Source: Aphanocapsa sp. GSE-SYN-MK-11-07L
GTDB lineage: Bacteria > Cyanobacteriota > Cyanobacteriia > Thermosynechococcales > Thermosynechococcaceae
Assembly (NCBI GenBank): GCA_019359715.1
Contig: JAHHGS010000011.1
Span: forward strand, 1 to 64,000
DNA: 64,000 nucleotides
Direction: 5' to 3'
Positions 1 to 64,000 of the stretch are shown here, piece after piece. Within the stretch, counting starts at the first letter, position 1. Every line of letters starts with the position of its first letter. Below the pieces are notes generated by a model that saw only the letters and a program-made list of their open reading frames with translations, was not told the origin of the DNA and ran no database searches. Both the position numbers and the translations under genes were made by a program.

Positions 1-99
1 GGTGATTTTGAACAATACTGGGACTTCCACAAAATCAAGGAATTTACTCGCAATCATATCGATAAATTTCTCAACCCAGATATTCTAATTCTGGCTTGA
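1..99 (+). CDS. C-terminal fragment of an unidentified protein
   Basis: An open frame runs from the first base to a TGA at 97-99 and gives 32 residues ending in DILILA. The start lies outside the window. The piece contains a YWDFH motif followed by a charged helix-like stretch. I cannot assign a family; a transposase tail is conceivable but not established. Only the last third of a codon-rich frame is seen, so even coding status is uncertain. Confidence 0.4.
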   Translation, partial: GDFEQYWDFHKIKEFTRNHIDKFLNPDILILA

Positions 100-208
100 T
101 TGCGTCGCTCTAAAAGAGCCGCACCCATTTCTGATCCTACAGTCCGCTAATTGGGCTAGAGCGAGAATAATAATTTTCAGTAGCCTAGGCAAAGCTTGCG
201 GGTGGCGG

Positions 209-991
209 CTACTGCATTCGTACGACTAACCCATCTTGAAAAACCAGCAATTCTTGTGGCTGAATTGTTTGCCAGACTTCGTTATCTGTGAGAGGAAGGG
301 TAGCAATCACGGCCACCCGATCGCTGGGACGAGTTAGCTCACTAAAGTCAACGGTAATATCCTGGTCAATTAAATGGGCGGCAGCAAAGGGGGCTTGCCG
401 GATAATGTAGCTAAGGTGGGTTGAGCAATGGACAAAAAAATGCTCACCATCGGAAAGTAGGTAGTTAAATGTCCCGAACTGGGCGATCGCCTGGGTAATT
501 TCTTTCAGGGTTTGATATAGCTCTGCTAGGGGTGGTTTTTGGGTTGGAAAACGCTGACGCAGCCTGGTTAAGATCAGGCAAAATGCCCACTCGCTATCGG
601 TCTTGCCAACAGCGGTATAACATTGATCAGGCTGGGACTTGAGGTTAAAAATATTGGGCAAGTCTCCATTGTGGGCAAACACCCAGTAGCGTCCCCACAG
701 CTCTCGCCGGAAAGGATGGCAATTTTCCAGTAAAATTTCCCCTTGGGTTGCTTTGCGGATATGAGCAATCACATGGGTCGATTTGATCGGGTAACGTCTG
801 ACCAAGCCAGCAATTTCCGACTCAACCGACGGGCGAACATCCACAAACAGGCGGCAACCCAAGCCTTCAAAAAAAGCAATTCCCCAGCCGTCTCGATGCT
901 GGTCAGTCCTGCCGCCACGGGCACAGAATCCCTCAAACGAAAAGCAAATGTCAGTCGGGACGTTGCAATTCATCCCAAGTAATTGGCACAT
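209..991 (-). CDS. class II glutamine amidotransferase (YafJ/EgtC-like)
   Basis: 260 residues starting MCQLLGMNCN, so after removal of Met the N-terminal Cys2 is the Ntn-hydrolase nucleophile that frees ammonia from glutamine. Further family marks are the DGWGIAFF segment near residue 35, HIRKATQG near 78, and HNGD near residue 107, which help form the glutaminase site. There is no synthetase domain, so the acceptor of the ammonia is unknown; this stand-alone type is often annotated YafJ-like. It stands alone between an unidentified fragment and leuB. The family call is firm, the substrate is not. Confidence 0.9.
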   Translation of the reverse strand: MCQLLGMNCNVPTDICFSFEGFCARGGRTDQHRDGWGIAFFEGLGCRLFVDVRPSVESEIAGLVRRYPIKSTHVIAHIRKATQGEILLENCHPFRRELWGRYWVFAHNGDLPNIFNLKSQPDQCYTAVGKTDSEWAFCLILTRLRQRFPTQKPPLAELYQTLKEITQAIAQFGTFNYLLSDGEHFFVHCSTHLSYIIRQAPFAAAHLIDQDITVDFSELTRPSDRVAVIATLPLTDNEVWQTIQPQELLVFQDGLVVRMQ

Positions 992-1107
992 AGAGCAAGC
1001 TTCTAAAACAACAGATTTAGCAACTGCTGTCCACAGGCTACTCGATTTGTGCCCTTAATCCTAGTCCTGCCCTGCAAAGGTAAATTCTGGATTTTTATAG
1101 ATAATTT

Positions 1108-2190
1108 TTAGACAGACAGGGCTTTCAGCAAGGCATTACCCATTCCTCGGCAGCCCAATGGATGCATGCCCGCCGACATAATATCGGGGGTGCGATCGCC
1201 CTGCTCTAGCACCTGCAGCACGGCTTGCTCAATTTGATCGGCGGCTGCCGACTGGCCTAGGGCGTAGCGCAGCATCATGGCAGCGCTCAGCACCATTGCT
1301 AGGGGGTTGGCTTTATCTTGTCCAGCAATGTCTGGAGCTGAACCGTGGACGGGTTCAAACACGCCGGGGCCAGTTGCCCCCAAGCTGGCCGAAGGCAACA
1401 TGCCGATGCTGCCGGTTAGCATGGCGGCGGCGTCAGAGAGAATATCGCCCAACAGATTGCCGGTCACAATCGTGTCAAACTGTTTGGGGGCGCGGACAAG
1501 CTGCATGGCGGCATTGTCTACGTACATGTGGGAAAGTTCAACGTCTGGGTAGTCTTGCGCCAGCAGAGTGATGCGATCGCGCCAAAGTTGAGAAACTTCT
1601 AGCACATTCGCCTTATCGACCGAACACAGCTTTTGACGACGCTTGCGAGCGGCTTCAAAGGCGACGCGCCCAATCCGGTCAATTTCAGTCTCGCTGTAGA
1701 CCATTGTGTTGACTCCCCGCTGCTCTCCCGCTTCACTGCTGAAGATGCCCCGCGGTTGACCAAAGTAAATGCCGCCGGTCAGTTCTCGCACCACCATAAT
1801 GTCTACCCCAGATACGACTTCTGGCTTGAGGCTAGAGGCATCTAAGAGCTGGGGCAAAATTTTGGCCGGGCGCAGGTTGGCAAATAATTCTAGACCCGAT
1901 CTCAGACCTAATAAGCCAGTTTCTGGGCGCAGATGCCGAGGTTGAGTATCCCACTTGGGGCCACCGATCGCTGCTAACAGCACTGCATCGCTATTGCGAC
2001 AGGTTGCTAGGGTAACTTCAGGCAACGGTTCGCCTGTAGCATCAATCGCCGCTCCCCCCATCAGGGCCGTCGTAAAGTCAAAGCTGAGGTCAAACGGGGC
2101 AGCAATTGCTTCCAGGATCTCGACGGCGATCGCCATAATTTCGGGGCCAATCCCGTCCCCTGGCAGGAGCGTAATTCGATACCGCTGCAT
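1108..2190 (-). CDS. leuB: 3-isopropylmalate dehydrogenase
   Basis: 360 residues, the usual length for LeuB. It catalyses the NAD-dependent oxidative decarboxylation of 3-isopropylmalate to 2-oxoisocaproate, the third step of leucine synthesis, in the cytosol. Seen in the sequence: [11 protein letters not shown] at residues 8-18, the substrate-loop RPAKILP, the catalytic Tyr region GGIYFG, the YSETEI segment, DKANVLE, the metal/substrate DNAAMQLV segment and the C-terminal NAD-binding [12 protein letters not shown]. All are intact, so the enzyme should be active. It is not in a leu operon here; the next gene downstream is the amidotransferase on the same strand. Confidence 0.97.
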
Positions 2191-2271
2191 TTTCAGTTTG
2201 ACCGCTGGTTAATACAAAGATTCCGCCACCATTGTCTAACAGATTTGCCCTCCGCTACAGTTCGATTGGCT

Positions 2272-2457
2272 CTATTGGCCAAACTCTAGCCGAGCTTGCT
2301 CAACCAGTTCAACCGTGACAACGTCTTGGGATTGCTCTCTGGCCAAATGCTCAATCCGCTGCCGAGCCTGGGTACGGGCAAAAAAGGGAATCCCTTTGAG
2401 CATCAGTTTGGCAGCCGGTGTCCAACTCAGAACATCCACTAAATCGGATTCTCTCAT
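2272..2457 (-). CDS. small PCP_red-domain protein (protochlorophyllide reductase B-subunit C-terminal-like)
   Basis: 61 residues from the internal ATG ([10 protein letters not shown]); an upstream in-frame start at 2508 would overlap the next gene and adds unlike residues, so I chose 2457. The sequence [19 protein letters not shown] followed by a helix, [11 protein letters not shown], matches the small PCP_red domain found at the C-terminus of the light-independent protochlorophyllide reductase subunit ChlB. Here it is a free-standing protein with none of the nitrogenase-like core. Such orphan versions are known in cyanobacteria but have no assigned function. It follows the small conserved gene at 2495-2716 on the same strand and may be cotranscribed with it. 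Confidence 0.7.
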
Positions 2458-2494
2458 GATTTTTCGAGCCTCATTGCCCTGGGTCAACCTTATT

Positions 2495-2716
2495 TTAGTC
2501 CAACCCAAAAAATTGATCTCGCCCTAGAACGGTTTGGCCAAAATCAGGCACCCAGGAAATCCAATCGCCTGCTTCTGTTTCGCACAGCAGTAAGGCTTGA
2601 TCAAAGCTATAGGGAGAGAGGCGATCGCGCAGATTCACCCATAGATTTGGCTGGGGGAAAAACCCTAGCTCAGGAGAAATCTGATTTAAAGGGAGAGATG
2701 AAGTGATAGATTTCAT
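2495..2716 (-). CDS. conserved cyanobacterial hypothetical protein
   Basis: 73 residues from [10 protein letters not shown]; a longer reading to 2770 adds a Cys/Tyr-rich leader unlike the rest. The core [20 protein letters not shown] followed by VPDFGQTVL looks like a small conserved cyanobacterial family whose role is unknown. There is no signal peptide or membrane segment. No convincing ribosome site precedes the start. It ends 38 bases before the PCP_red-domain gene start on the same strand, consistent with a two-gene unit. No function is proposed. Confidence 0.6.
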
Positions 2717-2913
2717 AGTTTTATAAAATATTCTGTAATATAGGATACATTTTGCTGCGTGTCGGCACAAGAAACTGTCTTAGAACTTCACGAAGACTGA
2801 ACAGAATGTTGCAGATCGTGTCGCGACTTTTTAGAAGCAGTGTCTGTATGATTGATCATTGATTATCTTGCTCTGATAGCCCCTAGCCTGCCTGTAAAAG
2901 TTGCACCCCAATC

Positions 2914-3189
2914 ATGCTTGATCTGAAAGCCTGCCCTCATTGTTATTCCAGCAGCAGCGTCAAACCCAAGCTGCTGATGCTGGCTAAGTATTCTGCGACA
3001 GAGGCAACCCGGCGAGACAACAACTGCGGCTATCAGCGACGCGACCAATTGGCGATCGATCAGTATCAAGCCGCTCTGTTGCCACCCCCGCTTGAACAGT
3101 TTGTCGGCGGTTTGTACTGCCAGACTTGCGGGGTTGGCTACGTTCCAGATGCTGAGCTACATTTCCAGGGGCAACGAGAGTCATGCTAA
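2914..3189 (+). CDS. small zinc-ribbon-like hypothetical protein
   Basis: 91 residues. Two cysteine pairs are visible, CPHC at residues 8-11 and CQTCGVGYVP near residue 70, an arrangement typical of a structural zinc ribbon. The middle is polar and has no recognised motif. Its last codons overlap the ATG of the next gene (3183), so the two are probably translated together. I do not recognise a named family; function unknown. Confidence 0.65.
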   Translation: MLDLKACPHCYSSSSVKPKLLMLAKYSATEATRRDNNCGYQRRDQLAIDQYQAALLPPPLEQFVGGLYCQTCGVGYVPDAELHFQGQRESC

Positions 3190-3449
3190 AAATAGCTGTC
3201 AGTATTAGCCTACTGGCGATCGCCCTCTACACAGGCTTTGCTAAGTTTCCGCTTTGGAGTGTGCCCGTGTTAGCGCTGCCTTTTACCGCTGCCTATATTC
3301 ATGGCAAATGGTACCTTTGGCGATCGCTATTTGAGCGGAGAGACGCCAAGTTTTATCAGTCGCTGGTCGTCACTTATCTGATTCAAAATGTTGTTGTTTT
3401 TATTTTTTACTTACTCGGTAGCGGGATTGGCCGATTGGTGGGCGCTTAG
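3183..3449 (+). CDS. small integral membrane protein, unknown function
   Basis: 88 residues with three hydrophobic stretches: residues about 3-20, 27-42 and 63-86, separated by the charged loop LFERRDAKFYQ. It overlaps the preceding zinc-ribbon-like gene by 7 bases, suggesting translational coupling and perhaps a joint role. I recognise no family. It is followed by a 78-base gap and then the convergent Uma2 gene. Confidence 0.65.
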   Translation: MLKIAVSISLLAIALYTGFAKFPLWSVPVLALPFTAAYIHGKWYLWRSLFERRDAKFYQSLVVTYLIQNVVVFIFYLLGSGIGRLVGA

Positions 3450-3527
3450 CAATTTTGACTCGGATGAAAGATGGGTTTTATCACTAGAGGCAAGACCCAA
3501 ATCGATTCAGGGGTGAGTAAATCAGCG

Positions 3528-4112
3528 TCATTTTACTCGACCGGGAAAGACTTTGCTCAAGTCTAGGATCAGACTCGGAAAAGGCGGTAAGGCGAGCGCC
3601 TCAGCGGGCAAGACAATCCGTTTAGTGCGGTAATCGAACTGCCCATTTAGTTTGCGTAACGGTTCTGCATAGGCTTCTAGAACATAGTCTGACAGGTTAA
3701 ATAGCCAGTAGTCGGGAATCTGGGCCTCAGCGTACAAAGGAAGTTTGGTTTCGCGATCGTAGGTAAGGGAAGAATCAGCAATTTCAATCACCAACAAAAT
3801 ATCAGCAGGTAGCGGGTGAGCCGCTAAATAATCATCAGGCCGATTGCGGACGATCGCCAAATCGGGTTCTGGTTCTCCGTCTGTAGGAATCGTGATCGGA
3901 GCTTGATGTTGCAGCGTGGCGAGATTGCCTAGAAGCGCAGATAGCTCTCTTGATAACCTACGGTTGCAGGTTTCATGCGCTCGTCCTTTAGCTGCCATAC
4001 TGATGATTTCTCCTCGCACTAACTCAATGCGATCGCCAGGTTTAAAGAAACCTAAGTCCGTCAGTTGATGGTATTCATCCAGACTGAAGCGTTTAGCTGT
4101 CGTTAGAGTCAT
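3528..4112 (-). CDS. Uma2-family (DUF820) putative nuclease
   Basis: 194 residues from MTLTTAKRFSLDEYHQL; four extra residues are possible upstream. The order of motifs is that of Uma2, a PD-(D/E)XK-fold family: an N-terminal FSLDEYHQL helix, DRIELVRGEI, the acidic EPDLAIV, then IEIADSSLTYDRETK with the candidate E and K catalytic residues, and PDYWLFNL. The family is greatly expanded in cyanobacteria; the biochemical role of its members is not settled. It lies 27 bases downstream of the Nudix gene on the same strand. One of four Uma2 genes in this window. Confidence 0.9.
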   Translation of the reverse strand: MTLTTAKRFSLDEYHQLTDLGFFKPGDRIELVRGEIISMAAKGRAHETCNRRLSRELSALLGNLATLQHQAPITIPTDGEPEPDLAIVRNRPDDYLAAHPLPADILLVIEIADSSLTYDRETKLPLYAEAQIPDYWLFNLSDYVLEAYAEPLRKLNGQFDYRTKRIVLPAEALALPPFPSLILDLSKVFPGRVK

Positions 4113-4139
4113 ATATCCTCTCAATCAGCGCGGCTGGGA

Positions 4140-4571
4140 TTATTCTAAGCTGGGCAATACGGCGTAGTGGCGATAGCGCCAGTAGTCGTGCAAAATTCGA
4201 TTGTGGTCAAAACAGAGCGTCGGTGGGATTTCCCAGGCAGTAAAAACACCGACGGTTTTGGCATCATCGGCGGCTTGGGGTTGCCCAGTCGCTTCGGCTA
4301 AAAAGACAATGCTAATCGTGTGCTTACGAGGGTCGCGGGCGGGATCAGAATAGACATGAAATTGCTTAATTAACTTGACCTCTAAACTGGTTTCTTCGGT
4401 TGCTTCTCGTTGGGCAGCCGCTTCGGCCGATTCACCGTAGTCAATAAACCCACCAGGAATAGCCCAGCCAAAGGGGAGGTTGCAGCGTTCAATCAAAATA
4501 ATCGGGCGATAAGGGCGATCGCTAAGTTCAATAATGATGTCAACCGTGGGGGCCGGGTTGCGGTAGTTCAC
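4140..4571 (-). CDS. Nudix hydrolase
   Basis: 143 residues. The Nudix box is complete: [20 protein letters not shown] continuing EET, at about residues 41-63, with the metal-binding REATEE core. Nudix enzymes hydrolyse a nucleoside diphosphate linked to another group. The preceding [10 protein letters not shown] and following YSDPARDPR resemble ADP-ribose pyrophosphatase-like members, but substrate cannot be fixed from sequence alone. It precedes the Uma2 gene in the same direction, and lies divergently from sat across a 223-base gap. Confidence 0.92.
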
Positions 4572-4794
4572 AGGCGGGCAAAGAGTGCATTAGCAACATC
4601 ATAATAATGGGTCGGTAATCTTCTCGATCCAGCGACATTTTTTTGGAAGTCTTGTCAAGCAAGCCTTTCAAAAAGGCGATTCTCTGGTTGGAAATCGGGT
4701 AAATCGGCCACGGTGACGGAGTAGGATAATAGAAAACTTAATTTTTTTGTTTGATTTCGCTGTTGAATTACCCCCAAGTTAGGAGAATTTTGCT

Positions 4795-5988
4795 TTGAGT
4801 CAGCCCCAAGAAGATGCGATCGCCCCCCACGGTGGAGTATTGGTGAATCGAATTGTTAGCGCCGACCAGAAACAGGTGTTTTTGGAAAAGGCAAACTTTT
4901 TGCCCCGGCTGCGACTTGATGAGCGCACCACCTCTGACCTAGAAATGATTGCGATCGGGGGGTTCAGTCCGCTGATTGGGTTTATGGGGCAAGCTGACTA
5001 CCAGCGGGTGGTTGATGAAATGCATTTGGTGAATGGGTTGCCTTGGGCAATTCCGGTTACCCTGTCCGTCACCGCTGCTGAAGCCGAACCGCTGAAGGAA
5101 GGCAGCTTAGTCCGTTTGGATGATTTGGCTGGCAACTTTGTTGGCGTGTTGGAGTTAACCGAAAAGTATCACTACAGCAAAACCCACGAAGCCCTCCAGG
5201 TCTATCGCACCAATGACGAAAAGCATCCGGGTGTAGCGGTGGTTTACCAGCAAGGAGAGGTCAATCTGGCCGGGCCAGTATGGCTATTGGAGCGGCAAGC
5301 TCATCCTCTGTTTCCTTTGTATCAAATTGATCCGGTTGAATCTCGCAGCCTGTTTCGGGATAAAGGCTGGAAAACAATTGTTGGTTTTCAGACTCGCAAC
5401 CCAATCCACCGGGCCCATGAATACATTCAAAAATGCGCGCTGGAAACCGTGGATGGGCTGTTCTTGCATCCGCTGGTGGGGGCGACCAAAAGCGATGATG
5501 TGCCGGCCGATGTGCGGATGCGCTGCTACGAAATTATGCTGGAGCACTATTTCCCTCACGATCGGGTCATTTTGGCGATTAATCCGGCAGCCATGCGCTA
5601 CGCCGGCCCACGGGAAGCCATTTTCCATGCCTTAGTGCGGAAAAACTACGGCTGTACCCACTTTATTGTTGGGCGAGACCATGCAGGTGTAGGCGACTAC
5701 TATGGCACCTACGATGCTCAATATATCTTTGATGAGTTTGAGCCAGGGGAATTGGGCATTGCTCCTATGAAGTTTGAACATGCTTTTTATTGCACCCGCA
5801 CCCAGTCGATGGCCACGACTAAGACCAGTCCAAGTCAGCCAGAAGAGCGGATTCATCTTTCAGGCACCAAGGTGAGAGAACTTCTGAGAAAGGGTGAGCT
5901 ACCGCCCCCGGAATTTTCCCGTCCAGAAGTGGCAGCAGAGTTAATTAAAGCGATGCGGGAAATTGCCGCTACTAACTATGTGATTTAG
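4795..5988 (+). CDS. sat: sulfate adenylyltransferase (ATP sulfurylase)
   Basis: 397 residues, the normal length for the single-subunit enzyme that makes adenosine 5'-phosphosulfate from ATP and sulfate, the entry step of assimilatory sulfate reduction. Active-site motifs are present: [12 protein letters not shown] near residue 199, [13 protein letters not shown] near 227, and [12 protein letters not shown] near 293. The start is a TTG; the choice rests on an AGGAG at 4781-4785, nine bases upstream, and on continuity with the family's N-terminus. There is no fused APS kinase domain, and no other sulfur genes lie nearby. Confidence 0.97.
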
Positions 5989-6103
5989 GTAGCTCAATTT
6001 ACCCCGGAAATCATTGGTCGTGATGACTTGCCTATGATGACGATAGGGCAGCGTGTTTTAGATGCAAAAACACTGCTAAAGTCAGCAAAGATTATTACAG
6101 ATC

Positions 6104-8287
6104 ATGACGCTGAGGCGACGAACTTTTTTGAGTCAGGCTGGGTTGGCGCTGGCCGGTTTAGGGCTGAGCGAGGCAGGGCTGATTTGGCTAAGCGATCGCT
6201 ATCAGCAGGCTTTGGCTCAGCCGACCCGCCGCAAGCTGGCGCTGCTGGTGGGAATTAATCAATATTCTGGAGCTGAATTTTCAACCTTGGCCGGTTGTTT
6301 AACCGATGTTGAACTGCAACGAGAGTTATTGATTTATCGGTTTGGTTTTCAGCCTAGCGATATTCAAGTTCTGACTGACCAAGCGGCCACTCGCAGCAAT
6401 ATTGAAACTGCCTTTACCGCCCATTTAGCGGAGCAAGCCCGGCCAGGGGATTTGGTGGTGTTCCATTTCAGTGGCTATGGGCAGCGGGTGCAATTGCCGA
6501 ACGCTGTCGGTGGGCTGACAGCGCAAAGCGCTCTGATTCCCTTTGATGGCTGGGTGCCTAGCGAGCAGGCAGGATTGGTCAATGACCTGCTGGCGGATAC
6601 GCTGCTGTTGCTACTGCGATCGCTGCCCACCGATCAAGTCACGACAGTTTTAGACGCTGGCTTTACCGATCCGGGCTGGCCCCGGTTGGGCAATCTGCGG
6701 GTGCGCTCTTGCCCGGCGGCGATGGAGGTGGCTGCTGCTGAACAAGCAGTGCGATCGCAGCTTTTAGAGCAAACTCAGTTATCCGCCGAGCAAGTCCGGG
6801 TGCAGTGGCTGTCTGGGCAAGTTCCAGGCCTGCTGATGTCCGCCACGCAGCCCAACCAGACTGCGGTCGAGTGCCAGTGGCGGGAATTTAGCGCGGGTGC
6901 CTTTACCTATGCCCTGACCCAACACCTGTGGCAGACTTCCCCGCCGATCACGCTTTGGATCAGTCTCAACCGGGCAATCAGTCATGTCCAGCGGCAGGTC
7001 GGTCGCCAGCAGCATCCCTTACTGGGTGGACAAATTAGCTCACGCACGCCCAGCTATGATCTGACCACTAGCCCCGCCGCAGATGGCGTTGTGCTGGCGG
7101 TTGATGCCCCAGTGGGTGAGGTTAGCTTGGCGGGTCTACCGGCGCAAGTTTTTGCTCACTATGGGGTTGGTTCAGTCCTCGCTGTTTTACCCTGGGCGGC
7201 GGCAGAGTTCAGCTTTGCCCAATTGCCCCACCTTCAACTCCAAACAATTACCGGGCTGACGGTCAAAGCAAAGCTGCTGGCAGATGGTCAAATCCAGCCT
7301 GGGCAGTTGGTACAGGAGTCAATTCGGGTGCTGCCGCGCCGCCTGAGTTTGGCGATCGCCCTTGCCCCAGACTTAGAGCGAATCGAACGGGTGGATGCGG
7401 TGAGTGGGTTTGCCAGTTTGGCAGCGTCTGTTCCGACGACGGTGAGCGAGCAAGCCGCAGATTATTTATTTGCCCAAGCTCAGCCAGAAACTGGAGATAC
7501 TGGCTACGGGCTGTTCTCACTGGCGGGTAATTTGCTCCCCAACACCCTCGGCCCAGCCGGAGAAGCTGCCAAGCAAGCGATTAAGCGGCTGCAACCCAAG
7601 CTATCCGTCCTGCTGGGACAAAAGCTTCTGGATCTGACCGTCAATGATGGTAGTTCCCGTTTGGGCGTGCGGGCAGCGCTAGAGGTGCTGCCTCCCGATG
7701 GGGATCTGAAAGTTTGGCGACGGCTGACCACCCTGCGCGCCCCCTATCTGCTGCCAGAGGCAGATCTACTCGACATTCCCCAAGCCGATTTAGGGCGCTT
7801 AACCCTGCCGATTGGCAGCCAAATTCGCTATCGGGTGCAAAATTACAGCGATCGCCCGCTTTATGCCTTGCTGCTCAGCTTTAGCGGTGATCCATTTTTT
7901 CTGTATCCATTTTCCTCGGCTCATCCAGAGAGCAAGCCGATCCAGCCAGCGCCAATTTTACCTGGCTCTACTGTTGCCCTACCTCGGAGCAGCATTGCCT
8001 CGGACTGGATTATTCGCCAAACAAGTCAGAGTGTGGTGACTTATTTAGTCTTTAGCGATCGCCCGTTTAGCCAAGCGATCTCAGCCTTGGTCAGGGGCAT
8101 GGCAGGTCTGCAACTGCCTGCACCAGAGCAAATTGTGCCACTAACCAACCCGCTGGAGGTTGCTCAGGCAGTTTTGGCCGATTTGGACCAGCATAGTCTT
8201 GTCCAGACTCAGCCCTTCGCTAAAGATGCTTTTGCCTGGAATGTAGATGATTGGGCAACCTTCAGCTTTAGCTACCAGGTGGAGTAA
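6104..8287 (+). CDS. pseudo-orthocaspase: caspase-fold protein lacking the catalytic dyad, with DUF4384-like C-terminus
   Basis: 727 residues. The N-terminus has a twin-arginine type leader (LRRRTFLSQAGLALAGLGLS), suggesting Tat export. A caspase p20-like domain follows: KLALLVGINQYSG near residue 44, CLTDVELQRELLI, and DLVVFHFSGYGQRV at about 116-129. Active orthocaspases have His in the SGHG motif and Cys in the later D-x-C motif; here these are Tyr125 and Gly186 (VLDAGFTDPG). It is therefore predicted not to be a protease. The C-terminal third (GSQIRYRVQNYSDRPLYALL onward to YLVFSDRPFS) resembles DUF4384. Cyanobacterial pseudo-orthocaspases with Tyr-Ser in these positions have been described; Tyr-Gly is a further departure. 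Confidence 0.85.
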   Translation: MTLRRRTFLSQAGLALAGLGLSEAGLIWLSDRYQQALAQPTRRKLALLVGINQYSGAEFSTLAGCLTDVELQRELLIYRFGFQPSDIQVLTDQAATRSNIETAFTAHLAEQARPGDLVVFHFSGYGQRVQLPNAVGGLTAQSALIPFDGWVPSEQAGLVNDLLADTLLLLLRSLPTDQVTTVLDAGFTDPGWPRLGNLRVRSCPAAMEVAAAEQAVRSQLLEQTQLSAEQVRVQWLSGQVPGLLMSATQPNQTAVECQWREFSAGAFTYALTQHLWQTSPPITLWISLNRAISHVQRQVGRQQHPLLGGQISSRTPSYDLTTSPAADGVVLAVDAPVGEVSLAGLPAQVFAHYGVGSVLAVLPWAAAEFSFAQLPHLQLQTITGLTVKAKLLADGQIQPGQLVQESIRVLPRRLSLAIALAPDLERIERVDAVSGFASLAASVPTTVSEQAADYLFAQAQPETGDTGYGLFSLAGNLLPNTLGPAGEAAKQAIKRLQPKLSVLLGQKLLDLTVNDGSSRLGVRAALEVLPPDGDLKVWRRLTTLRAPYLLPEADLLDIPQADLGRLTLPIGSQIRYRVQNYSDRPLYALLLSFSGDPFFLYPFSSAHPESKPIQPAPILPGSTVALPRSSIASDWIIRQTSQSVVTYLVFSDRPFSQAISALVRGMAGLQLPAPEQIVPLTNPLEVAQAVLADLDQHSLVQTQPFAKDAFAWNVDDWATFSFSYQVE

Positions 8288-8584
8288 GGTGTTCAATCAT
8301 CCTGGATCGCGATATTTTTTCTGCATCAGTCCGTCCAGAAATCATTACAATTTTTACTGAGGCAAAATATTAGGCTAAATGCTTGAGAACCTGATACCTC
8401 AAGGCTTTGAATCAAAAATCTTCATGGAGACAAGGGCAAAACGCTCTAAAATTTGTGCTTTGGCAAGACCTACATATCATCCTTTTGCCAGAATCGCTGT
8501 ATCTTCTCAAAAATTTATTGTCAATAGGTTGCCCCAGAATTAGATTCCCAGGCTATTATTAACTCAAAATCAGGTAAGCTCGGC
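8288..8584 (+). promoter_or_regulatory. leader region of the RNA-binding protein gene
   Basis: A 297-base AT-rich gap with no convincing reading frame. Near its end TTGCCC (8529-8534) and TATTAT (8554-8559) form a possible sigma-70 promoter, with a rather long 19-base spacer. Cold-inducible RRM genes of cyanobacteria are known to have regulatory leaders; nothing specific was recognised here. Confidence 0.3.
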
Positions 8585-8836
8585 ATGACTATTTACATCG
8601 GTAATTTGTCCTATCAAGCCTCGGAGGACGACCTGCGACAGGTATTTGCAGAGTACGGCACAATCAAGCGCATCACCCTACCTATGGATCGTGAAACCGG
8701 CAGAATGCGCGGCTTTGCATTTGTTGAACTCGAAGAAGACGCCAAAGAAGACGTGGCCATTTCTGAATTAGACGGGGCAGAATGGATGGGGCGGCAACTC
8801 AGGGTGAATAAAGCTAAGCCCAAAGATAGCCGCTAG
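8585..8836 (+). CDS. RRM-type RNA-binding protein (Rbp family)
   Basis: 83 residues making one complete RNA recognition motif. RNP2 is IYIGNL at residues 3-8 and RNP1 is RGFAFVEL at about 41-48, with the aromatic residues that stack on RNA in place. The C-terminal tail is short (AKPKDSR), without the glycine-rich extension seen in some cyanobacterial Rbp proteins, so it belongs to the short class. Family members bind single-stranded RNA and several are cold-induced or help place photosystem mRNAs at thylakoids; which applies here is not shown. Confidence 0.93.
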   Translation: MTIYIGNLSYQASEDDLRQVFAEYGTIKRITLPMDRETGRMRGFAFVELEEDAKEDVAISELDGAEWMGRQLRVNKAKPKDSR

Positions 8837-8948
8837 AAGTCGGGGGTTACAAGCAATAAGATTGGGGGACGGGTCAGGCAAAGCTTGCCTCAGCAAGTCA
8901 TACTGGGAAAGGGATCTTTCCTGTCTGTGAGTTTTGGTTTGAGTATTT

Positions 8949-9503
8949 ATGCCACCACGTCGCTCTTCTAATCCTAGAAATCAGCAAGCTGCCAAAGGTG
9001 AAACTCGCTCACCTGGCCCGAAGCCCCCAGCGGTAAACTCTACCACCCTGGCGATCGTCGGCGCCGTTTTTGTACTGGGAATTGGGATTGGGGTTGCTTT
9101 TAGTAAAACCACGACCCTATCGCCTGAAAATGTCGCCAGCACGGAATTTATTGACAAAAGTGCGCCCAACCCAGAATTCTGCATTCAGTATGGGGCCAGC
9201 GCCATTTCTTTTGATACGAGAGTGTTTGTTACGTTTAACCCCTTTAATGTATTTGTCTCGCAATCGACCATGCAGCCTGGCTGCGTAATGCGAATTAACA
9301 ACATTGCCATTCTTGAGCAACGCAAGTTGGTCACTTCTGAACAAATGCGCGACTGCCGGCAGCGAATGAACACGTTTGGCTATACTGGCAACTTGGACGG
9401 TTCGCCCCAAATTAGCTGTCTTTACCAAAGCAATGTTGACAAAAATAAATTCTTAAACCAGCCGGGCGTTGGCGCTCCCCCGCCAGAAACAACTAACTTT
9501 TAA
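8949..9503 (+). CDS. DUF3172 protein, membrane-anchored
   Basis: 184 residues. A basic, Pro-rich N-terminus (PPRRSSNPRN) leads to one membrane segment at about residues 33-52 (TTLAIVGAVFVLGIGIGVAF). The conserved domain follows, with FCIQYGASAISFDTRVFVTF, NPFNVFVSQ, QPGCV and LEQRKLV, which I recognise as DUF3172, a family found in cyanobacteria and plastids with unknown function. The domain should face the periplasm or lumen. It ends 10 bases before the MlaE-like permease gene, so the two are likely cotranscribed. Confidence 0.85.
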   Translation: MPPRRSSNPRNQQAAKGETRSPGPKPPAVNSTTLAIVGAVFVLGIGIGVAFSKTTTLSPENVASTEFIDKSAPNPEFCIQYGASAISFDTRVFVTFNPFNVFVSQSTMQPGCVMRINNIAILEQRKLVTSEQMRDCRQRMNTFGYTGNLDGSPQISCLYQSNVDKNKFLNQPGVGAPPPETTNF

Positions 9504-9513
9504 CGAATAGTCC

Positions 9514-10305
9514 ATGGCTGCTGCGTCGGGTTTAGGCTTATTTAATTGGAGTAGACGGCTTTTTGCCGCCTTGCTGCTGGGTGGGCAGGTCATTATTCAT
9601 CTGCTGACAGGCAAAATCAACGTCCGCAACACCCTGGAGCAAATGTCATTTGTTGGCCCAGAGTCTTTGATCGTGACCTTAATTACGGCCGTGTTTGTGG
9701 GCATGGTGTTCACGATTCAGGTGGCGCGGGAGTTTATTAACTTTGGCGCTTTTACGGCTGTCGGGGGCGTGTTGGCGATCGCCCTCACCCGTGAATTGGG
9801 GCCAGTCTTGACGGCCGTTATTTTAGCTGGACGGGTTGGCTCAGCCTTCGCAGCCGAAATCGGCACGATGCGCGTCACAGAGCAAATTGACGCCCTGTAT
9901 ATGCTGGATACTGACCCCGTGGATTATCTGGTAATTCCTCGCCTGCTGTCTTGCTGCTTGATGCTGCCGGCCCTGACGGTTTTGTCTTTAATCACGGGTT
10001 TAGGGGGAGGCATGGTTGTTTCGAGGGTGCTGTACGGGATCTCGAACCCGGTCTTTCTCGATTCAGTTAAAAATTTTATGGCACCCTGGGATTTGATCAG
10101 CGCCATGTTAAAAGCGCTCGTGTTTGGTGCCTTGATCTCGGTGATTGGCTGTAGCTGGGGGCTGACTACCTCTGGCGGGGCGAAGGGAGTTGGGCAATCA
10201 ACCACGGCATCGGTTGTGACCTCTCTGCTGGCAATCTTTGTCGCCAATTTCTTTTTGTCCTGGATTATGTTCCGCGGGTCGGGTTCGGTGTTCAAGGGAC
10301 TGTAG
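9514..10305 (+). CDS. mlaE: MlaE-family lipid ABC transporter permease
   Basis: 263 residues with the hydrophobic profile and motifs of MlaE/TGD1 permeases: FVGMVFTIQVAREF near residue 61, LTRELGPVLTAVILAGRVGSA near 89, the coupling segment GTMRVTEQIDAL and a conserved SCSWG-type end segment (IGCSWGLTTSGGAKGVG). These proteins form the membrane part of an ABC system that moves phospholipid between outer and inner membranes; the plastid homologue TGD1 works in lipid import. The ATPase (MlaF) and MCE protein (MlaD) are not next to it. Likely operon with the DUF3172 gene upstream and DUF3119 downstream. Confidence 0.93.
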   Translation: MAAASGLGLFNWSRRLFAALLLGGQVIIHLLTGKINVRNTLEQMSFVGPESLIVTLITAVFVGMVFTIQVAREFINFGAFTAVGGVLAIALTRELGPVLTAVILAGRVGSAFAAEIGTMRVTEQIDALYMLDTDPVDYLVIPRLLSCCLMLPALTVLSLITGLGGGMVVSRVLYGISNPVFLDSVKNFMAPWDLISAMLKALVFGALISVIGCSWGLTTSGGAKGVGQSTTASVVTSLLAIFVANFFLSWIMFRGSGSVFKGL

Positions 10306-10355
10306 ATTTAGCGCGACCCTTTACAATAGAGGCAGTCTTTACTGGACGTGTAGCG

Positions 10356-10748
10356 ATGAATTCTACAGTTTCTGCTTCAGCAACTGCCATCTTGGCTCCC
10401 AGCTATCGCTTACCGCTTGGGTTGGCGATCGTCGCGCTTGCAATTAGTTTCCTCAACCTCTGGCTAGGAGCGCTCCTGCTGCTGTTTGCTGTTTTCTTGA
10501 CGATTCAGGCTGCGACGTTGCGCTTACACTTCACTGAAATCGCCCTAGAGATCTACCGGGGAAAAACCCTGATCCGAAATTTTCCTTATGCAGCTTGGAT
10601 GGACTGGCAAATTTTTTGGTCGCCGCTGCCGATTTTGCTCTACTTCCGAGAAATCGAGAGCATCCATTTTTTACCGATTTTGTTTGACCCGGCCCAGCTC
10701 AAGACTTGCCTAGAGCGATGCTGTCCTCGGATGTCAGCCCACCTTTGA
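10356..10748 (+). CDS. DUF3119 protein, membrane
   Basis: 130 residues with two adjacent hydrophobic segments (about 20-40 and 42-60) and then a soluble part carrying LRLHFTEIALEIYRG, NFPYAAWMDWQIFW and the signature YFREIESIHFLPILFDP. This is the cyanobacterial/plastid DUF3119 family, of unknown function. It begins 50 bases after the MlaE gene and precedes the DUF3086 gene, a neighbourhood I have often seen kept together in cyanobacteria, which hints at a shared envelope or thylakoid role. Confidence 0.85.
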   Translation: MNSTVSASATAILAPSYRLPLGLAIVALAISFLNLWLGALLLLFAVFLTIQAATLRLHFTEIALEIYRGKTLIRNFPYAAWMDWQIFWSPLPILLYFREIESIHFLPILFDPAQLKTCLERCCPRMSAHL

Positions 10749-10752
10749 AAAT

Positions 10753-10781
10753 CAGTGAATGACATCAACAGTCATTCACTG
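10753..10781. terminator. perfect 11-bp inverted repeat after DUF3119
   Basis: CAGTGAATGAC (10753-10763) and GTCATTCACTG (10771-10781) pair perfectly around a 7-base loop, four bases after the DUF3119 stop. No T-run follows, so it may be a factor-dependent terminator, an mRNA-stabilising hairpin or a protein site. Confidence 0.5.
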
Positions 10782-10837
10782 CTGATTGACACTCGCTGAT
10801 CAAGCTTTTTGCCTTGCCCGCCCCTATTAGATTGTCT

Positions 10838-11890
10838 ATGAACGCTGACGAACAACCCATCTCTGATCAGGCTGTGGAAGCAAGCCCTGACTCCAGCGAT
10901 TTTGCGCCTGCGACTCCAGAGCAGCACTATCAGACCCTCCAGCAGGAAATTGCTGATTTGAGCGCAACCAAAGCTCAATTACAGCAGCAGATTGATCAGC
11001 TCCAGTCCACGATGGGGCGGCTGGTGCAAGAAAGCTTAAGTGAACTTCAGCAGCGGAAGCAAAATCTGCAAATTGCCGTCGAGCAACTAGAGCGACGGCA
11101 AGAGCGAGTGCAGGCTGAGATGAAGAAAAGCTTTGCTGGCGTTTCCCAAGATTTGGCAATTCGAGTCCAGGGCTTCAAAGATTATTTGGTCAACAGTCTG
11201 CAAGATTTAGTGATTGCAACGGAGCAACTAGACCTGGTGCCCAAACCCGCCGTGCCGCTAGCTGGAACGACCCCATCCGAAAAAGTGCTTGCTTCTGAAC
11301 CGAAGCCTGCCCCAGCCAACCCCCAATTTGCCGAACAGTCCTTTCAAGAGCAAACGCGGCAGATTCGTAAACTGATTGACCAGTACCGCAATACCCCCAA
11401 CTACTATGGGCAACCCTGGCAGTTGCGGCGGACGTTTGAGCCGATCCATGCCGAGCGGGTTTCCACTTGGTTTTTTAATTTGGGTGGACGGGGGGCGCTG
11501 CGATCGCTGAATAGCCGCCTGCAAAATATTCTGATTGCCTCGGCGGTGACTTCAATTTTGCGCTACCTGTATGGCGATCGCCTGCGGGCGTTGATCTTGG
11601 CTAACTCGCCAGAGCGGCTGGGGGATTGGCGGCGGGGTCTGCAAGATTGTCTCGGGATTACCCGCAATGATGTCGGCCCTGATCGCGGGATTGGGTTATT
11701 TGAATCCCCTGATTCGCTGGTGCTAAAAGCCGATCGCCTTGTCAAAGAGGATAAAATTCCGCTGATTCTGATCGACGACTCAGAAGAACAGGTCAATTTG
11801 TCGATGCTGCAATTTCCGCTCTGGCTGGCCTTTGCCCCAGAACCCCAGTTGCGCCAATCGAGATCGACTTCCTTCGACTTTTTTGAGTAA
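10838..11890 (+). CDS. DUF3086 protein with coiled coil
   Basis: 350 residues from the ATG at 10838 (MNADEQPISD); an upstream TTG would add eight residues but lies next to the hairpin. Residues about 30-110 are a heptad-rich coiled coil (QQEIADLSATKAQLQQQIDQ onward). After a Pro-rich linker the C-terminal domain has IRKLIDQYR, NYYGQPWQLRRTFEP, RVSTWFFNLGGRGAL and KEDKIPLILIDDSEE, which I recognise as DUF3086, cyanobacterial and of unknown function. No signal peptide is seen, so it is probably cytosolic. Confidence 0.85.
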   Translation: MNADEQPISDQAVEASPDSSDFAPATPEQHYQTLQQEIADLSATKAQLQQQIDQLQSTMGRLVQESLSELQQRKQNLQIAVEQLERRQERVQAEMKKSFAGVSQDLAIRVQGFKDYLVNSLQDLVIATEQLDLVPKPAVPLAGTTPSEKVLASEPKPAPANPQFAEQSFQEQTRQIRKLIDQYRNTPNYYGQPWQLRRTFEPIHAERVSTWFFNLGGRGALRSLNSRLQNILIASAVTSILRYLYGDRLRALILANSPERLGDWRRGLQDCLGITRNDVGPDRGIGLFESPDSLVLKADRLVKEDKIPLILIDDSEEQVNLSMLQFPLWLAFAPEPQLRQSRSTSFDFFE

Positions 11891-11919
11891 GCGGCTCGGC
11901 TTAATATTCAGCGCGTTTA

Positions 11920-12732
11920 ATGCAGAAAAACACTTTACAGGAACTCTATCGAGGCAGACGCGAGTCAGTCCGTGCGACTGGGCTGGATGAAACAACAGCA
12001 ATTTCTCTTTATCAAAATTACATTCAGTTTGTGATCCAATCTGCGGCTCCGCCCGCCAGCCTGCTAGACGTGGGCTGTGGTTCTGGCTGGACATCCTACC
12101 TGTTCTGCCAAGCGGGTTATAACGTGACGGGGCTTGACCTCAATGCCACTGCCTTTGAATGCCCCAACCACCCCAACTTAAGGTTGGTTGAAGGGAGCAG
12201 CATGGATTTGCCCTACGCAGAGGCGACGTTTGATGTTGTCGCTTCCCATCAAGCCCTGGAACACATGCCTGATCCAGAGCGAGCAATTCGGGAGATGCTG
12301 AGAGTACTCAAGCCAGGCGGCACATTTTGTGTGGTGGGGCCTAACTTACTCAGCCTATTACAGTTGCTGCGGGGAATCAGTATTTACGTGTGGCGAAATC
12401 GGCCATTAACCACCATTTTTTGGCGTTCTGCCACGATGCCCAAACATCCTTGGGGCAACACTCTACCGGAAATGCTGGGATCTGTACCCTCACTGTTAGG
12501 GCTGATTTGGGTCAAAACTTTAGATTCTAAAGCTACGTTTTCAATGCGAGAACCGGATTTAACGCCTCCTTTTGAGGCAGATAATGACGCTTGCTATCTG
12601 TGCAATCCGCTCGATTTTCAGAAATTCTTGCCGACCCAGAATTGCCAAATCAGGCAAAATGGCTTTTACGGTCGAAGCAAATTCACGTCATTGATCGCTT
12701 CCGGCACCTATATTGCTGCCCGTAAACAATAG
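11920..12732 (+). CDS. class I SAM-dependent methyltransferase
   Basis: 270 residues. The SAM-binding motif I is LLDVGCGSGWTSYLF at about residues 47-61, followed by VTGLDLNA (acidic residue that binds the ribose), GSSMDLPYAEATFDVV and HMPDPERAIREMLRVLKPGG, the usual order of a UbiE/type-11 methyltransferase. The C-terminal half is not informative about substrate. It begins 29 bases after the DUF3086 gene; the next gene is convergent. Substrate unknown. Confidence 0.88.
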   Translation: MQKNTLQELYRGRRESVRATGLDETTAISLYQNYIQFVIQSAAPPASLLDVGCGSGWTSYLFCQAGYNVTGLDLNATAFECPNHPNLRLVEGSSMDLPYAEATFDVVASHQALEHMPDPERAIREMLRVLKPGGTFCVVGPNLLSLLQLLRGISIYVWRNRPLTTIFWRSATMPKHPWGNTLPEMLGSVPSLLGLIWVKTLDSKATFSMREPDLTPPFEADNDACYLCNPLDFQKFLPTQNCQIRQNGFYGRSKFTSLIASGTYIAARKQ

Positions 12733-12738
12733 CCCCCG

Positions 12739-13011
12739 CTAGGCAACATCCTTTTTGTAGCGAATCTTCAGAATTAGAATCACCGCAGCAAACAAGAGCG
12801 TGACGATATTGGCCGCAATAATTGGCAAATCATGGACATAAACGCCATACACCAGCCACAGCACAATCCCCAGGCAAAGAATAATCAGCATACTCCAGGA
12901 CAGGTCATCGGCTGATTTAGATTTCCATGTTTTAATCAGTTGGGGCAGGTAGGCGATCGTCGTTAAAACGCCCGCCACCAGCCCTAAAGTAGTAATATAG
13001 TCAATCTCCAT
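12739..13011 (-). CDS. SemiSWEET sugar transporter
   Basis: 90 residues forming one triple-helix bundle of the SWEET fold: LGLVAGVLTTIAYLPQLIKTWKS with the PQ-loop proline, SADDLSWSMLIILCLGIVLW, then VYVHDLPIIAANIVTLLFAA. SemiSWEETs work as dimers in the inner membrane and equilibrate small sugars. The hallmark Asn of the sugar pocket is present in the third helix (AANIV). It is a lone gene that ends seven bases after the convergent methyltransferase. Confidence 0.9.
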   Translation of the reverse strand: MEIDYITTLGLVAGVLTTIAYLPQLIKTWKSKSADDLSWSMLIILCLGIVLWLVYGVYVHDLPIIAANIVTLLFAAVILILKIRYKKDVA

Positions 13012-13153
13012 TGCCCAGTTCTCAGTAGAGGAAAATGCTGCAATAGTAAGCAGATCAAGTTTGTAATCTGCTCAACTCAATCTATCGAACAGCATAAACG
13101 ACTTAAAGCACTTCTTAAGCTCTGTTCATGCCTCAAGTCATCAGGAAAGCTCT

Positions 13154-13840
13154 ATGTCGCCGATCGCCCTTTGGTTAATTTGTCATGTTGCCTTACTGAT
13201 GGTCAGCTATCTACTCGGATCGCTGCCAACGGGCTATCTGCTCGGGTGGTGGCTGCAAGGGATTGACATTCGTGAGCATGGCTCTGGCTCAACTGGGGCA
13301 ACCAATGTGCTGCGAACATTGGGTAAAGGGCCGGGGCTGACGGTATTTGTAGTAGATGTCCTAAAAGGGGTAGCAGCGATCGCTTTGGGGCGCTGGTTTT
13401 ATGCTCACCCAACTGTGGCGATTCCGGTTGAGGTTGAACCCCAGGTCTGGTTGCCCTGGCTGGTGGTTTTGAGCGGCTTAGCGGCGCTTTTAGGCCATAG
13501 CAAATCAGTCTGGCTCAACTTCACGGGCGGTAAATCAGTGGCGACAGGCTTGGGGATTTTGCTGGCGATCGACTGGCAAATTGCTCTGGCCACCTTGGGC
13601 GTATTTGCCCTAGTGCTGGCCCTCTTGCGGTTTGTCTCTTTGGGATCAGTCTGCGCGGTCACGGCTGCGGTGGTGATGGTATTTATGACCCAGCAGCCTC
13701 TCCCCTACCTGTTATTAGTCAGCGCCGGGGGTGTGTATGTGATTTGGCGACATCAATCTAATTTGCAACGCCTGCTGGCGGGGACTGAGCCTCGCTTGGG
13801 TGAACAGGCAGCGATCGAAGTTGATCCGAGCCAGGTCTAA
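13154..13840 (+). CDS. plsY: acyl-phosphate:glycerol-3-phosphate acyltransferase PlsY
   Basis: 228 residues, a multi-pass membrane enzyme that acylates glycerol 3-phosphate in the first step of phospholipid synthesis. The three PlsY motifs are present: GSLPTGYLLG near residue 22, GSGSTGATNVLRTLGKG near 43, and GHSKSVWLNFTGGKSVATG near 115. It is followed 47 bases later by recF in the same direction. The motif variant GGKSVATG, with Ser in place of the usual Gly, is the only small departure seen. Confidence 0.95.
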   Translation: MSPIALWLICHVALLMVSYLLGSLPTGYLLGWWLQGIDIREHGSGSTGATNVLRTLGKGPGLTVFVVDVLKGVAAIALGRWFYAHPTVAIPVEVEPQVWLPWLVVLSGLAALLGHSKSVWLNFTGGKSVATGLGILLAIDWQIALATLGVFALVLALLRFVSLGSVCAVTAAVVMVFMTQQPLPYLLLVSAGGVYVIWRHQSNLQRLLAGTEPRLGEQAAIEVDPSQV

Positions 13841-13887
13841 AGCGTGAAATCCGAGCAGTTTGAGTTTGTCTGCGGCTAAGTTGTATC

Positions 13888-14997
13888 GTGTACCTCAAAC
13901 GTCTTCATCTGCGTCAGTTTCGCAACTACCACAATCAGCAGGTGGAATTTCTCGCCCCTAAGACGATTTTGGTTGGTCAAAACGCGCAGGGCAAATCGAA
14001 TTTGCTAGAAGCGGTGGAGTTGCTGGCAACCCTGCGATCGCACCGGACGACTCGCGATCGCGACTTGGTGTCCACCGACCAACCGACCGGGCAAATCACG
14101 GCTGAACTAGAACGAGACAGTGGCCCGCTGGAAATGGTGCTCAGCCTCCGCAGCAATGGGCGGCGCTCCCTGACCGTAAATAGTGAAACCGTCCGCCGCC
14201 ATCTGGATTTTTTAGGCAATCTAAACGCGGTGCAATTTTCCAGCCTAGACTTAGACCTAGTGCGGGGTGGGCCGGCTGAGCGCCGCAACTGGCTTGATGG
14301 CGTGCTGGTGCAACTGGAACCCCTCTATGCCCATTTATGGCAGCAGTACAATCAGGTGCTGCGGCAGCGAAACGCGTTTTTGAAGCATCAGTTAGCCGAT
14401 GCTGATGCACCGCAACTCCAACTCTGGAATCAGCAGCTCGCCAAGACGGGCACCCACATTACGCGGCGGCGGCATCGGCTAGTGGCTCGTTTGGCTCCGC
14501 TGGCCCAGCACTGGCACCAGGAGATTAGCGGCAGCAGCGAACTGCTGAAGGTAGCCTATGCCCCCAATGTCAGCATGGAGCAAGATCAGCCAGAGATTGT
14601 CTATCAAGCCTTTTTAGACAAAATTGCCCAAAAAGCAATCGCCGAGCAGCATCAAGTCACGACGCTGGTTGGCCCCCACCGGGATGAAATTGAACTCACG
14701 ATTAACCAGACTCCTGCCCGCCAGTATGGCTCCCAAGGGCAACAGCGGACGTTAGTTTTGGCTCTGAAGTTGGCAGAACTGAAGCTAATTGAAGAAGTTT
14801 TGGGCGAACCACCGCTGCTGCTGTTAGATGATGTGCTAGCAGAGCTAGACTTACAGCGCCAAAACCAACTCCTAGAAACGATCCAAGATCGGTTTCAAAC
14901 CCTAATTACCACCACCCACTTAGGCGCCTTTGACGCTCAATGGCTAAAATCCGCCCAAATTCTCAGCGTGCGATCAGGGCAAATTTTACCTAGCTGA
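13888..14997 (+). CDS. recF: DNA replication and repair protein RecF
   Basis: 369 residues, starting at GTG ([14 protein letters not shown] is the conserved N-terminus, which fixes the start). Walker A is [13 protein letters not shown] at about residues 29-41; the signature is [19 protein letters not shown] near 283 and Walker B is [13 protein letters not shown] near 307. RecF is an SMC-like ATPase that loads RecA at DNA gaps with RecO and RecR, which are not in this window. Complete and predicted functional. Confidence 0.97.
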
Positions 14998-15045
14998 CGA
15001 TGAGAACCAAGAAGATTAACTCTACCTCCCCTCAGTTTCAGCAGA

Positions 15046-15069
15046 GCCGGAAGTCACTAAAGTTCCGGC
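15046..15069. terminator. hairpin between convergent recF and the mnmE-like gene
   Basis: GCCGGAA (15046-15052) and TTCCGGC (15063-15069) form a 7-bp stem in the 92-base gap between two convergent genes. It lacks a T-run on either strand, so a bidirectional terminator role is an inference from position. Confidence 0.4.
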
Positions 15070-15089
15070 AGTTACACTGCACAATTTAG

Positions 15090-15972
15090 CTATTTGCCAA
15101 TGCAAAAGCGGCTGAAGATTTGGTCTAGGACTGATTCGGTGACTTCTTCGCCAGTTATTTCCCCCAAGGCTTGCACGGCATCCCGCAAATCAATCGTCCA
15201 GAAGTCGAGGGGCAACTGGTCAGCGATCGCCGTTTGGACATGGTTTAGAGCAAGCTGGGTGCGGGTGAGGGCTGCTGATTGGCGTTGATTGATCGCTAGA
15301 TCGAGGTTGGCGCTCTGTAGTTTTCCCGTTTTGGCCAGGGCTAAAATTGCCGCTTCTAAGTCAGTAATCCCCTGCTGATGCGTTGCAGAGGTGCAAACAA
15401 TCGGATGGGTGACAGGCAAGCTGGGCTGGTACTCAGGCGGCATTAGGTCAATTTTATTGAGCACAAAAATTAATTTTCGATCTTGAACCTGTTGATAAAT
15501 CTGCTGATCTTCGGCTGTCCAACCCTCAGCAGCATCAAGGGTGAGTAAAACTAGGTCAGCGGATTGGGCGGCGGTGTGCGATCGCTGGACGCCAATTTGC
15601 TCCACCCGGTCTTGGCTGTCGCGAATTCCAGCCGTGTCGAGCACCTGAATTGGAATCCCCCCCACCACCAGCGACGACTCCACCACATCGCGCGTCGTGC
15701 CAGGCAGGTCAGTCACAATGGCCCGATTGTTGCGGCTCCAAGCGTTGAGCAAGCTGGATTTGCCAACATTCGGCCGCCCAACAATCGCCACCTTTAGCCC
15801 GGAGCGGAGGAGTTGACCGCGATCGGCGGTGGCAAGCAGTGTTTTAACTTTTTGGGCAATCAGAGCCAGTTGGGCTTGGATCTCTGCTGCGTTTAAGGGG
15901 GGCAGGTCTTCTTCAAAGTCAATCCGGGCTTCAATTTCGGCCAGCAGGCTCAGGCAGCGCGATCGCAGGTGA
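15090..15972 (-). repeat. left copy of mnmE 3' direct repeat
   Basis: This stretch matches 21054-21933 in the same orientation, base by base with scattered differences, and differs by one codon in length. Similarity starts at the two stop codons and ends just past a GCGATCGC site (15959-15966). The two copies enclose about 5 kb of other genes. Confidence 0.85.
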
Positions 15973-16103
15973 AGTTCAATCTTGCCCCACGCCATCCCAA
16001 GTGGGGACGCAAGGTCTCTCGCAGTAAAGTAACCTGATTCATAGGGTTTCATCTCTAGAATGTCGTAATTCTCATGAAGCCCTTTTTTCATCGGCTTTTG
16101 CAA
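15090..16103 (-). CDS. N-terminally replaced MnmE paralogue (GTPase and C-terminal helical parts only)
   Basis: 337 residues. From [10 protein letters not shown] (about residue 45) to the C-terminal FCIGK it closely follows the full MnmE at 21054-22418, with intact G1 [10 protein letters not shown]2/G3 DLPGTTRD and DTAGIRD, G4 NKID, and the C-terminal Cys. The tetrahydrofolate-binding N-domain (about 118 residues in MnmE) is absent; in its place are 44 residues ([15 protein letters not shown] onward) that I cannot assign. The frame has no stops or shifts although DNA and protein have both diverged, which suggests it is kept. It cannot perform full tRNA U34 modification alone because MnmE dimerises through the lost domain. 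Alternatively it is a decaying duplicate that has not yet been broken. Confidence 0.8.
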
Positions 16104-16176
16104 GCTTTTATCCGGTACTTAGGGCTACAGCTATACTATTGTGTACAGCGGTAACATTTTGGTGGAGCGACGCATC

Positions 16177-16800
16177 ATGGTCATTGCTCTCGATCAATAC
16201 CTATCTCCTTCAGAGGAGCATCCAGAGGATCGTCTAGTCACAATTCAGGGTAGCTGGGAACATTTTAAGCTGATTCGGCAGGGATGTGAGGCATCACCAG
16301 GGATTAGACTGTTCTATTTTGATGGCGCGATCGAGATTTTTATGCCAGGTAGACCACACGAAAAGTTCTCCCATGCAATCGGTGTTCTATTGACACTGTT
16401 TTTAGCACAGCAAGGAATTATATTTATCGGAGTCGGTTCGGCGGATCAGGAGAAAGCAGGGATTGCATCAGCGCAGCCCGATCAGTCTTACTGTATTGGC
16501 GCAGAGAAAGCTGTGCCTGATTTATCGATTGAAGTGATTTTTACGAGTGGGAGTTTGGCTAAACTGAGGCGTTATCAAGCAATTGGAGTACCGGAGGTTT
16601 GGTTGTGGGAAGATGGGGTACTGGCTCTATATCATTTGCGAGCTGAAGGATATGAGCGAATTGAGCAGAGTGAGTTGGCAGGATTGATGAAGCTCGATTT
16701 AGCGGTGTTTAATCGCCATGTGCTGATGGCTGAAACCGACCTGGGAGAGGCGGTGCGATCGTTTAGTCGCTATCTTGTTCAAAGAGAATCGGCTGAGTAA
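16177..16800 (+). CDS. Uma2-family (DUF820) putative nuclease
   Basis: 207 residues from the ATG at 16177 (MVIALDQYLSPSEEHPEDRL); a GTG at 16141 would add twelve residues with poorer resemblance to the family. Motifs include FYFDGAIEIFMPG near residue 52, PHEKFSHAIG, KAVPDLSIEVIFTSG with the acidic catalytic candidates, KLRRYQAIGVPEVWLWE and LYHL. These are the features of the Uma2 subgroup with an N-terminal extension. It is divergent from the truncated mnmE copy and lies inside the mnmE-flanked segment. Confidence 0.88.
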   Translation: MVIALDQYLSPSEEHPEDRLVTIQGSWEHFKLIRQGCEASPGIRLFYFDGAIEIFMPGRPHEKFSHAIGVLLTLFLAQQGIIFIGVGSADQEKAGIASAQPDQSYCIGAEKAVPDLSIEVIFTSGSLAKLRRYQAIGVPEVWLWEDGVLALYHLRAEGYERIEQSELAGLMKLDLAVFNRHVLMAETDLGEAVRSFSRYLVQRESAE

Positions 16801-16979
16801 AGTTGGTGCGATGTCTACAAAAGCGGTTAGCGTTGAAGTCTGAAGAGCAAGATTTGTCTGAGGAGATGAAGTTGCGCTTCTCATCTCTGTCACTTCTGGT
16901 ACTCGAAGACCTCAGTGAAGCATTCCTGGATTTCACGACTCTGGCGGATTTGGAAACCTGGTTGCTCACCCATGCATAA
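16797..16979 (+). pseudogene. DUF4351 C-terminal remnant
   Basis: An open stretch that begins right at the Uma2 stop and ends at TAA 16977-16979. It reads RCLQKRLALKSEE, then LSLLVLEDLSEAFLDFTTLA and DLETWL, matching the DUF4351 domain that ends many cyanobacterial Rpn/PD-(D/E)XK transposase-like proteins. No start codon of such a protein and none of its nuclease domain remain. It is probably a leftover of an inactivated Rpn-type gene. Confidence 0.65.
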
Positions 16980-17165
16980 TCATCTCGGTTTCACAGTCGC
17001 GGCAAAAACTGGGAAAAGGCAATCTTTGGCAGCGTCGATTTTGAGAGCATCTGATGATGAATGTGCAGAATTGCGGTCGGAGGTTTTGAATGAATCGGAT
17101 CATTAGGTTGTGCCTTGACGACTGAGTACCCATCTACTCTATTCCTACTTCACCCTGCCGCTACC

Positions 17166-19769
17166 TTAAAACTCCCAACTAATTGATCCAACAATAGTCA
17201 GTGGGGTTCCTCGATTAATAAACAATGTGCCAAAGTTAGGAGAACTTACGTAATCAATATTGAACAGGTTACGAACATTAATCGCTGCGTTAAACCTATT
17301 TCGACGATAGTACAGTGCCGCATCAGTTCTCAGATAGCTCTCTAATTGGGCTGAGTTTCCAAAATTGTCCTGACGCTCACCAACGTAAAATAATCCTAAT
17401 CCAAATCCTAGCCCTCGCAAATCTCCTTCCTGGATCATGTAGGTACTCCACAAACTTGCTTGATGTTTGGGAACTCCTCTAAGGGGTTGACCAACTGTAC
17501 TCGGTATAGAATTATCTGCGGTTACTTGTGCATCTGTGAACGCATAGGAAGCGATAACTTTCCAACCGGGTAAAATTTCACCCGTCATATCTAGCTCAAT
17601 TCCGCGACTCCGTTGTTCCCCAACTTGTGCTTGGAAGCCTTGTCTCGCTAGTTCAGGATCGGGATCAGGAGTTAAGATATTGGTCTTGGTCAAATTGTAT
17701 AGCGCTAGGGTTGTAGAAAGTTTACCATTGAGAAAATCTGCCTTGACCCCAACCTCGTATTGAGTCCCCTTAGTCGGTTCAAACACTCTACTATCTGGAT
17801 TGCGCCCGATCGAGGGTCGGAATGATTGACTGTAACTGGCATAGAGAGAAACATTCTGGGTAGGTTGATAAACTAAGCCAATACGAGGGCTGAAGGCTCC
17901 ATCATTTTGAGATGTCCTATCACCATTGATCGGCCCATCTTCATTTGTTAACCAATCATAACGACCACCAATCAGCATCTTCAGATTACCGCTGAAGGCG
18001 ATTTGATCTTGAAGGTAAACTCCATAGGACTGATTGATCCGAAGAGAACCGAATGGAAGGAAGGGAAGCTCTGGCAGTTGAACATCATAATTTGGATTAC
18101 GAATATCTAGAGGAGGTAGATCGAAGGTATCAGAAAAATCACCGTAATAACTCAATTGACGGGTGAGGTCAAAGCCAGCTACAAGCTGATGAGAGATTGA
18201 ACCAGTCCTAAAATTACCAACCAGATCGATCTGTCCTGCATATACCTCATCCTTACCAGAGACGGTCAATCCAAAAAAGTCTGTAAGAAAACGATCCTCC
18301 AATAGGTTCGTGTACTCAAGCGAAGCAAGTGACGATCTGACAAGGTTTATCGAAAGATTATGTCGAAGCTGCCAACTCTCATTAAATCTGTGGTTCAGAC
18401 CATAGCCAACGCGATGACTCTCATTCTCTTGTAACGAAAAATACAAAGGGTAGACGTTTCTGGGGATAAGACTACCATCGCTGAGAAGCGGTTCAGCGCT
18501 GGGAGTTGTTTGGTAATTATCATACTCATAATAGAGATTTAGGCTTGTGCGATCTCCAATATTAAATGTGATGGAAGGTGCAATTACTATCCGCTGGTTA
18601 TCGACAGGAACTTCATCTTTGTAATTGCCTCCACCTTGATAGGAGGCAATGAGGCGATAAAGGACACGTTTATCCTGTGTTAAGGGCCCTGATAGATCAA
18701 TAGTGGGTTGATAAAGTCCATAATTACCTGCTTCAAATCCTATTCTGTAGTAAGGTTCAGGCAGAGGTTGCCGAGTCACATAATTAACGACCCCACCTGG
18801 TTCTACTGCTCCGAATAGAACTGAGGCTGGCCCTTTGAGTACCTCTACTTGCTCAACTGTTCCCATTGGAATAGGGGCAATATAAAAAATGCCTTCACTG
18901 GCTAAACCATTTCGGAGGCGAGTGTTTGATTGAAACCCTCGTATATTCACGACACCTCCGGCATCGAATAGATTAGCTTGAATGTCAACGACTCCACTGA
19001 CAGTCTCTAATGCCTCAAGCTCCCTCCGTACACCACGATCTTCGAGTACCTGCCTTGGCACGATCTGAATTGATACGGGAAGATCGCGGATCGGGGTGTC
19101 AGTTTTAGTTGCGGTGGACGTATTTGGGATAAAGTAGCGCCCTTCTCCTTCGCCTGTTACGACAAGCTCCTCCTCAGAGGCTTCATCTTCGGGGTTGAGA
19201 CTGTAAGCGAAGCCTCCTGTCTTCAGCGTTACTTCGGTTTTTGGCAGTGCCTCCTTCCCCGCCACACTCACCCGAATTTGGCTACCCTCTTGTATCACCT
19301 GCACCGTCGCAATATCTGCTGTCGGGTTCTCTGCTATAAAAGCTTGACCCGCTGGCAAGGTCAGCACCGCATCGGGAATCTCGGCAATCAGACTGTTGCC
19401 CTCAGCCCGGAATTTGCTGGCATCGACTTGTAGCGGTTTGCCCTCTGCCGTTTCCAGAATAATCTCAAGTCCTGTTGCGGTCGGTTCTAGTTTTACATCA
19501 GTAACCTGTACCCTTGCCGCCTCCATTTGGGCAACCCAGTCTTTGACAGTGGTGGCAGATTGTGGAATGTCATGAATGCTAAGGAGATCGGACTGATCCT
19601 GGTCTCCCCTGGGTAAAGAGAGGGCTGACGTGGAATCAGAAGCTTGGAGCGGCGTCAAAGTTTCTCTCGGTAAGGCCAAAACGCCGGGCTGCTCCACAGC
19701 TACTGCCAGAGTCACTCCACTCACCAAGGCCGATAATATTAACCGTCCAGACCACCATGCCATCGTCAT
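17166..19769 (-). CDS. TonB-dependent siderophore receptor with AMIN domain
   Basis: 867 residues from the second possible Met; a GGAG seven bases upstream of 19769 supports this start. Order of parts: signal peptide (about 1-35), an AMIN domain (about 75-190, VQVTDVKLEPTATGLEIIL), a linker (EEELVVTGEGE), the plug (DLPVSIQIVPRQVLEDRG to GGVVNYVTRQPL) and a 22-strand type barrel ending in the aromatic F (IVGSISWEF). Such receptors bring ferric siderophores across the outer membrane using TonB/ExbBD, none of which is here. AMIN fusions are common in cyanobacterial receptors. Its partner regulator lies immediately upstream on the same strand. Confidence 0.95.
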   Translation of the reverse strand: MTMAWWSGRLILSALVSGVTLAVAVEQPGVLALPRETLTPLQASDSTSALSLPRGDQDQSDLLSIHDIPQSATTVKDWVAQMEAARVQVTDVKLEPTATGLEIILETAEGKPLQVDASKFRAEGNSLIAEIPDAVLTLPAGQAFIAENPTADIATVQVIQEGSQIRVSVAGKEALPKTEVTLKTGGFAYSLNPEDEASEEELVVTGEGEGRYFIPNTSTATKTDTPIRDLPVSIQIVPRQVLEDRGVRRELEALETVSGVVDIQANLFDAGGVVNIRGFQSNTRLRNGLASEGIFYIAPIPMGTVEQVEVLKGPASVLFGAVEPGGVVNYVTRQPLPEPYYRIGFEAGNYGLYQPTIDLSGPLTQDKRVLYRLIASYQGGGNYKDEVPVDNQRIVIAPSITFNIGDRTSLNLYYEYDNYQTTPSAEPLLSDGSLIPRNVYPLYFSLQENESHRVGYGLNHRFNESWQLRHNLSINLVRSSLASLEYTNLLEDRFLTDFFGLTVSGKDEVYAGQIDLVGNFRTGSISHQLVAGFDLTRQLSYYGDFSDTFDLPPLDIRNPNYDVQLPELPFLPFGSLRINQSYGVYLQDQIAFSGNLKMLIGGRYDWLTNEDGPINGDRTSQNDGAFSPRIGLVYQPTQNVSLYASYSQSFRPSIGRNPDSRVFEPTKGTQYEVGVKADFLNGKLSTTLALYNLTKTNILTPDPDPELARQGFQAQVGEQRSRGIELDMTGEILPGWKVIASYAFTDAQVTADNSIPSTVGQPLRGVPKHQASLWSTYMIQEGDLRGLGFGLGLFYVGERQDNFGNSAQLESYLRTDAALYYRRNRFNAAINVRNLFNIDYVSSPNFGTLFINRGTPLTIVGSISWEF

Positions 19770-19797
19770 TTCAACGCTCCACACCACAACCTAAAAG

Positions 19798-19829
19798 CTA
19801 TTGCGAATTCTTTGCAATCTCAATAGCGT
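19798..19829. promoter_or_regulatory. candidate operator upstream of the TonB receptor
   Basis: In the 127-base gap, CTATTG (19798-19803) and CAATAG (19821-19826) form an inverted repeat enclosing a second one, ATTGC/GCAAT. On the plus strand AATCTCAATAG resembles the core of the cyanobacterial Fur site ATTCTCAATAAA. It could be a site for Fur or for the neighbouring AraC protein. Confidence 0.35.
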
Positions 19830-19896
19830 AGTGTAGGAGCCAGCGCTTGGCTGCGTCTATTACCTAAACCGCCTTCTTTGATCTCAAAACCGCCTT

Positions 19897-20871
19897 TTAC
19901 TGCTTTTTCAAGCATTCACCGGGATTGATGCCAAATTGACGACGAAAGGCAGCGGCAAAGTATCCCAAATTTCCATAGCCCACTTTCCGCGCCGCTTCTG
20001 CCACAGTGCAATTGCCCGCTCGCAAAAGTTGCTGTGCCTGCTCCATGCGTTGCTGGGTCAGATATTGGATCGGAGTCATGCCAAACAATTGCCGAAATCC
20101 ACGCAGCAACGTCCGCTCGCTGACTCCCACCTGCTGCGCCAAATCAGAAAGCAACGGCGGATGTTCCAGGTGGCTGAATAAAATCTCCTTAGCATAGTGC
20201 AAGCAGGCGATTGTCTTGGGTCGGAGGGTGGTTGTAATCACCGTTCCCGCTTGATCCGCTGTTAGCAAATCAATCTGCATTGCCAACAATTCCCAGGCTT
20301 TGCTGTACAGATAAATCTGCCGCGCCGTACCCTGGTAGGGAGCATTCCAGATTTGATAGGCCAGCGATCGCATTGCCGGAGTCACCTTGGGATAAAACGA
20401 GGCTTTCCAGTCCTCTCCCTTCAGCAGCAGCGACTTCAGCGGCGATCGCAGTTCGCCAAACGTAGACTCTAGCAACTCCGGCTCCACTTCTATGTTCACG
20501 AAGGCCAATCGCTGATTGACATAGTAGCGATCGCTATATTTAGGTGACAACCCACCGCCCGAAAAGTAGGCACGATTTTTATCTAGATTTGGATGAATTC
20601 CTGTTTCCCCCACCACTGATAGCATCACCATAATTTGAATCGGATGCTCATGAATTGGAATTTTTATCCTCAAATCCTGCTGAAAGTTCCAATCTGCCAA
20701 GCTGAGCCACAAGCCTGGGGCTACCTGGAAGCCTCGTATCGCACCCGTTCCAAACCTGGATAGCAGAGGTTCAAAGATTTCAAATTGATCAAGGTCTGGT
20801 GAGGTAGGTCGAGCTGCCGCCTCCGCTTCTAATAGCTCGTCCCAGTCTGAGGTTGTCAAGGTAAGTGTCAT
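19897..20871 (-). CDS. AraC/XylS-family transcriptional regulator (PchR-like)
   Basis: 324 residues. The C-terminal 100 residues hold two helix-turn-helix units: LAQQVGVSERTLLRGFRQLF, then TVAEAARKVGYGNLGYFAAA and FRRQFGINPGE, the canonical AraC signature. The N-terminal sensing half (GFQVAPGLWLSLADWNFQQD region) resembles regulators of siderophore uptake that bind ferric siderophore. It sits directly upstream of, and in the same direction as, the TonB receptor gene, the usual arrangement for a siderophore-responsive activator. A Fur-like sequence precedes it. Confidence 0.93.
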   Translation of the reverse strand: MTLTLTTSDWDELLEAEAAARPTSPDLDQFEIFEPLLSRFGTGAIRGFQVAPGLWLSLADWNFQQDLRIKIPIHEHPIQIMVMLSVVGETGIHPNLDKNRAYFSGGGLSPKYSDRYYVNQRLAFVNIEVEPELLESTFGELRSPLKSLLLKGEDWKASFYPKVTPAMRSLAYQIWNAPYQGTARQIYLYSKAWELLAMQIDLLTADQAGTVITTTLRPKTIACLHYAKEILFSHLEHPPLLSDLAQQVGVSERTLLRGFRQLFGMTPIQYLTQQRMEQAQQLLRAGNCTVAEAARKVGYGNLGYFAAAFRRQFGINPGECLKKQ

Positions 20872-20903
20872 AGTTCTGTTTTAAGCAGCAAGTTGCAGCA
20901 TAT

Positions 20904-20937
20904 GCAAAATATTCTCAATAAACTTACTGCATTTTGC
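20904..20937 (-). promoter_or_regulatory. Fur-box-like site upstream of the AraC gene
   Basis: The plus-strand sequence ATTCTCAATAAA at 20911-20922 equals the core of the 19-bp iron box consensus reported for Anabaena FurA. It is enclosed by an inverted repeat, GCAAAAT (20904-20910) and ATTTTGC (20931-20937). The site is 33-66 bases upstream of the AraC start codon, where a promoter should lie. Iron repression of the AraC/receptor pair is inferred. Confidence 0.5.
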
Positions 20938-21053
20938 TCTCCGTGCATACGACAAAGAGGATCTGCCCGGACACCTTCGCCATAAATGCCCACTTGCCTT
21001 ATCCCCCACTTGAAAGATGAGGGCTTGCGCCTGCCCGCTCAAAGCAGTTCAAC

Positions 21054-21933
21054 TTATTTGCCAATGCAAAAGCGGCTAAAAATTTGGTCTAGGACGGATT
21101 CGGTGACTTCTTCGCCAGTAATTTCGCCCAAGGCTTGAATGGCATCTCGCAAATCAATTGTCCAAAAGTCGAGGGGCAATTGCTCGGAGATCGCCGCTTG
21201 GACACGACCCAAGCTAATTTCAGCCCGAGTCAGGGCGGCCGCTTGACGCTGATTGATTGCCAGATCAAGGTTGGCGCTCTGGAGTCCGGTTTGGACAATT
21301 CCTAAAATGGCCGCCTCCAGGTCGTTAATCCCCTGCTGATGCCTGGCTGATGTGCAGACGGTTGGAGCAGGCACAGGCAAGTTGGGTTGGTGATCCGGCG
21401 GCATCAGGTCAATTTTATTCAGGACAAGAATTAAGCTGCGACCTTGCACCTGTTCATAAATTTGCTGATCTTCGGCCGTCCAGCCGGCGGTGGCATCTAG
21501 GGTCAACAGCACCAAGTCTGCCGCCTGGGCGGCGGTGCGCGATCGCTGGACGCCGATCTGTTCCACCCGATCTTGGCTATCGCGAATCCCAGCCGTATCC
21601 AGCACCTGAATCGGGATTCCCCCCACCACCAGCGAGGATTCAACCACATCCCGCGTTGTGCCAGGCAGGTCAGTCACAATGGCCCGATCGCTGCGGCTCC
21701 AGGCGTTGAGCAAGCTAGATTTGCCGACATTTGGTCGCCCAACAATCGCCACCTTTAGCCCGGAGCGGAGGAGTTGACCGCGATCGGCGGTGGTAAGCAG
21801 TGTTTTAACTTCTTGGGCAATCAGAGCCAGTTGGGTTCGGATCTCAGCTTCGTTTAAAGGGGGCAGGTCTTCTTCAAAGTCAATCCGAGCTTCAATTTCA
21901 GCCAACAGGCTCAAGCAGCGCGATCGCAGATGG
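21054..21933 (-). repeat. right copy of mnmE 3' direct repeat
   Basis: Counterpart of 15090-15972. The shared part ends just beyond GCGATCGC at 21920-21927, after which this copy continues into the native helical and N-terminal domains. Recombination between the copies would remove the whole iron cassette. Confidence 0.85.
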
Positions 21934-22418
21934 CGAATTGGTTCAGCCAGCTTGCCTTGAAGTCCAGCTAGGGCGGCTTGGGCAGCCTGAGCCGATTTTG
22001 CCCCGACCAAATCAGCCACCCCTTCCGCTTGGGTTAAATCTAACCGCCCATTCAAAAATGCCCGCAGCGTAAATTCGCCGGGTTGAGCCAGGTGGGCCCC
22101 TAGTTCTAAGCAAAGTTGCAGCACTTGTTGGACGGGCATCATTCCACCGTGGCAATGCAACTCCACCACATCTTCGCGGGTGTAAGAACGAGGCGTCAGC
22201 ATCAGCATTAGCAGCGCTTCATCGACAATCTGCCCGGTTTGGGGGTGGCGAATCTGCCCATAAAGCAGCCGGTGGCTCTCCCAAGCCGGTTGCCCACGCG
22301 GATGAAAGAGCTGACGGGCGATCGCCACGGCTGCACTGCCAGACAGACGAACAATCCCAATGCTGCCCTGCTCCGGCACAATCGCAGTGGCGATCGCCGC
22401 AATGGTTGTGGCACCCAC
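21054..22418 (-). CDS. mnmE: tRNA uridine-5-carboxymethylaminomethyl(34) synthesis GTPase MnmE
   Basis: 454 residues, full family length. MnmE with MnmG modifies U34 of several tRNAs. The N-terminal tetrahydrofolate-binding and dimerisation domain (1-118) is complete, with [20 protein letters not shown] and [13 protein letters not shown]. The helical domain holds an inserted G domain with [24 protein letters not shown] and NKID. The C-terminal FCIGK carries the essential Cys. Its 3' two-thirds is duplicated at 15090-15972. This copy has everything needed for activity, so it is the functional gene. Confidence 0.97.
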
Positions 22419-23152
22419 TGATTTTGCTCCTATTGATTTAAGTTGGATTTAAATCCTCAAACTCGATCTTTTCTCAAACCTACCATGCTCTCCTGTTCCA
22501 GCCGTCGGGGAGATGTGTAGCAAGTGACATCCTCCCGCCGCCGACCTTTCAGGTACGGCGCGGACTTCCCGCCTCACGAATACAGCCCCCTGTACCCCGG
22601 CATCGTGGGAAGTTCCTGCTTCAACTGGTAGTGTCTAGCCGTAGTTTGTCCTACAAAGCCCCGATCAAATCCCATCCACAGGCAATTTGTTTTAAGTTCA
22701 CGAGATAGTCCTCCCGCCAACTGTTGATTAAAATGTTTGTCTTTTGCATTTCCTATCCGCCGCACTGTTCACCAGCAAGCTGTACGTTTGTGTCGGGACA
22801 GAAAGTTGCCACTAGTCTTGTTCAAGATGTGAGTCAATGATATCAAAGATTGTTTGTTTCGGCGGTGATGGTCTTCGGCTCGACTGAGCGCTCGCCGAAC
22901 GTCCTGTCCTTCGGAATCTGGCCCCTGAGCCGGGCCGAAGGGGTCAACCATCCCACCTCAACAAACCTGGCTTTCATCCCACACCAACGAAGCGTATGAT
23001 GTGGGGATTCCCGCCGAGCAAGCTAAAGCCTCCCACTGAAGTGGGTAGTTTCAACTAGCGCGCTGGGACAATGAACAGCAATTGCAGTAGCATGGCGATC
23101 TTTTTGAGTCGATGTGCTTATGGTGCCCACTGCGATCGTAAAATCGATTATC
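22419..23152. mobile_element. gap of 734 bases holding an IS200/IS605-type remnant and extragenic repeats
   Basis: Besides the TnpB end, the minus strand at 23015-23045 has CCCACTTCAGTGGGAGGC followed by TTTAGC, a small hairpin typical of the ends or guide-RNA region of these elements. Between them (22870-22950) are GC-rich pieces such as GAGCCGGGCCGAAGGGG that look like dispersed extragenic repeats. No intact gene is seen; a short frame at 22769-22951 is composed mostly of the repeat and is rejected. Confidence 0.5.
22524..22765 (-). pseudogene. decayed TnpB C-terminus (IS200/IS605 type)
   Basis: On the minus strand one frame reads MRRIGNAKDKHFNQ to LKQELPTMPG, and after a frame change the stretch GAVFVRREVRAVPERSAAGG ending CH follows. 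The last part is the typical end of many cyanobacterial TnpB proteins (a ...ERSAAGGCH tail). Frames are broken and the RuvC and zinc-finger parts are missing, so it is inactive. Confidence 0.5.
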
Positions 23153-23362
23153 TCAGCGATTTGTTTTGAGTTGCCGAACTCTCCCGGCAGTCACGCCCTT
23201 GCCGCTGACGTTGCGGTTCCGTAGAATAAGGGTGGTGAGTCTTGAATTAGAAGGGCCGCCCCTTGGCAGCAACCCTTCTTCACTGCTTGAACTTTGCTTG
23301 GTGGTTAAGTTCAGCAGTAGAACTAGCAGAATCAGCACTAAAACCAATTCGTTAGAATTCAC
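23153..23362 (-). CDS. putative small single-pass membrane protein with very strong ribosome site
   Basis: 69 residues from a GTG at 23360-23362. The reason for the call is upstream: AAGGAGGTGAT at 23368-23378 (read on the minus strand) is an 11-base complement to the end of 16S rRNA, at ideal distance. The product begins MNSNELVLVLILLVLLLNLT, one short membrane helix, followed by a polar, Ser- and Arg-rich tail. No family is recognised. The leader upstream contains a 12-bp hairpin (23387-23430). Weak points are the absence of known homologues and the low-complexity tail; it could be a translated leader or a regulator peptide. Confidence 0.45.
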   Translation of the reverse strand: MNSNELVLVLILLVLLLNLTTKQSSSSEEGLLPRGGPSNSRLTTLILRNRNVSGKGVTAGRVRQLKTNR

Positions 23363-23386
23363 TGCACATCACCTCCTTTTCGACGA

Positions 23387-23436
23387 GATGCCGGCCCGAT
23401 CCTCCGCCAAGGTTGTAACGGGCCGGTATCTTTTTT
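23387..23436 (+). terminator. strong intrinsic terminator (plus strand), also leader hairpin of the minus-strand ORF
   Basis: GATGCCGGCCCG (23387-23398) pairs with CGGGCCGGTATC (23419-23430), 12 pairs with one G-T, around a 20-base loop, and is followed by six T (23431-23436). On the plus strand this is a textbook Rho-independent terminator, but no plus-strand gene is seen upstream, so a small RNA or antisense transcript is implied. On the minus strand the hairpin lies just before the small ORF's ribosome site. Confidence 0.7.
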
Positions 23437-23652
23437 GGAAGGTTTAATTGTCCAGGTTCAGCAGAACTGTGCTGATTATAAAGCTGCGTCGGTTGAGACA
23501 AATACTTTCCCGTCGCAGGTTGTGTGGTTAGTCCCGGTTCACCGCCGGGTATCCCCATACTCTATTCTCTGTAAATTTGATGCCAACCAACGGCAAGCTG
23601 GGCATACTACAGTCGTAGCGACTGTGTGCAAAGGCTAGGAAGACGGTGAGCC

Positions 23653-25284
23653 ATGACTTCTGTGTTTGACTTGGGCAACCCGAATCAATCAACCTCCGAG
23701 GCGCTGCACGAACAAACTTGGTTGATTGAAGAGCTGCTGACGATCGGAACAACCCTCTCCGCCACTCAAGATTTGAATCAGCTCTTGAGCCTAATTTTGA
23801 CGAAAAGCCGCCAAATTACCTGGAGCGATGCGGGCAGCGTATTTTTGATCGATCGCACGAACACTCCCTGCCTGTGGTTTAAGACAACTCAAAATAATTT
23901 TTGCCCTGATGTTGTGTTTCAGGAGTATCAACTGCCGATTACTGCTGATAGCTTGGTGGGCTATGTTGCGCTGACAGGCGAAACCCTGAATCTGGCAGAT
24001 GTATATAATCTGCCTCCAGATGCGCCTTACCGCTTCAATCCCACCTTAGATAATGCCCTCAATTACCATACCCGCTCGGTGCTGGTGCTACCGATGCTGA
24101 ATGGCTCAGGCGACATGATTGGCGTTCTGCAACTGATTAACCGCAAAATCGATCCTAATCTGACGCTCTCCCCCAATACGGTTGACCAACTCACCCAGCC
24201 CTATTCTGAGCCAGAAGAACAAATTGTCCGATCGCTGGCTAGCCAAGCGGCGATTTCAATTGAGCGCAATCAGCTCCAAGAAAGCATTGAGCAACTGTTT
24301 GCGGCCTTCGTCACCGCTTCTGTACAGGCGATTGAAGCCCGTGACCCGACGACGGCCGGGCATTCAGAACGAGTGGCTGAACTGACGGTGCGGTTAGGGC
24401 AAGCTGCCAGCGAGATCGCCCTTGGCCCGCTCAAAGGCGTTTGCTTTAACTCAGAGCAAATCCAGGAGCTTCGCTACGCTGCCCTCTTGCATGATTTTGG
24501 CAAAGTCGGCGTGCCGGAAGCAGTCCTCAGTAAGCAAAAAAAGCTGTTTCCAGACCAGCTAGAGCTGATTCAGCAACGGTTTGCCCTCGTCCGCCGGACG
24601 CTGGAGATGACCTGCGCCCAAGCCAAGTTTAAATATCTAGTTGAACACCCGCATCACCACGATCAAGCGGAGTGCGCCCACTGCCAACACCTGATCCAGC
24701 TTGATCAGCAGCTCGTGGCGGAGCTACAACAGCTAGAGGCTTATTTAGACCTGATCTGGCAGGCGAATCAGCCGCAGATTTTGGCGGGCGAACCGATCGC
24801 CCAGCTCCGCGAACTAGCTCAATACCGCTACCAAGATATTGATGGGCAACTCAAGCCCCTGATTACCGCTGCCGAAATGGAGCAACTGCTGGTCAAGCGG
24901 GGCAACCTCACCGCCGCTGAACGGTTAGCGATCGAAGCCCATGTCACGCACACCTATGACTTTTTGCGCAGCATTCCCTGGACGAAATCATTGCAGGCGG
25001 TGCCGCTGATTGCCTACGGGCATCATGAACGTTTAGACGGTACGGGCTATCCCCAAGGGTTGAGTGCTCCAGAGATTCCAATTCAGTCCCAGATGGTGGC
25101 AGTGGCAGATATTTATGATGCGTTGACCGCCAGCGATCGCCCCTACAAAGCGAGCTTGCCGGTGGCAACAGCCCTTAACATCCTCCGACAAGAAGCCGCC
25201 GAAGCGAGAGTGAACGGAGAACTTGTGCAACTATTTGAGCAAGCCGAAATTTTCGCCGTACTAGGGCATTGTCTTAAGGTTTGA
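23653..25284 (+). CDS. GAF and HD-GYP domain protein (c-di-GMP phosphodiesterase)
   Basis: 543 residues. An N-terminal GAF domain (about 28-205) is followed by an HD-GYP domain that hydrolyses cyclic di-GMP. Metal and signature residues are present: GHSERVA at 236-242, LLHDFGKVGVPE at 278-289 (HD pair 280-281), HVTHTYDFL near 430, GHHERLDGTGYPQGL at 456-470 and the D of AVADIYDAL. Between HD and GYP an extra segment of about 100 residues (311-418) is inserted, with a His/Cys cluster (HPHHHDQAECAHCQH). Similar inserts occur in other cyanobacterial HD-GYP proteins. The input sensed by GAF is unknown. Confidence 0.93.
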   Translation: MTSVFDLGNPNQSTSEALHEQTWLIEELLTIGTTLSATQDLNQLLSLILTKSRQITWSDAGSVFLIDRTNTPCLWFKTTQNNFCPDVVFQEYQLPITADSLVGYVALTGETLNLADVYNLPPDAPYRFNPTLDNALNYHTRSVLVLPMLNGSGDMIGVLQLINRKIDPNLTLSPNTVDQLTQPYSEPEEQIVRSLASQAAISIERNQLQESIEQLFAAFVTASVQAIEARDPTTAGHSERVAELTVRLGQAASEIALGPLKGVCFNSEQIQELRYAALLHDFGKVGVPEAVLSKQKKLFPDQLELIQQRFALVRRTLEMTCAQAKFKYLVEHPHHHDQAECAHCQHLIQLDQQLVAELQQLEAYLDLIWQANQPQILAGEPIAQLRELAQYRYQDIDGQLKPLITAAEMEQLLVKRGNLTAAERLAIEAHVTHTYDFLRSIPWTKSLQAVPLIAYGHHERLDGTGYPQGLSAPEIPIQSQMVAVADIYDALTASDRPYKASLPVATALNILRQEAAEARVNGELVQLFEQAEIFAVLGHCLKV

Positions 25285-25309
25285 TCTTTCCGTGTAATGC
25301 AGATTATCA

Positions 25310-25386
25310 GCGTTGCTGAAGTCGGTACGATCCGCCCTCACCCTAACCTCCTCTCAAGCAGAAGGGTTGATTAGATTCAGCAACGC
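25310..25386. repeat. long-loop inverted repeat between convergent genes
   Basis: GCGTTGCTGAA (25310-25320) and TTCAGCAACGC (25376-25386) are perfect inverted repeats 55 bases apart. The spacer contains CCCTCACCCTAACCTCCTCTC, which resembles sequences dispersed in cyanobacterial intergenic regions. It may be a small non-autonomous element or a transcription-end structure between the HD-GYP and protease genes. Confidence 0.5.
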
Positions 25387-25396
25387 CCAGGTTACT

Positions 25397-26734
25397 TTAC
25401 TTAACAGGCGCAGCCGCTTCTTTGGTCGTAACGCTGCTAGCGGCGGGTTTGCTTGCAACAATCTGGCTCTTGAGGCTGGCTACAGCCTTGGCATACTGTG
25501 GGTCAGCATCGGTGCCAATTAAATTGGGGCTATCGATCAGCTTTTTACGCTGGGCTTCGGTCAGCTCAATCTGGACATCGGGAGCAATCCCTTTATGGTT
25601 AATATCGGTGCCATTCGGCGTGTAGTAGTGAGCGATCGTCACTGCCATTCCAGACCCATCGGAGAGCTTATGAACGGCTTGCACCATTGCCTTACCGTAG
25701 GTTTGAGTCCCAACAACCACGGCCCGGCGATTATCCTGAAGCGCCCCAGTCAAAATTTCGCTACAGCTAGCGGAGTTATTATCAACCAGCACCGCCAGAG
25801 GTAATTTAGTAATGGAGCTACTGTCAGCCGCAATCCGATCATTTTTACCGCCGCGATCGACCGTGCGGACAATCAGTCCACTGTCGAGCAGCATCCGGGT
25901 GATTTCGACGCCTGACTCTAGCAATCCACCGGGATTCCCGCGCAGATCTAAAACTAGCCCCTGCACGTTTTCTGCCTGGAGTTTATTGAGGGCAGCCTGA
26001 GTTTGTTCCGGAGCGTGGGCATTAAACTCACTCAGGCGAACATAGCCGATGCGGTTTCCTGCTTCTTCTCTAACCCCGAAACTGACCGTTGGCAGTTCAA
26101 TCACGGCGCGGGTAATTTGGAGGGTAAATTGCCCCCGCTCCGGTCGGGACAACAACAAAGAAATTTGGGTGCCTGCTTTACCCCGGATCAGGCTAGAGGC
26201 TTGTTCAATCGTCATTTTGCTGGTGGGTTTGCCATCAATGGCCAGCAGTTGATCACCCGACTTAATGCCAGCCTTAATCGCTGGCGAACCTTCGATCGGC
26301 TCAGCAACCGTCATCACTTTCGTTTTTTCGTTCTGCCCCAACCGAATACCAACGCCAGACAGTTCGCCGGAGGTTTGGGTGGTCAGTGTCGCAAACTCAT
26401 TTGGATCCATGAAGCGAGTATAGGGATCATTCAGTTGCTTCAGCGCCACTCGGACAGCATCGTAGGCCTGCTTGGTAGACGTGTAGTTTTTGTTCAATAA
26501 GCTTTGCCGAGTCGCTTGCCAATCTACTTTGTTGAAAGTGCCATCAACGTAGTAGCGGTTCACCAATTGCCAGGCCTCATCAACCACTGCTTTAGGGCTG
26601 TCTTGCAGGGCTGCCCGGACTGAGCGGCTTAGCCCAGGTGCTAAGAGAGCCAAAGTAGAAGTAGTAATTACTAAACCCCCAAGCGTAGCAGCTTGCAGCG
26701 GTTGAAAACGTCTAGAGTTTGGTTTCATTGGCAT
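25397..26734 (-). CDS. C-terminal processing peptidase (S41, CtpA/B type)
   Basis: 445 residues from MPMKPNSRRF. A signal/anchor segment (about 15-40) is followed by the N-terminal cap (VDEAWQLVNRYYVDG), a PDZ domain (ELSGVGIRLGQ to KAGTQISLLLSRP, about 125-215) and the S41 protease domain. Catalytic Ser lies in NNSASCSEIL and Lys in YGKAMVQ, the Ser/Lys dyad of this family. In cyanobacteria CtpA matures the D1 protein while CtpB/C differ in substrate; which of the three this is cannot be settled by eye. The protease acts in the periplasm or lumen. Confidence 0.93.
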   Translation of the reverse strand: MPMKPNSRRFQPLQAATLGGLVITTSTLALLAPGLSRSVRAALQDSPKAVVDEAWQLVNRYYVDGTFNKVDWQATRQSLLNKNYTSTKQAYDAVRVALKQLNDPYTRFMDPNEFATLTTQTSGELSGVGIRLGQNEKTKVMTVAEPIEGSPAIKAGIKSGDQLLAIDGKPTSKMTIEQASSLIRGKAGTQISLLLSRPERGQFTLQITRAVIELPTVSFGVREEAGNRIGYVRLSEFNAHAPEQTQAALNKLQAENVQGLVLDLRGNPGGLLESGVEITRMLLDSGLIVRTVDRGGKNDRIAADSSSITKLPLAVLVDNNSASCSEILTGALQDNRRAVVVGTQTYGKAMVQAVHKLSDGSGMAVTIAHYYTPNGTDINHKGIAPDVQIELTEAQRKKLIDSPNLIGTDADPQYAKAVASLKSQIVASKPAASSVTTKEAAAPVK

Positions 26735-26877
26735 TGTAGTGAGAAGGATAATCAACAAATGGGCGCTCAGTCTAGCTGATTGCCAAACAAGTAGGAACTG
26801 ATAGCGTGAATCTATCCTAAACGAGACAAATCGAAGCTGGGGAAAGATTTGAGATTTCTTGAGATTTAATTCATAAC

Positions 26878-28044
26878 CTATGGCAGGGTAGTAATCGTAA
26901 TTCCCTGATAGTAGTGCTGCAAAATTTGCGAATAGGTATAGCCTTGCTTAGCCATGCCGTAGGCTCCCCACTGGCTCATGCCTAACCCATGCCCAAACCC
27001 TCGCCCACTGATGATAAATGACTGAGGTAAAGCGGGTCTGCCTTTGGTGCTAGCGTTCGCCACCAAGCTAGCTTGAGGGGTAACGCTAAAGAGGGTGCTT
27101 TTTAAGCCGAGGGCACTCCGCAGTTGCCCACCTTTGATTGTCCGACTGCCGCGATCGCCAATCACCTGCATGGTCATAATCCGCCCTTGAGGCGTTGTTC
27201 GCAAGGGTCTAAGAGCAACAATATTACCAACACCGGGTAGGCGCTGCTTGAGCTGGCCCGCAGTTAAAATGACACTCCATTGATAGTTGGGCGCTTCTTG
27301 GTCAAAATCGGGTACGGCGCGCAGATAGGGCTTGACGCTGCTCCAAACATTTTCAGAGTTTTCGGTGTATCCGCCAGAGGTTGAGTGAAAAACGGCTTCG
27401 ACTAATCTGCCCTGATAGGTAAGCACTTGCCCGCGAGTGGCAGCAACTGCGGCTTGAGTGCTAGGAAATTCGCTGGCAACCCCGTTGTAGACCTGGCTGG
27501 AAACCGTATCCCGGACATCAAATAAGCTGCCGGGTCGCTTAATTTGGGTTTGGCGGCGCGAGAGGGCAAATGAACGTGCCGCTACCGCCTGCGCCTTTAA
27601 GGCTTCTTGGGGCCAAGTCGGGTACATTTCCTTGCCGAGGACGCTGACGAGGTATTCTTCCAGGTCAACATGGTTAACCGCCAGCACACCCTGCCCAATC
27701 CGGGCAAGTTGGACTCGTCCTCGATACCAGCGATCGCCAATGTAGACTTCGCCGCCGTTGCTGGGTTGAATCCAGAGCCGACTGGCCTGTCGCCCGACGA
27801 CGCTGACGCCACCTGGAATCGGTCGGGCGGGCACTCCTGTTAAGGGCTTTAATTCACCAATCGGACGACCCGCACCGTCTAAAATTTTGGCTGGGGTTGA
27901 ACTGCCAACACTCACCTGACTGGCACCTTCAACAATGGCGACTCGCAGTTGGGTTGCCAAGCCTGGCGTGGCGATCGCGATCCAGAGTAGCAGGCTTAAC
28001 CACCAAGCATTCCCCTTGGCGGTAGGGGGGACGAGTTGCAGCAT
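26878..28044 (-). CDS. SpoIID/LytB-domain protein
   Basis: 388 residues with a signal peptide (WWLSLLLWIAIATPGLA). The SpoIID fold is marked by LEEYLVSVLGKEMYPTWPQE, LKAQAVAARSFAL, VYNGV, FHSTSGGYTENSENVW and the final GRGFGHGLGMSQWGAYGMA. SpoIID of Bacillus is a lytic transglycosylase acting on peptidoglycan; cyanobacterial relatives are exported and presumed to act on the wall. The catalytic Glu of the KEMYP segment is present. Lone gene upstream of the Ctp peptidase, same strand, 143 bases apart. Confidence 0.92.
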   Translation of the reverse strand: MLQLVPPTAKGNAWWLSLLLWIAIATPGLATQLRVAIVEGASQVSVGSSTPAKILDGAGRPIGELKPLTGVPARPIPGGVSVVGRQASRLWIQPSNGGEVYIGDRWYRGRVQLARIGQGVLAVNHVDLEEYLVSVLGKEMYPTWPQEALKAQAVAARSFALSRRQTQIKRPGSLFDVRDTVSSQVYNGVASEFPSTQAAVAATRGQVLTYQGRLVEAVFHSTSGGYTENSENVWSSVKPYLRAVPDFDQEAPNYQWSVILTAGQLKQRLPGVGNIVALRPLRTTPQGRIMTMQVIGDRGSRTIKGGQLRSALGLKSTLFSVTPQASLVANASTKGRPALPQSFIISGRGFGHGLGMSQWGAYGMAKQGYTYSQILQHYYQGITITTLP

Positions 28045-28255
28045 TCCGTTAACTCCTCAGCGTAGAATGACAATCAAAATACAGCCCTGTAGAGGTCGCT
28101 ATGCAGTCTTAGCTTACCCAGACAGTCGTACGACCGCTCTGCCCTGAAGGCGGATGCCCAAACCTAAAGTTGCAGAGTGGCGTTCATCGATTATCTGCAA
28201 TCGTGAGTTAGATCGTGGCTTTGTTAAGGTAATTAAACTAGGCGATCGAGTTATT

Positions 28256-28522
28256 CTACCCAGGTTGTCCTTCTGGGCTGATTCTAAATTCTAGCGGCGG
28301 CGGCAATGGGCGATCGTCCTCTTGCTCAAGCTTTAAACTCTCATCAGACCAATTGCAGGCAGGGCATTTGCACGTGCCTAAAGCAGCCTTCGCCAAAGGA
28401 ATACGGTGCCTACACTGAGGACATCTGCCCGTGAAAAACGGATGCGTCATAATCAGCCGTATTTGCTCGGTATGCGAGAGGCCAGAGAGCAGGCGAGTTA
28501 GGGGTTTAGATTGCTCTTCCAT
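28256..28522 (-). CDS. small zinc-ribbon hypothetical protein
   Basis: 88 residues from MEEQSKPLTRLL; a start at 28570 is possible. Two cysteine knuckles, CPQC near residue 35 and CKCPAC near 52, define a zinc ribbon; the flanks are polar and Pro-rich at the C-terminus. No family is recognised. Upstream lies the tRNA gene and downstream a 211-base gap before the SpoIID-like gene. Confidence 0.65.
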   Translation of the reverse strand: MEEQSKPLTRLLSGLSHTEQIRLIMTHPFFTGRCPQCRHRIPLAKAALGTCKCPACNWSDESLKLEQEDDRPLPPPLEFRISPEGQPG

Positions 28523-28705
28523 CTTGCCCACAGATAGAGTTGGGGAAACACTAGAAAGTTGCACAGCCAAGTTTAAGATGACTTATTCATCACTCTTGCA
28601 TTTTCACTCGCTTGGTATCAATCGTGAAAACACGGAGATTCTGCAATTTCAACTGCAAATCGCTGCCCCAAGTTATTCAGTTTTAAGTAATTTTTAGAGC
28701 TTGAA

Positions 28706-28779
<74 letters not shown>

Positions 28780-28816
28780 AAATCTACAGCCATGATATAG
28801 CAATCTTAGAAGATTC

Positions 28817-28930
28817 GGGAAGCCTGTTAGAAGGCAGAAGTTGAAAGGCAGACTTCGGCGTGAGCTTTCGACTCGTCGGCTGACGCTCTGGGAAGCCTGA
28901 GCTCAGTCGAACGAGGGCAGAAGGTGGAGA
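28817..28930. repeat. imperfect direct repeat beside the tRNA gene
   Basis: GGGAAGCCTG occurs at 28817-28826 and 28890-28899, each followed within 30 bases by a GGCAGAAG block. The second unit also contains GAGCTCAGTCGAACGAGG, a motif common in dispersed cyanobacterial repeats. No gene is seen here. Confidence 0.4.
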
Positions 28931-28981
28931 CGCTCTGATTTCCCTGTACAGCGATTTGAGTGATCAATTTGAGTTAATACT

Positions 28982-29776
28982 TCAACTGTTGGGGGGACGG
29001 AAGGTTGGCTCTAGCAACTTGGCTAGCCACTGCCGAGGGGTAAAGCGAGAGCCGTTGGCGATCGCCTGATTTTTCCAGCCCCCAGTCACTAGGGTGGATT
29101 TGCCCGCGCTCAAGGCTTTAAGCGCTTGCTTAACCAATCGGTGTGAGTCTTCGTAGGTTTGAGCAGCCATTAACCCTGGGTTTCGCTCCATGTCTGCAAC
29201 CGCAAAAAAATCAGTCCGGGTGGGGCCAGGGCAGACGACCAGCACTTTCACCCCCGTTTGGTAATTTTCTGCCCACAGCGCTTCGCTAAAGTGGATGATA
29301 AAGGCTTTAGTCGCTGCATAGACAGCCAAATAAGGAACGGGCTGAAAACCAGTAATTGAGGCAATATTGATAATCCCGCCTGACTGGCGCTGCTGCATTT
29401 GGGGCAAAACCAGATGGGTCATTTCGACTAGGCTCAAGATATTGAGCTTGATCATCTCAGACTGACGGTGGTGCGATCGCTGACCAAATTCGCCGTAGTC
29501 ACCGCTGCCAGCATTGTTGACCAGCAAGTCCACCGTAATTCCTTGTTGAGCGATCGCTTCATAGACGCGCAGCGCCGCATCCGGCTGGGTCAAGTCTTGG
29601 GGAATGATGCAAACCTGAATCCCAAATTGTTGCTCTAGGTCGGTGGCAAGCTGGTGCAGTTTGTCGGCTGAGCGGGCAACCAGGACTAAATGACTGCCTT
29701 CAGCCGCTAGCACCTGAGCAAACATTGCCCCAATCCCAGTCGAGGCTCCGGTGATTAAGGCAGTTTTATAGATCAT
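28982..29776 (-). CDS. short-chain dehydrogenase/reductase
   Basis: 264 residues of the classical SDR type. The cofactor motif is TGASTGIG at about residues 9-16, then NNAGSGDYG near 88, the catalytic Ser in NIASITGF and YAATK with the Tyr and Lys near 153-157, and PGPTRTDFF after it. An Arg after the cofactor strand (VARSADKL) suggests NADP(H). The substrate is not predictable; relatives include DltE/YqjQ-like oxidoreductases. Lone gene. Confidence 0.92.
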   Translation of the reverse strand: MIYKTALITGASTGIGAMFAQVLAAEGSHLVLVARSADKLHQLATDLEQQFGIQVCIIPQDLTQPDAALRVYEAIAQQGITVDLLVNNAGSGDYGEFGQRSHHRQSEMIKLNILSLVEMTHLVLPQMQQRQSGGIINIASITGFQPVPYLAVYAATKAFIIHFSEALWAENYQTGVKVLVVCPGPTRTDFFAVADMERNPGLMAAQTYEDSHRLVKQALKALSAGKSTLVTGGWKNQAIANGSRFTPRQWLAKLLEPTFRPPNS

Positions 29777-29910
29777 AGGGGGTCAACCATACCACTGCGA
29801 AACGGCTGCGGGTTGATTCAATTCGTCCAGGCTACCTGCGATCCGGCTTTGGGCGCAAAAGGCTTTTTAGCTCTGACCTCCAGATCTAGGCAACCGCTGA
29901 GACGATAAAC

Positions 29911-30396
29911 CTAAATCGCCAGTTCCTGCTCGATCGCCCTCACTAATTCTGGGGCATCGGGAGTGACGGCGCTGCCAAAACGAGCCACAACTTCTCCCTG
30001 TTTATTGACCAGAAATTTCTCAAAGTTCCACGAAACATCGCTGGTGGGTTCTGCGGCTTTGGTTAAACGAGCGTAAAGGGGATGCTGGTCTGGGCCTTTG
30101 GCGTGCAGTTTGTCAAATAGCTGAAAGCTGACGCCGTAGTTACGGCTGCAAAATTGAGCGATTTCGGGATTGCTGCCTGGCTCTTGCATTCCATAGTCGT
30201 TGCAGGGAAAGCCCAACACCCGCAGACCTTGGGCTTGATATTTTTGGTTTAAGGCTTCTAGCCCTTTGTACTGCGAGGTGTAGCCACAGAAAGAAGCGAC
30301 GTTGACAATCAGCAACACATTGCCAGCATATGCCCCTAAAGATGTTTCCTGACCCTCAATCGTTTTAACGGTGATGTCGGTAATCGTTTTGCTCAT
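29911..30396 (-). CDS. glutathione peroxidase
   Basis: 161 residues. The catalytic tetrad of the family is visible: Cys in NVASFCGYTSQY near residue 37, Gln in YGMQEPGSN, and Trp-Asn in VSWNFEKFLV. The second Cys of the FPCND segment probably resolves the disulfide, which would make this a thioredoxin-type peroxidase reducing hydroperoxides in the cytosol. The usual Lys or Asn before the catalytic Cys is Phe here, a minor change. No signal peptide. Next gene upstream on the same strand is the ketoacyl synthase. Confidence 0.94.
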   Translation of the reverse strand: MSKTITDITVKTIEGQETSLGAYAGNVLLIVNVASFCGYTSQYKGLEALNQKYQAQGLRVLGFPCNDYGMQEPGSNPEIAQFCSRNYGVSFQLFDKLHAKGPDQHPLYARLTKAAEPTSDVSWNFEKFLVNKQGEVVARFGSAVTPDAPELVRAIEQELAI

Positions 30397-30450
30397 CTTG
30401 CGATCGCCAAATTTTAGTTACAGCCTTCATCCTACAAGTAGGCATGGTGC

Positions 30451-31620
30451 TTAATTTGGGTTAGTCGGCATTGCTGAATCGGCATCTGACCATCTGCCCA
30501 AGCTGAGGACGGCATTTTGACCGCCAAATCCAAAGCTAAAGCAGAGAGCGGTCTGGAATGCTACAGAACGAGCAGCAGTAATCAAATCGATCGCAAATCC
30601 GGGCTGCTGCAAGCCAACGCAGGGCGGCAAGATTTGGTGCTTTAAAGCTAACAGGCAAAAAGCAGCTCCTAAAGCCCCCGATCCACCGAGGGTATGCCCG
30701 GTTGCGCCTTTGGTCGAACTGACAGGCACAGAGTCAGGAAAGCAAGTGTGAATCAAGGCGGCTTCAGCCTGGTCATTCAACTGAGTGGCCGTGCCGTGGG
30801 CGTGAATATAGCCAATCTGGGCGGGCTGCCGATGACTGCGGGTTAGGCATGTCTTGAGCGCGGCGATCGCTCCACGCTGAGACTGCCCTGGCGCACTGAC
30901 ATGCTCAGCATCAGCGCTGGCTCCAAACCCTAAAATTTGCCCATAGATGTTGGTCGATCGCCGCTGGGCTGATCCGAGGGTTTCTAGTAGAAATAATGCC
31001 CCACCCTCACCAACGACTAGCCCTTGCCGCTGTTGGTCAAACGGATACGCCCCAGTGGTGGCTAGCGCCCCCATTTTGGCAAATCCAGCCAGGGTTAAAC
31101 GGGTGACGGGCGCTTCGATCGCTCCGACGAGCACCTGCTGGCATTGCCCGGTTTGCAATAATTCAAACCCCTGGGCGATCGCCCACAAGCCAGTCGCACA
31201 GGCCGCCATCGGCGCTAAAACTGGCCCGGTTGTGCCCAAACTGCGCGCCGCCGCGATCGCCGCCGCATGGGGCAGATAGCCTAACCAGCCGTCCAGTGGA
31301 GCAGAATCCTTCCGATCGCGAGCCAAGTCTTCCCACTCCGCCTGACAGCCCCGGCTAGAGCCAATCACCACGCCGCAGTCTGGCAAGGGTCGGTCAATTC
31401 CGGCATCAGCCAGCGTTGCTTGTACCACTTGCTGAGTCAAAGCTGCCAGTCGACTGGGGCGATCGCCAATCAGCCCAAGCGGGCGAGGCGGTAATTCAGG
31501 AAAAGGTTGATGGCGGCGAATCCCAGTTTTGCCCTGTAAGAGTCGCTGCCAGGTCGTCAGCGGGTCTGCTCCTAAAGCAGAAACCATCCCGATGCCCGTG
31601 ACAACGACCGGAACCGCCAT
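30451..31620 (-). CDS. beta-ketoacyl-ACP synthase (FabF-like)
   Basis: 389 residues of the thiolase fold. The Cys-His-His triad is intact: Cys141 in MAACATGLW, His275 in HAHGTATQLND and His309 in KGATGHTLGGSGAL. Such enzymes condense acyl chains with malonyl-ACP. It is shorter and more Gln/Leu-rich than the main FabF of fatty acid synthesis and there are no other fab genes beside it, so it may be a second, specialised enzyme. It starts five bases after the cyclophilin gene, so the two are likely one transcript. Confidence 0.92.
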   Translation of the reverse strand: MAVPVVVTGIGMVSALGADPLTTWQRLLQGKTGIRRHQPFPELPPRPLGLIGDRPSRLAALTQQVVQATLADAGIDRPLPDCGVVIGSSRGCQAEWEDLARDRKDSAPLDGWLGYLPHAAAIAAARSLGTTGPVLAPMAACATGLWAIAQGFELLQTGQCQQVLVGAIEAPVTRLTLAGFAKMGALATTGAYPFDQQRQGLVVGEGGALFLLETLGSAQRRSTNIYGQILGFGASADAEHVSAPGQSQRGAIAALKTCLTRSHRQPAQIGYIHAHGTATQLNDQAEAALIHTCFPDSVPVSSTKGATGHTLGGSGALGAAFCLLALKHQILPPCVGLQQPGFAIDLITAARSVAFQTALCFSFGFGGQNAVLSLGRWSDADSAMPTNPN

Positions 31621-31625
31621 TGGTT

Positions 31626-32387
31626 TTATTGAGGGGTAGGCCCGGTTTTGAGATTTTCTAACCCCTGAGTGACTTTGGCAGAGGTAATCCGATCACCCTG
31701 CTGAATTTTGTCCACAACGTCCATGCCTTGGGTAACGTAGCCAAATACAGCATAGTCACCGTCTAAGGGATCGAGCTGACTGAGCGCGATATAAAACTGG
31801 GCTGAAGCCGAGTCAGGCAACTGCGATCGCGCCATCGCCACGGCTCCACGGGTGTGTTTGAGCTGAGGCGGGGCCGTCACCTTGGCTGATTTGAGGGTTT
31901 TGCTATAGACTGGCTCGGCTGTTCCTTCCGGTTGGATTTCGAGCGGAATATAGCGGGGTTGCCCAGTGGCTGGATCGTTATAAGAGCCAGTGCCGAGCGC
32001 CTGGGGGGGAACATTCGCGTCTTTACTTTGAGGATCGCCGCCCTGAACGACAAACGGCTGCGGGTCTCGGACAACGCGATGGAAGCTGGTGCCGTCGTAA
32101 ACTCCTTTTTGGACTAAATCAACGAAATTACCCGCCGTAATCGGTGCAGCCTTGCCATCAACGGCGATCGTGATGGGTTGCCCATCTACCTGCAAGACAA
32201 CCGTGGCATTTCCCTCTAAGCGGGGTAACTGAGCCGTCAGGGTGGGAGACTGCGCCCCCGGTACGCTGCTGGTATCGCCTGGGCTAGGTGAAGGGTTGCT
32301 GCTGACGGGTGGAGCATTACAAGCGGTCAAGACCAGTAGGGCGATCGCCAGACAAGACAAAAACCAACGGCGGAGTTGTCGAAACAT
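31626..32387 (-). CDS. cyclophilin-type peptidyl-prolyl isomerase, lipoprotein
   Basis: 253 residues. The N-terminus is a lipoprotein signal ending in the lipobox LTAC (Cys23), so it should be attached to the membrane outside the cytosol. A Ser/Pro linker precedes the cyclophilin domain with FHRVVRDPQPFVVQGGDP and RGAVAMARS, and QFYIAL; these hold the isomerase active site. It helps fold exported proteins. Upstream of and nearly touching the ketoacyl synthase gene. Confidence 0.93.
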   Translation of the reverse strand: MFRQLRRWFLSCLAIALLVLTACNAPPVSSNPSPSPGDTSSVPGAQSPTLTAQLPRLEGNATVVLQVDGQPITIAVDGKAAPITAGNFVDLVQKGVYDGTSFHRVVRDPQPFVVQGGDPQSKDANVPPQALGTGSYNDPATGQPRYIPLEIQPEGTAEPVYSKTLKSAKVTAPPQLKHTRGAVAMARSQLPDSASAQFYIALSQLDPLDGDYAVFGYVTQGMDVVDKIQQGDRITSAKVTQGLENLKTGPTPQ

Positions 32388-32487
32388 ACGAATCTCGGAA
32401 AGGACAGGTTGATACTCTCAAGATTGATCTTAATGGATGGGTGCTAATTGACTGCCAGCAGCCTTGCTTGGCTTGCTCAATCCCAAC

Positions 32488-33099
32488 CTAGACAATATTG
32501 CGAATCACAAAATCAACCACGGCTGATAGCCCGGTTTTAGTTTTGAGGTTCGTAAATACAAACGGCTTATCGACTCTCATCGTTTGAGCATCTCGTTCCA
32601 TCACACCTAAGTCAGCCCCCACTAGGGGAGCTAGGTCAATTTTGTTGATCACCAGCAGGTCAGATTTGGTGATGCCTGGCCCACCCTTGCGGGGAATCTT
32701 ATCGCCCGCCGCCACATCAATCACATAGAGGGTCAAATCGACCAGTTCGGGACTAAAGGTAGAGGCTAGATTATCGCCACCGCTTTCGACAAAAATCAGG
32801 TCTAGATGGTCTAACCGCTGCTCTAGCTGAGCGATCGCCGCTAAGTTCATGGAGGCATCTTCCCGGATTGCGGTGTGGGGACAGCCGCCGGTTTCAACGC
32901 CAACAATGCGATCGCTGGTCAAGGCCTGGCTACGGACTAAAAACTGAGCGTCTTCTTGGGTGTAAATATCATTGGTAACGACAGCAATTTTGTATTGCTG
33001 TCGCAGTGCCTTACAGAGGGCATCTACTAGGGCTGTCTTGCCAGAGCCAACTGGCCCAGCCACACCAACACGGAACGCATTGCTCATTGGTTTACTCAA
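32488..33099 (-). CDS. ureG: urease accessory GTPase UreG
   Basis: 203 residues. UreG delivers nickel for urease with UreE, UreF and UreH/D. P-loop [15 protein letters not shown] at about 15-29; the metal motif CPH in [28 protein letters not shown] and the NKIDLAP base-binding motif are all present. It is on the same strand as ureE and ureF but is cut off from them by an opposing Uma2 gene. The urease structural genes are not in the window. Confidence 0.97.
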
Positions 33100-33260
33100 A
33101 AATGGGTTGTTACTATTTAGAACTACTCAAGAATAAGCTGAGAGATTCCAATTTCTAACCCGATTTTGTCCATAATCCAGGTTGGATCGCAATCTTGAGT
33201 CTGATTGAGAGCAATATCTAACGCGGGTTAAAATGAGCGTAAACATAGCGCATAAGCAGC

Positions 33261-33842
33261 ATGGTTACAACCACCAGACGATTTACCCTGGCTGAGTATC
33301 TTGCTCACGATGATTTTATCGAGCAACGCTATGAGCTGGTGAATGGAGAATTAATCGAAATGCCAGCAGAAAGCGACCTGAATAATGCGATCGCCATGTA
33401 TCTGATTGGTGTTTTCATCCAGGCTGTTCCCATTCGCTTACTCCGACGGGGGACAGAAGTTGTCGTCAGTGGTTTTCGGGCGACATCGCGAGTGCCCGAT
33501 CTGATGGTGTTAACCGAGGAGCTAGCGACTGCCCTGGTCGGCAGCAAGCGCAGCATTGTGATGATGGATATGCCGCCGCCAGCATTGGTGGTGGAAGTAG
33601 TTTCGCCAGGCAAAGACAGCGAAGACCGAGACTATCGCTATAAGCGTTCGGAATATGCGGCGCGAGGGATTGCTGAGTATTGGATTGTTGACCCGGCCCG
33701 CGCTCAAGTTTCTATTTTGACGCTGGTAGATGGGCTATATGAGGAAGCAACTTATCAGGGCGATCAGCGCTTGCTGTCTCAAACCTTTCCTAAGCTGGAA
33801 TTAACGGCAGAGCAGGTTTTGCAAACAGGCGAGTTGCTCTAA
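33261..33842 (+). CDS. Uma2-family (DUF820) putative nuclease
   Basis: 193 residues, compact Uma2 type: FTLAEYLAHDD, QRYELVNGELIEMP, the acidic RVPDLMVL, ALVVEVVSPGKDSEDRDYRY with candidate catalytic E and K (YKRSEYAARG), and AEYWIVDPA. It lies between ureF and ureG on the opposite strand, ending 18 bases before the ureF stop, and looks like an insertion into an ancestral ureEFG series. No flanking repeats or target duplications were found. Confidence 0.92.
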   Translation: MVTTTRRFTLAEYLAHDDFIEQRYELVNGELIEMPAESDLNNAIAMYLIGVFIQAVPIRLLRRGTEVVVSGFRATSRVPDLMVLTEELATALVGSKRSIVMMDMPPPALVVEVVSPGKDSEDRDYRYKRSEYAARGIAEYWIVDPARAQVSILTLVDGLYEEATYQGDQRLLSQTFPKLELTAEQVLQTGELL

Positions 33843-33860
33843 ATTTGTTCTGACTCATCT

Positions 33861-34529
33861 CTAACTGCGAAACAGGCGAGTGTATTGGGTTTCGTGGGCC
33901 ATGCTGGCTAGAGCCAGCCCCCAGCCAAAGCTATGAAGCTGATCGTCTTCCAGAGTCAAAATCTCTTGGCTCACCTGGCTTAACTGTGGTTGCAGGTGCA
34001 AGAGCAATTGTTGCCCAGCGGTCTGTCCGAGCGGAATTAATTTTACTCCAGCACTAATTAAATTGCTGGCCCAACTGTGTAAGTAGCCTAGAATTGTGGC
34101 CTCTAGAGGAATCTGCCAATGGGCGGCGGCCAGGCTAAAGGCGATCGCAAAGTTACAGGGAGCTTCACATTGATTCACCAGCGATGTCGGTTGCAGGGTT
34201 TGACACAAACGCACCAAGGCATAGCCCATTTGCCAGCTTTGCTGACGCAGTTCAGCCGTTTCTTTGGCGGCGGAGAGCCAGCGATTCCAGGCGTGAATGG
34301 TGTCTAGATCTGAGGTTTGATAAGCTCGTACCATCACCCCAGCTTCTAAGCGAATTGCTCCGTAGCTCAACTCTTGCTCTAGCCAGTGGCAGAGGCTGTC
34401 TCGATCTCGAATCGCTCCAGTTTGGGTCAGGTATTCTAGCCCTTCTGAGTAGCTGTAGGCTCCAACCGGCAGGGTGCTACTCGCCAGTTGGAGTAAACTC
34501 ATCAGTGCCAAAGAATTATTGATCAGCAT
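33861..34529 (-). CDS. ureF: urease accessory protein UreF
   Basis: 222 residues from [10 protein letters not shown], five bases after the ureE stop; longer readings would run inside ureE. UreF activates UreG GTPase in the urease maturation complex. Family marks are [20 protein letters not shown] near residue 10, and the all-helical remainder with [17 protein letters not shown]. Complete. Confidence 0.95.
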
Positions 34530-34533
34530 TAAC

Positions 34534-34977
34534 TCAGTGCGCGTGATCACGGTGATAAGCGCCTGTCTCCGGCAGAAAAGGCTGTACAGATGCTTGGACA
34601 TCTAAGCCCATTTGCTCAATCATAGTTTGCAAAACGCTGTCAGGTAATAGGCGCAGGTAACTAGCTGTAACTTCCAGCGCCACATGCCGATTGCCCAAGT
34701 GGTAAGCGGCTCGCAGCAAATCTAACGGAATTTTGCCTGTCACCGTCAAGACGGGCTCCGGCTTAGCAATAATTTTGACAATTGTGCCTTCTGGCTGCGA
34801 TCGCAGCCAGTCGCCATCGGTTAAAACGGTTCCTCTGGGCAAGTGTAAATGCACCTCTTCCCCTTCTTCAGTCCTGAAGCGATGGCGGCTGCGGGTTCGT
34901 TGTTCAGCCGTTAGCGATAGGGTCAAATTTGGGCTGGCTGCGGAAGCCGGATCAATGCGAGCTGTTAAAGTCAGCAT
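34534..34977 (-). CDS. ureE: urease accessory nickel chaperone UreE
   Basis: 147 residues with the N-terminal peptide-binding domain ([19 protein letters not shown]) and the metal-binding C-domain ([14 protein letters not shown]). The tail ends YHRDHAH, a short His-rich nickel-binding end rather than the long poly-His tail of some species. First gene of the minus-strand ureE-ureF pair. No clear NtcA site was found in its 87-base upstream gap. Confidence 0.95.
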
Positions 34978-35064
34978 GAATGAGCGATCGCCAAAAAACT
35001 TGGAACGGATTATTTTTGAAACCTTCGCAGGGCTTTACAAAGTAATCCTAATCGATCATCAACG

Positions 35065-35460
35065 CTATGCGTCAGTAAAAGCGTCAAGCTGGGTCTGGGT
35101 TCGCTGAGCAGGATAGTGAAACGTCAAGGTTGCATCACCCAGCGTAATCACATCTCCATCCAGCAAAAAGATTCGATCGAGCACAGGTCGCTGATTCACA
35201 AAGGAGCCATTCAGGCTCCCCGCATCCGAGAAGTAAGCAAAGTAGAGATTGCCCACCGGCACGAGTTCAATCGTCGCGTGCAGACGAGAGACAGACTTGC
35301 TCGGCAAAATGATCTGATTTTTTTTGCCTCGACCAATCTGCCAGTTGGGATGATGGTCTAGACAAAGCAGTTGCTGCTTTTGATCAAGAGATATTTTTAA
35401 CTGAGGCAATCCTTCCAGAGAAGTAGGCTGAGACTCTGAAGCAAGGCAGGAGGTGGACAT
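35065..35460 (-). CDS. FHA-domain protein
   Basis: 131 residues, almost entirely one forkhead-associated domain: IGRGKKNQIILP, SVSRLHATIE and the loop GSLNGSFVNQRPV, which together bind phosphothreonine peptides. There is no catalytic or DNA-binding partner domain. It probably reads out Ser/Thr kinase signals; the partner is unknown. A perfect 16-bp palindrome lies 50 bases upstream. Confidence 0.93.
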   Translation of the reverse strand: MSTSCLASESQPTSLEGLPQLKISLDQKQQLLCLDHHPNWQIGRGKKNQIILPSKSVSRLHATIELVPVGNLYFAYFSDAGSLNGSFVNQRPVLDRIFLLDGDVITLGDATLTFHYPAQRTQTQLDAFTDA

Positions 35461-35773
35461 TGGTTTAGGTGACTCAATTGGGCATCAACAGGCTTGTCAG
35501 ATTCTATCGAAAGCGATATCGCTTTGATTTAGTAATTGGGATCAGTCTATTGGCACTATAGACGCACCATAAACGATCGCCCAACCGTGAGATTACGGAC
35601 TTTGTGCTGTCAAACTTTAACGTTGATGGTAAGTTGGTGGGCGACGATAAAAGTCTGTCAGCCTAAGATTTGCGATTTTCAGGAATGAATAGTGGTCTGC
35701 AAGTCACGAGATTGAGCGTCTCGACATTACCCAAGCCCCTCAAACTTGTTTCAAAATTTAGGATCACCAGCGA
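35461..35773. promoter_or_regulatory. divergent intergenic region with a 16-bp palindrome
   Basis: The 313-base gap between the FHA gene (minus) and the epimerase gene (plus) contains no credible gene. AAAGCGATATCGCTTT at 35510-35525 is a perfect palindrome 50 bases upstream of the FHA start. It may be an operator, or an altered HIP1-like site (GCGATATCGC contains the octamer with two bases inserted). Confidence 0.4.
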
Positions 35774-36634
35774 ATGAAAGCGTTGATTTTGGGGTGTGGC
35801 TATACGGGCAGTCATTTGGCCCGCCGATTGCAAGCGCAAGGTGTGACCGTAAACATCACCACGCAATCGGGGATTGCCCCGGCTGGCGTTAGCGCCGCTT
35901 GCTTTGCCTTTAGCTGTGATAGCGCTGGCGGCAAATTTCCGCTCACTCCAGAAGCACTACAGGGCGTGACCCATGTACTCACTACGATCCCGCCCGATCG
36001 CCAAGGCATTGACCCCGTCGTGCATTGTCTGCTGTCAGACCTAGAGCGGCTCAAGTTAACCTGGTTTGGCTATCTTTCAACCACCGGGGTTTACGGCGAT
36101 ACGCACGGAGCTTGGGTGGATGAAACAACGCCAACCAACCCTCAGCATGGGCGATCGCGGCAGCGGGTGGCGGCCGAAACCAGCTTGCTCAAGGCCAGTT
36201 TGCCGACTCACATTTTTCGGCTACCGGGCATTTATGGACTCGGACGCAACACCTTCGATCGGCTAAGGGCAGGCAAAGCCCAGCGGATTGATCGCCCCGG
36301 TCATGTGTTTAGCCGCGTTCATGTCGATGATATTGTCCAAACCCTCTGGCGATCAATGCAACAGCCCACCCCCGGCGAAATCTACAATATCTGTGATGAT
36401 CAACCCTCAGAAGCTAGCAGTTTAATTACCGAAGCGGCTGAGCTGCTGGGCATTCAGCCCCCAGACTTGATCCCATTTAGTCAGGTGCAAATGAGTCCAA
36501 TGGCAGCCTCATTTTGGAGTGAGTGCCGCCGGGTTTCTAATCGCAAAATCAAAGACAAGCTGGGAGTGCAACTGCTCTATCCCACCTATCGAGAGGGGTT
36601 GAGAGAAATTCGGCAACAGGAGCTAGCTTCCTAG
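35774..36634 (+). CDS. NAD(P)-binding epimerase/SDR-like protein (YeeZ-type)
   Basis: 286 residues with a Rossmann motif LILGCGYTGSHLARRL at residues 4-19. Then YLSTTGVYGDTHGAWVDET near residue 100 replaces the usual YxxxK region, and IFRLPGIYGLGRNTFDR and RVHVDDIVQ follow, as in the extended SDR proteins of YeeZ type. No strict YxxxK pair is seen where expected, so catalysis is uncertain. Function unknown; in the same direction as the MFS gene that follows. Confidence 0.82.
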   Translation: MKALILGCGYTGSHLARRLQAQGVTVNITTQSGIAPAGVSAACFAFSCDSAGGKFPLTPEALQGVTHVLTTIPPDRQGIDPVVHCLLSDLERLKLTWFGYLSTTGVYGDTHGAWVDETTPTNPQHGRSRQRVAAETSLLKASLPTHIFRLPGIYGLGRNTFDRLRAGKAQRIDRPGHVFSRVHVDDIVQTLWRSMQQPTPGEIYNICDDQPSEASSLITEAAELLGIQPPDLIPFSQVQMSPMAASFWSECRRVSNRKIKDKLGVQLLYPTYREGLREIRQQELAS

Positions 36635-36690
36635 GGCGGTTTTCTCATCGCACTCGTGAATACACTCAATTCACAAATTTAAAGCAGCAC

Positions 36691-37863
36691 ATGAATTACA
36701 AAACATCGGCTCTTTGGTTTGTCATTTTTCTTGGTGTGGTCAGCCTCTGTGCCGATGCCACCTATGAGGGGGCGCGTAGCATCACAGGAGCCTATCTAGG
36801 CAGCCTGGGCACGAGTGGCACTATCGTTGGACTGGTGGCAGGACTGGGAGAACTGATTGGTTATGGGCTACGGATTGCAATTGGTTTTCTTAGCGATCGC
36901 ACCCGACAATACTGGCGCATTACCACTCTGGGGTATGCCATCAACACGGCTGTAGTGCCCCTGCTAGCCTTCACGAGCACTTGGCCTGCTGCTGTTGGTC
37001 TGATGATCGCCGAACGCACGGGCAAAGCCATTCGTACCCCACCGCGTGATGTGTTGCTCTCCCACGGAGCGATGCAAATCGGTCGCGGCTTTGGCTTTGG
37101 TTTGCATGAAGCAATGGATCAAATTGGCGCGGTGGCGGGGCCGCTGATCGTTGCTGCAATGCTGTCGTGGCAGTTTGGCTACCGGGGCGGCTTTGCAATT
37201 TTGGTCATCCCTGCTGTTGTCGGTTTAGCAGTGCTGTTGGTGATTCAGCGCATCTACCCAAACCCTAGAGATTTTGAACCGCAGGTCGCCAATTTAGAAA
37301 CCACTGGACTGCCCCAATTGTTTTGGCTTTACCTGGGGGCGATCGCACTGATTGCCGCAGGTTTTGCCGATTTTCCCCTGATTGCTTTTCACCTCCAGCA
37401 AACCGGAGTCGAAGCCACCAGCCAAATTCCCCTGCTCTATGCACTGGCGATGGGAGTTGATGCGATCGCCGCTCTGATCTTTGGTCACTGGTTTGACCGG
37501 ATAGGACTCTGGAGCCTAGCGCTGGCCGTGTCGCTTTCTCTCTTCTTTGCCCCGCTGGTGTTTAGCAGTAGCTTTGCGCTGGCTATTGTTGGCATGGTGC
37601 TGTGGGGGATCGGTATGGGTGCCCAAGAGTCAATTATGAAAGCTGCCGTTGCTGGGATTGTGCCTGCCTATTGTCGTGGTTCAGCATTCGGCATTTTCAA
37701 CACGGGCTATGGTTTCGCCTGGTTTGCGGGCAGTGCCTTAATGGGAGTGCTGTACGATTATTCCAAAAGCGCGTTGATTATGGTTTCTATGGCTCTCCAG
37801 TTAGTCGCAATTCCTGCTCTCATTTGGGTAAACCGCCATGTTCCGAGAGAATCAGCACCTTGA
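36691..37863 (+). CDS. MFS transporter
   Basis: 390 residues and about 11-12 membrane segments. The loop GFLSDRTRQYWR between helices 2 and 3 is the major facilitator motif A. The opening LGVVSLCADATYEGARSITG is typical of a bacterial subgroup of unknown substrate. It follows the epimerase gene by 56 bases and may be cotranscribed with it. Substrate not predictable. Confidence 0.9.
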   Translation: MNYKTSALWFVIFLGVVSLCADATYEGARSITGAYLGSLGTSGTIVGLVAGLGELIGYGLRIAIGFLSDRTRQYWRITTLGYAINTAVVPLLAFTSTWPAAVGLMIAERTGKAIRTPPRDVLLSHGAMQIGRGFGFGLHEAMDQIGAVAGPLIVAAMLSWQFGYRGGFAILVIPAVVGLAVLLVIQRIYPNPRDFEPQVANLETTGLPQLFWLYLGAIALIAAGFADFPLIAFHLQQTGVEATSQIPLLYALAMGVDAIAALIFGHWFDRIGLWSLALAVSLSLFFAPLVFSSSFALAIVGMVLWGIGMGAQESIMKAAVAGIVPAYCRGSAFGIFNTGYGFAWFAGSALMGVLYDYSKSALIMVSMALQLVAIPALIWVNRHVPRESAP

Positions 37864-37977
37864 TTGCATGAACACCGCTTTCACACTGGTGAACCAGAGG
37901 TCTAGTGATCCCAGTCTCACGGGCAAGGAAAGAGCCAGTCAAGTTATAATTTTTGCGAATGCATCCAGAGGGCTTCC

Positions 37978-38283
37978 ATGACCAACCCGCTACTTCACGC
38001 TTTTTTTCTAGGCAGAGCCACTGCTGAAGTTCTCTCGGAAGAAGTAGGACATACGTTGACAAATCTGCTAGCTGAAGTCGGCAGATTTGACGCTGAACAG
38101 CGAGAGCGGCTGCGCCAGTTTACGACTCAGGTAATGGAGCGGGCCAGCCAAGAGGCTAGTTCGGCTGAGCGATCGGGGGTGAGCGCTCCTGCTACCGACT
38201 TGCAAGCCACGATTGATGAACTGAGGGCAGAGATTGCTCGGGTGCGGGCTGAACTCCAAAACTATCGCAATCGCGCCACCTAG
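37978..38283 (+). CDS. conserved cyanobacterial protein (DUF6825-like)
   Basis: 101 residues, wholly helical and charged. The start, NPLLHAFFLGRATAEVLSEE, and GRFDAEQRERLRQFTTQVME resemble a conserved cyanobacterial family that I believe is DUF6825; the C-terminus (DELRAEIARVRAELQNYRN) is a coiled coil. It lacks a signal peptide. It sits 75 bases before the ABC1 kinase gene in the same direction. Function unknown. Confidence 0.65.
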   Translation: MTNPLLHAFFLGRATAEVLSEEVGHTLTNLLAEVGRFDAEQRERLRQFTTQVMERASQEASSAERSGVSAPATDLQATIDELRAEIARVRAELQNYRNRAT

Positions 38284-38358
38284 GCGCTAAATGATAGCTC
38301 AGCTTGTTTACGCTCTTGATCGCTTGCTCACCGTGTATAGTCTCAATTAGGAATATCC

Positions 38359-40071
38359 GTGTCTCTCCCTCCCCAGGCATCGGTTGGGTTACAGCAAACC
38401 AACAGAGTCTATCGCTGGAATCGCGAGAGCTATTCGCGTACCCGTCGGTTCGTTGATATCTGGGCCTTTGTCTTGCAGTTTTTACTGGGACGCTGGCTGC
38501 TCAAAAAGAACTGGAGCTATCGAGGCGGCATCACTGATGCCAAGCAAGCCGCTCGCCGGAAGGCGCAAGCGATTTGGGTGCGGGAAACCATGCTGGAGTT
38601 GGGCCCGACCTTTATTAAGGTAGGGCAGCTCTTTTCCACTCGGGCTGATCTCTTTCCGGCTGAGTATGTTGAAGAACTTTCAAAGCTGCAAGACCAAGTG
38701 CCTGCGTTTAGCTATGAGCAAATAGAAGCGATCGTTGAGCACGATTTTGGCAAAACGATTCCAGAGCTTTACCGCAGCTTTGACCCAATTCCGTTGGCAG
38801 CGGCCAGTTTGGGGCAAGTCCACAAAGCCCAGCTCCACTCTGGCGAAGAGGTGGTGGTAAAGGCTCAGCGCCCTGGCTTAAAGCAGTTGTTTAAGATTGA
38901 CCTAGAGATCTTAAAAGGGATTACTCGCTACTTTCAAAATCATCCTGACTGGGGTAAAGGTCGAGATTGGATGGGGATTTATGAAGAATGCTGCCGCATT
39001 CTTTACGAAGAAATTGATTACCTGAACGAAGGCCGGAATGCCGACACGTTTCGGCGCAACTTTCGCGGGTTTGACTGGGTGTACGTGCCGAGAGTCTACT
39101 GGCGCTATTCTTCGCCACGGGTACTGACCTTAGAGTATGCGCCCGGCATTAAGATCAGTCATTATGAAGCCCTGGAAGCGGCGGGGTTAGACCGCAAGGA
39201 ATTGGCCCAGCTAGGCGCAAGAGCCTATTTGCATCAGCTTCTGGACAATGGGTTTTTCCATGCTGATCCCCATCCGGGCAACATTGCCGTCAATACTGAG
39301 GGGGTGTTAATTTTTTATGATTTTGGCATGATGGGGCAGGTGCAGCCGCTCACCCGTGAGAAACTCTTAAAAACCTTTTTTGGGATTGCTCAGAAAGATG
39401 GGGAGCAAGTGGTGGCCTCACTGATTGAGTTAGGAGCATTGGCTCCAACCAGCGATATGGGCCCAGTCCGGCGGTCAGTCCAGTACATGCTGGACAACTT
39501 TATGGATCAGCCGTTTGAAAACCAGTCTGTGGCTCAAATCAGCGATGACCTGTACGAAATTGCCTACGATCAGCCCTTTCGCTTTCCGGCTACGTTTACC
39601 TTTGTAATGCGGGCTTTTTCAACCCTGGAAGGTGTGGGCAAGGGTTTAGACCCAGATTTTAACTTTATGGAGGTTGCAAGACCTTTTGCAACAACGCTGA
39701 TGACAAATGGTGGATTTTCTAACAACGACGGTAACTTAATCGGTGAACTCAGTCGCCAAGCGGCCCAAGTTAGCAGCACGGCCCTGGGCTTGCCCCGCCG
39801 CTTGGAGCAGACCCTAGACAAGCTAGAGAATGGCGACTTGCGAATGCGGGTGCGCTCAATTGAAAGCGATCGCCTCCTCCGGCGCCTAGCTAGCGTTAAC
39901 ATGGGGACTAACTATGTGGTTTTGATCGGCAGTTTTACGGTTTCGGCTACGATCTTATTAGTCAATCAATTTGTTTGGTTGGCGGCGATCGCTGCTTTTG
40001 CAGCAGTAGTTGCTTTGATCGCCTACGTTAGGCTAATCATGAGGCTAAATAAATCTGACCGGATGCCTTAA
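38359..40071 (+). CDS. ABC1/UbiB-family atypical kinase
   Basis: 570 residues, starting at GTG with AGGA about seven bases upstream. The ABC1 core is complete: the KxGQ motif FIKVGQLFSTRADLFP, the Ala-rich loop AAASLGQVHKAQL, catalytic Lys in VVKAQRPG, EEIDYLNEGRNADTF, HADPHPGNIAV and the DFG-like YDFGMMG. A C-terminal pair of membrane helices (about 510-560) anchors it. Relatives affect quinone or prenyl-lipid metabolism. It is followed by a PP2C phosphatase gene. Confidence 0.95.
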   Translation: MSLPPQASVGLQQTNRVYRWNRESYSRTRRFVDIWAFVLQFLLGRWLLKKNWSYRGGITDAKQAARRKAQAIWVRETMLELGPTFIKVGQLFSTRADLFPAEYVEELSKLQDQVPAFSYEQIEAIVEHDFGKTIPELYRSFDPIPLAAASLGQVHKAQLHSGEEVVVKAQRPGLKQLFKIDLEILKGITRYFQNHPDWGKGRDWMGIYEECCRILYEEIDYLNEGRNADTFRRNFRGFDWVYVPRVYWRYSSPRVLTLEYAPGIKISHYEALEAAGLDRKELAQLGARAYLHQLLDNGFFHADPHPGNIAVNTEGVLIFYDFGMMGQVQPLTREKLLKTFFGIAQKDGEQVVASLIELGALAPTSDMGPVRRSVQYMLDNFMDQPFENQSVAQISDDLYEIAYDQPFRFPATFTFVMRAFSTLEGVGKGLDPDFNFMEVARPFATTLMTNGGFSNNDGNLIGELSRQAAQVSSTALGLPRRLEQTLDKLENGDLRMRVRSIESDRLLRRLASVNMGTNYVVLIGSFTVSATILLVNQFVWLAAIAAFAAVVALIAYVRLIMRLNKSDRMP

Positions 40072-40098
40072 GACCCATTGACAACTTGTACAATTTCT

Positions 40099-40827
40099 AT
40101 GAAACCTCTGTTTACAGGGCTGAGCGACCAAGGACTGCTCCGCACCGCCAACCAAGACGCCTACTGCATTGACGAATCAGAGGGGCGATTTTTTATCGTC
40201 GCCGACGGCATGGGGGGACATGCTGGTGGGCAAGAAGCCAGCCGGATGGCGACAGCAGCAATTAGCGATTATCTGACCGAATACTGGAACGCCGAACTGA
40301 GTGCCCCAGAGTTGCTCCAGGAAGCTTTACTCAAAGCCAACCAAGCGATTGTGGCTGACCAAGAGCAGAACCCAGAGCGCTCAGACATGGGGACAACGGT
40401 TGTAACCGTTATCTTTCCCCCAGGCGCAGAGAAGCCTTGGTGTGCCCACGTCGGCGATTCTCGCCTCTATCGGCTGCGCGGGTCTCAATTGACCCAGATT
40501 ACCGAAGACCACACCTGGATTGCCCATGCCGTCAAGACAGGAGTGCTGTTGCCTGAACAAGCTCGCAACCACCCGTGGCGGCACGTGCTGGCCCAGTGTT
40601 TAGGGCGGGAAGAAATTGAAAACATTGATGTCCAGGAAATTGATGTCCAGTCCGGCGATCGGCTGTTGATCTGTAGCGATGGGCTGACCGAAGAGCTACC
40701 CGATCCATTAATTGCCATTTACCTGGAAGAAGAAAATCACGAGAAAGCGGCGATCGGATTAGTCGAAGCAGCCAAAGACAAGGGTGGGCGAGATAACATT
40801 ACCGTGGTGATTATTACGATTCCCTAG
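40099..40827 (+). CDS. PP2C-type protein phosphatase
   Basis: 242 residues from MKPLFTGLSDQG; a TTG at 40078 would add seven residues. All PP2C metal-binding motifs are seen: GLLRTANQDAY, VADGMGGHAGGQEAS, MGTTV, HVGDSRLYRL, CSDGLTEELPD and GGRDNITVV. It is a Mn/Mg-dependent Ser/Thr phosphatase of the short bacterial (PphA/PrpC) class. Nearness to the ABC1 kinase gene suggests cotranscription, not necessarily a shared substrate. Confidence 0.95.
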   Translation: MKPLFTGLSDQGLLRTANQDAYCIDESEGRFFIVADGMGGHAGGQEASRMATAAISDYLTEYWNAELSAPELLQEALLKANQAIVADQEQNPERSDMGTTVVTVIFPPGAEKPWCAHVGDSRLYRLRGSQLTQITEDHTWIAHAVKTGVLLPEQARNHPWRHVLAQCLGREEIENIDVQEIDVQSGDRLLICSDGLTEELPDPLIAIYLEEENHEKAAIGLVEAAKDKGGRDNITVVIITIP

Positions 40828-40834
40828 ATAAAGC

Positions 40835-40907
40835 CAGAAGGTAAAGTGCAGACAGCATCCTTGAGCAATCTTGACTAGGATGGACTATCGGCGATTGTTG
40901 CCTTCTG
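40835..40907. terminator. possible long-loop terminator between convergent genes
   Basis: CAGAAGG (40835-40841) pairs with CCTTCTG (40901-40907), extendable by a few imperfect pairs, and is followed by CCTTTCTT. The 59-base loop makes it weak; the position between convergent genes is the main support. Confidence 0.3.
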
Positions 40908-40915
40908 CCTTTCTT

Positions 40916-41176
40916 CTAGGTCTGCGAGTTGAGGGCTTCTAAGAGCCACGGATCAACCGGTTGCCCATCTTTGCGCTTCAACTCAATTTGAACTTGATAA
41001 ACTAGACCCGAACCAGGAGCCGCGGGCTGGCGATGGAAGATAACTTCGTAGTCTTGGGGATTTTCTTGCCGCTGCTGCAACCAATCTTGCACTTTGGTGG
41101 TGGCAAACAACGATTGTCCCTCGTTAAACATCCGAGTGATTTGCAGTTGCAGATTATAGGGAGTGAAGCGAGCCAT
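40916..41176 (-). CDS. hypothetical protein
   Basis: 86 residues from MARFTPYNLQ; a start at 41254 would overlap the gene upstream. It has no signal peptide or membrane segment and looks like a small alpha/beta domain (LVYQVQIELKRKDGQPVDPW). It begins 70 bases after the HTH-GrpE-like gene on the same strand and is likely its operon partner. No family recognised. Confidence 0.6.
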   Translation of the reverse strand: MARFTPYNLQLQITRMFNEGQSLFATTKVQDWLQQRQENPQDYEVIFHRQPAAPGSGLVYQVQIELKRKDGQPVDPWLLEALNSQT

Positions 41177-41246
41177 AGCGACAGTCAGGCAAGATTTGCT
41201 TTTCGATCTTAGCTGCTGATGCTCAGCAATAGCAGATTTGTAGGCT

Positions 41247-41912
41247 CTAAGCATTAGAAACCAGGCTCACTTTGGCCCGATGGAGCAGGCGATCGCCCTG
41301 CTGATAGCCAACATAGTCCACCTTAACTAGGGTGGCTGGTGTAACCGTGCCCTGCTGCAACTGGTGTCGCTGCGGGTCATAGGCAACTTCTGCCCCAATT
41401 TCGCCAATCGGTTCAATGTGCCAGTGCTTGAGCAGGTCTTCGACGGGTCGCAGGAGGGGCAAGAGCTTAACGGCTGGCAACTGCGGGTTTTGGCGGGCAG
41501 CTTGAGCCGCTTTTGGCCATTGAATTAACCAAGATTCTAAGATTTGCAAACTTTCTGCTTGGAAAGCCTGCTGAAGCGTCTGCTGCTGTTGAGCAAGCTG
41601 GTCTGAGAGACGCTGATACTCTTGCTTAAGGGCTTGAATTTCAGCTTGATTAGAGTCTGAGGGAGGCGAGGCGATGGCTTCGCCTCCCCAGAGGGAAATC
41701 GCTGACCCGAAAGATGCCAGTAGCTCTTCTAAGCTGATATGCAGGACTTGAGCCAGTTTTTGCAGGCTGTCTAGTCGCCAGAGCTGGATTTGCCCCTGCC
41801 TCAGATTTTTAATTTGCTGCCGCGAGAATCCAGCTTGGTAAAGGGCCTGAAAGCTTGGCAATCCGCTAGATTGCATGAAGCGCCGCAGTTGAGGTGTATA
41901 GTCTGTCGGCAT
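41247..41912 (-). CDS. HTH and GrpE-like fusion protein
   Basis: 221 residues from MPTDYTPQLR. The first 70 residues form a helix-turn-helix (FQALYQAGFSRQQIKNLRQG and LAQVLHISLEELLA, Xre-like). A coiled coil (about 80-130) leads to a C-terminal part GEIGAEVAYDPQRHQLQQG, then VKVDYVGYQQGDRLLHRAKV, which matches the beta-domain of GrpE, the nucleotide exchange factor of DnaK. A palindromic repeat is inserted in frame near residue 78. Whether it regulates transcription in response to DnaK state, or is only a specialised exchange factor, is unknown. No dnaK nearby. Confidence 0.78.
   Translation of the reverse strand: MPTDYTPQLRRFMQSSGLPSFQALYQAGFSRQQIKNLRQGQIQLWRLDSLQKLAQVLHISLEELLASFGSAISLWGGEAIASPPSDSNQAEIQALKQEYQRLSDQLAQQQQTLQQAFQAESLQILESWLIQWPKAAQAARQNPQLPAVKLLPLLRPVEDLLKHWHIEPIGEIGAEVAYDPQRHQLQQGTVTPATLVKVDYVGYQQGDRLLHRAKVSLVSNA
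41661..41688. repeat. in-frame palindromic repeat within the HTH-GrpE-like gene
   Basis: GGGAGGCGA (41661-41669) and TTCGCCTCCC (41679-41688) form a strong stem with a 9-base loop. It encodes the odd stretch WGGEAIASPPSD between the HTH and the coiled coil, as expected for a short repeat inserted into a linker. Confidence 0.55.
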
Positions 41913-41973
41913 CACTTTGCCAAGAAACAACTCTTTATGATGATCCTATAGCGCCTGTGGCGCTGCTCGAGCA

Positions 41974-42153
41974 ATGATCAAATTTCCAGAATTGATAGAT
42001 GCTGAAGATTTTTGTTACGTCTTGGAGTCGCTAGATCTGTCGGTCAGACGCTGGCGCTGTCCTGTTTGTCACAGTGAAATTGACCGTGATCAAAACGCGG
42101 CTGTGAACATCAAAATGGTTGGGGCTTCAACCATGAGGGTAGAGGATGTTTGA
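41974..42153 (+). pseudogene. TnpB C-terminal relic (IS200/IS605 type)
   Basis: A 59-codon stretch whose second half, LESLDLSVRRWRCPVCHSEI followed by DRDQNAAVNIKMVG, is the end of TnpB: half of the zinc finger (CPVC) and the RuvC III motif DRDxNAAxN. The rest of the protein (about 350 residues) is missing and the first 20 codons are unrelated, so it is a dead fragment. Confidence 0.75.
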
Positions 42154-42460
42154 CAACTCACCTTGCAATCCTTGCTCGAGCCTCGAATCCCAGGACTTTA
42201 GCGAAGCGGCGCCGTGGGGTTAGGTCAATCGCAAATGTCTAGAACTGGAAAACAATTGCTGATTATTACAATCGCACGGCTGAGTGCAGCAAGTTTGCTA
42301 CGTTTATCAATGCCGATCTAAATCTCTTACTTAAGACTTATAGTCTGCCGTTTATCTACTCAGTTTGTTTTTTGTTGTTTTTCTCGGTCGGATATTACTT
42401 AGCGAATTATCTTCTAACCCTCTCGAAAATTTTAATTTATGGAGAATAAGGATCAAGATT
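42154..42460. other. 307-base gap after the TnpB relic
   Basis: The first about 90 bases (to roughly 42235, with GCGGCGCCGTGGGGTTAGG) look like the right end of the same IS200/IS605-type element. The remainder is AT-rich leader of the next gene; AAGGA near 42448 may act as its ribosome site. Nothing else recognised. Confidence 0.4.
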
Positions 42461-43231
42461 ATGTACGATGATGCGAACAGTTTAGAGGCGATCGCCAGAA
42501 AAGATTACTCAGTTGATATTGGTGGGTTTCTGAGCCGAGGCTGGGAAATTTTTACCCAAAATCCGCTTGGCTTCATTGGCTTTTGCATTCTGACCGTAGT
42601 TATTAGTTTTGTTTTAAGCTACATTCCTTTCATTGGGACAATTGCAAATATCGTTATTTCTTACGTTCTACCAGCAGGGTACTACATTGTTGCTTTCAAA
42701 ATTAGCAGAGGGCAGCTATCTGAGTTTGGTGATTTTTTCAAAGGCTTTCAAAACACCTATTTTTTGCCTGTCTTTTTAGCAACTTTAGTGGTGAGCATCT
42801 TTGTTGGTGTACTCTGTTTGCCATTTCTCGTCGGAGCCGTGTTAAGCTTCTACGGAATTTTTCAGCAAATGGCAGCACAGAGTGGAGACCCTAGCTTACC
42901 GGATCTATCTATTCCTGGAGCTTTAACCGGGGCACTTTTGGTGCTGGGGCTAATTTTATTGATACCTGCAATCTACCTGGGCATTGCGTACACTTTTTCA
43001 ATTCCACTCATTGTTGACCGTAAGGCTGACTTTTGGTCGGCAATGGAAACTAGCCGCAAATTAATTACACGCCATTGGTTTCCCTTCTTTGGCTTTTCGA
43101 TTGTCCTAGGCTTGATCAACTTTGCTGGTGTTTTGGCTTGCGGTGTTGGTGCGTTATTTACGATACCACTGACGATTTGCGCGATCGCCGCTGCCTACGA
43201 GAACATTATCGGACTCACGCCAGAAAGCTAA
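42461..43231 (+). CDS. multi-pass membrane protein, unknown function
   Basis: 256 residues from MYDDANSLEA; the ORF is open further upstream but AAGGA lies about nine bases before this ATG. A soluble start (VDIGGFLSRGWEIFTQNPLGF) leads to about six hydrophobic helices (about 38-58, 62-82, 108-135, 165-190, 218-245). The GW-x-IF-x-N pattern at the beginning resembles the glycerophosphoryl-diester-phosphodiesterase-associated or DUF975-type membrane proteins. Function unknown. It is AT-richer than its neighbours. Confidence 0.75.
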   Translation: MYDDANSLEAIARKDYSVDIGGFLSRGWEIFTQNPLGFIGFCILTVVISFVLSYIPFIGTIANIVISYVLPAGYYIVAFKISRGQLSEFGDFFKGFQNTYFLPVFLATLVVSIFVGVLCLPFLVGAVLSFYGIFQQMAAQSGDPSLPDLSIPGALTGALLVLGLILLIPAIYLGIAYTFSIPLIVDRKADFWSAMETSRKLITRHWFPFFGFSIVLGLINFAGVLACGVGALFTIPLTICAIAAAYENIIGLTPES

Positions 43232-43276
43232 CGCTAGCAATCATTCAAGTCAGGCACTGATGCCGCTGCCGCAAGC

Positions 43277-43756
43277 TTAAAAAGGAATGTCATCGTAGTT
43301 GGGCAGATCTGCCGCTGCTGCTGGTTGAGGGGCAGGAGTGGCGGCTGGCTTACTGACCGCAGGCGTAGATTTGGGGGCAGCAGCAGGAGCAGCGGCTTTT
43401 GCAGGGGTTGCTTCAGGGCTGGCCACTGCTACAGTTGAAGTCATTGTGCCTTCGGCTCCTAACAGGTGAACGCGGCTAGCCGTCATGGAGGCTTGTTTTT
43501 CTTTAAATCCTTCCGGGCGATCGACCGTGGTCATGGTGAGGCGGCCTTCAATCACCACTTTATCGCCGGTGTGAAATTGCTCTTGGATTTGCTGAGCGAG
43601 GGTGCCCCAGCCAATCACTTTGAGGCTGCTGGCTGGATCTTCTGCCCGCAAACCTGCAAACTGAACCATCATTTCGGCGATCGCCATCTGCCCTTCCTGG
43701 GTATAGCGCAGTTCTGGGTCTTTAATAATTTCTGCCATGAGCACACAACTGTTCAT
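43277..43756 (-). CDS. ssb: single-stranded DNA-binding protein
   Basis: 159 residues from MNSCVLMAEIIKDPELRYTQ. The OB fold covers about 1-105 (VIGWGTLAQQIQEQFHTGDK, VVIEGRL). A long Ala/Pro linker (SPEATPAKAAAPAA onward) ends in the acidic tip DDIPF that binds repair partners. Start at 43756 is supported by the family N-terminus; a start at 43777 is possible. Cyanobacteria often have more than one SSB. Confidence 0.93.
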   Translation of the reverse strand: MNSCVLMAEIIKDPELRYTQEGQMAIAEMMVQFAGLRAEDPASSLKVIGWGTLAQQIQEQFHTGDKVVIEGRLTMTTVDRPEGFKEKQASMTASRVHLLGAEGTMTSTVAVASPEATPAKAAAPAAAPKSTPAVSKPAATPAPQPAAAADLPNYDDIPF

Positions 43757-43979
43757 TGTTGTTCTCCCTGCCGTCAAGTAGTGGCTTATTCTGGATAGCT
43801 TTGAGTTAGAGCTTTGGGTTCAAACTTCAGGTTAGCGTTCAAACAGTAGTCTAACAAGGTCAGTTTAGCGTTAATCGTCGATAGAATTTGCGTAAGATTA
43901 ACTGTCGGGCTGCATTTTTACAGTCTGGATTCTGGGTCAAAGCTCAGCGACTCTTGAGAGCGGACAGTAAGGCATTGTT

Positions 43980-44603
43980 TTGAATAGCTTTTTTTTATTT
44001 CGATACGGACCAGAGATTTTGCAGCGAACCGGGCAACACCTGCTGTTGGTGAGTGTGGCGATCGCGATCGCAGTGCTGATCGGCTTGCCTTTAGGTGTCT
44101 TAATTACTCGAATCACTTGGCTACGTCAACCGATTTTATTGATCGCAAATATCCTGCAAACGGTGCCGAGTCTGGCCTTATTTGGCTTGCTGATCCCGCT
44201 GGTCGGGATTGGGGCGGTGCCAGCGATTATTGCTCTGACGCTCTATTCTTTTCTGCCGATTATTCGGAACACCTACACCGGCATTACTAATATTGACCCG
44301 GCGATTCGAGAAGTCGGGCGCGGGATGGGCATGACCGATTGGCAACTGCTGGTTCAAGTTGAGATTCCGTTAGCGACGGCGGTAATTTTAGCCGGAGTCC
44401 GGGTGGCAGCGGTCATTGCGATCGGAATTGCCACGATCGCGGCGGCGATTGGAGCCGGCGGCTTGGGCGTGCTGATCTTTCAGGGGATTTCGGTGGTCAA
44501 CAACCAGTTGATTCTGGCGGGAGCCGCGCCAGCGGCGATCATTGCGCTGATCGCCGACTATGGAATTGGCTGGCTAGAGCAGCGATTGACGGTGCAAAAA
44601 TAG
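43980..44603 (+). CDS. osmoprotectant ABC transporter permease (OpuCB/ProW type)
   Basis: 207 residues from a TTG start. The inner membrane permease motif is EVGRGMGMTDWQLLVQVEIP, which contacts the ATPase, and NILQTVPSLALFGLLIPLVG is the conserved second helix region. Five or six helices. It precedes the binding-protein gene by 7 bases. No ATPase (OpuCA) and no second permease are nearby, so a partner must come from elsewhere or the unit has been split. Confidence 0.92.
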   Translation: MNSFFLFRYGPEILQRTGQHLLLVSVAIAIAVLIGLPLGVLITRITWLRQPILLIANILQTVPSLALFGLLIPLVGIGAVPAIIALTLYSFLPIIRNTYTGITNIDPAIREVGRGMGMTDWQLLVQVEIPLATAVILAGVRVAAVIAIGIATIAAAIGAGGLGVLIFQGISVVNNQLILAGAAPAAIIALIADYGIGWLEQRLTVQK

Positions 44604-44610
44604 GTCAATC

Positions 44611-45513
44611 ATGAAAAAATTTTGGGTTTGGATTTTAGTCGCAATCACCTTAGTGATGGCGATCGCCAGTTGTCGCCCCAACTCCACTACCAGTCAGGGC
44701 GGTGACATCATCATTGCCTCTAAAGACTTTACGGAGCAGGATATTCTAGGGCAGCTTTTAGCCCAGGTGATCGAAGCCAAAACCGAGCTAAAGGTTGATT
44801 TGCGTCCCCGCTTGGGCGGTTCCTTTGTCTGCCATCAAGCGATTATTAACGGCAAAATTGATGCCTACATCGAATACACGGGCACAGCGTACACTGGCAT
44901 TCTCAAGCAAGCGGCGATCTCTGACCCAGACCAGCTTTTTCAGCGCTTGCGGCAAGATTATGCTCAGAAATTTAACTTAGCAGTCTTGCCCTCACTGGGG
45001 TTTGAAAACACGTTTGCAATGATTGTTCGAGGGGACGATGCCAAGCGCTACCAACTACAAACCCTATCTGAAGCGGCTGAGTATACGCCACAGTGGCGGG
45101 GCGGATTTGGCTATGAGTTTATGGAGCGGGCCGATGGCTATCCTGGCCTAGCAAAAGCCTACGGACTGCAATTTTCTAAACCCCCAGAAATTATGGACTT
45201 AGGGCTAATTTATCGAGCCATCCTGCAACGGCAGGTCGATTTGATTGCTGGCAACTCAACCGATGGGCAAATTGCCCGCCTTGGATTAGTAATTCTTAAA
45301 GACGATCAGCAGTATTTTTCCGCCTATCAAGCCGTGCCAATCGTCCGGGCGGCTACGCTCCAGCAATATCCCCAGTTGCAGGCAGCAATTGACCAATTGG
45401 CAGGCAAAATTTCTGCTTCAGAAATGCAGCGGATGAATTATTTGGTCGAAGGAGAGCTGGCTGATCCAAAGCTGGTCGCTCAAGAGTTTCTGCAATCCAA
45501 GGGATTATTGTAA
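44611..45513 (+). CDS. glycine betaine/choline-type binding protein, lipoprotein (OpuC type)
   Basis: 300 residues. Lipoprotein signal with lipobox IASC (Cys about 21). The mature part has the OpuAC fold signature IIIASKDFTEQDILGQLL and AYIEYTGTAYTGIL, and GNSTDGQIARLGL. These are periplasmic receptors for betaine, choline or carnitine; the ligand cannot be told from sequence. It is translated right after the permease (7-base gap). Confidence 0.93.
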   Translation: MKKFWVWILVAITLVMAIASCRPNSTTSQGGDIIIASKDFTEQDILGQLLAQVIEAKTELKVDLRPRLGGSFVCHQAIINGKIDAYIEYTGTAYTGILKQAAISDPDQLFQRLRQDYAQKFNLAVLPSLGFENTFAMIVRGDDAKRYQLQTLSEAAEYTPQWRGGFGYEFMERADGYPGLAKAYGLQFSKPPEIMDLGLIYRAILQRQVDLIAGNSTDGQIARLGLVILKDDQQYFSAYQAVPIVRAATLQQYPQLQAAIDQLAGKISASEMQRMNYLVEGELADPKLVAQEFLQSKGLL

Positions 45514-45632
45514 TTTTTGGGGCAAGATAAATTGCGATCGGCTAGAACGGAAGTGGAGCGATGTTCAACCCACAGACTGGAATTGAAAAAGCGGGCTGGG
45601 TGGCCAATCTAGCAGCAGGGAGGAGGCAAGCA

Positions 45633-45839
45633 ATGAGCGATGATGCAGCCGAAGTCATTTTAGAAGAGTGGTTCAATTTGGGCAAATCGGACGCATGGGC
45701 GGGGCAACCCAAGCAATCGCCGCAGCAAGACCCGCTGGCGGATAGCCTCTATGACTTGGGTTACAGCGAAGGAGAGACTCAGCGATCGCCAATTCCCAAA
45801 ACCGCTGGTGGCAGTCTAAGCGCAAACAGACATGGCTAA
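45633..45839 (+). CDS. small conserved hypothetical protein
   Basis: 68 residues from MSDDAAEVILEEW; an upstream ATG at 45561 adds 24 residues of less typical sequence. The core, EEWFNLGKSDAWAGQPKQSP and DPLADSLYDLGYSEGE, is a pattern I associate with a small conserved cyanobacterial family without a known function. Its end overlaps the start of the glycosyltransferase gene by 8 bases. Confidence 0.6.
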   Translation: MSDDAAEVILEEWFNLGKSDAWAGQPKQSPQQDPLADSLYDLGYSEGETQRSPIPKTAGGSLSANRHG

Positions 45840-46611
45840 GTTTGATCCAACTTTGGATCTGGACAGCCGCCAGATTATCGAGTGTCGGATTGATGCGACG
45901 AGTTATGCTGATGCCTGCGATCGCATCCAAGCTTGGGCAGAGCAACAGACTGCTGGCTATGTAATTGCCGCCAATGTGCATGTGGTGATGAGCGCCCACT
46001 GGAGCCAGGCTTTTCGGCAAGTGGTGAATGGAGCGCTGCTGGTGACAGCGGATGGAATGCCGCTAGTCTGGGGGCTGCGTTTATTAGGCATCCCGGAGCA
46101 GTCGCGGGTGTACGGGCCAGACTTAATGCTGGCTTGGTGTGAGCGGGCTACCCTGACGGGGCTACCGATTTATCTCTACGGTGGCACAGCAGCAGTGCTA
46201 GAGAAGGTAACGGCTGCTTTACGATCGCGGTTTCCTGGCTTGGCGATCGCCGGTTCCTACGCGCCCCCCTTTCGCAGCCTTAGCCCAGAAGAAATGTCAG
46301 CCGATGCCGAGCGGATTCAAGCTTCTGGAGCCAGGGTTGTATTTGTCAGCTTGGGCTGCCCCAAACAAGAATATTGGATGGCTGAGCAGCAGAGCCAAAT
46401 CCCAGTGGTACTAATTGGGGTAGGGGCGGCCTTCAGCTTTTTGAGCGGCGAGGTTTCCCAGGCTCCCCGCTGGATGATGCGTGCCGGCTTGGAATGGCTG
46501 TATCGGTTTTGGGTAGAACCACGACGGCTATGGCAGCGTTATTTAATTAACAATCCGATGTTTGTGCTGCTGTTTGCTTGGCAGTATTTTTTCCCTACAA
46601 AGACAGATTGA
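45832..46611 (+). CDS. WecB/TagA/CpsF-family glycosyltransferase
   Basis: 259 residues. The family marks are YVIAANVHVVMSAHW, VTADGMPLVWGLRL, RVYGPDLMLAWCE and VFVSLGCPKQEYWMAEQ, then GVGAAFSFLSGEVSQAPRWM. Members add an N-acetylmannosamine-type sugar to a lipid-linked acceptor in the synthesis of surface polymers. Acceptor unknown, and no other polysaccharide genes are adjacent. A C-terminal amphipathic helix would hold it at the membrane. Confidence 0.93.
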   Translation: MAKFDPTLDLDSRQIIECRIDATSYADACDRIQAWAEQQTAGYVIAANVHVVMSAHWSQAFRQVVNGALLVTADGMPLVWGLRLLGIPEQSRVYGPDLMLAWCERATLTGLPIYLYGGTAAVLEKVTAALRSRFPGLAIAGSYAPPFRSLSPEEMSADAERIQASGARVVFVSLGCPKQEYWMAEQQSQIPVVLIGVGAAFSFLSGEVSQAPRWMMRAGLEWLYRFWVEPRRLWQRYLINNPMFVLLFAWQYFFPTKTD

Positions 46612-46651
46612 TCCAGCGATCAGATTTCTGCTGGTGCAATGCAAAGCGACT

Positions 46652-46972
46652 CTATTGAGTTTGGCGGCGGGCTTCAAAATGATGCAGTGGCAAGCACAGC
46701 AGGCTGGAAAAAGTCAAAAAGTAGGAAAACAAAGCAGTCAACTTGAGACTGACCGCTAAACCATTAATATCTGGCAGATCAAACCTTTGCAGCCCAACGG
46801 CCAGACAGTAAACAATCCAGTAAACAAAGGTCATTCTAAGCAGGGTTTCACTGGTAGCCCTCCGCTCACTGATCGATTCAGATTGTTTGCGCTCAAACAG
46901 TAGCCCCAAACCTGCGATCGCTGCGATCGCCGACGCTGCCAGTAAATAGTCATGCCAGCTGAAATGGATCAT
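46652..46972 (-). CDS. small membrane protein, unknown function
   Basis: 106 residues with three hydrophobic segments (about 8-26, 45-62 and 75-97). The charged loop ERKQSESISERRATSE separates the first two. No family recognised. Lone minus-strand gene between the glycosyltransferase and lpxB, ending 41 bases from the convergent glycosyltransferase. Confidence 0.6.
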   Translation of the reverse strand: MIHFSWHDYLLAASAIAAIAGLGLLFERKQSESISERRATSETLLRMTFVYWIVYCLAVGLQRFDLPDINGLAVSLKLTALFSYFLTFSSLLCLPLHHFEARRQTQ

Positions 46973-47159
46973 AAATGATTGGATTCCTATCTATTCAAAA
47001 CAAAAAAAATGAATCAATAAATCAAGAGTCAGTCTAGAAGAAATGTATTTATAGATACAGGTATCCTTACAATTTTCAATATTTCTTTTGATTTCTCAAG
47101 CATCTCAGCTAGCCGAAGTCAGGCCCTAGCGGTTTATTGATTGGGGCAGCGGTGGCTGA

Positions 47160-48320
47160 TCAAATCGATCGCAGGCACTCTAAAATTGCCTCAGCCGCTC
47201 GGTCAACGGCTCCGATTTCTCCGAGGGATTGCTGCATCTGCTGATAACCCTGCTGCATTTGCTGACGAGCCTCCGGATTGAGCAGAAGTTCCAGCGCAAC
47301 CGTCGCAATGCTGTCTGGGGTTGCTTGATCTTGCAGCAGCTCCGGCACAATTGGCTGCATCTCAACCAAATTCACTGGCGAGGCATACTGCAATTTAAAC
47401 TTCAAAAACGTTTGGTACAGCCACAACCCGATTGGATTAACTCGATAAATCACAACTTGCGGCACATTTACCAGCGCCGCTTCTAAGTTAACCGTCCCAG
47501 ACTTAGCGATCGCCAAATCAGCCGCTGCCAAAGCCAGTAGCGGATCTTCAACCAGGGTTGCCTGCAAGCCATAGGCCCGAATTGCCGCTGTAATTGGCTG
47601 CCGATATTTTTCTAGAGCTAGAGGAATATAAAAATAACTTTGGGAAAGCTGATCTTGAATCTGCCGGGCCGCTGCAAAAATAATTGGCAGCAAAGATTTA
47701 ATTTCCTGCTGTCGGGAAGCCGGGAATAGAGCGATCGCGACTTGGTCGGGTAGTAGCCCCAACTGCTGGCGAGCGGTTTGACGATCAGGGGCTGTTGCCA
47801 TCCGATCCACCAGCGGATGTCCCACCCAGGCAACATTGCCGCCGTGGGCCGTGTAATAGCGAGCTTCCTCTGGAAAAATAGCCAGCAGCCGATCGCTCAA
47901 TTCAATGATCTTTTGGGTTGCTCTGGGGCTAATTGACCACACCCATTCCTGGGGGGCAATGTAATAAATAATTGGCACATCAAAATGGCGGCGGATAAAG
48001 CTGCCCAAGGGCACATTCCCACTCAGGTAGTCAATTAACACCACCAAGTCCGGCGGATGCTGGCGCAAATAGCGATAGGTGCGCCTTTGCAGCCGCAAGG
48101 TCGGCCAAATAAATCCCAGCGCTTCGATTAGCCCAACTGAACCAATGCCGCTCGTATTGCTGAGCAAATGGGCTCCAGCCGCAGCCATCCGATCGCCGCC
48201 TAATCCTAAAATTTCTAGCGTTATTCCTCGCTGGGCGGCTTGGCGCTGTAAAGCTGCAATCAGCAATGCCCCTTGCAGGTCGCCAGACACTTCGCCTGTG
48301 CTAATGAATAAGCGTGGCAT
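47160..48320 (-). CDS. lpxB: lipid-A-disaccharide synthase
   Basis: 386 residues, normal length. LpxB joins UDP-diacylglucosamine and lipid X. Family marks: STGEVSGDLQGALLIAAL near the N-terminus, LGLGGDRMAAAG, VLIDYLSGNVPLG, YIAPQEWVWS, FPEEARYYTAHG, GHPLVDR and LFPASRQQEIK, and the donor-binding KSGTVNLEAAL. Its ATG overlaps the lpxA stop in TAATG, so it is translationally coupled. Last gene of the envelope series. Confidence 0.96.
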   Translation of the reverse strand: MPRLFISTGEVSGDLQGALLIAALQRQAAQRGITLEILGLGGDRMAAAGAHLLSNTSGIGSVGLIEALGFIWPTLRLQRRTYRYLRQHPPDLVVLIDYLSGNVPLGSFIRRHFDVPIIYYIAPQEWVWSISPRATQKIIELSDRLLAIFPEEARYYTAHGGNVAWVGHPLVDRMATAPDRQTARQQLGLLPDQVAIALFPASRQQEIKSLLPIIFAAARQIQDQLSQSYFYIPLALEKYRQPITAAIRAYGLQATLVEDPLLALAAADLAIAKSGTVNLEAALVNVPQVVIYRVNPIGLWLYQTFLKFKLQYASPVNLVEMQPIVPELLQDQATPDSIATVALELLLNPEARQQMQQGYQQMQQSLGEIGAVDRAAEAILECLRSI

Positions 48321-49150
48321 TAGACTTCAGATGCCGCCGCCCGCCGCCCTGAGATCAGCCCCCGTCGGCCCGGCTGCTGAGACGATGACAGCAAAAACTG
48401 GCGCAGATGATCGACCAATTCATTCGTAGGCAGCTCAGCTAGCTGGATAATCGCTTCCTTGAGCGTTAAGTCCGATCGATAAATCAACCGAAAGGCTTTC
48501 TTCAGCAGCGTAATCACCTGTTCCTGATTTTCTAGCCCTGCCCGTTTTAGACCAACCTGGTTCAAGGCCCGCACCCGACAGGGATTACCTTCGACTAGCA
48601 TGTAGGGCGGCACATCCCGCTCAATCCGACTCATCCCACCGACCATTGCCAACTGCCCAATCCGCACAAATTGATGCACTCCCAGCACGCCGCTGATTCT
48701 AGCCTTTGATTCAATATGGACATGCCCCGCCAAGGCAACGGCATTAGAAATAATTACCTGGTTTTCAATGATGCAGTTGTGGCCAACATGGACATAGGCC
48801 ATCAGCATGTTGCTGTTGCCAATCAGGGTCGCTTCATCCCGCTGGGTGGCTCGGTTAATCGTGACGTACTCTCGAATCAAATTATCGTCGCCAATTTTAA
48901 CTAGGCTGAGAGAGCCATCATACTTGAGGTCTTGGGGTTCCGAGCCAATTACCGCGCCTGAAAAAATTTGATTACGAATCCCAATTTCAGTCCGCCCATC
49001 CAGAACGACGTGGGCCCCAATTCGAGTCTCTGCCCCGACTCGCACCTGGGGGCCAATTACAGCATAGGGACCAACCTGGACACTGGGATGGAGATCTGCA
49101 TCAGGATGAATGACCGCCGTGGGATGAATCAAGGTCTGCATAGATGCCAT
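48320..49150 (-). CDS. lpxA: acyl-ACP:UDP-N-acetylglucosamine O-acyltransferase
   Basis: 276 residues; ATG at 49141 is an alternative start. The first committed enzyme of lipid A. Hexapeptide repeats form the beta-helix (IHPTAVIHPDADLHPSVQVG onward). The catalytic His lies in MLMAYVHVGHNCIIEN, and EYVTINRAT and GGMSRIERDVPPYMLVEGNP are present. Downstream lpxB overlaps by one base (TAATG). A 216-base gap separates it from fabZ. Confidence 0.96.
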   Translation of the reverse strand: MASMQTLIHPTAVIHPDADLHPSVQVGPYAVIGPQVRVGAETRIGAHVVLDGRTEIGIRNQIFSGAVIGSEPQDLKYDGSLSLVKIGDDNLIREYVTINRATQRDEATLIGNSNMLMAYVHVGHNCIIENQVIISNAVALAGHVHIESKARISGVLGVHQFVRIGQLAMVGGMSRIERDVPPYMLVEGNPCRVRALNQVGLKRAGLENQEQVITLLKKAFRLIYRSDLTLKEAIIQLAELPTNELVDHLRQFLLSSSQQPGRRGLISGRRAAASEV

Positions 49151-49366
49151 TACAGCGCTGCTGGCTTGGAATAGAAGTTTGGTGTTGCATAAAAATCTCT
49201 GACTGAGAGTTTTGCAGACAACGTAATCATACGAGGGAATAGAATAGACGGCGATTAACGAGTGGCATCAGGGATAAGTTGAGATCAGCTATCGATGTTA
49301 GCCCGGCAAAAAAGCTGCACCAGAAGTCAAAACCCCACAATTCTACAGCGAATTGTCAAGCATCAA

Positions 49367-49849
49367 TTACCAATCTACAAGAGAAAACATCAGTTCACCT
49401 TCTGAAGCCAACTGACCGTCAACCTCAGCCTTGGTCTGAATTTTGCCAACTCGACGTTGTTTAATACAGATCAGTTCGGCAGTCAGCACTAACTGATCGC
49501 CTGGGGTGACGGGGCGGCGGAAGCGGACTTTATCAATGCCAGCAAATAGCGATAGCTTACCCTGAAGGTCTTCAGTTTGCATTAAAATGATGCCGCCGAC
49601 TTGGGCCATGGCTTCCACAATCAGCACGCCTGGCATAATCGGTCGATTCGGAAAATGCCCTTGAAAAAAGGGTTCGTTAACCGTCACATTTTTGATGCCA
49701 ACCGCTCGTTGACCAGGTACCCACTCAATCACGCGATCGACCAGCAGAAAAGGGTAGCGATGAGGCAGCAGTTTTTGAATCTCGGTGATCGTCAGTACGG
49801 TTGGGGCTGGGGCAGCAGTTGGACTAGAAACATCTGTGATGGTGGGCAT
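49367..49849 (-). CDS. fabZ: 3-hydroxyacyl-ACP dehydratase FabZ
   Basis: 160 residues of the hot-dog fold. The catalytic His and Glu lie in the characteristic [37 protein letters not shown]. It dehydrates 3-hydroxyacyl-ACP in fatty acid elongation, and its place between lpxC and lpxA is the usual one, as the same hydroxyacyl-ACP pool feeds lipid A. Complete. Confidence 0.97.
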
Positions 49850-50004
49850 GGCTAATCAGCATAGGGAGAATTAAGAGAGATTGCACTAGTTTCTAGAACA
49901 CTTGGACACTCCAAACCCCAATTGAGGATGGCATCCCCCAAGCAGCTACACGATATCTAGTCTCTTGTCTGTTGCTGCATGACAGCCCCCAGAATGACAA
50001 CTGC

Positions 50005-50907
50005 TCAGTCTAAGCCAGCATCTTTGCCGATCAGAGTGAGCTGTTGAGCAAGTTGGGTATGCAGGGAATGACTGGCTTTGTAGGCTAGGTAATGAGCCTG
50101 GGGCAGGCTATCCAGCAAACTCAGGTCGCCCAAAAAGTCGAGGAGTTTGTGCCGAACAGGTTCGTTCGTAAAACGCAGAGGAGGATTGAGCCAGCCTTCC
50201 GGGCCGCAAACTAATGCATTGTCTAGACTACCACCTTTAATTAACCCTCTTTGGCGCAGATTCTCAACTTGGTGAGCCAGACCAAATGTCCGCGCCGGGG
50301 CAATTTCGGTCGCAAAATCTGGCAGTAATTGGCTGTGCCACTGTTGCCCGATCGCCGCTACGTCAAAGTCAATCCCATAGCTAAATCTGGTTTCAGCGGC
50401 CGGCAGAGCGATCGCAAACGCATCGTCTTGATAAATGCAAACGGGCTGCTGGAGCAAGCGCTGAGGGCGAAGCAATGCTTGGGGTAGACTGCCAGCCTGG
50501 CTAATTGCCCTCACCCATTCCAGGGCTGACCCATCCAGCAGCGGCACTTCTGGGCCGTCAATTTCAATCCGAGCATTATCAATCCCTAAACAGGACAGGG
50601 CAGCTAACAGGTGTTCAACGGTGCGAACTGTCGCTTTTGCCTGCACCAGCTCAGTAGAAAGTACGGTTTGGCGCACAAACTCAATCTGGGCAGGAATGAT
50701 TGGCTGAGCGGGCAAATCGACCCGGACAAAATAGCGACCCTGACCAGCGATCGCCGGTAAAACCTGGACATGGGTTAATTCTCCCGTGTGCAAGCCAACC
50801 CCCGCGCAGCTAAAGCTGGTTTTAAGGGTATGCTGCTGGGGCGATCGCAGGCAGGCTGAATCAGGTTGGAGTTTAGCCAAAAATGATTCTGGTGCCGCTG
50901 TGTTCAT
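50005..50907 (-). CDS. lpxC: UDP-3-O-acyl-N-acetylglucosamine deacetylase
   Basis: 300 residues. LpxC is the zinc-dependent committed step of lipid A. Seen: [33 protein letters not shown] with the first zinc His, [12 protein letters not shown], and [15 protein letters not shown] with the other zinc ligands and catalytic residues. ATG overlaps the bamA stop as TAATG (50905-50909), giving translational coupling. Confidence 0.97.
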
Positions 50908-53066
50908 TAAAACCGCTCCCCAATCCCAAAGCTCAACTGCGAACCACCCTGGTCATTAAACCCATAGTCAATCCGGACATTGCCCAGGGGAGTGTTCACC
51001 CGCACCCCTAGACCATAGCCAACCCCTGACCCCGGTTTGCCGCGCACTGCCCCCGGTTGGCCAATCACATCGCCCTGGGTGTCAAATAAGGTGGCGGCAT
51101 CAACAAATAGCGCCCCACCCACAATGTTAAACAGCGGGAACCGATACTCGGCTGTTCCTTGTAAAAAGGTTCTGCCGGTGCCCAGTTCCCCTTCACCATA
51201 GCCGCGCACCGAGTTGCTTCCCCCTAAGGTGAAGGCTTCATAGGGAGGCGCATCACCCAAAATGGTGCCAGCCTGGACGTTAAAGGCTAGGGTTTGGCCA
51301 CCTTTGCTAAACTTCAGCAGGCTGACTGGAATAAAGAAGCTGTAGCTGCCTCGTAATTGGGTCATAAAGATGCTGCCCGTCCCAACCGGAATCGATTGGA
51401 TAGCCCCAACCCGAATCAGAGAACCTTTGGTTGTTTTAACTGGGTCATTGCGTAAATCTCGCACGGCCGCAGCCTGCACCGTCAATAAATCATCTTGTCC
51501 GGTGCAGCTTACGGTCAGACAATTGCCTAGTTCATCGGTCGAGAAAATTGCCAAATCGCCATCGCGAGTTGAAACTCGCTGATACTGCACCCCTAAAGAA
51601 GCCACCCAGGATGTGCGAATCTTATCTGGGTCTTTAGTTAAGGGGCGACTAAACGTGACCCCTGCGCCTAAGCGGTTGACCAAGGGGTTGTCTCCATTCG
51701 CCAAATTAACATCTCGATCACCGCCTTGAAATACGAAGGGCTGTGACAGGCGATTGAAAACGTTAACCGTGTAGGAGGTGCGGTAGGGATCTCCCTTAAT
51801 CCAAGGATCTGTAAAACCAAGATCAAACAGAAATTCACCCTCTGTACCGGCCTGAACTTCAGCCGAGAACTTTTGGTTTCTGCCAAATAGATTGGTCTGT
51901 TGGTAGCTAGCCGTTCCAAACAGTCCAGCCGCCGAACTGAAACCAGCCCCGGCTGAAATGCTGCCTGTGTTTTTCTCTTTGACGTTGAGCACCAGATTCA
52001 CCTTGCGGGGGTCTTGCCCCGGCTCTAGGGCGACCTGGACATCTTCAAACAAACCTAAATCAAACAAGCGCCGCAGGTCCGCCTGCACGCGATCGCGGTT
52101 TAAGACATCCCCCGGCTTAGTCCGCAATTCACGGGTAATGATGTAGTCGCGCGTTCTGCCCTTGGCAGGTTTATTCTCTTTGTCCAAAAAGCGGGGCTTA
52201 ATTTCCTCGACAATGCCCTCGGCAACTTGCAGGGTAACAGTCCCATCTGAATCAACTTGAGGCGAACCAATCACTTGCCCCAGCACAAAGCCATTGTCCT
52301 GGTAGTACTTGTTGATTTGCTCAATTCCCTGCTGCAACTGGCGCAGGTTCAGCGTCTGACCGTACTGCTGAGTAAAGATCTCGTTAACTTTGTCTTGGGT
52401 TAACACCTGGTTGCCAGCCACCTGGACTGATCGGAGGACGGGATAACTTTGAACCAGGAAAGTCACCCGCACCCCTAGCGGCGTATCAGAAGGCTCCGCC
52501 TTCACATCCGCAAAGTAGCCCGTCGCAAAAATGGCGTTGGTATCTTGCTGCAACTGCGATCGGGTGGCAGTTTGGCCAGGTCGGGTCGAAATTGCCTGAT
52601 AGACGACCTGCTCTAGCTCTGGTGTCGCCCCCTGCACAACTACTTCTGAAACCAAAACTTTTGGTTCATTCGGGTCTGGAGTCGTAGTTACGGGCGGTGC
52701 GGGTGGAGCCGCACCAGGGGCTGGGGCTGTGGTTGGGGGTGCGGTCGTGGCAGGAGCACCTGGGGTTGCTGCGTCTGGCGGAGTCGTCGGAGGAGTTCCT
52801 GGCGCGGTTGGATCTGGGGGAGCCGTAGGCGCCGCCTCTGGTGCTGTCGTCTCTGACGGAGGTGGAGGGGTTGGAGGGGTTGGAGGGGTAACCTCAGGTG
52901 GAGAGGCAGGAACAGTGGAGGGAGCGGTCTCCGACGGCGGGCTGGGCAGCGTCTCAGGGGTTTGACTCCAGGCCGGTAAGACAAAGGCAGAGGCCGCCAA
53001 GACAGTCAGAGGAGCAATCAGTTTAGAGGCAAGGGGCATCAATTCGCACGCTAATGTTTTCTTCAC
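50907..53066 (-). CDS. bamA: outer membrane assembly protein BamA/Omp85
   Basis: 719 residues. Signal peptide (about 1-34), then a Pro/Thr/Ala-rich low-complexity stretch of about 90 residues ([20 protein letters not shown] onward), three POTRA-type repeats (about 135-375: [29 protein letters not shown]-type, [11 protein letters not shown]) and a 16-strand barrel with the [12 protein letters not shown] loop and C-terminal Phe (SFGIGERF). The inserted Pro-rich leader and three POTRA domains are typical of cyanobacterial Omp85. It folds other barrels into the outer membrane. Coupled to lpxC. Confidence 0.95.
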
Positions 53067-53157
53067 TACAACACCACAAGTAAATTCAGGTCAGGCGAGA
53101 CAGGCGGACATCAACCCCAGAAACGGGCTGTATTGTACCCCAGACTGAGATCAAGCG

Positions 53158-53886
53158 CTAGACGGCTTGGGCGAGAACTCTTTCCATCACTTGCTGATAG
53201 GCAGACTCTACATTTCCTAAATCGCGTCGAAACCGATCTTTATCCATTACTCGTTGTTCTGGGTCAGCTTCTAACTGGTTCCACAACCGACAGGTATCAG
53301 GACTAATCTCGTCGGCCAGGAGAATTTGCTCTTGGGCATCCAAGCCAAACTCCAGCTTGAAATCAACTAGAGTAATCTGACACTGGTGGAAAAACGCGAT
53401 CAAAATTTGATTAATCCGAAGAGCGAGAGTCTGAAGCTGTTCAACTTGATCAGGAGTCGCCAAGTTGAGCAAAAACAAGCGATCGCGAGTCAACAGGGGG
53501 TCGCCAAGGGCATCGTTTTTGTAATAAAACTCAACCATTGGCTGCGGGAGCGGGGTGCCTAGCGCTAGCCCTGTCTGTTGACTGAGGCTACCGGCAGCAA
53601 TGTTCCTGACCACAACCTCTAACGGAATAATTTTGACCGCTTTCACCCGCATCTGGTTGGGTGCAGGCTGATCGATAAAGTGAGTCGGAATGCCCATTGC
53701 CGCTAGCTTTTGAAACAGATGAGTGGCGATCGCGCAATTCATCCGCCCTTTATCAGTGATCACGCCTCGCTTTTGGGCATTAAAGGCAGTCGCATCATCT
53801 TTGAAGCAGGACAGCAAAATGTCTGGATCGTCTGTCGAGTAAAGAATTTTTGCTTTTCCCTCATAGAGTTTTTCTGGGGCAGACAT
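53158..53886 (-). CDS. purC: phosphoribosylaminoimidazole-succinocarboxamide synthase
   Basis: 242 residues. SAICAR synthetase of purine biosynthesis. Motifs: KLYEGKAKILYSTDDPDILL at the start, FKDDATAFNAQKRG, PLEVVVRNIAAGS, LVDFKLEFGLDAQ and DEISPDTCRLW. All are intact. It lies 91 bases upstream of bamA, same strand, as in other cyanobacteria. Confidence 0.97.
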   Translation of the reverse strand: MSAPEKLYEGKAKILYSTDDPDILLSCFKDDATAFNAQKRGVITDKGRMNCAIATHLFQKLAAMGIPTHFIDQPAPNQMRVKAVKIIPLEVVVRNIAAGSLSQQTGLALGTPLPQPMVEFYYKNDALGDPLLTRDRLFLLNLATPDQVEQLQTLALRINQILIAFFHQCQITLVDFKLEFGLDAQEQILLADEISPDTCRLWNQLEADPEQRVMDKDRFRRDLGNVESAYQQVMERVLAQAV

Positions 53887-54031
53887 CGGACATCACCTTA
53901 AACGCAACGACGGCAAGACGAGCAGAAACAGAGAGTAGGATTCAAAATCATCACAAATTTAAGACGACCCAGAAACGAATCAAGTAGATTTAAGAGTAAA
54001 GCCGTATGTTTACGATACCTGTCTAACTACC

Positions 54032-54208
54032 ATGACACCAACTCCAACTGAGCCAACTGAAGCCGACTCCACTGCTCCTCAGCCCAGCGATATCAAACTT
54101 GCGATGCGCAACATGGTGCGTAAATCGGGGACATCGCTCAAGCATTTTGCCCTAACTACCGTTGGCTTAATGGCTGCTTTGGTCGGTTTAGCTTACCTAA
54201 CTCGTTAA
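54032..54208 (+). CDS. DUF3285 tiny membrane protein
   Basis: 58 residues, below the usual ORF length limit. A Thr/Pro-rich start (MTPTPTEPTEADST) leads to MRNMVRKSGTSLKHFALTTV and GLMAALVGLAYLTR, a single membrane helix, which matches the cyanobacterial DUF3285 family. It is 17 bases upstream of ybeY, a common neighbour of this family. Function unknown. Confidence 0.8.
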   Translation: MTPTPTEPTEADSTAPQPSDIKLAMRNMVRKSGTSLKHFALTTVGLMAALVGLAYLTR

Positions 54209-54225
54209 ACTGAGGCCCAAGATTT

Positions 54226-54783
54226 ATGTCAAACCCCAATTTGCAAGTTGAAGTCACGCTGCAAGATCACTACACATCCCAACCAGGACACCAGCTTTTG
54301 GCCCGTGATGCCGACCTGCTAATGGTAGAAATCTGGCAAACCTGGTTTCAAACTTGGTTAGAAACCCTCCAACCAACTCTCTCTCCTTGCCAGCACTATG
54401 AGTTGAGCCTCCGCCTTGCCGATAATGCCGAGATTCGCCGCCTCAACCACCACTATCGCCAAGCCGACCAGCCGACGGATGTACTGGCCTTTGCTAGTCT
54501 AGAGATAGATGCGCCCCAGTCAGAAGTGTGGTTAGACTTGCCACTGTACTTGGGTGACATTGTGATTTCTGTTGAAACAGCGAGTGGTCAGGCAGCCCAG
54601 CATGGTCATGACTTGCGAACTGAGTTAGCCTGGTTGGCAGCTCACGGCTTTCTTCATCTGCTGGGTTGGGATCATCCAGATTCGGAGCGCTTGCAGCAAA
54701 TGCTAGATCAACAAATGTTACTGCTGGGCAGAATTGGCCTAATCAGCCCTGCTAGTCTAGATTTGATAAACTCGTTGACTTAA
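54226..54783 (+). CDS. ybeY: rRNA maturation endoribonuclease YbeY
   Basis: 185 residues. The metal-binding H-x3-H-x5-H motif is AAHGFLHLLGWDH near the C-terminus, and LRLADNAEIRRLNHHYRQAD and TDVLAFASLE, and LGDIVISVE precede it. Needed for 16S rRNA 3' end maturation and ribosome quality control. Next genes dgkA and the amidotransferase follow in the same direction. Confidence 0.95.
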   Translation: MSNPNLQVEVTLQDHYTSQPGHQLLARDADLLMVEIWQTWFQTWLETLQPTLSPCQHYELSLRLADNAEIRRLNHHYRQADQPTDVLAFASLEIDAPQSEVWLDLPLYLGDIVISVETASGQAAQHGHDLRTELAWLAAHGFLHLLGWDHPDSERLQQMLDQQMLLLGRIGLISPASLDLINSLT

Positions 54784-54941
54784 ACTGATATCGGGTTGCT
54801 ATTCGTTGGTGTTTGTGCTTGATTAATCTATGAGTTAATTTGATTCAAGATTTTTAACTATTTCGTAATAAAACTTACTTATGTTAATGTTTTAGCGAAT
54901 GAGTCCAGTTCTGTTTCTTGGTGTGAGTTCGTAAAAAGCCT

Positions 54942-55391
54942 ATGTCTCAAAAGATTTTGGTTTCTCTCCCCGATAAGAGTGTCCCTGCTCGTCGAGTTTC
55001 TTTCAAAGTTGCCCACAATCTGTTTATTAGCTTTCGCTATGCTTGGGCCGGCTTACAGTACGCCTTTACTACCCAGCGCAATTTTCGGCTGCATGTTTGC
55101 ATCGGTACGCTGGCGCTCAGTTTGGGGTTAGGGCTGCATCTAGCCGCAGTAGAGCTGGCTGTGATTACGCTGACGGTTGGGATTGTGCTGGCGATGGAGC
55201 TACTTAATACAGCCCTGGAAGCGGTGGTTGACCTGACGGTTGGCCGGAGCTACCACGAGTTAGCTAAGGTTGCCAAAGACTGTGCCGCAGGGGGTGTGAT
55301 GATGACGGCGATCGTGGCGGTGCTAATCGCAGGTTTGCTGATTCTGCCGCCGCTGGTTTATACCCTGCACAATTATCTGTTTTTCGGCTAA
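54942..55391 (+). CDS. dgkA: diacylglycerol kinase (DgkA type)
   Basis: 149 residues with an N-terminal extension and three membrane helices. The signature ELLNTALEAVVDLTVG, followed by AKVAKDCAAGGVM, is diagnostic for the small prokaryotic diacylglycerol/undecaprenol kinases. It phosphorylates the lipid for reuse. It follows ybeY, as often in bacteria. Confidence 0.95.
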   Translation: MSQKILVSLPDKSVPARRVSFKVAHNLFISFRYAWAGLQYAFTTQRNFRLHVCIGTLALSLGLGLHLAAVELAVITLTVGIVLAMELLNTALEAVVDLTVGRSYHELAKVAKDCAAGGVMMTAIVAVLIAGLLILPPLVYTLHNYLFFG

Positions 55392-55430
55392 GCTCAGCAA
55401 TTAGAGGTTTGATTTGAGGGGAGTAACCCT

Positions 55431-56033
55431 TTGATTCTGGTTGTTGACAACTACGATAGTTTTACCTACAACTTGGTGCAATATCTGGGGGAGCTGGCGG
55501 CTGATTTGCCGATCGCCAGCGAAATTCAGGTTTTTCGCAATGACCAAATTAGCTTGGAGCAGGTTAGGCAGCTCCAGCCAGATGCGATTGTGATTTCGCC
55601 CGGCCCGGGTCGCCCGGAAAATGCTGGCATTTCTAACCAACTGATTCGCGAGTTGGCAGCCGAGGTGCCAATTTTAGGGGTTTGCTTGGGGCATCAAGCA
55701 ATTGGGCAAGTGTTTGGGGGGCAAATTGTGGCAGCGGCGGAGCTGATGCATGGTAAAACGTCTGCGATCGCCCATACAGGAGCGGGGGTGTTTGCTGGCT
55801 TGACTAACCCATTTACGGCGACCCGCTACCATAGCCTGGTGATTGACCGTCAAACCTGCCCAGACAGCTTGGAGATTACCGCTTGGACTGACGATGGCAC
55901 CATTATGGGGGTACGGCATCGGCAGTATCCTTACCTAGAGGGCGTGCAGTTTCACCCCGAAAGTATTCTGACTACGTCTGGTAAACAGCTATTAAGAAAT
56001 TTCTTAACTCAGGTTGGCCCCCAGTCCAGCTAG
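55431..56033 (+). CDS. anthranilate/aminodeoxychorismate synthase component II
   Basis: 200 residues from a TTG start; MILVVDNYDSFTYNLVQYLG is the conserved N-terminus. A class I glutamine amidotransferase: Cys in VCLGHQAIGQVFGG, His-Glu in VQFHPESI. Subunits of TrpG and PabA type are very similar and may be shared by both enzymes; which is meant is not clear. It supplies ammonia to the synthase component I, not present here. Confidence 0.92.
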   Translation: MILVVDNYDSFTYNLVQYLGELAADLPIASEIQVFRNDQISLEQVRQLQPDAIVISPGPGRPENAGISNQLIRELAAEVPILGVCLGHQAIGQVFGGQIVAAAELMHGKTSAIAHTGAGVFAGLTNPFTATRYHSLVIDRQTCPDSLEITAWTDDGTIMGVRHRQYPYLEGVQFHPESILTTSGKQLLRNFLTQVGPQSS

Positions 56034-56154
56034 AGGTTTCAAATCATGGTTTTGAATGGTCTGGGGGAAACTCAGGCAATTTAAGTGATGACAAATTTAG
56101 TGACCACCTCCGGTAAACTGGGCTGGATCACTAAATAAGGTGTGTGAGGAGATT

Positions 56155-56928
56155 ATGAAGCGGCGAAGACTCTTACGCTATGCCCAAGTAGCGATGTTGG
56201 CCGGGGTGGCCCCAGGCGTAGTGACACAGCTACAAACGGCTCAAGCCCAAGGTGGTGGTTCATTAAATATTCAGTGGTTGGGGCACTCTTGCTTTCTGTT
56301 TTCGGGTGGCGGGCTGCGAATTTTGGTCAACCCGTTTAAATCAGTGGGTTGCACAGCCAAATTGCGATCGCCTGCCGTCAGCTCAGATTTAGTCATGATC
56401 AGTAGCCGCTTGCTAGATGAAGGCTACGTCGAAGGGCTACCCGGTCGCCCGAAGCTGCTATTTCAACCCGGAGCTTATCGAGTGAGTGGGCTAAAAATTC
56501 AGGGCGTGCGCACCGATCACGATCGGGTGGGCGGATTTCGGTTTGGCGTCAATGTCGGCTGGAGTTGGACTCAAGGCGGCATTAAAGTGGTTCACCTTGG
56601 CGGCATTGCCAGCCCAATTACCCTTGAGCAAAAGATTCTCCTCGGTCGCCCTGATGTGCTGTGTGTGCCGGTCGGAGGCGGAGATAAATCTTACACGCCA
56701 GAGGAAGCGAAAACAGCGATCGCCATGCTGGAACCCCGGTTAGTGATTCCGACCCAATACCGCACCTCAGGCGCTGACCCGAAAACCTGCACTGCCCTAC
56801 CGCTGGACGACTTCTTGAATGTGATGAAAGGCACCCCTGTCCGGCGTTCTGGCGGTAGTTCGATCACAGTATCCGGCGGGAATTTGCCCAACCCTGGCCC
56901 AGCAATTCAGATTTTGAGCTACGGATAG
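56155..56928 (+). CDS. metallo-beta-lactamase-fold protein, exported (UlaG-like)
   Basis: 257 residues from MKRRRLLRYAQV; the leader with RRR and a hydrophobic stretch ending in AQAQ is a signal of Tat or Sec type. Then LNIQWLGHSCFLFSGGG and ILVNPF give the start of the MBL fold, and VVHLGGIASPI and VPVGGGDKSYTPEEAK follow. Some usual zinc ligands (HxHxDH) are absent: the corresponding site has SSRLLDEG, so it belongs to the divergent, L-ascorbate lactonase-like set and may lack hydrolase activity. Confidence 0.85.
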   Translation: MKRRRLLRYAQVAMLAGVAPGVVTQLQTAQAQGGGSLNIQWLGHSCFLFSGGGLRILVNPFKSVGCTAKLRSPAVSSDLVMISSRLLDEGYVEGLPGRPKLLFQPGAYRVSGLKIQGVRTDHDRVGGFRFGVNVGWSWTQGGIKVVHLGGIASPITLEQKILLGRPDVLCVPVGGGDKSYTPEEAKTAIAMLEPRLVIPTQYRTSGADPKTCTALPLDDFLNVMKGTPVRRSGGSSITVSGGNLPNPGPAIQILSYG

Positions 56929-57021
56929 CTTTTTTACAGCTCAACTTAGAGCGCGATCGCTGTCTGGGAATCTTGAGGCAACCTCCCCTAAAATAGACAC
57001 AACTCAGCCTGGAGATCAGCG

Positions 57022-57777
57022 ATGGCCCCTCATTCATCGGTAACGTCTCTGCCGGATCATACGCAGCTACCGGATTCTGATAGTGTGTTTGTGAAAAACT
57101 TTCAGGAGCATCCTCAGAGCATTCTGCTGACTGAGTCAATCTGGCCGACCTTACAGCGCTTGCATCCAGAGGGGCAGTTTTGTATTGGTCAAGACTCCGG
57201 TATTTATTGGCGAATGACTGATCCGCCCGAACGGGGTGCCGAAGCGCCAGATTGGTTTTATGTGGCGAATGTGCCGCCGACCTTAGATGGGCAAATCCGC
57301 CGCTCTTACGTCATGTGGCAGGAGTTTATTGCTCCCCTGATTATTTTGGAATTTTTTTCTGGCAATGGTTCGGAAGAACGAGATCCAACGTCGTGGAAAG
57401 GCAAGTTCTGGATTTACGAGCAGGTAATTCGCCCCGCTTTTTACGGCATTTATGAGGTGCAGCAAGGGACGGTTGAAGTCTATCGTCATGTTGAAAACCA
57501 TTTTGAGCCAGTTGCGGCCAATCAGCAGGGGCGGTATCCGATTCCTCAGCTTGGGGTAGAACTGGGGATTTGGTCTGGCCTTTACAAAAACGTCAATTTA
57601 CCTTGGTTGCGCTGGTGGAATGACACAGGGCATCTATTGTTGAACGCCGAAGAGCGGGCTGAACAAGAGCGACAGCGAGCTGATTGGGCAGAGCAACAAG
57701 CAGAGCAGGAGCGGCAGCGGGCCGATCGCCTGGCAGAAAAACTTCGGCAGTGCGGAGTTGACCCGGATGGGGAATAG
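57022..57777 (+). CDS. Uma2-family (DUF820) protein with coiled-coil tail
   Basis: 251 residues. The Uma2 domain covers about 45-205 (PPERGAEAPDWFYVANV, LIILEFFSGNGSEERD, KFWIYEQVIRPAFYGIYE). The C-terminus is a repeating helix (RAEQERQRADWAEQQAEQER) typical of one Uma2 subgroup. Its end overlaps the kinase gene start by 11 bases, so it is translationally linked to a signalling pair, an unusual place for a Uma2 gene. Confidence 0.9.
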   Translation: MAPHSSVTSLPDHTQLPDSDSVFVKNFQEHPQSILLTESIWPTLQRLHPEGQFCIGQDSGIYWRMTDPPERGAEAPDWFYVANVPPTLDGQIRRSYVMWQEFIAPLIILEFFSGNGSEERDPTSWKGKFWIYEQVIRPAFYGIYEVQQGTVEVYRHVENHFEPVAANQQGRYPIPQLGVELGIWSGLYKNVNLPWLRWWNDTGHLLLNAEERAEQERQRADWAEQQAEQERQRADRLAEKLRQCGVDPDGE

Positions 57778-59518
57778 TGACGACAGCGACTGGCAGCGGC
57801 TGCTAGAACGAGAGCGTTTATTAAGGACAATTAGCGATCGGATCCGAAAATCGCTGGAACTATCGGAAATCCTCAATACGACGGTCAAAGAAGTTAGAGA
57901 CTTGTTGCAGGTTGATCGGGTAATGATTTACCAATTCCAGCCTGACCTGAGTGGAGTCGTGATTGCTGAATCAGTAGCTGATGGCTGGAGCAGCCTGCAA
58001 GGACAAGCAATTCAAGACAGCTATTTTTTTGGTGAACAGTGTTTTGATCCTTATAGCAACGGATATGTTCAGAATACGACCGATATTTATACCTCTGGAC
58101 TATCGCAGTGCTACATCGACTTGCAGGCGGAATGGCAGGTGCGAGCAAACTTAGTGATTCCAATTTTCCAGGGGAATAGCACACGGGTTTGGGGGTTACT
58201 GGCAGCCCAACACTGCGCTGCTGCTCGCGGCTGGCAAGCGGAAGAAATTGACTTACTGCAACAGATTGCCAGTCAAGTTAGCATTGCGCTGACCCAAGGT
58301 GAATTGCTGCGGCAAACCCAGCAGCAAGCCCAGAAAGAACGCCTGCTCAACTGGGTGATTCGCGCTGTGCGGCAGTCGCTAGATTTACAAACTATCTTTA
58401 CGACGGCTGCTTCGGAAATTGGCAGTTTCCTTCATGCCAGTCGAGTTGAAATTGTCCAGTATTTGCCGGAACAGCAAGTGTGGCAACATATTGCTGAGTA
58501 TCGGCAAAGCTCAGACTTACCGATCGCCCTGGGGCTAGAAATTGTTGATGCCAATAATCCAATTGCAGCACAGCTCAAACAGGGGCAGGTTGTACAAGTT
58601 GCCAGTCAAGACCTGAGCGACCCCATTCATCAAAATTTAGCCCAGACCTTACCGGGAAAATGGCTGTTGATGCCGCTCCAAGTGGCCGAGAACCTCTGGG
58701 GTAGCCTCAGTCTCTGCCGCCTAACAGCAACTTGGACAAGCTGGGAAGTGGAGCTAGCTCAGACCTTAGCGGCCCAGTTGGCGATCGCGATTCAACAGGC
58801 GGCGGCCCTAGAACAAGCCAAGGCCGAGCTAGAGCATCGACAGCACGTTGAGCAACGGCTGAGAAGCTCTCTGAAAGAAAAAGAAGTGCTGCTGCAAGAA
58901 GTTCACCATCGGGTCAAAAACAATCTACAAGTGATTTACAGCTTGCTCTCGATTCAAGCAGATATGGTAACTGACCTCCAAGTCCGAGCCGCCCTGGAAG
59001 ACAGCCAGAACCGCGTGATGGCGATGGCGATGGTGCATCAAAATCTCTATCAATCCAATAACTTTGCCAGGATCAACTTCTCAGAGTATGTTCGTTCTCT
59101 TACCCTGCATTTGTTTGGAATGTTCCAGATCCGCACCGATCAAATTTCTCTCAAAATCAAGAGCAGTCAAGATTTAACCGTCCCGTTGGAACAAGCTGTT
59201 CCCTGTGGGTTAATTCTGAATGAACTGATTACCAATGCGATTAAACACGGGTTTCGCCAGGGCGATCGGCAAGGAGAACTCATAGTTAGCCTCACACCAT
59301 CAGATCACCCGGCCCAGATTATTTTGAGTGTGGTCAATAATGGCGCACCTTTACCTGCAAATTTTGATTTAGCAACCAGCCAATCAATGGGATTGCAATT
59401 AGTCCAACTTTTGTCTGAACAGCTTGCTGGCACACTCTCAGTCAGGGGAGGCGAGACAACTTGCTTCAGTCTCAGCTTCGAGCCAGGATCTGAGGACAGC
59501 GATCTTAAACGGTTGTGA
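57767..59518 (+). CDS. sensor histidine kinase with cyanobacteriochrome-like GAF, second GAF and HisKA_2 core
   Basis: 583 residues from the ATG at 57767. The first GAF (about 32-178) has phytochrome-type features: VDRVMIYQFQPDLSG, VIAESVADGW, VRANLVIPIF and LAAQHCAAARGWQAEEIDLL. A Cys (115) is at the bilin-attachment position, but the usual following His is Tyr (QCYIDL). A second Cys (92) lies in EQCF, where blue/violet cyanobacteriochromes have DxCF. GAF 2 spans about 200-345. The kinase is HisKA_2 type with EVHHRVKNNLQ near 378 and an HATPase_c with LNELITNAIKHGF and GLQLVQLL. Light sensing is inferred, not shown; a general ligand GAF is the alternative. Confidence 0.85.
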   Translation: MGNSDDSDWQRLLERERLLRTISDRIRKSLELSEILNTTVKEVRDLLQVDRVMIYQFQPDLSGVVIAESVADGWSSLQGQAIQDSYFFGEQCFDPYSNGYVQNTTDIYTSGLSQCYIDLQAEWQVRANLVIPIFQGNSTRVWGLLAAQHCAAARGWQAEEIDLLQQIASQVSIALTQGELLRQTQQQAQKERLLNWVIRAVRQSLDLQTIFTTAASEIGSFLHASRVEIVQYLPEQQVWQHIAEYRQSSDLPIALGLEIVDANNPIAAQLKQGQVVQVASQDLSDPIHQNLAQTLPGKWLLMPLQVAENLWGSLSLCRLTATWTSWEVELAQTLAAQLAIAIQQAAALEQAKAELEHRQHVEQRLRSSLKEKEVLLQEVHHRVKNNLQVIYSLLSIQADMVTDLQVRAALEDSQNRVMAMAMVHQNLYQSNNFARINFSEYVRSLTLHLFGMFQIRTDQISLKIKSSQDLTVPLEQAVPCGLILNELITNAIKHGFRQGDRQGELIVSLTPSDHPAQIILSVVNNGAPLPANFDLATSQSMGLQLVQLLSEQLAGTLSVRGGETTCFSLSFEPGSEDSDLKRL

Positions 59519-59529
59519 GAGGTGTACTA

Positions 59530-59564
59530 ATTTTGAAAGCTTTGCAGTGCAAAGTTTTCAAAAT
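59530..59564. terminator. near-perfect 17-bp inverted repeat between kinase and regulator
   Basis: ATTTTGAAAGCTTTGCA (59530-59546) and TGCAAAGTTTTCAAAAT (59548-59564) are complementary over 17 positions except one G-T, separated by one base. It begins 12 bases after the kinase stop. No T-run follows. It could be an attenuator or mRNA end between kinase and regulator, or a protein-binding palindrome for the regulator's promoter. Confidence 0.55.
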
Positions 59565-59691
59565 CTGACCTGTATTTTATCCAAGTTAGAGTTGCTATAT
59601 TTAGATAGCGATCGCCTTACAAATTGTTCTTAACTTCAGGAGAATTCAGGCTGATATAGTTGCTTTCTAGCGACTTGATCAAAGCAACGTC

Positions 59692-60966
59692 ATGATCAAA
59701 GTTTTAGTAGTTGAAGATGAAAAGGTTGTTGCTTGGGATATTCAGCGTGACCTCCAGCGGACTGGCTATACTGTTGTCGCCATCGTTTCTTCTGCTGAGG
59801 CTGCCCTGCATGCGGCTGATCAGCATCGTCCCGACTTAGTGCTGATGGATATTCATTTAGCTGGCCCAGAAGATGGCATCTCGGCGGCTCAGTCGATCGC
59901 AGTTTGCTGCAATATTCCAGTCATTTTCCTGACTGCCTATGTCGATGAATCAACGGTGCAGCGAGCCGCTGCGACCAGTCCCTATAGCTATTTGGTCAAG
60001 CCCTTTCGAGCCGATCAACTTCATACAGCCATTCAGGTTGCCCTCCAGCGTCATCGCTTAGAACAAACCGATCAGCGTGAACAGCAGCAAATCGCCAACA
60101 CCTTACGCAGTTTGGGAGACCCCACCATTACTACCAACCTGCAAGGCAAAATTACGTTTATCAATGCTGCTGCGGCTGCGCTGACGGGTTGGCAAGCCCA
60201 TGAGGCCCTAGAGCAACCGATTGAGCAGGTTTTTCGACTGATTGACAGCGAGACGCAAGCGGCAATTGCTAACCCATTGCAGCAAGCAATTCAAAATGAT
60301 ACATTGGTGCGGCTTTCTGACCATTGTCTTTTGATTGATCGCACGGGTCAAACTCACTGTATTAGTGACAGTGCAACCCCAATTAAAAATGAGCAAGGTG
60401 AAACGATCGGGGGTGTGATTGTTTTTCAAGATATTAGCGATCGCAAGCACCGAGAAGATCAGCTCCGGCAAGAAGCCTTTTGTGACCTGCTGACGAGCTT
60501 GCCTAATCGCCGCCTATTTTTAGATCGTTTGGGTCAGTCTTTTAGAACGTTTTGTCGCACTAACCAACTGTTTGCGGTGATTTTTATTGACCTTGATGAC
60601 TTTAAAACAGTCAATGATACTTTGGGGCATTTAGCCGGCGATCAGTTGCTGTTAGAAGCGGGACAGCGATTTGCCAAATGCCTGCGCTCCCTGGACACCG
60701 TGGCCCGTTTGGGGGGGGATGAGTTTGGCTTCTTGTTGCAGGCGATCGAGGGTCAGCAAGATGCCGAACGGTGTGGTGATCGCCTGTTGGCGCAGTTGGC
60801 CGAGCCTTTTATCCTCGATCAGCAGTCAGTGCAAGTGAAGGCCAGCATTGGGATTACGATCGCCGATCGGAGCTTTCAGCAAGCCGAAGACCTATTGCGA
60901 GCAGCCGATCTGGCCATGTATAAAATCAAGCAAGACGGCGGCAACAGTTTTCAAATTTCACCCTAG
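59692..60966 (+). CDS. response regulator with PAS and GGDEF domains (diguanylate cyclase)
   Basis: 424 residues. REC domain 1-120 with phospho-acceptor Asp53 (LVLMDIHLAG) and Lys103 in LVKPF. A PAS domain (about 132-250: ITTNLQGKITFINAA and GVIVFQDISDRK). GGDEF domain 262-424 with intact active site RLGGDEF (GGDEF 341-345) and an I-site RSLD (332-335) five residues before, meaning product inhibition is likely. It makes cyclic di-GMP when phosphorylated. Follows the histidine kinase gene by 173 bases and is its likely partner. Confidence 0.94.
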   Translation: MIKVLVVEDEKVVAWDIQRDLQRTGYTVVAIVSSAEAALHAADQHRPDLVLMDIHLAGPEDGISAAQSIAVCCNIPVIFLTAYVDESTVQRAAATSPYSYLVKPFRADQLHTAIQVALQRHRLEQTDQREQQQIANTLRSLGDPTITTNLQGKITFINAAAAALTGWQAHEALEQPIEQVFRLIDSETQAAIANPLQQAIQNDTLVRLSDHCLLIDRTGQTHCISDSATPIKNEQGETIGGVIVFQDISDRKHREDQLRQEAFCDLLTSLPNRRLFLDRLGQSFRTFCRTNQLFAVIFIDLDDFKTVNDTLGHLAGDQLLLEAGQRFAKCLRSLDTVARLGGDEFGFLLQAIEGQQDAERCGDRLLAQLAEPFILDQQSVQVKASIGITIADRSFQQAEDLLRAADLAMYKIKQDGGNSFQISP

Positions 60967-61294
60967 TTGGGGTTGAGGTCTGGAGAAATGCTCATTCGCT
61001 GCCTTAGCTTCAGACAATTTCCTGCTCAGATTTGCTGGGCTTAATCTCAGCGATCGTTGATAAAAATCATCAGCTATTTTAATTAAAAAACACTTAACTA
61101 ATAAGCAAAATTGAACTTAAATAGAGAGCCAAGGCAGAGGAAAATAATCATCCCCCAATCATCAGCCAGAATCACCGATAAGCAAATCTTTAGCCAGAAG
61201 TCTATTGATCAAAGTCAGAAGCTGCTGTGCTACTGTCAAAAAGCGATCGCAGTCATCTCCTCAGACCTCAGCCAGAAACCTTTGATTGGCCGCT
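60967..61294. other. 328-base gap without a recognised gene
   Basis: An AT-rich stretch with one HIP1 site and a short open frame (61111-61326) of no resemblance to anything. It probably holds the end of the GGDEF transcript and the promoter of the next gene. No clear hairpin or ribosome site was found. Confidence 0.4.
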
Positions 61295-61957
61295 ATGGAA
61301 CACAATCTACCCTCTGTACCGATTGAGCATCAAGACGTTCCCCAGGCTCACCGGGGCTTACACGACTTTCTCTATGGAGCTGGAGACCAGCATGGAGCTG
61401 AAACAGTTTCAAAACCAATCGCCCTGCACGACCAGGTGACTGCAGTCGATCAGTGGTGTGAGTTGGCTGGTGGCAGCAAGATTGCTGGTGTTTATGCTGT
61501 TCTAGACCAGGATCAAAAAACTCAGTTTGTTGGCATTTCTCGCCATGTCTCGCTGGCGCTGAGTAGCCATCAGGCGGCGGTTGGCCCGCAAACCTGCGCC
61601 TTTGTACGGGTGCAAGCCTTTAACTTCCCGAAGCGAGAAGAAATGGAGGCGGTGCGGCAGGCCTGGCTAGATCAATTAGACTACACTCCCACCGGTCATG
61701 CTGAGGAGGGCGATCGCTGGGCCAGCACGATTAGCGCCGCCGCCACGACTGCGATGACACCGGCTGAACGGCAAGCCCACGCCGAGAAAAAACTCAAGCT
61801 CCAGCAAGCAATGGCTGACCCGGCTGCCCAAAAAGTCCAACCCTCTGTCACCAATGAAGAACAGCGCCAAAATCTGATTGCGGCGATCGCGGAAGATGAC
61901 TGGAGCAGTGTGATTCAACAGCAAACGCTAAATGCGACTCCACCGGACAGCAAATAA
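61295..61957 (+). CDS. GIY-YIG-like protein
   Basis: 220 residues from MEHNLPSVPI. The centre, KIAGVYAVLDQDQKTQFVGI followed by SRHVSLAL, has the shape of a GIY-YIG module (GVY for GIY, FVGISR for YVGxxx). The catalytic Arg is SRH-Arg and no firm Glu is seen. A related cyanobacterial/plastid family carries this domain with unknown role. The C-terminus is a charged helical tail (ERQAHAEKKLKLQQA). Nuclease activity is doubtful. Confidence 0.7.
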   Translation: MEHNLPSVPIEHQDVPQAHRGLHDFLYGAGDQHGAETVSKPIALHDQVTAVDQWCELAGGSKIAGVYAVLDQDQKTQFVGISRHVSLALSSHQAAVGPQTCAFVRVQAFNFPKREEMEAVRQAWLDQLDYTPTGHAEEGDRWASTISAAATTAMTPAERQAHAEKKLKLQQAMADPAAQKVQPSVTNEEQRQNLIAAIAEDDWSSVIQQQTLNATPPDSK

Positions 61958-62066
61958 ATTAGGCTGCGATCGATCAAACAAAAAAGCTTAGCGTTTGGTA
62001 GCGGCGGCGAGAACGCTAAAATAATCGACAGGTTGGACGAACAATCAACTGTTGCAGGACATACCG

Positions 62067-62708
62067 ATGACGACGGTATACACAACAGAGTGCCTATTGC
62101 GAATTCTGGCAGATGAGTATCGAGCCTGTGTGAATGGGCAGCGCCTCAATCTGGCAGCGACGGTTTCTGGCGTCAACCCACTGATCGATCAGTTTTTGAA
62201 TGCAGAAGGGATTCAGAAATTTACGGCCTACCTTGATTTTCGAGCCGCCGTTCACCGCTATCAGCTAGAGCATCAGGTTTCTGGAATTGTTTGGCGACAT
62301 ATTGCGATCGCCGATCAAACCCTCAGCTATCCAGAAGTAGACGAGCAGTTAATTGCATTGCCCAGTGACCTCAAAATTTTGCAGGCAGCTAAACCGGAAG
62401 TGCTGAACTTTTGGCAGCAGATTGTTTCGGGTGATCAAGATGTCCAAACTACGGCAATGGATCTCTACTTGGGGGTGAACCGAGGGCAAGACTACCAGGC
62501 GATCGGCGAAGCTGATGTGAAGCAAATTGCTCAGCGCACCGAATGGGCAAGCTTGACCAAGCACCAACACATCAACTTTCTGGAGTTAGTCTTGCAGCTA
62601 GGCTGGGGCAAACCGAACGAAGCCCTCTACAAGCGGGGCTGGCCAGAGTCAGGCAGTGAGTTTGTCTATGCGGTCAGTCCTGGTCATGCGCCAATTAGCT
62701 TGGCTTGA
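62067..62708 (+). CDS. conserved hypothetical protein
   Basis: 213 residues from MTTVYTTECL; a start at 62052 is possible. It is mostly helical and has no signal peptide; the C-terminus YKRGWPESGSEFVYAVS is notable but not recognised. No family recognised. Lies between the GIY-YIG-like gene and the binding-protein gene, all in one direction. Confidence 0.65.
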   Translation: MTTVYTTECLLRILADEYRACVNGQRLNLAATVSGVNPLIDQFLNAEGIQKFTAYLDFRAAVHRYQLEHQVSGIVWRHIAIADQTLSYPEVDEQLIALPSDLKILQAAKPEVLNFWQQIVSGDQDVQTTAMDLYLGVNRGQDYQAIGEADVKQIAQRTEWASLTKHQHINFLELVLQLGWGKPNEALYKRGWPESGSEFVYAVSPGHAPISLA

Positions 62709-62791
62709 TGCGGCTGATTCTACGGCGGCAGGGCGATTATTGCCAAAAAATCTGCGATTCTGGTAAAGATTAGGTATCGAACAGTCAGCTT

Positions 62792-64000
62792 ATGTCGGGA
62801 TTTCGGCGAGCGATCGCAGCAGTCATAGCATTAATAACGGCGATCGCCCTGACGGGCTGTAGCTTTGACCAATTGCGAGTGCAGGCGGCCCAAGTGCCAA
62901 CCTTGGTTTTAAGCAGCCTCTCTGACCCCAAAACCTTTAACACTGTGGTTAGCCAAGAACAGAGTGAGGTGTTTGGGTTAATCGAAGAAGGTCTGATTAG
63001 CCAGAATGGGATCACAGGTGAAATTGAGCCTGCCTTAGCGGAATCGTGGCAGTTTTCTGCCGACAAAAAAACGATTACCTATACGCTGCGGCCAGGGTTG
63101 AAGTGGTCAGATGGCGAACCCCTGACGGTTGACGATGTGGTTTTTACTTACAACGATGTTTATCTGAATGAAAACATTCCTTCTGATGCAAGAGATGTGC
63201 TGCGAATCGGCAGGGAAGGAAAATTTCCTAGCGTTAAAAAGCTCGATCAGCGACGGGTCGAGTTTACAATTCCCGAACCCTTTGCACCTTTTTTAAGAAT
63301 CACAGGCATTGGGATTTTGCCTGAGCACATTCTGCGATCGGCAGTTACGACCAAGGATTCAAAGGGTCGAGTCAAATTCATCGCCATGTGGGGGGTTGAT
63401 ACTAATCCAGCCGAAATTGTCGTGCCTGGCCCGTTTATGATTGAGAGCTACACCACAGGTCAACGGGTGATTCTCCGGCGCAACCCCTACTACTGGCGTA
63501 GAGATCAACAGGGAAATGCTCTGCCCTACATTCAACGAATTGTCTTACAGATTGTTGAAAATCTAGACACCCAACTGTTGCAGTTTCGTTCCGGCGGATT
63601 AGATGAAGTTGATGTATCACCGTCCTATTTTTCATTGCTGAAGGCAGAAGAGAAACGCGATCGGTTCACAATTTATGATGGCGGGCCGGCCCTCACCCAA
63701 TCTTTTATCTCCTTTAATTTGAACAAAGGGCGACGGCAAAATGGTCAACCCCTGGTTAACCCAATCAAGTCAGCTTGGTTTAATAACTTGGCCTTTCGGC
63801 GGGCGATCGCCCATGCCATCGATCGCCAGCAAATGCTCAACAACATCTATCAAGGTCTAGGGGAACCGCAAAACTCAACGATTGCGATTCAAAGCCCCTA
63901 TTACCTTTCGCCTCAACAGGGGCTAAAGGTGTATGACTATGACCCCAAAAGAGCCAAAGAACTCTTGCAAGCGGCAGGCTTTCAATACAACTCCCGTCAG
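62792..64000 (+). CDS. peptide-type ABC transporter substrate-binding protein, truncated by window end
   Basis: 403 codons are visible, with no stop before the end of the window. Lipoprotein signal with lipobox LTGC (Cys23). Then SBP_bac_5 features: LSSLSDPKTFNTV, EPALAESWQFSADKKTITYT, LRPGLKWSDGEPLTVDDVVF, VPGPFMIESY, NPYYWRRDQQG, ARRAIAHAIDR-type (FRRAIAHAIDRQQML). A periplasmic receptor for oligopeptides or similar solutes; usual length is about 550-600, so about a third is missing. Confidence 0.93.
   Translation, partial: MSGFRRAIAAVIALITAIALTGCSFDQLRVQAAQVPTLVLSSLSDPKTFNTVVSQEQSEVFGLIEEGLISQNGITGEIEPALAESWQFSADKKTITYTLRPGLKWSDGEPLTVDDVVFTYNDVYLNENIPSDARDVLRIGREGKFPSVKKLDQRRVEFTIPEPFAPFLRITGIGILPEHILRSAVTTKDSKGRVKFIAMWGVDTNPAEIVVPGPFMIESYTTGQRVILRRNPYYWRRDQQGNALPYIQRIVLQIVENLDTQLLQFRSGGLDEVDVSPSYFSLLKAEEKRDRFTIYDGGPALTQSFISFNLNKGRRQNGQPLVNPIKSAWFNNLAFRRAIAHAIDRQQMLNNIYQGLGEPQNSTIAIQSPYYLSPQQGLKVYDYDPKRAKELLQAAGFQYNSRQ

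Follow-up and report, generated by a model that had tools for sequence, protein, structure and literature searches.

A variant cyanobacteriochrome pocket in a probable light-to-c-di-GMP two-component pair of Aphanocapsa sp. GSE-SYN-MK-11-07L

The color tuning of cyanobacteriochromes (CBCRs) is largely understood through the sites at which cysteines contact the bilin. In the stretch of DNA analyzed here (the window; positions 1 to 64,000 of contig JAHHGS010000011.1, 64,000 nucleotides), a histidine kinase gene with a CBCR-like first GAF domain (GAF1) lies between a Uma2-family gene and a gene for a REC-PAS-GGDEF response regulator (Table 1), which raises the questions of how the chromophore pocket of this kinase is built and which of the three genes act together. 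Together, kinase and regulator are probably a two-component system leading from light to c-di-GMP, in which the CBCR pocket is a variant one, a reading we favor with some reserve. The kind of kinase-regulator pair is known already; what sets the sensor apart is an extra, clade-conserved cysteine with a putative role in color sensing.

Table 1. Coordinates of the three genes, their domains and the motifs discussed in the text (positions in the window).
Feature	Coordinates	Strand	Basis or remarks
Uma2-family gene	57022..57777	+	Pfam PF05685, 56.5 bits (cut-off 27); PD...E...K nuclease-like family, C-terminal coiled coil
GAF-GAF-HisKA_2-HATPase histidine kinase, 583 aa	57767..59518	+	ATG start 57767
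GAF1, residues 31-175, CBCR-like, putative bilin-binding	57857..58291	+	Pfam GAF; PDB sequence matches; AlphaFold2 and Foldseek
D84-S85-Y86-F87, DxCF position, Tyr replacing second Cys	58016..58027	+	Alignments
Cys92, first turn of helix α3 (residues 90-97)	58040..58042	+	AlphaFold2 model; group conservation
Cys115-Tyr116, canonical bilin-ligating Cys position, then Tyr	58109..58114	+	Related-GAF alignment
GAF2, residues 205-343, without canonical Cys	58379..58795	+	Homologous to GAFs of other cyanobacterial signaling proteins
HisKA_2 domain, phospho-acceptor His381 (HRVKNN)	58898..59119	+	Pfam PF07568, 99.3 bits; alignment
HATPase_c domain, N-box NELITNA intact, G1 box NNG type	59210..59479	+	Pfam; alignment
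Palindrome, 17-nt arms, 1-nt loop, between kinase and regulator	59530..59564	+	
REC-PAS-GGDEF response regulator, putative diguanylate cyclase, without EAL	59692..60966	+	Asp53, GGDEF 341-345, I-site RSLD 332-335

Gene layout and the Uma2 neighbor

The preliminary description had treated the three genes as one unit. Its gene coordinates hold, as do the adjacency of the genes and the 11-base overlap of the kinase start (ATG at 57767) with the Uma2 end (stop ending at 57777), but the kinase is parted from the regulator by 173 bases containing a palindrome with diverged copies at other sites in the genome; because of this gap and palindrome, a single transcript is uncertain. The region yielded no promoter- or terminator-like site that exceeded chance expectation.

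The Uma2 protein carries the Pfam Uma2 domain and the PD...E...K residues, from which a nuclease role is predicted. The overlap permits translational coupling of Uma2 and kinase, and the three-gene block is lineage-specific at its site, following a conserved pabA-MBL run; both would suit a functional unit of all three genes in which Uma2 nuclease activity is controlled by light or by the kinase. Uma2 genes of this type occur, however, in 35 of 116 related genomes and in five copies in this one, being multicopy among relatives too, and none of the 12 close Uma2 homologs examined adjoins a kinase or a REC-PAS-GGDEF-type regulator. A functional unit of this kind is thus very improbable, the partnership suggested for Uma2 falls away, and the gene is probably a chance neighbor from a dispersed multicopy family.

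GAF1 as a cyanobacteriochrome-type domain

The top PDB sequence matches of GAF1 are bilin-bound CBCRs (6oap, 162 bits; miRFP670nano, 135 bits), and the same is true of the top Foldseek matches (6oap, TMq 0.89; AnPixJ; TePixJ) of its AlphaFold2 model (pLDDT 84.6). The canonical cysteine, present in 130 of 134 related GAFs, is kept as Cys115 at the start of helix α4, the canonical bilin-ligating position; also kept is the pocket Asp (124/134). Because of these best matches in sequence and fold, the conservation of Cys115 and the four ferredoxin-dependent bilin reductases encoded in the genome, GAF1 is placed, by sequence and model, in the CBCR family, and it is probably a light-sensing, bilin-binding domain. 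The motifs picked out in the preliminary description (VRANLVIPIF, QCYIDL with Cys115-Tyr116, and EQCF with Cys92) are borne out. The Cys-Tyr pair is no oddity, being found in 44 of the 134 related GAFs; a studied CBCR combining the equivalents of Tyr86 and Tyr116 was not found in the literature searched.

It had also been proposed that Cys92 stands at the place of the DxCF cysteine of dual-Cys CBCRs. In alignments this position reads Asp84-Ser85-Tyr86-Phe87 (DSYF); Tyr86 occupies the cysteine site, the usual second cysteine is therefore missing, and Cys92 lies six residues further toward the C-terminus, in helix α3 of the model. An ungapped alignment to relatives with DPCL-x4-C rules out Cys92 at the DxCF position. 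The dual-Cys DxCF reading is accordingly abandoned; the pocket is truly variant all the same, on other grounds than first read, because a group of related tandem-GAF proteins shares Cys92.

Cys92, lineage and pocket

GAF1 lacks the marks of three described lineages. It has DSYF in place of the D-x-C-F that carries the second cysteine of the DXCF lineage; it has I82-Q-D84-S-Y-F87 rather than the WxDxxL motif that defines the expanded red/green (XRG) lineage (PMC11284453); and it exceeds most relatives by a single residue, rather than having the large loop insertion that holds the second cysteine of insert-Cys CBCRs. GAF1 could belong to the NpR3784 lineage, whose red/green CBCRs lack the DxCF cysteine, with Cys92 being incidental. 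This is suggested by the NpR3784-derived miRFP670nano as second-best PDB sequence match and by the Tyr that NpR3784 and 6oap also have at the DxCF cysteine position, and an AU test did not reject the grouping of GAF1 with this lineage (p 0.103). A plain assignment of this kind, prompted by the PDB scores, is not upheld by the best tree, in which GAF1 falls with the Cys92 tandem-GAF proteins and NpR3784 and 6oap fall in a separate supported clade (99/88); moreover, GAF1 has Ile82 at the Trp position, where Val is typical of the NpR3784 lineage (PMC11284453). We consider this membership unlikely.

The tandem-GAF group to which the tree points carries DPCL-x4-Cys, with the same spacing, plus Cys-Tyr/Phe, and thus three cysteines. 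Like its members, GAF1 has a cysteine six residues after the DxC position and a GAF2-type domain next to it, and it keeps two of the three cysteines, the DxCL cysteine being Tyr86. That cysteine is also missing in two relatives, L206 and L207, which have lost the canonical cysteine too and retain the Cys92 equivalent only. A cysteine equivalent to Cys92 occurs at precisely this spacing in 11 of 13 group members and in L140; of 83 other GAFs, 7 have any cysteine in this stretch. Support for the grouping is modest (90/62) in a tree computed without the motif columns; an earlier tree that retained them left GAF1 unplaced. The literature searched yielded no description of the three-Cys arrangement (DxCL, α3 and canonical cysteines) and nothing relevant on a third CBCR cysteine.

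What Cys92 does can be read in several ways. It may be a second bilin-ligating cysteine, forming from α3 a reversible thioether and so a photocycle that includes a strongly blue-shifted state, in a manner comparable to the red/blue dual-Cys CBCR AM1_1186g2, whose extra cysteine works from helix α3 (PMC6628166). The location of Cys92 in the model and its conserved spacing agree with this, and Cys92 is four residues ahead of Tyr96 and therefore on the same helix face. Counted from published residue numbers, however, the AM1_1186g2 cysteine matches Tyr96, one turn later; most group members also have the DxCL cysteine, so a third would be unneeded for ligation there; and the Cys92 equivalent of L206 and L207, without a canonical cysteine, points away from C10 ligation and toward another function. 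Such ligation is possible but doubtful. As a somewhat bolder proposal, for which we hold little expectation, GAF1 would be a derived member of an undescribed three-Cys CBCR lineage with a photochemically active α3 cysteine; if so, GAF1, having lost the DxCL cysteine, would reveal the α3 cysteine acting alone. Alternatively, GAF1 may be a degenerate, bilin-free CBCR domain with another sensing role or a structural one. The DxCF cysteine is absent, and L206 and L207 retain the domain with both known bilin cysteines lost; since they lack the canonical cysteine, covalent bilin binding can be lost in the group. GAF1, however, preserves Cys115 and Asp84 together with the flanking motif, and its model closely matches bilin-bound structures; degeneracy is improbable. 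Whichever role it has, the Cys92 group includes members in which one of the other cysteines, or both, is missing, and so offers a natural series for the study of the α3 cysteine.

The kinase-regulator pair and known systems

The kinase has phospho-acceptor His381 and an HATPase domain, and the regulator has REC residues Asp53 and Lys103, with the GGDEF motif and RxxD I-site intact as the preliminary description stated; kinase and cyclase activities are predicted from these residues. The altered HATPase G1 box (NNGAP) is not read as evidence that the kinase is inactive, because NNG or NDG boxes occur in several HisKA_2 kinases, including those of this genome. In five other genomes (G030, G040, G085, G023, and G006), a homolog of the REC-PAS-GGDEF regulator is immediately preceded by a HisKA_2 kinase gene, and the sensors of the three such kinases examined are PAS or ETR1_N; by sequence, the pair appears to recur with an exchangeable input domain. 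At E ≤ 1e-100, a search of 116 relatives gave no kinase ortholog, and the exact arrangement of three genes has thus been seen once; among the genome-contig matches to the whole kinase, most are related to its HisKA_2 half alone. The closest regulator paralog in the genome (55%) stands alone, with unrelated genes on either side. The proposed light-to-c-di-GMP relay is plausible, given the CBCR-like GAF1 and the recurring adjacency, with Uma2 removed from it.

From the domains, motifs, family, fold and gene linkage pattern we infer a route in which bilin binding, color, phosphotransfer to the adjacent regulator and direction of output all stay conditional. The kinase would be a soluble, light-responsive HisKA_2 histidine kinase whose GAF1 binds a bilin, most likely phycocyanobilin, covalently at Cys115; photoconversion of GAF1 would alter kinase output, GAF2 serving as a bilin-free spacer or signal-transfer domain. 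His381 would autophosphorylate and pass the phosphate to Asp53 of the REC-PAS-GGDEF protein, thereby altering how active this protein is as a diguanylate cyclase; its product would inhibit it through the I-site. A blue-absorbing dark-state adduct of the DXCF type is not expected, because the DxCF cysteine is Tyr86; the dark state should be red- or orange-absorbing, unless Cys92 reaches the bilin. Such a system would add a light-sensor variant to a recurring kinase and c-di-GMP regulator pair whose input domain is swapped among lineages.

Among known systems, the closest solved GAF is that of the dual-sensor histidine kinase PPHK (6oap/6oaq/6ob8; ~46% identity and TMq 0.89, comparing its CBCR-like GAF only). 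PPHK is likewise a photosensory histidine kinase with Tyr at the DxCF cysteine position, but it has Cys-His where GAF1 has Cys-Tyr and is without a Cys92 equivalent. The NpR3784-lineage GAF and miRFP670nano (6mgh) share the Tyr and the absence of the DxCF cysteine, and the engineered H87Y of miRFP670nano gives the same Cys-Tyr as GAF1 (PMC6336887); they differ in Val at position 82, in lacking Cys92 and in clade. AM1_1186g2 differs in belonging to the XRG lineage. DXCF CBCRs (TePixJ, 3vv4/4glq) have in common with GAF1 the GAF fold, Asp84 and the canonical cysteine, whereas their second, DxCF cysteine is absent here. Finally, cyanobacterial pairs of HisKA_2 kinases and REC-PAS-GGDEF(-EAL) regulators (with an ETR1_N sensor, for example, in G006 and G040) resemble the present pair in having the kinase directly upstream of this regulator type; they have other sensor domains, the scanned regulator L132 has an EAL domain, and their intergenic gaps span at most a few tens of bases, vs. 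173 in the window.

Gene organization and the kinase-regulator pair

The trio comprises a Uma2-family gene, a histidine kinase with two GAF domains (GAF1 and GAF2) and a REC-PAS-GGDEF regulator; the kinase start codon lies within the Uma2 gene, in agreement with the overlap given in the preliminary description.

Genes and domains of the trio
Feature	Position	Strand	Assignment
Uma2-family gene	57022-57777	+	Pfam Uma2, 56.5 bits
Kinase, 583 residues	ATG at 57767, 11-base overlap with Uma2	+	Pfam domains below
Kinase GAF	residues 31-175	+	Pfam
Kinase GAF_2	residues 205-343	+	Pfam
Kinase HisKA_2	residues 378-451	+	Pfam
Kinase HATPase_c		+	Pfam
Regulator, 424 residues	59692-60966	+	Pfam Response_reg, PAS, GGDEF

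The kinase phospho-acceptor His381 is intact, as are Asp53 and Lys103 of the regulator REC domain and, as described previously, the regulator GGDEF (341-345) and RxxD I-site (332-335); no EAL was found in the regulator by Pfam scan. The NNG-type G1 box of the kinase HATPase domain was ruled out as the mark of a dead enzyme because it is common to other HisKA_2 kinases.

The main evidence that kinase and regulator work together is recurrence of the pair: a HisKA_2 kinase lies directly upstream of full-length regulator homologues in five other genomes (G030, G040, G085, G023, and G006), and sensors on three scanned kinases upstream of such homologues are PAS or ETR1_N (ethylene-receptor-like). 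The ETR1_N HisKA_2 kinases at L133:5208-8442 (G006) and L134:4007-7954 (G040) directly precede REC-PAS-GGDEF regulators of ~700 aa. No HisKA_2 kinase was seen in the ~1.4 kb upstream flank of regulator homologues L107 and L111. The closest regulator paralogue in the same genome (C76:50572-51837; L129:6573-7853; 55% identical) is an orphan REC-PAS-GGDEF protein, flanked by unrelated IF-2B-family and release-factor genes. The earlier view of the trio as one unit is supported for the kinase-regulator pairing, but the two genes are separated by 173 bases containing a palindrome (59530-59564; ATTTTGAAAGCTTTGCA/TGCAAAGTTTTCAAAAT), so separate transcripts are possible. Several diverged copies of this palindrome (79-88% identity) occur on other contigs, as a small dispersed intergenic repeat.

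The suggested Uma2 partnership was not borne out. Of 116 related genomes, 35 carry close homologues of this Uma2, this genome with five copies; no such kinase or regulator lies near any of 12 homologues, comprising 11 loci (~1.5 kb flanks) and a paralogue in the same genome (10 kb flank). Nine family members have the MBL-fold gene that precedes Uma2, and in seven this gene adjoins pabA, the arrangement also seen here; nothing downstream of it in these nine matches genes of the window, thus Uma2, kinase and regulator form a lineage-specific stretch at this site. We read Uma2 as an incidental neighbor.

GAF1 and its cysteines

GAF1 is, by sequence and model, a cyanobacteriochrome (CBCR)-type domain with putative bilin binding. 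Its best sequence matches among solved structures are bilin-bound CBCRs: 6oap, the GAF of the dual-sensor histidine kinase PPHK (162 bits), then the NpR3784-derived miRFP670nano (135 bits), with NpR6012g4, RcaE, and TePixJ also among the best. The same bilin-bound structures are closest to the AlphaFold2 model (five-sequence alignment; mean pLDDT 84.6; TMq 0.89 for 6oap). The canonical bilin-ligating Cys115 is kept in 130 of 134 related GAFs and Asp84 in 124 of 134. Four ferredoxin-dependent bilin reductase genes (C99:11064-12496, C121:17574-18236, C148:19236-19895), two of them adjacent, are present in the genome, therefore bilins should be available.

The earlier reading of the cysteines requires revision. 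Cys92 had been placed at the DxCF position, but alignments put D84-S85-Y86-F87 there, with tyrosine replacing the usual second cysteine, as in NpR3784 and 6oap; Cys92 lies six residues further, in the model within the first turn of helix α3 (residues 90-97, kinase numbering; mean pLDDT 91 over 90-99). Tyrosine after the canonical cysteine is not unusual, since it occurs in 44/134 relatives.

Cys92 in related tandem-GAF proteins

Using a GAF1-GAF2 query and an aligned set of close GAF1 domains, searches turned up proteins from other families (f16, f33, f25) that have, after GAF1, a GAF2 ~46-50% identical to that of the window. Most tandem-GAF relatives contain D-P-C-L-x4-C-[LI], then P-[YF], and a Cys-Tyr or Cys-Phe, giving three cysteines at identical spacing; the window GAF1 is without the first (DPCL) cysteine. 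In a tree computed without the motif columns, the window grouped with L147, L149, L206, L211-L217, L220, and L221 (support 90/62). This placement is tentative: its support is modest, six of the 13 group members are close orthologues from one genus, and the alternative with the NpR3784 clade was not rejected (AU test, p 0.103). A cysteine at the Cys92 position occurs in 11 of the 13 vs. any cysteine in that stretch in 7 of 83 others, which points to conservation of Cys92 within the group. L217 is without it; L206 and L207 keep it, and both the first and canonical cysteines are absent. The latter two (L206 at about 1498-2025; genomes G253 and G348) are CBCR-like GAFs in ~1340-aa proteins. No third CBCR cysteine is described in the literature searched, which covers part of the CBCR papers, so that this is no proof of novelty; an undescribed three-cysteine lineage with an active α3 cysteine seems unlikely. 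A hybrid kinase at L137:5382-9002 (G107), REC-PAS-PAS-GAF1-GAF2-GAF-HisKA, unites in a single protein regions resembling the window regulator (REC-PAS, 49%) and the window kinase (GAF1-GAF2, 48%).

Proposed signaling and comparison with known photoreceptors

For the light-to-c-di-GMP relay proposed in the preliminary description, the analysis shows the parts, the CBCR family, the fold and a recurring kinase-regulator pair; the Uma2 partner and DxCF second cysteine are not supported. Most likely, a bilin attached to Cys115 would allow light to alter GAF1, the signal would run through GAF2 to the kinase, and phosphate would pass to regulator Asp53 and alter diguanylate cyclase output, a scheme in which we infer the chromophore, colors, phosphotransfer and direction.

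The Cys-Tyr of GAF1 is the same residue change as the His-to-Tyr engineered after the canonical cysteine of miRFP670nano, where the tyrosine stacks against the chromophore (PMC6336887). In AM1_1186g2, α3 bears a functional second cysteine (PMC6628166) that, from published numbering, would align with Tyr96 of the window, one turn past Cys92.
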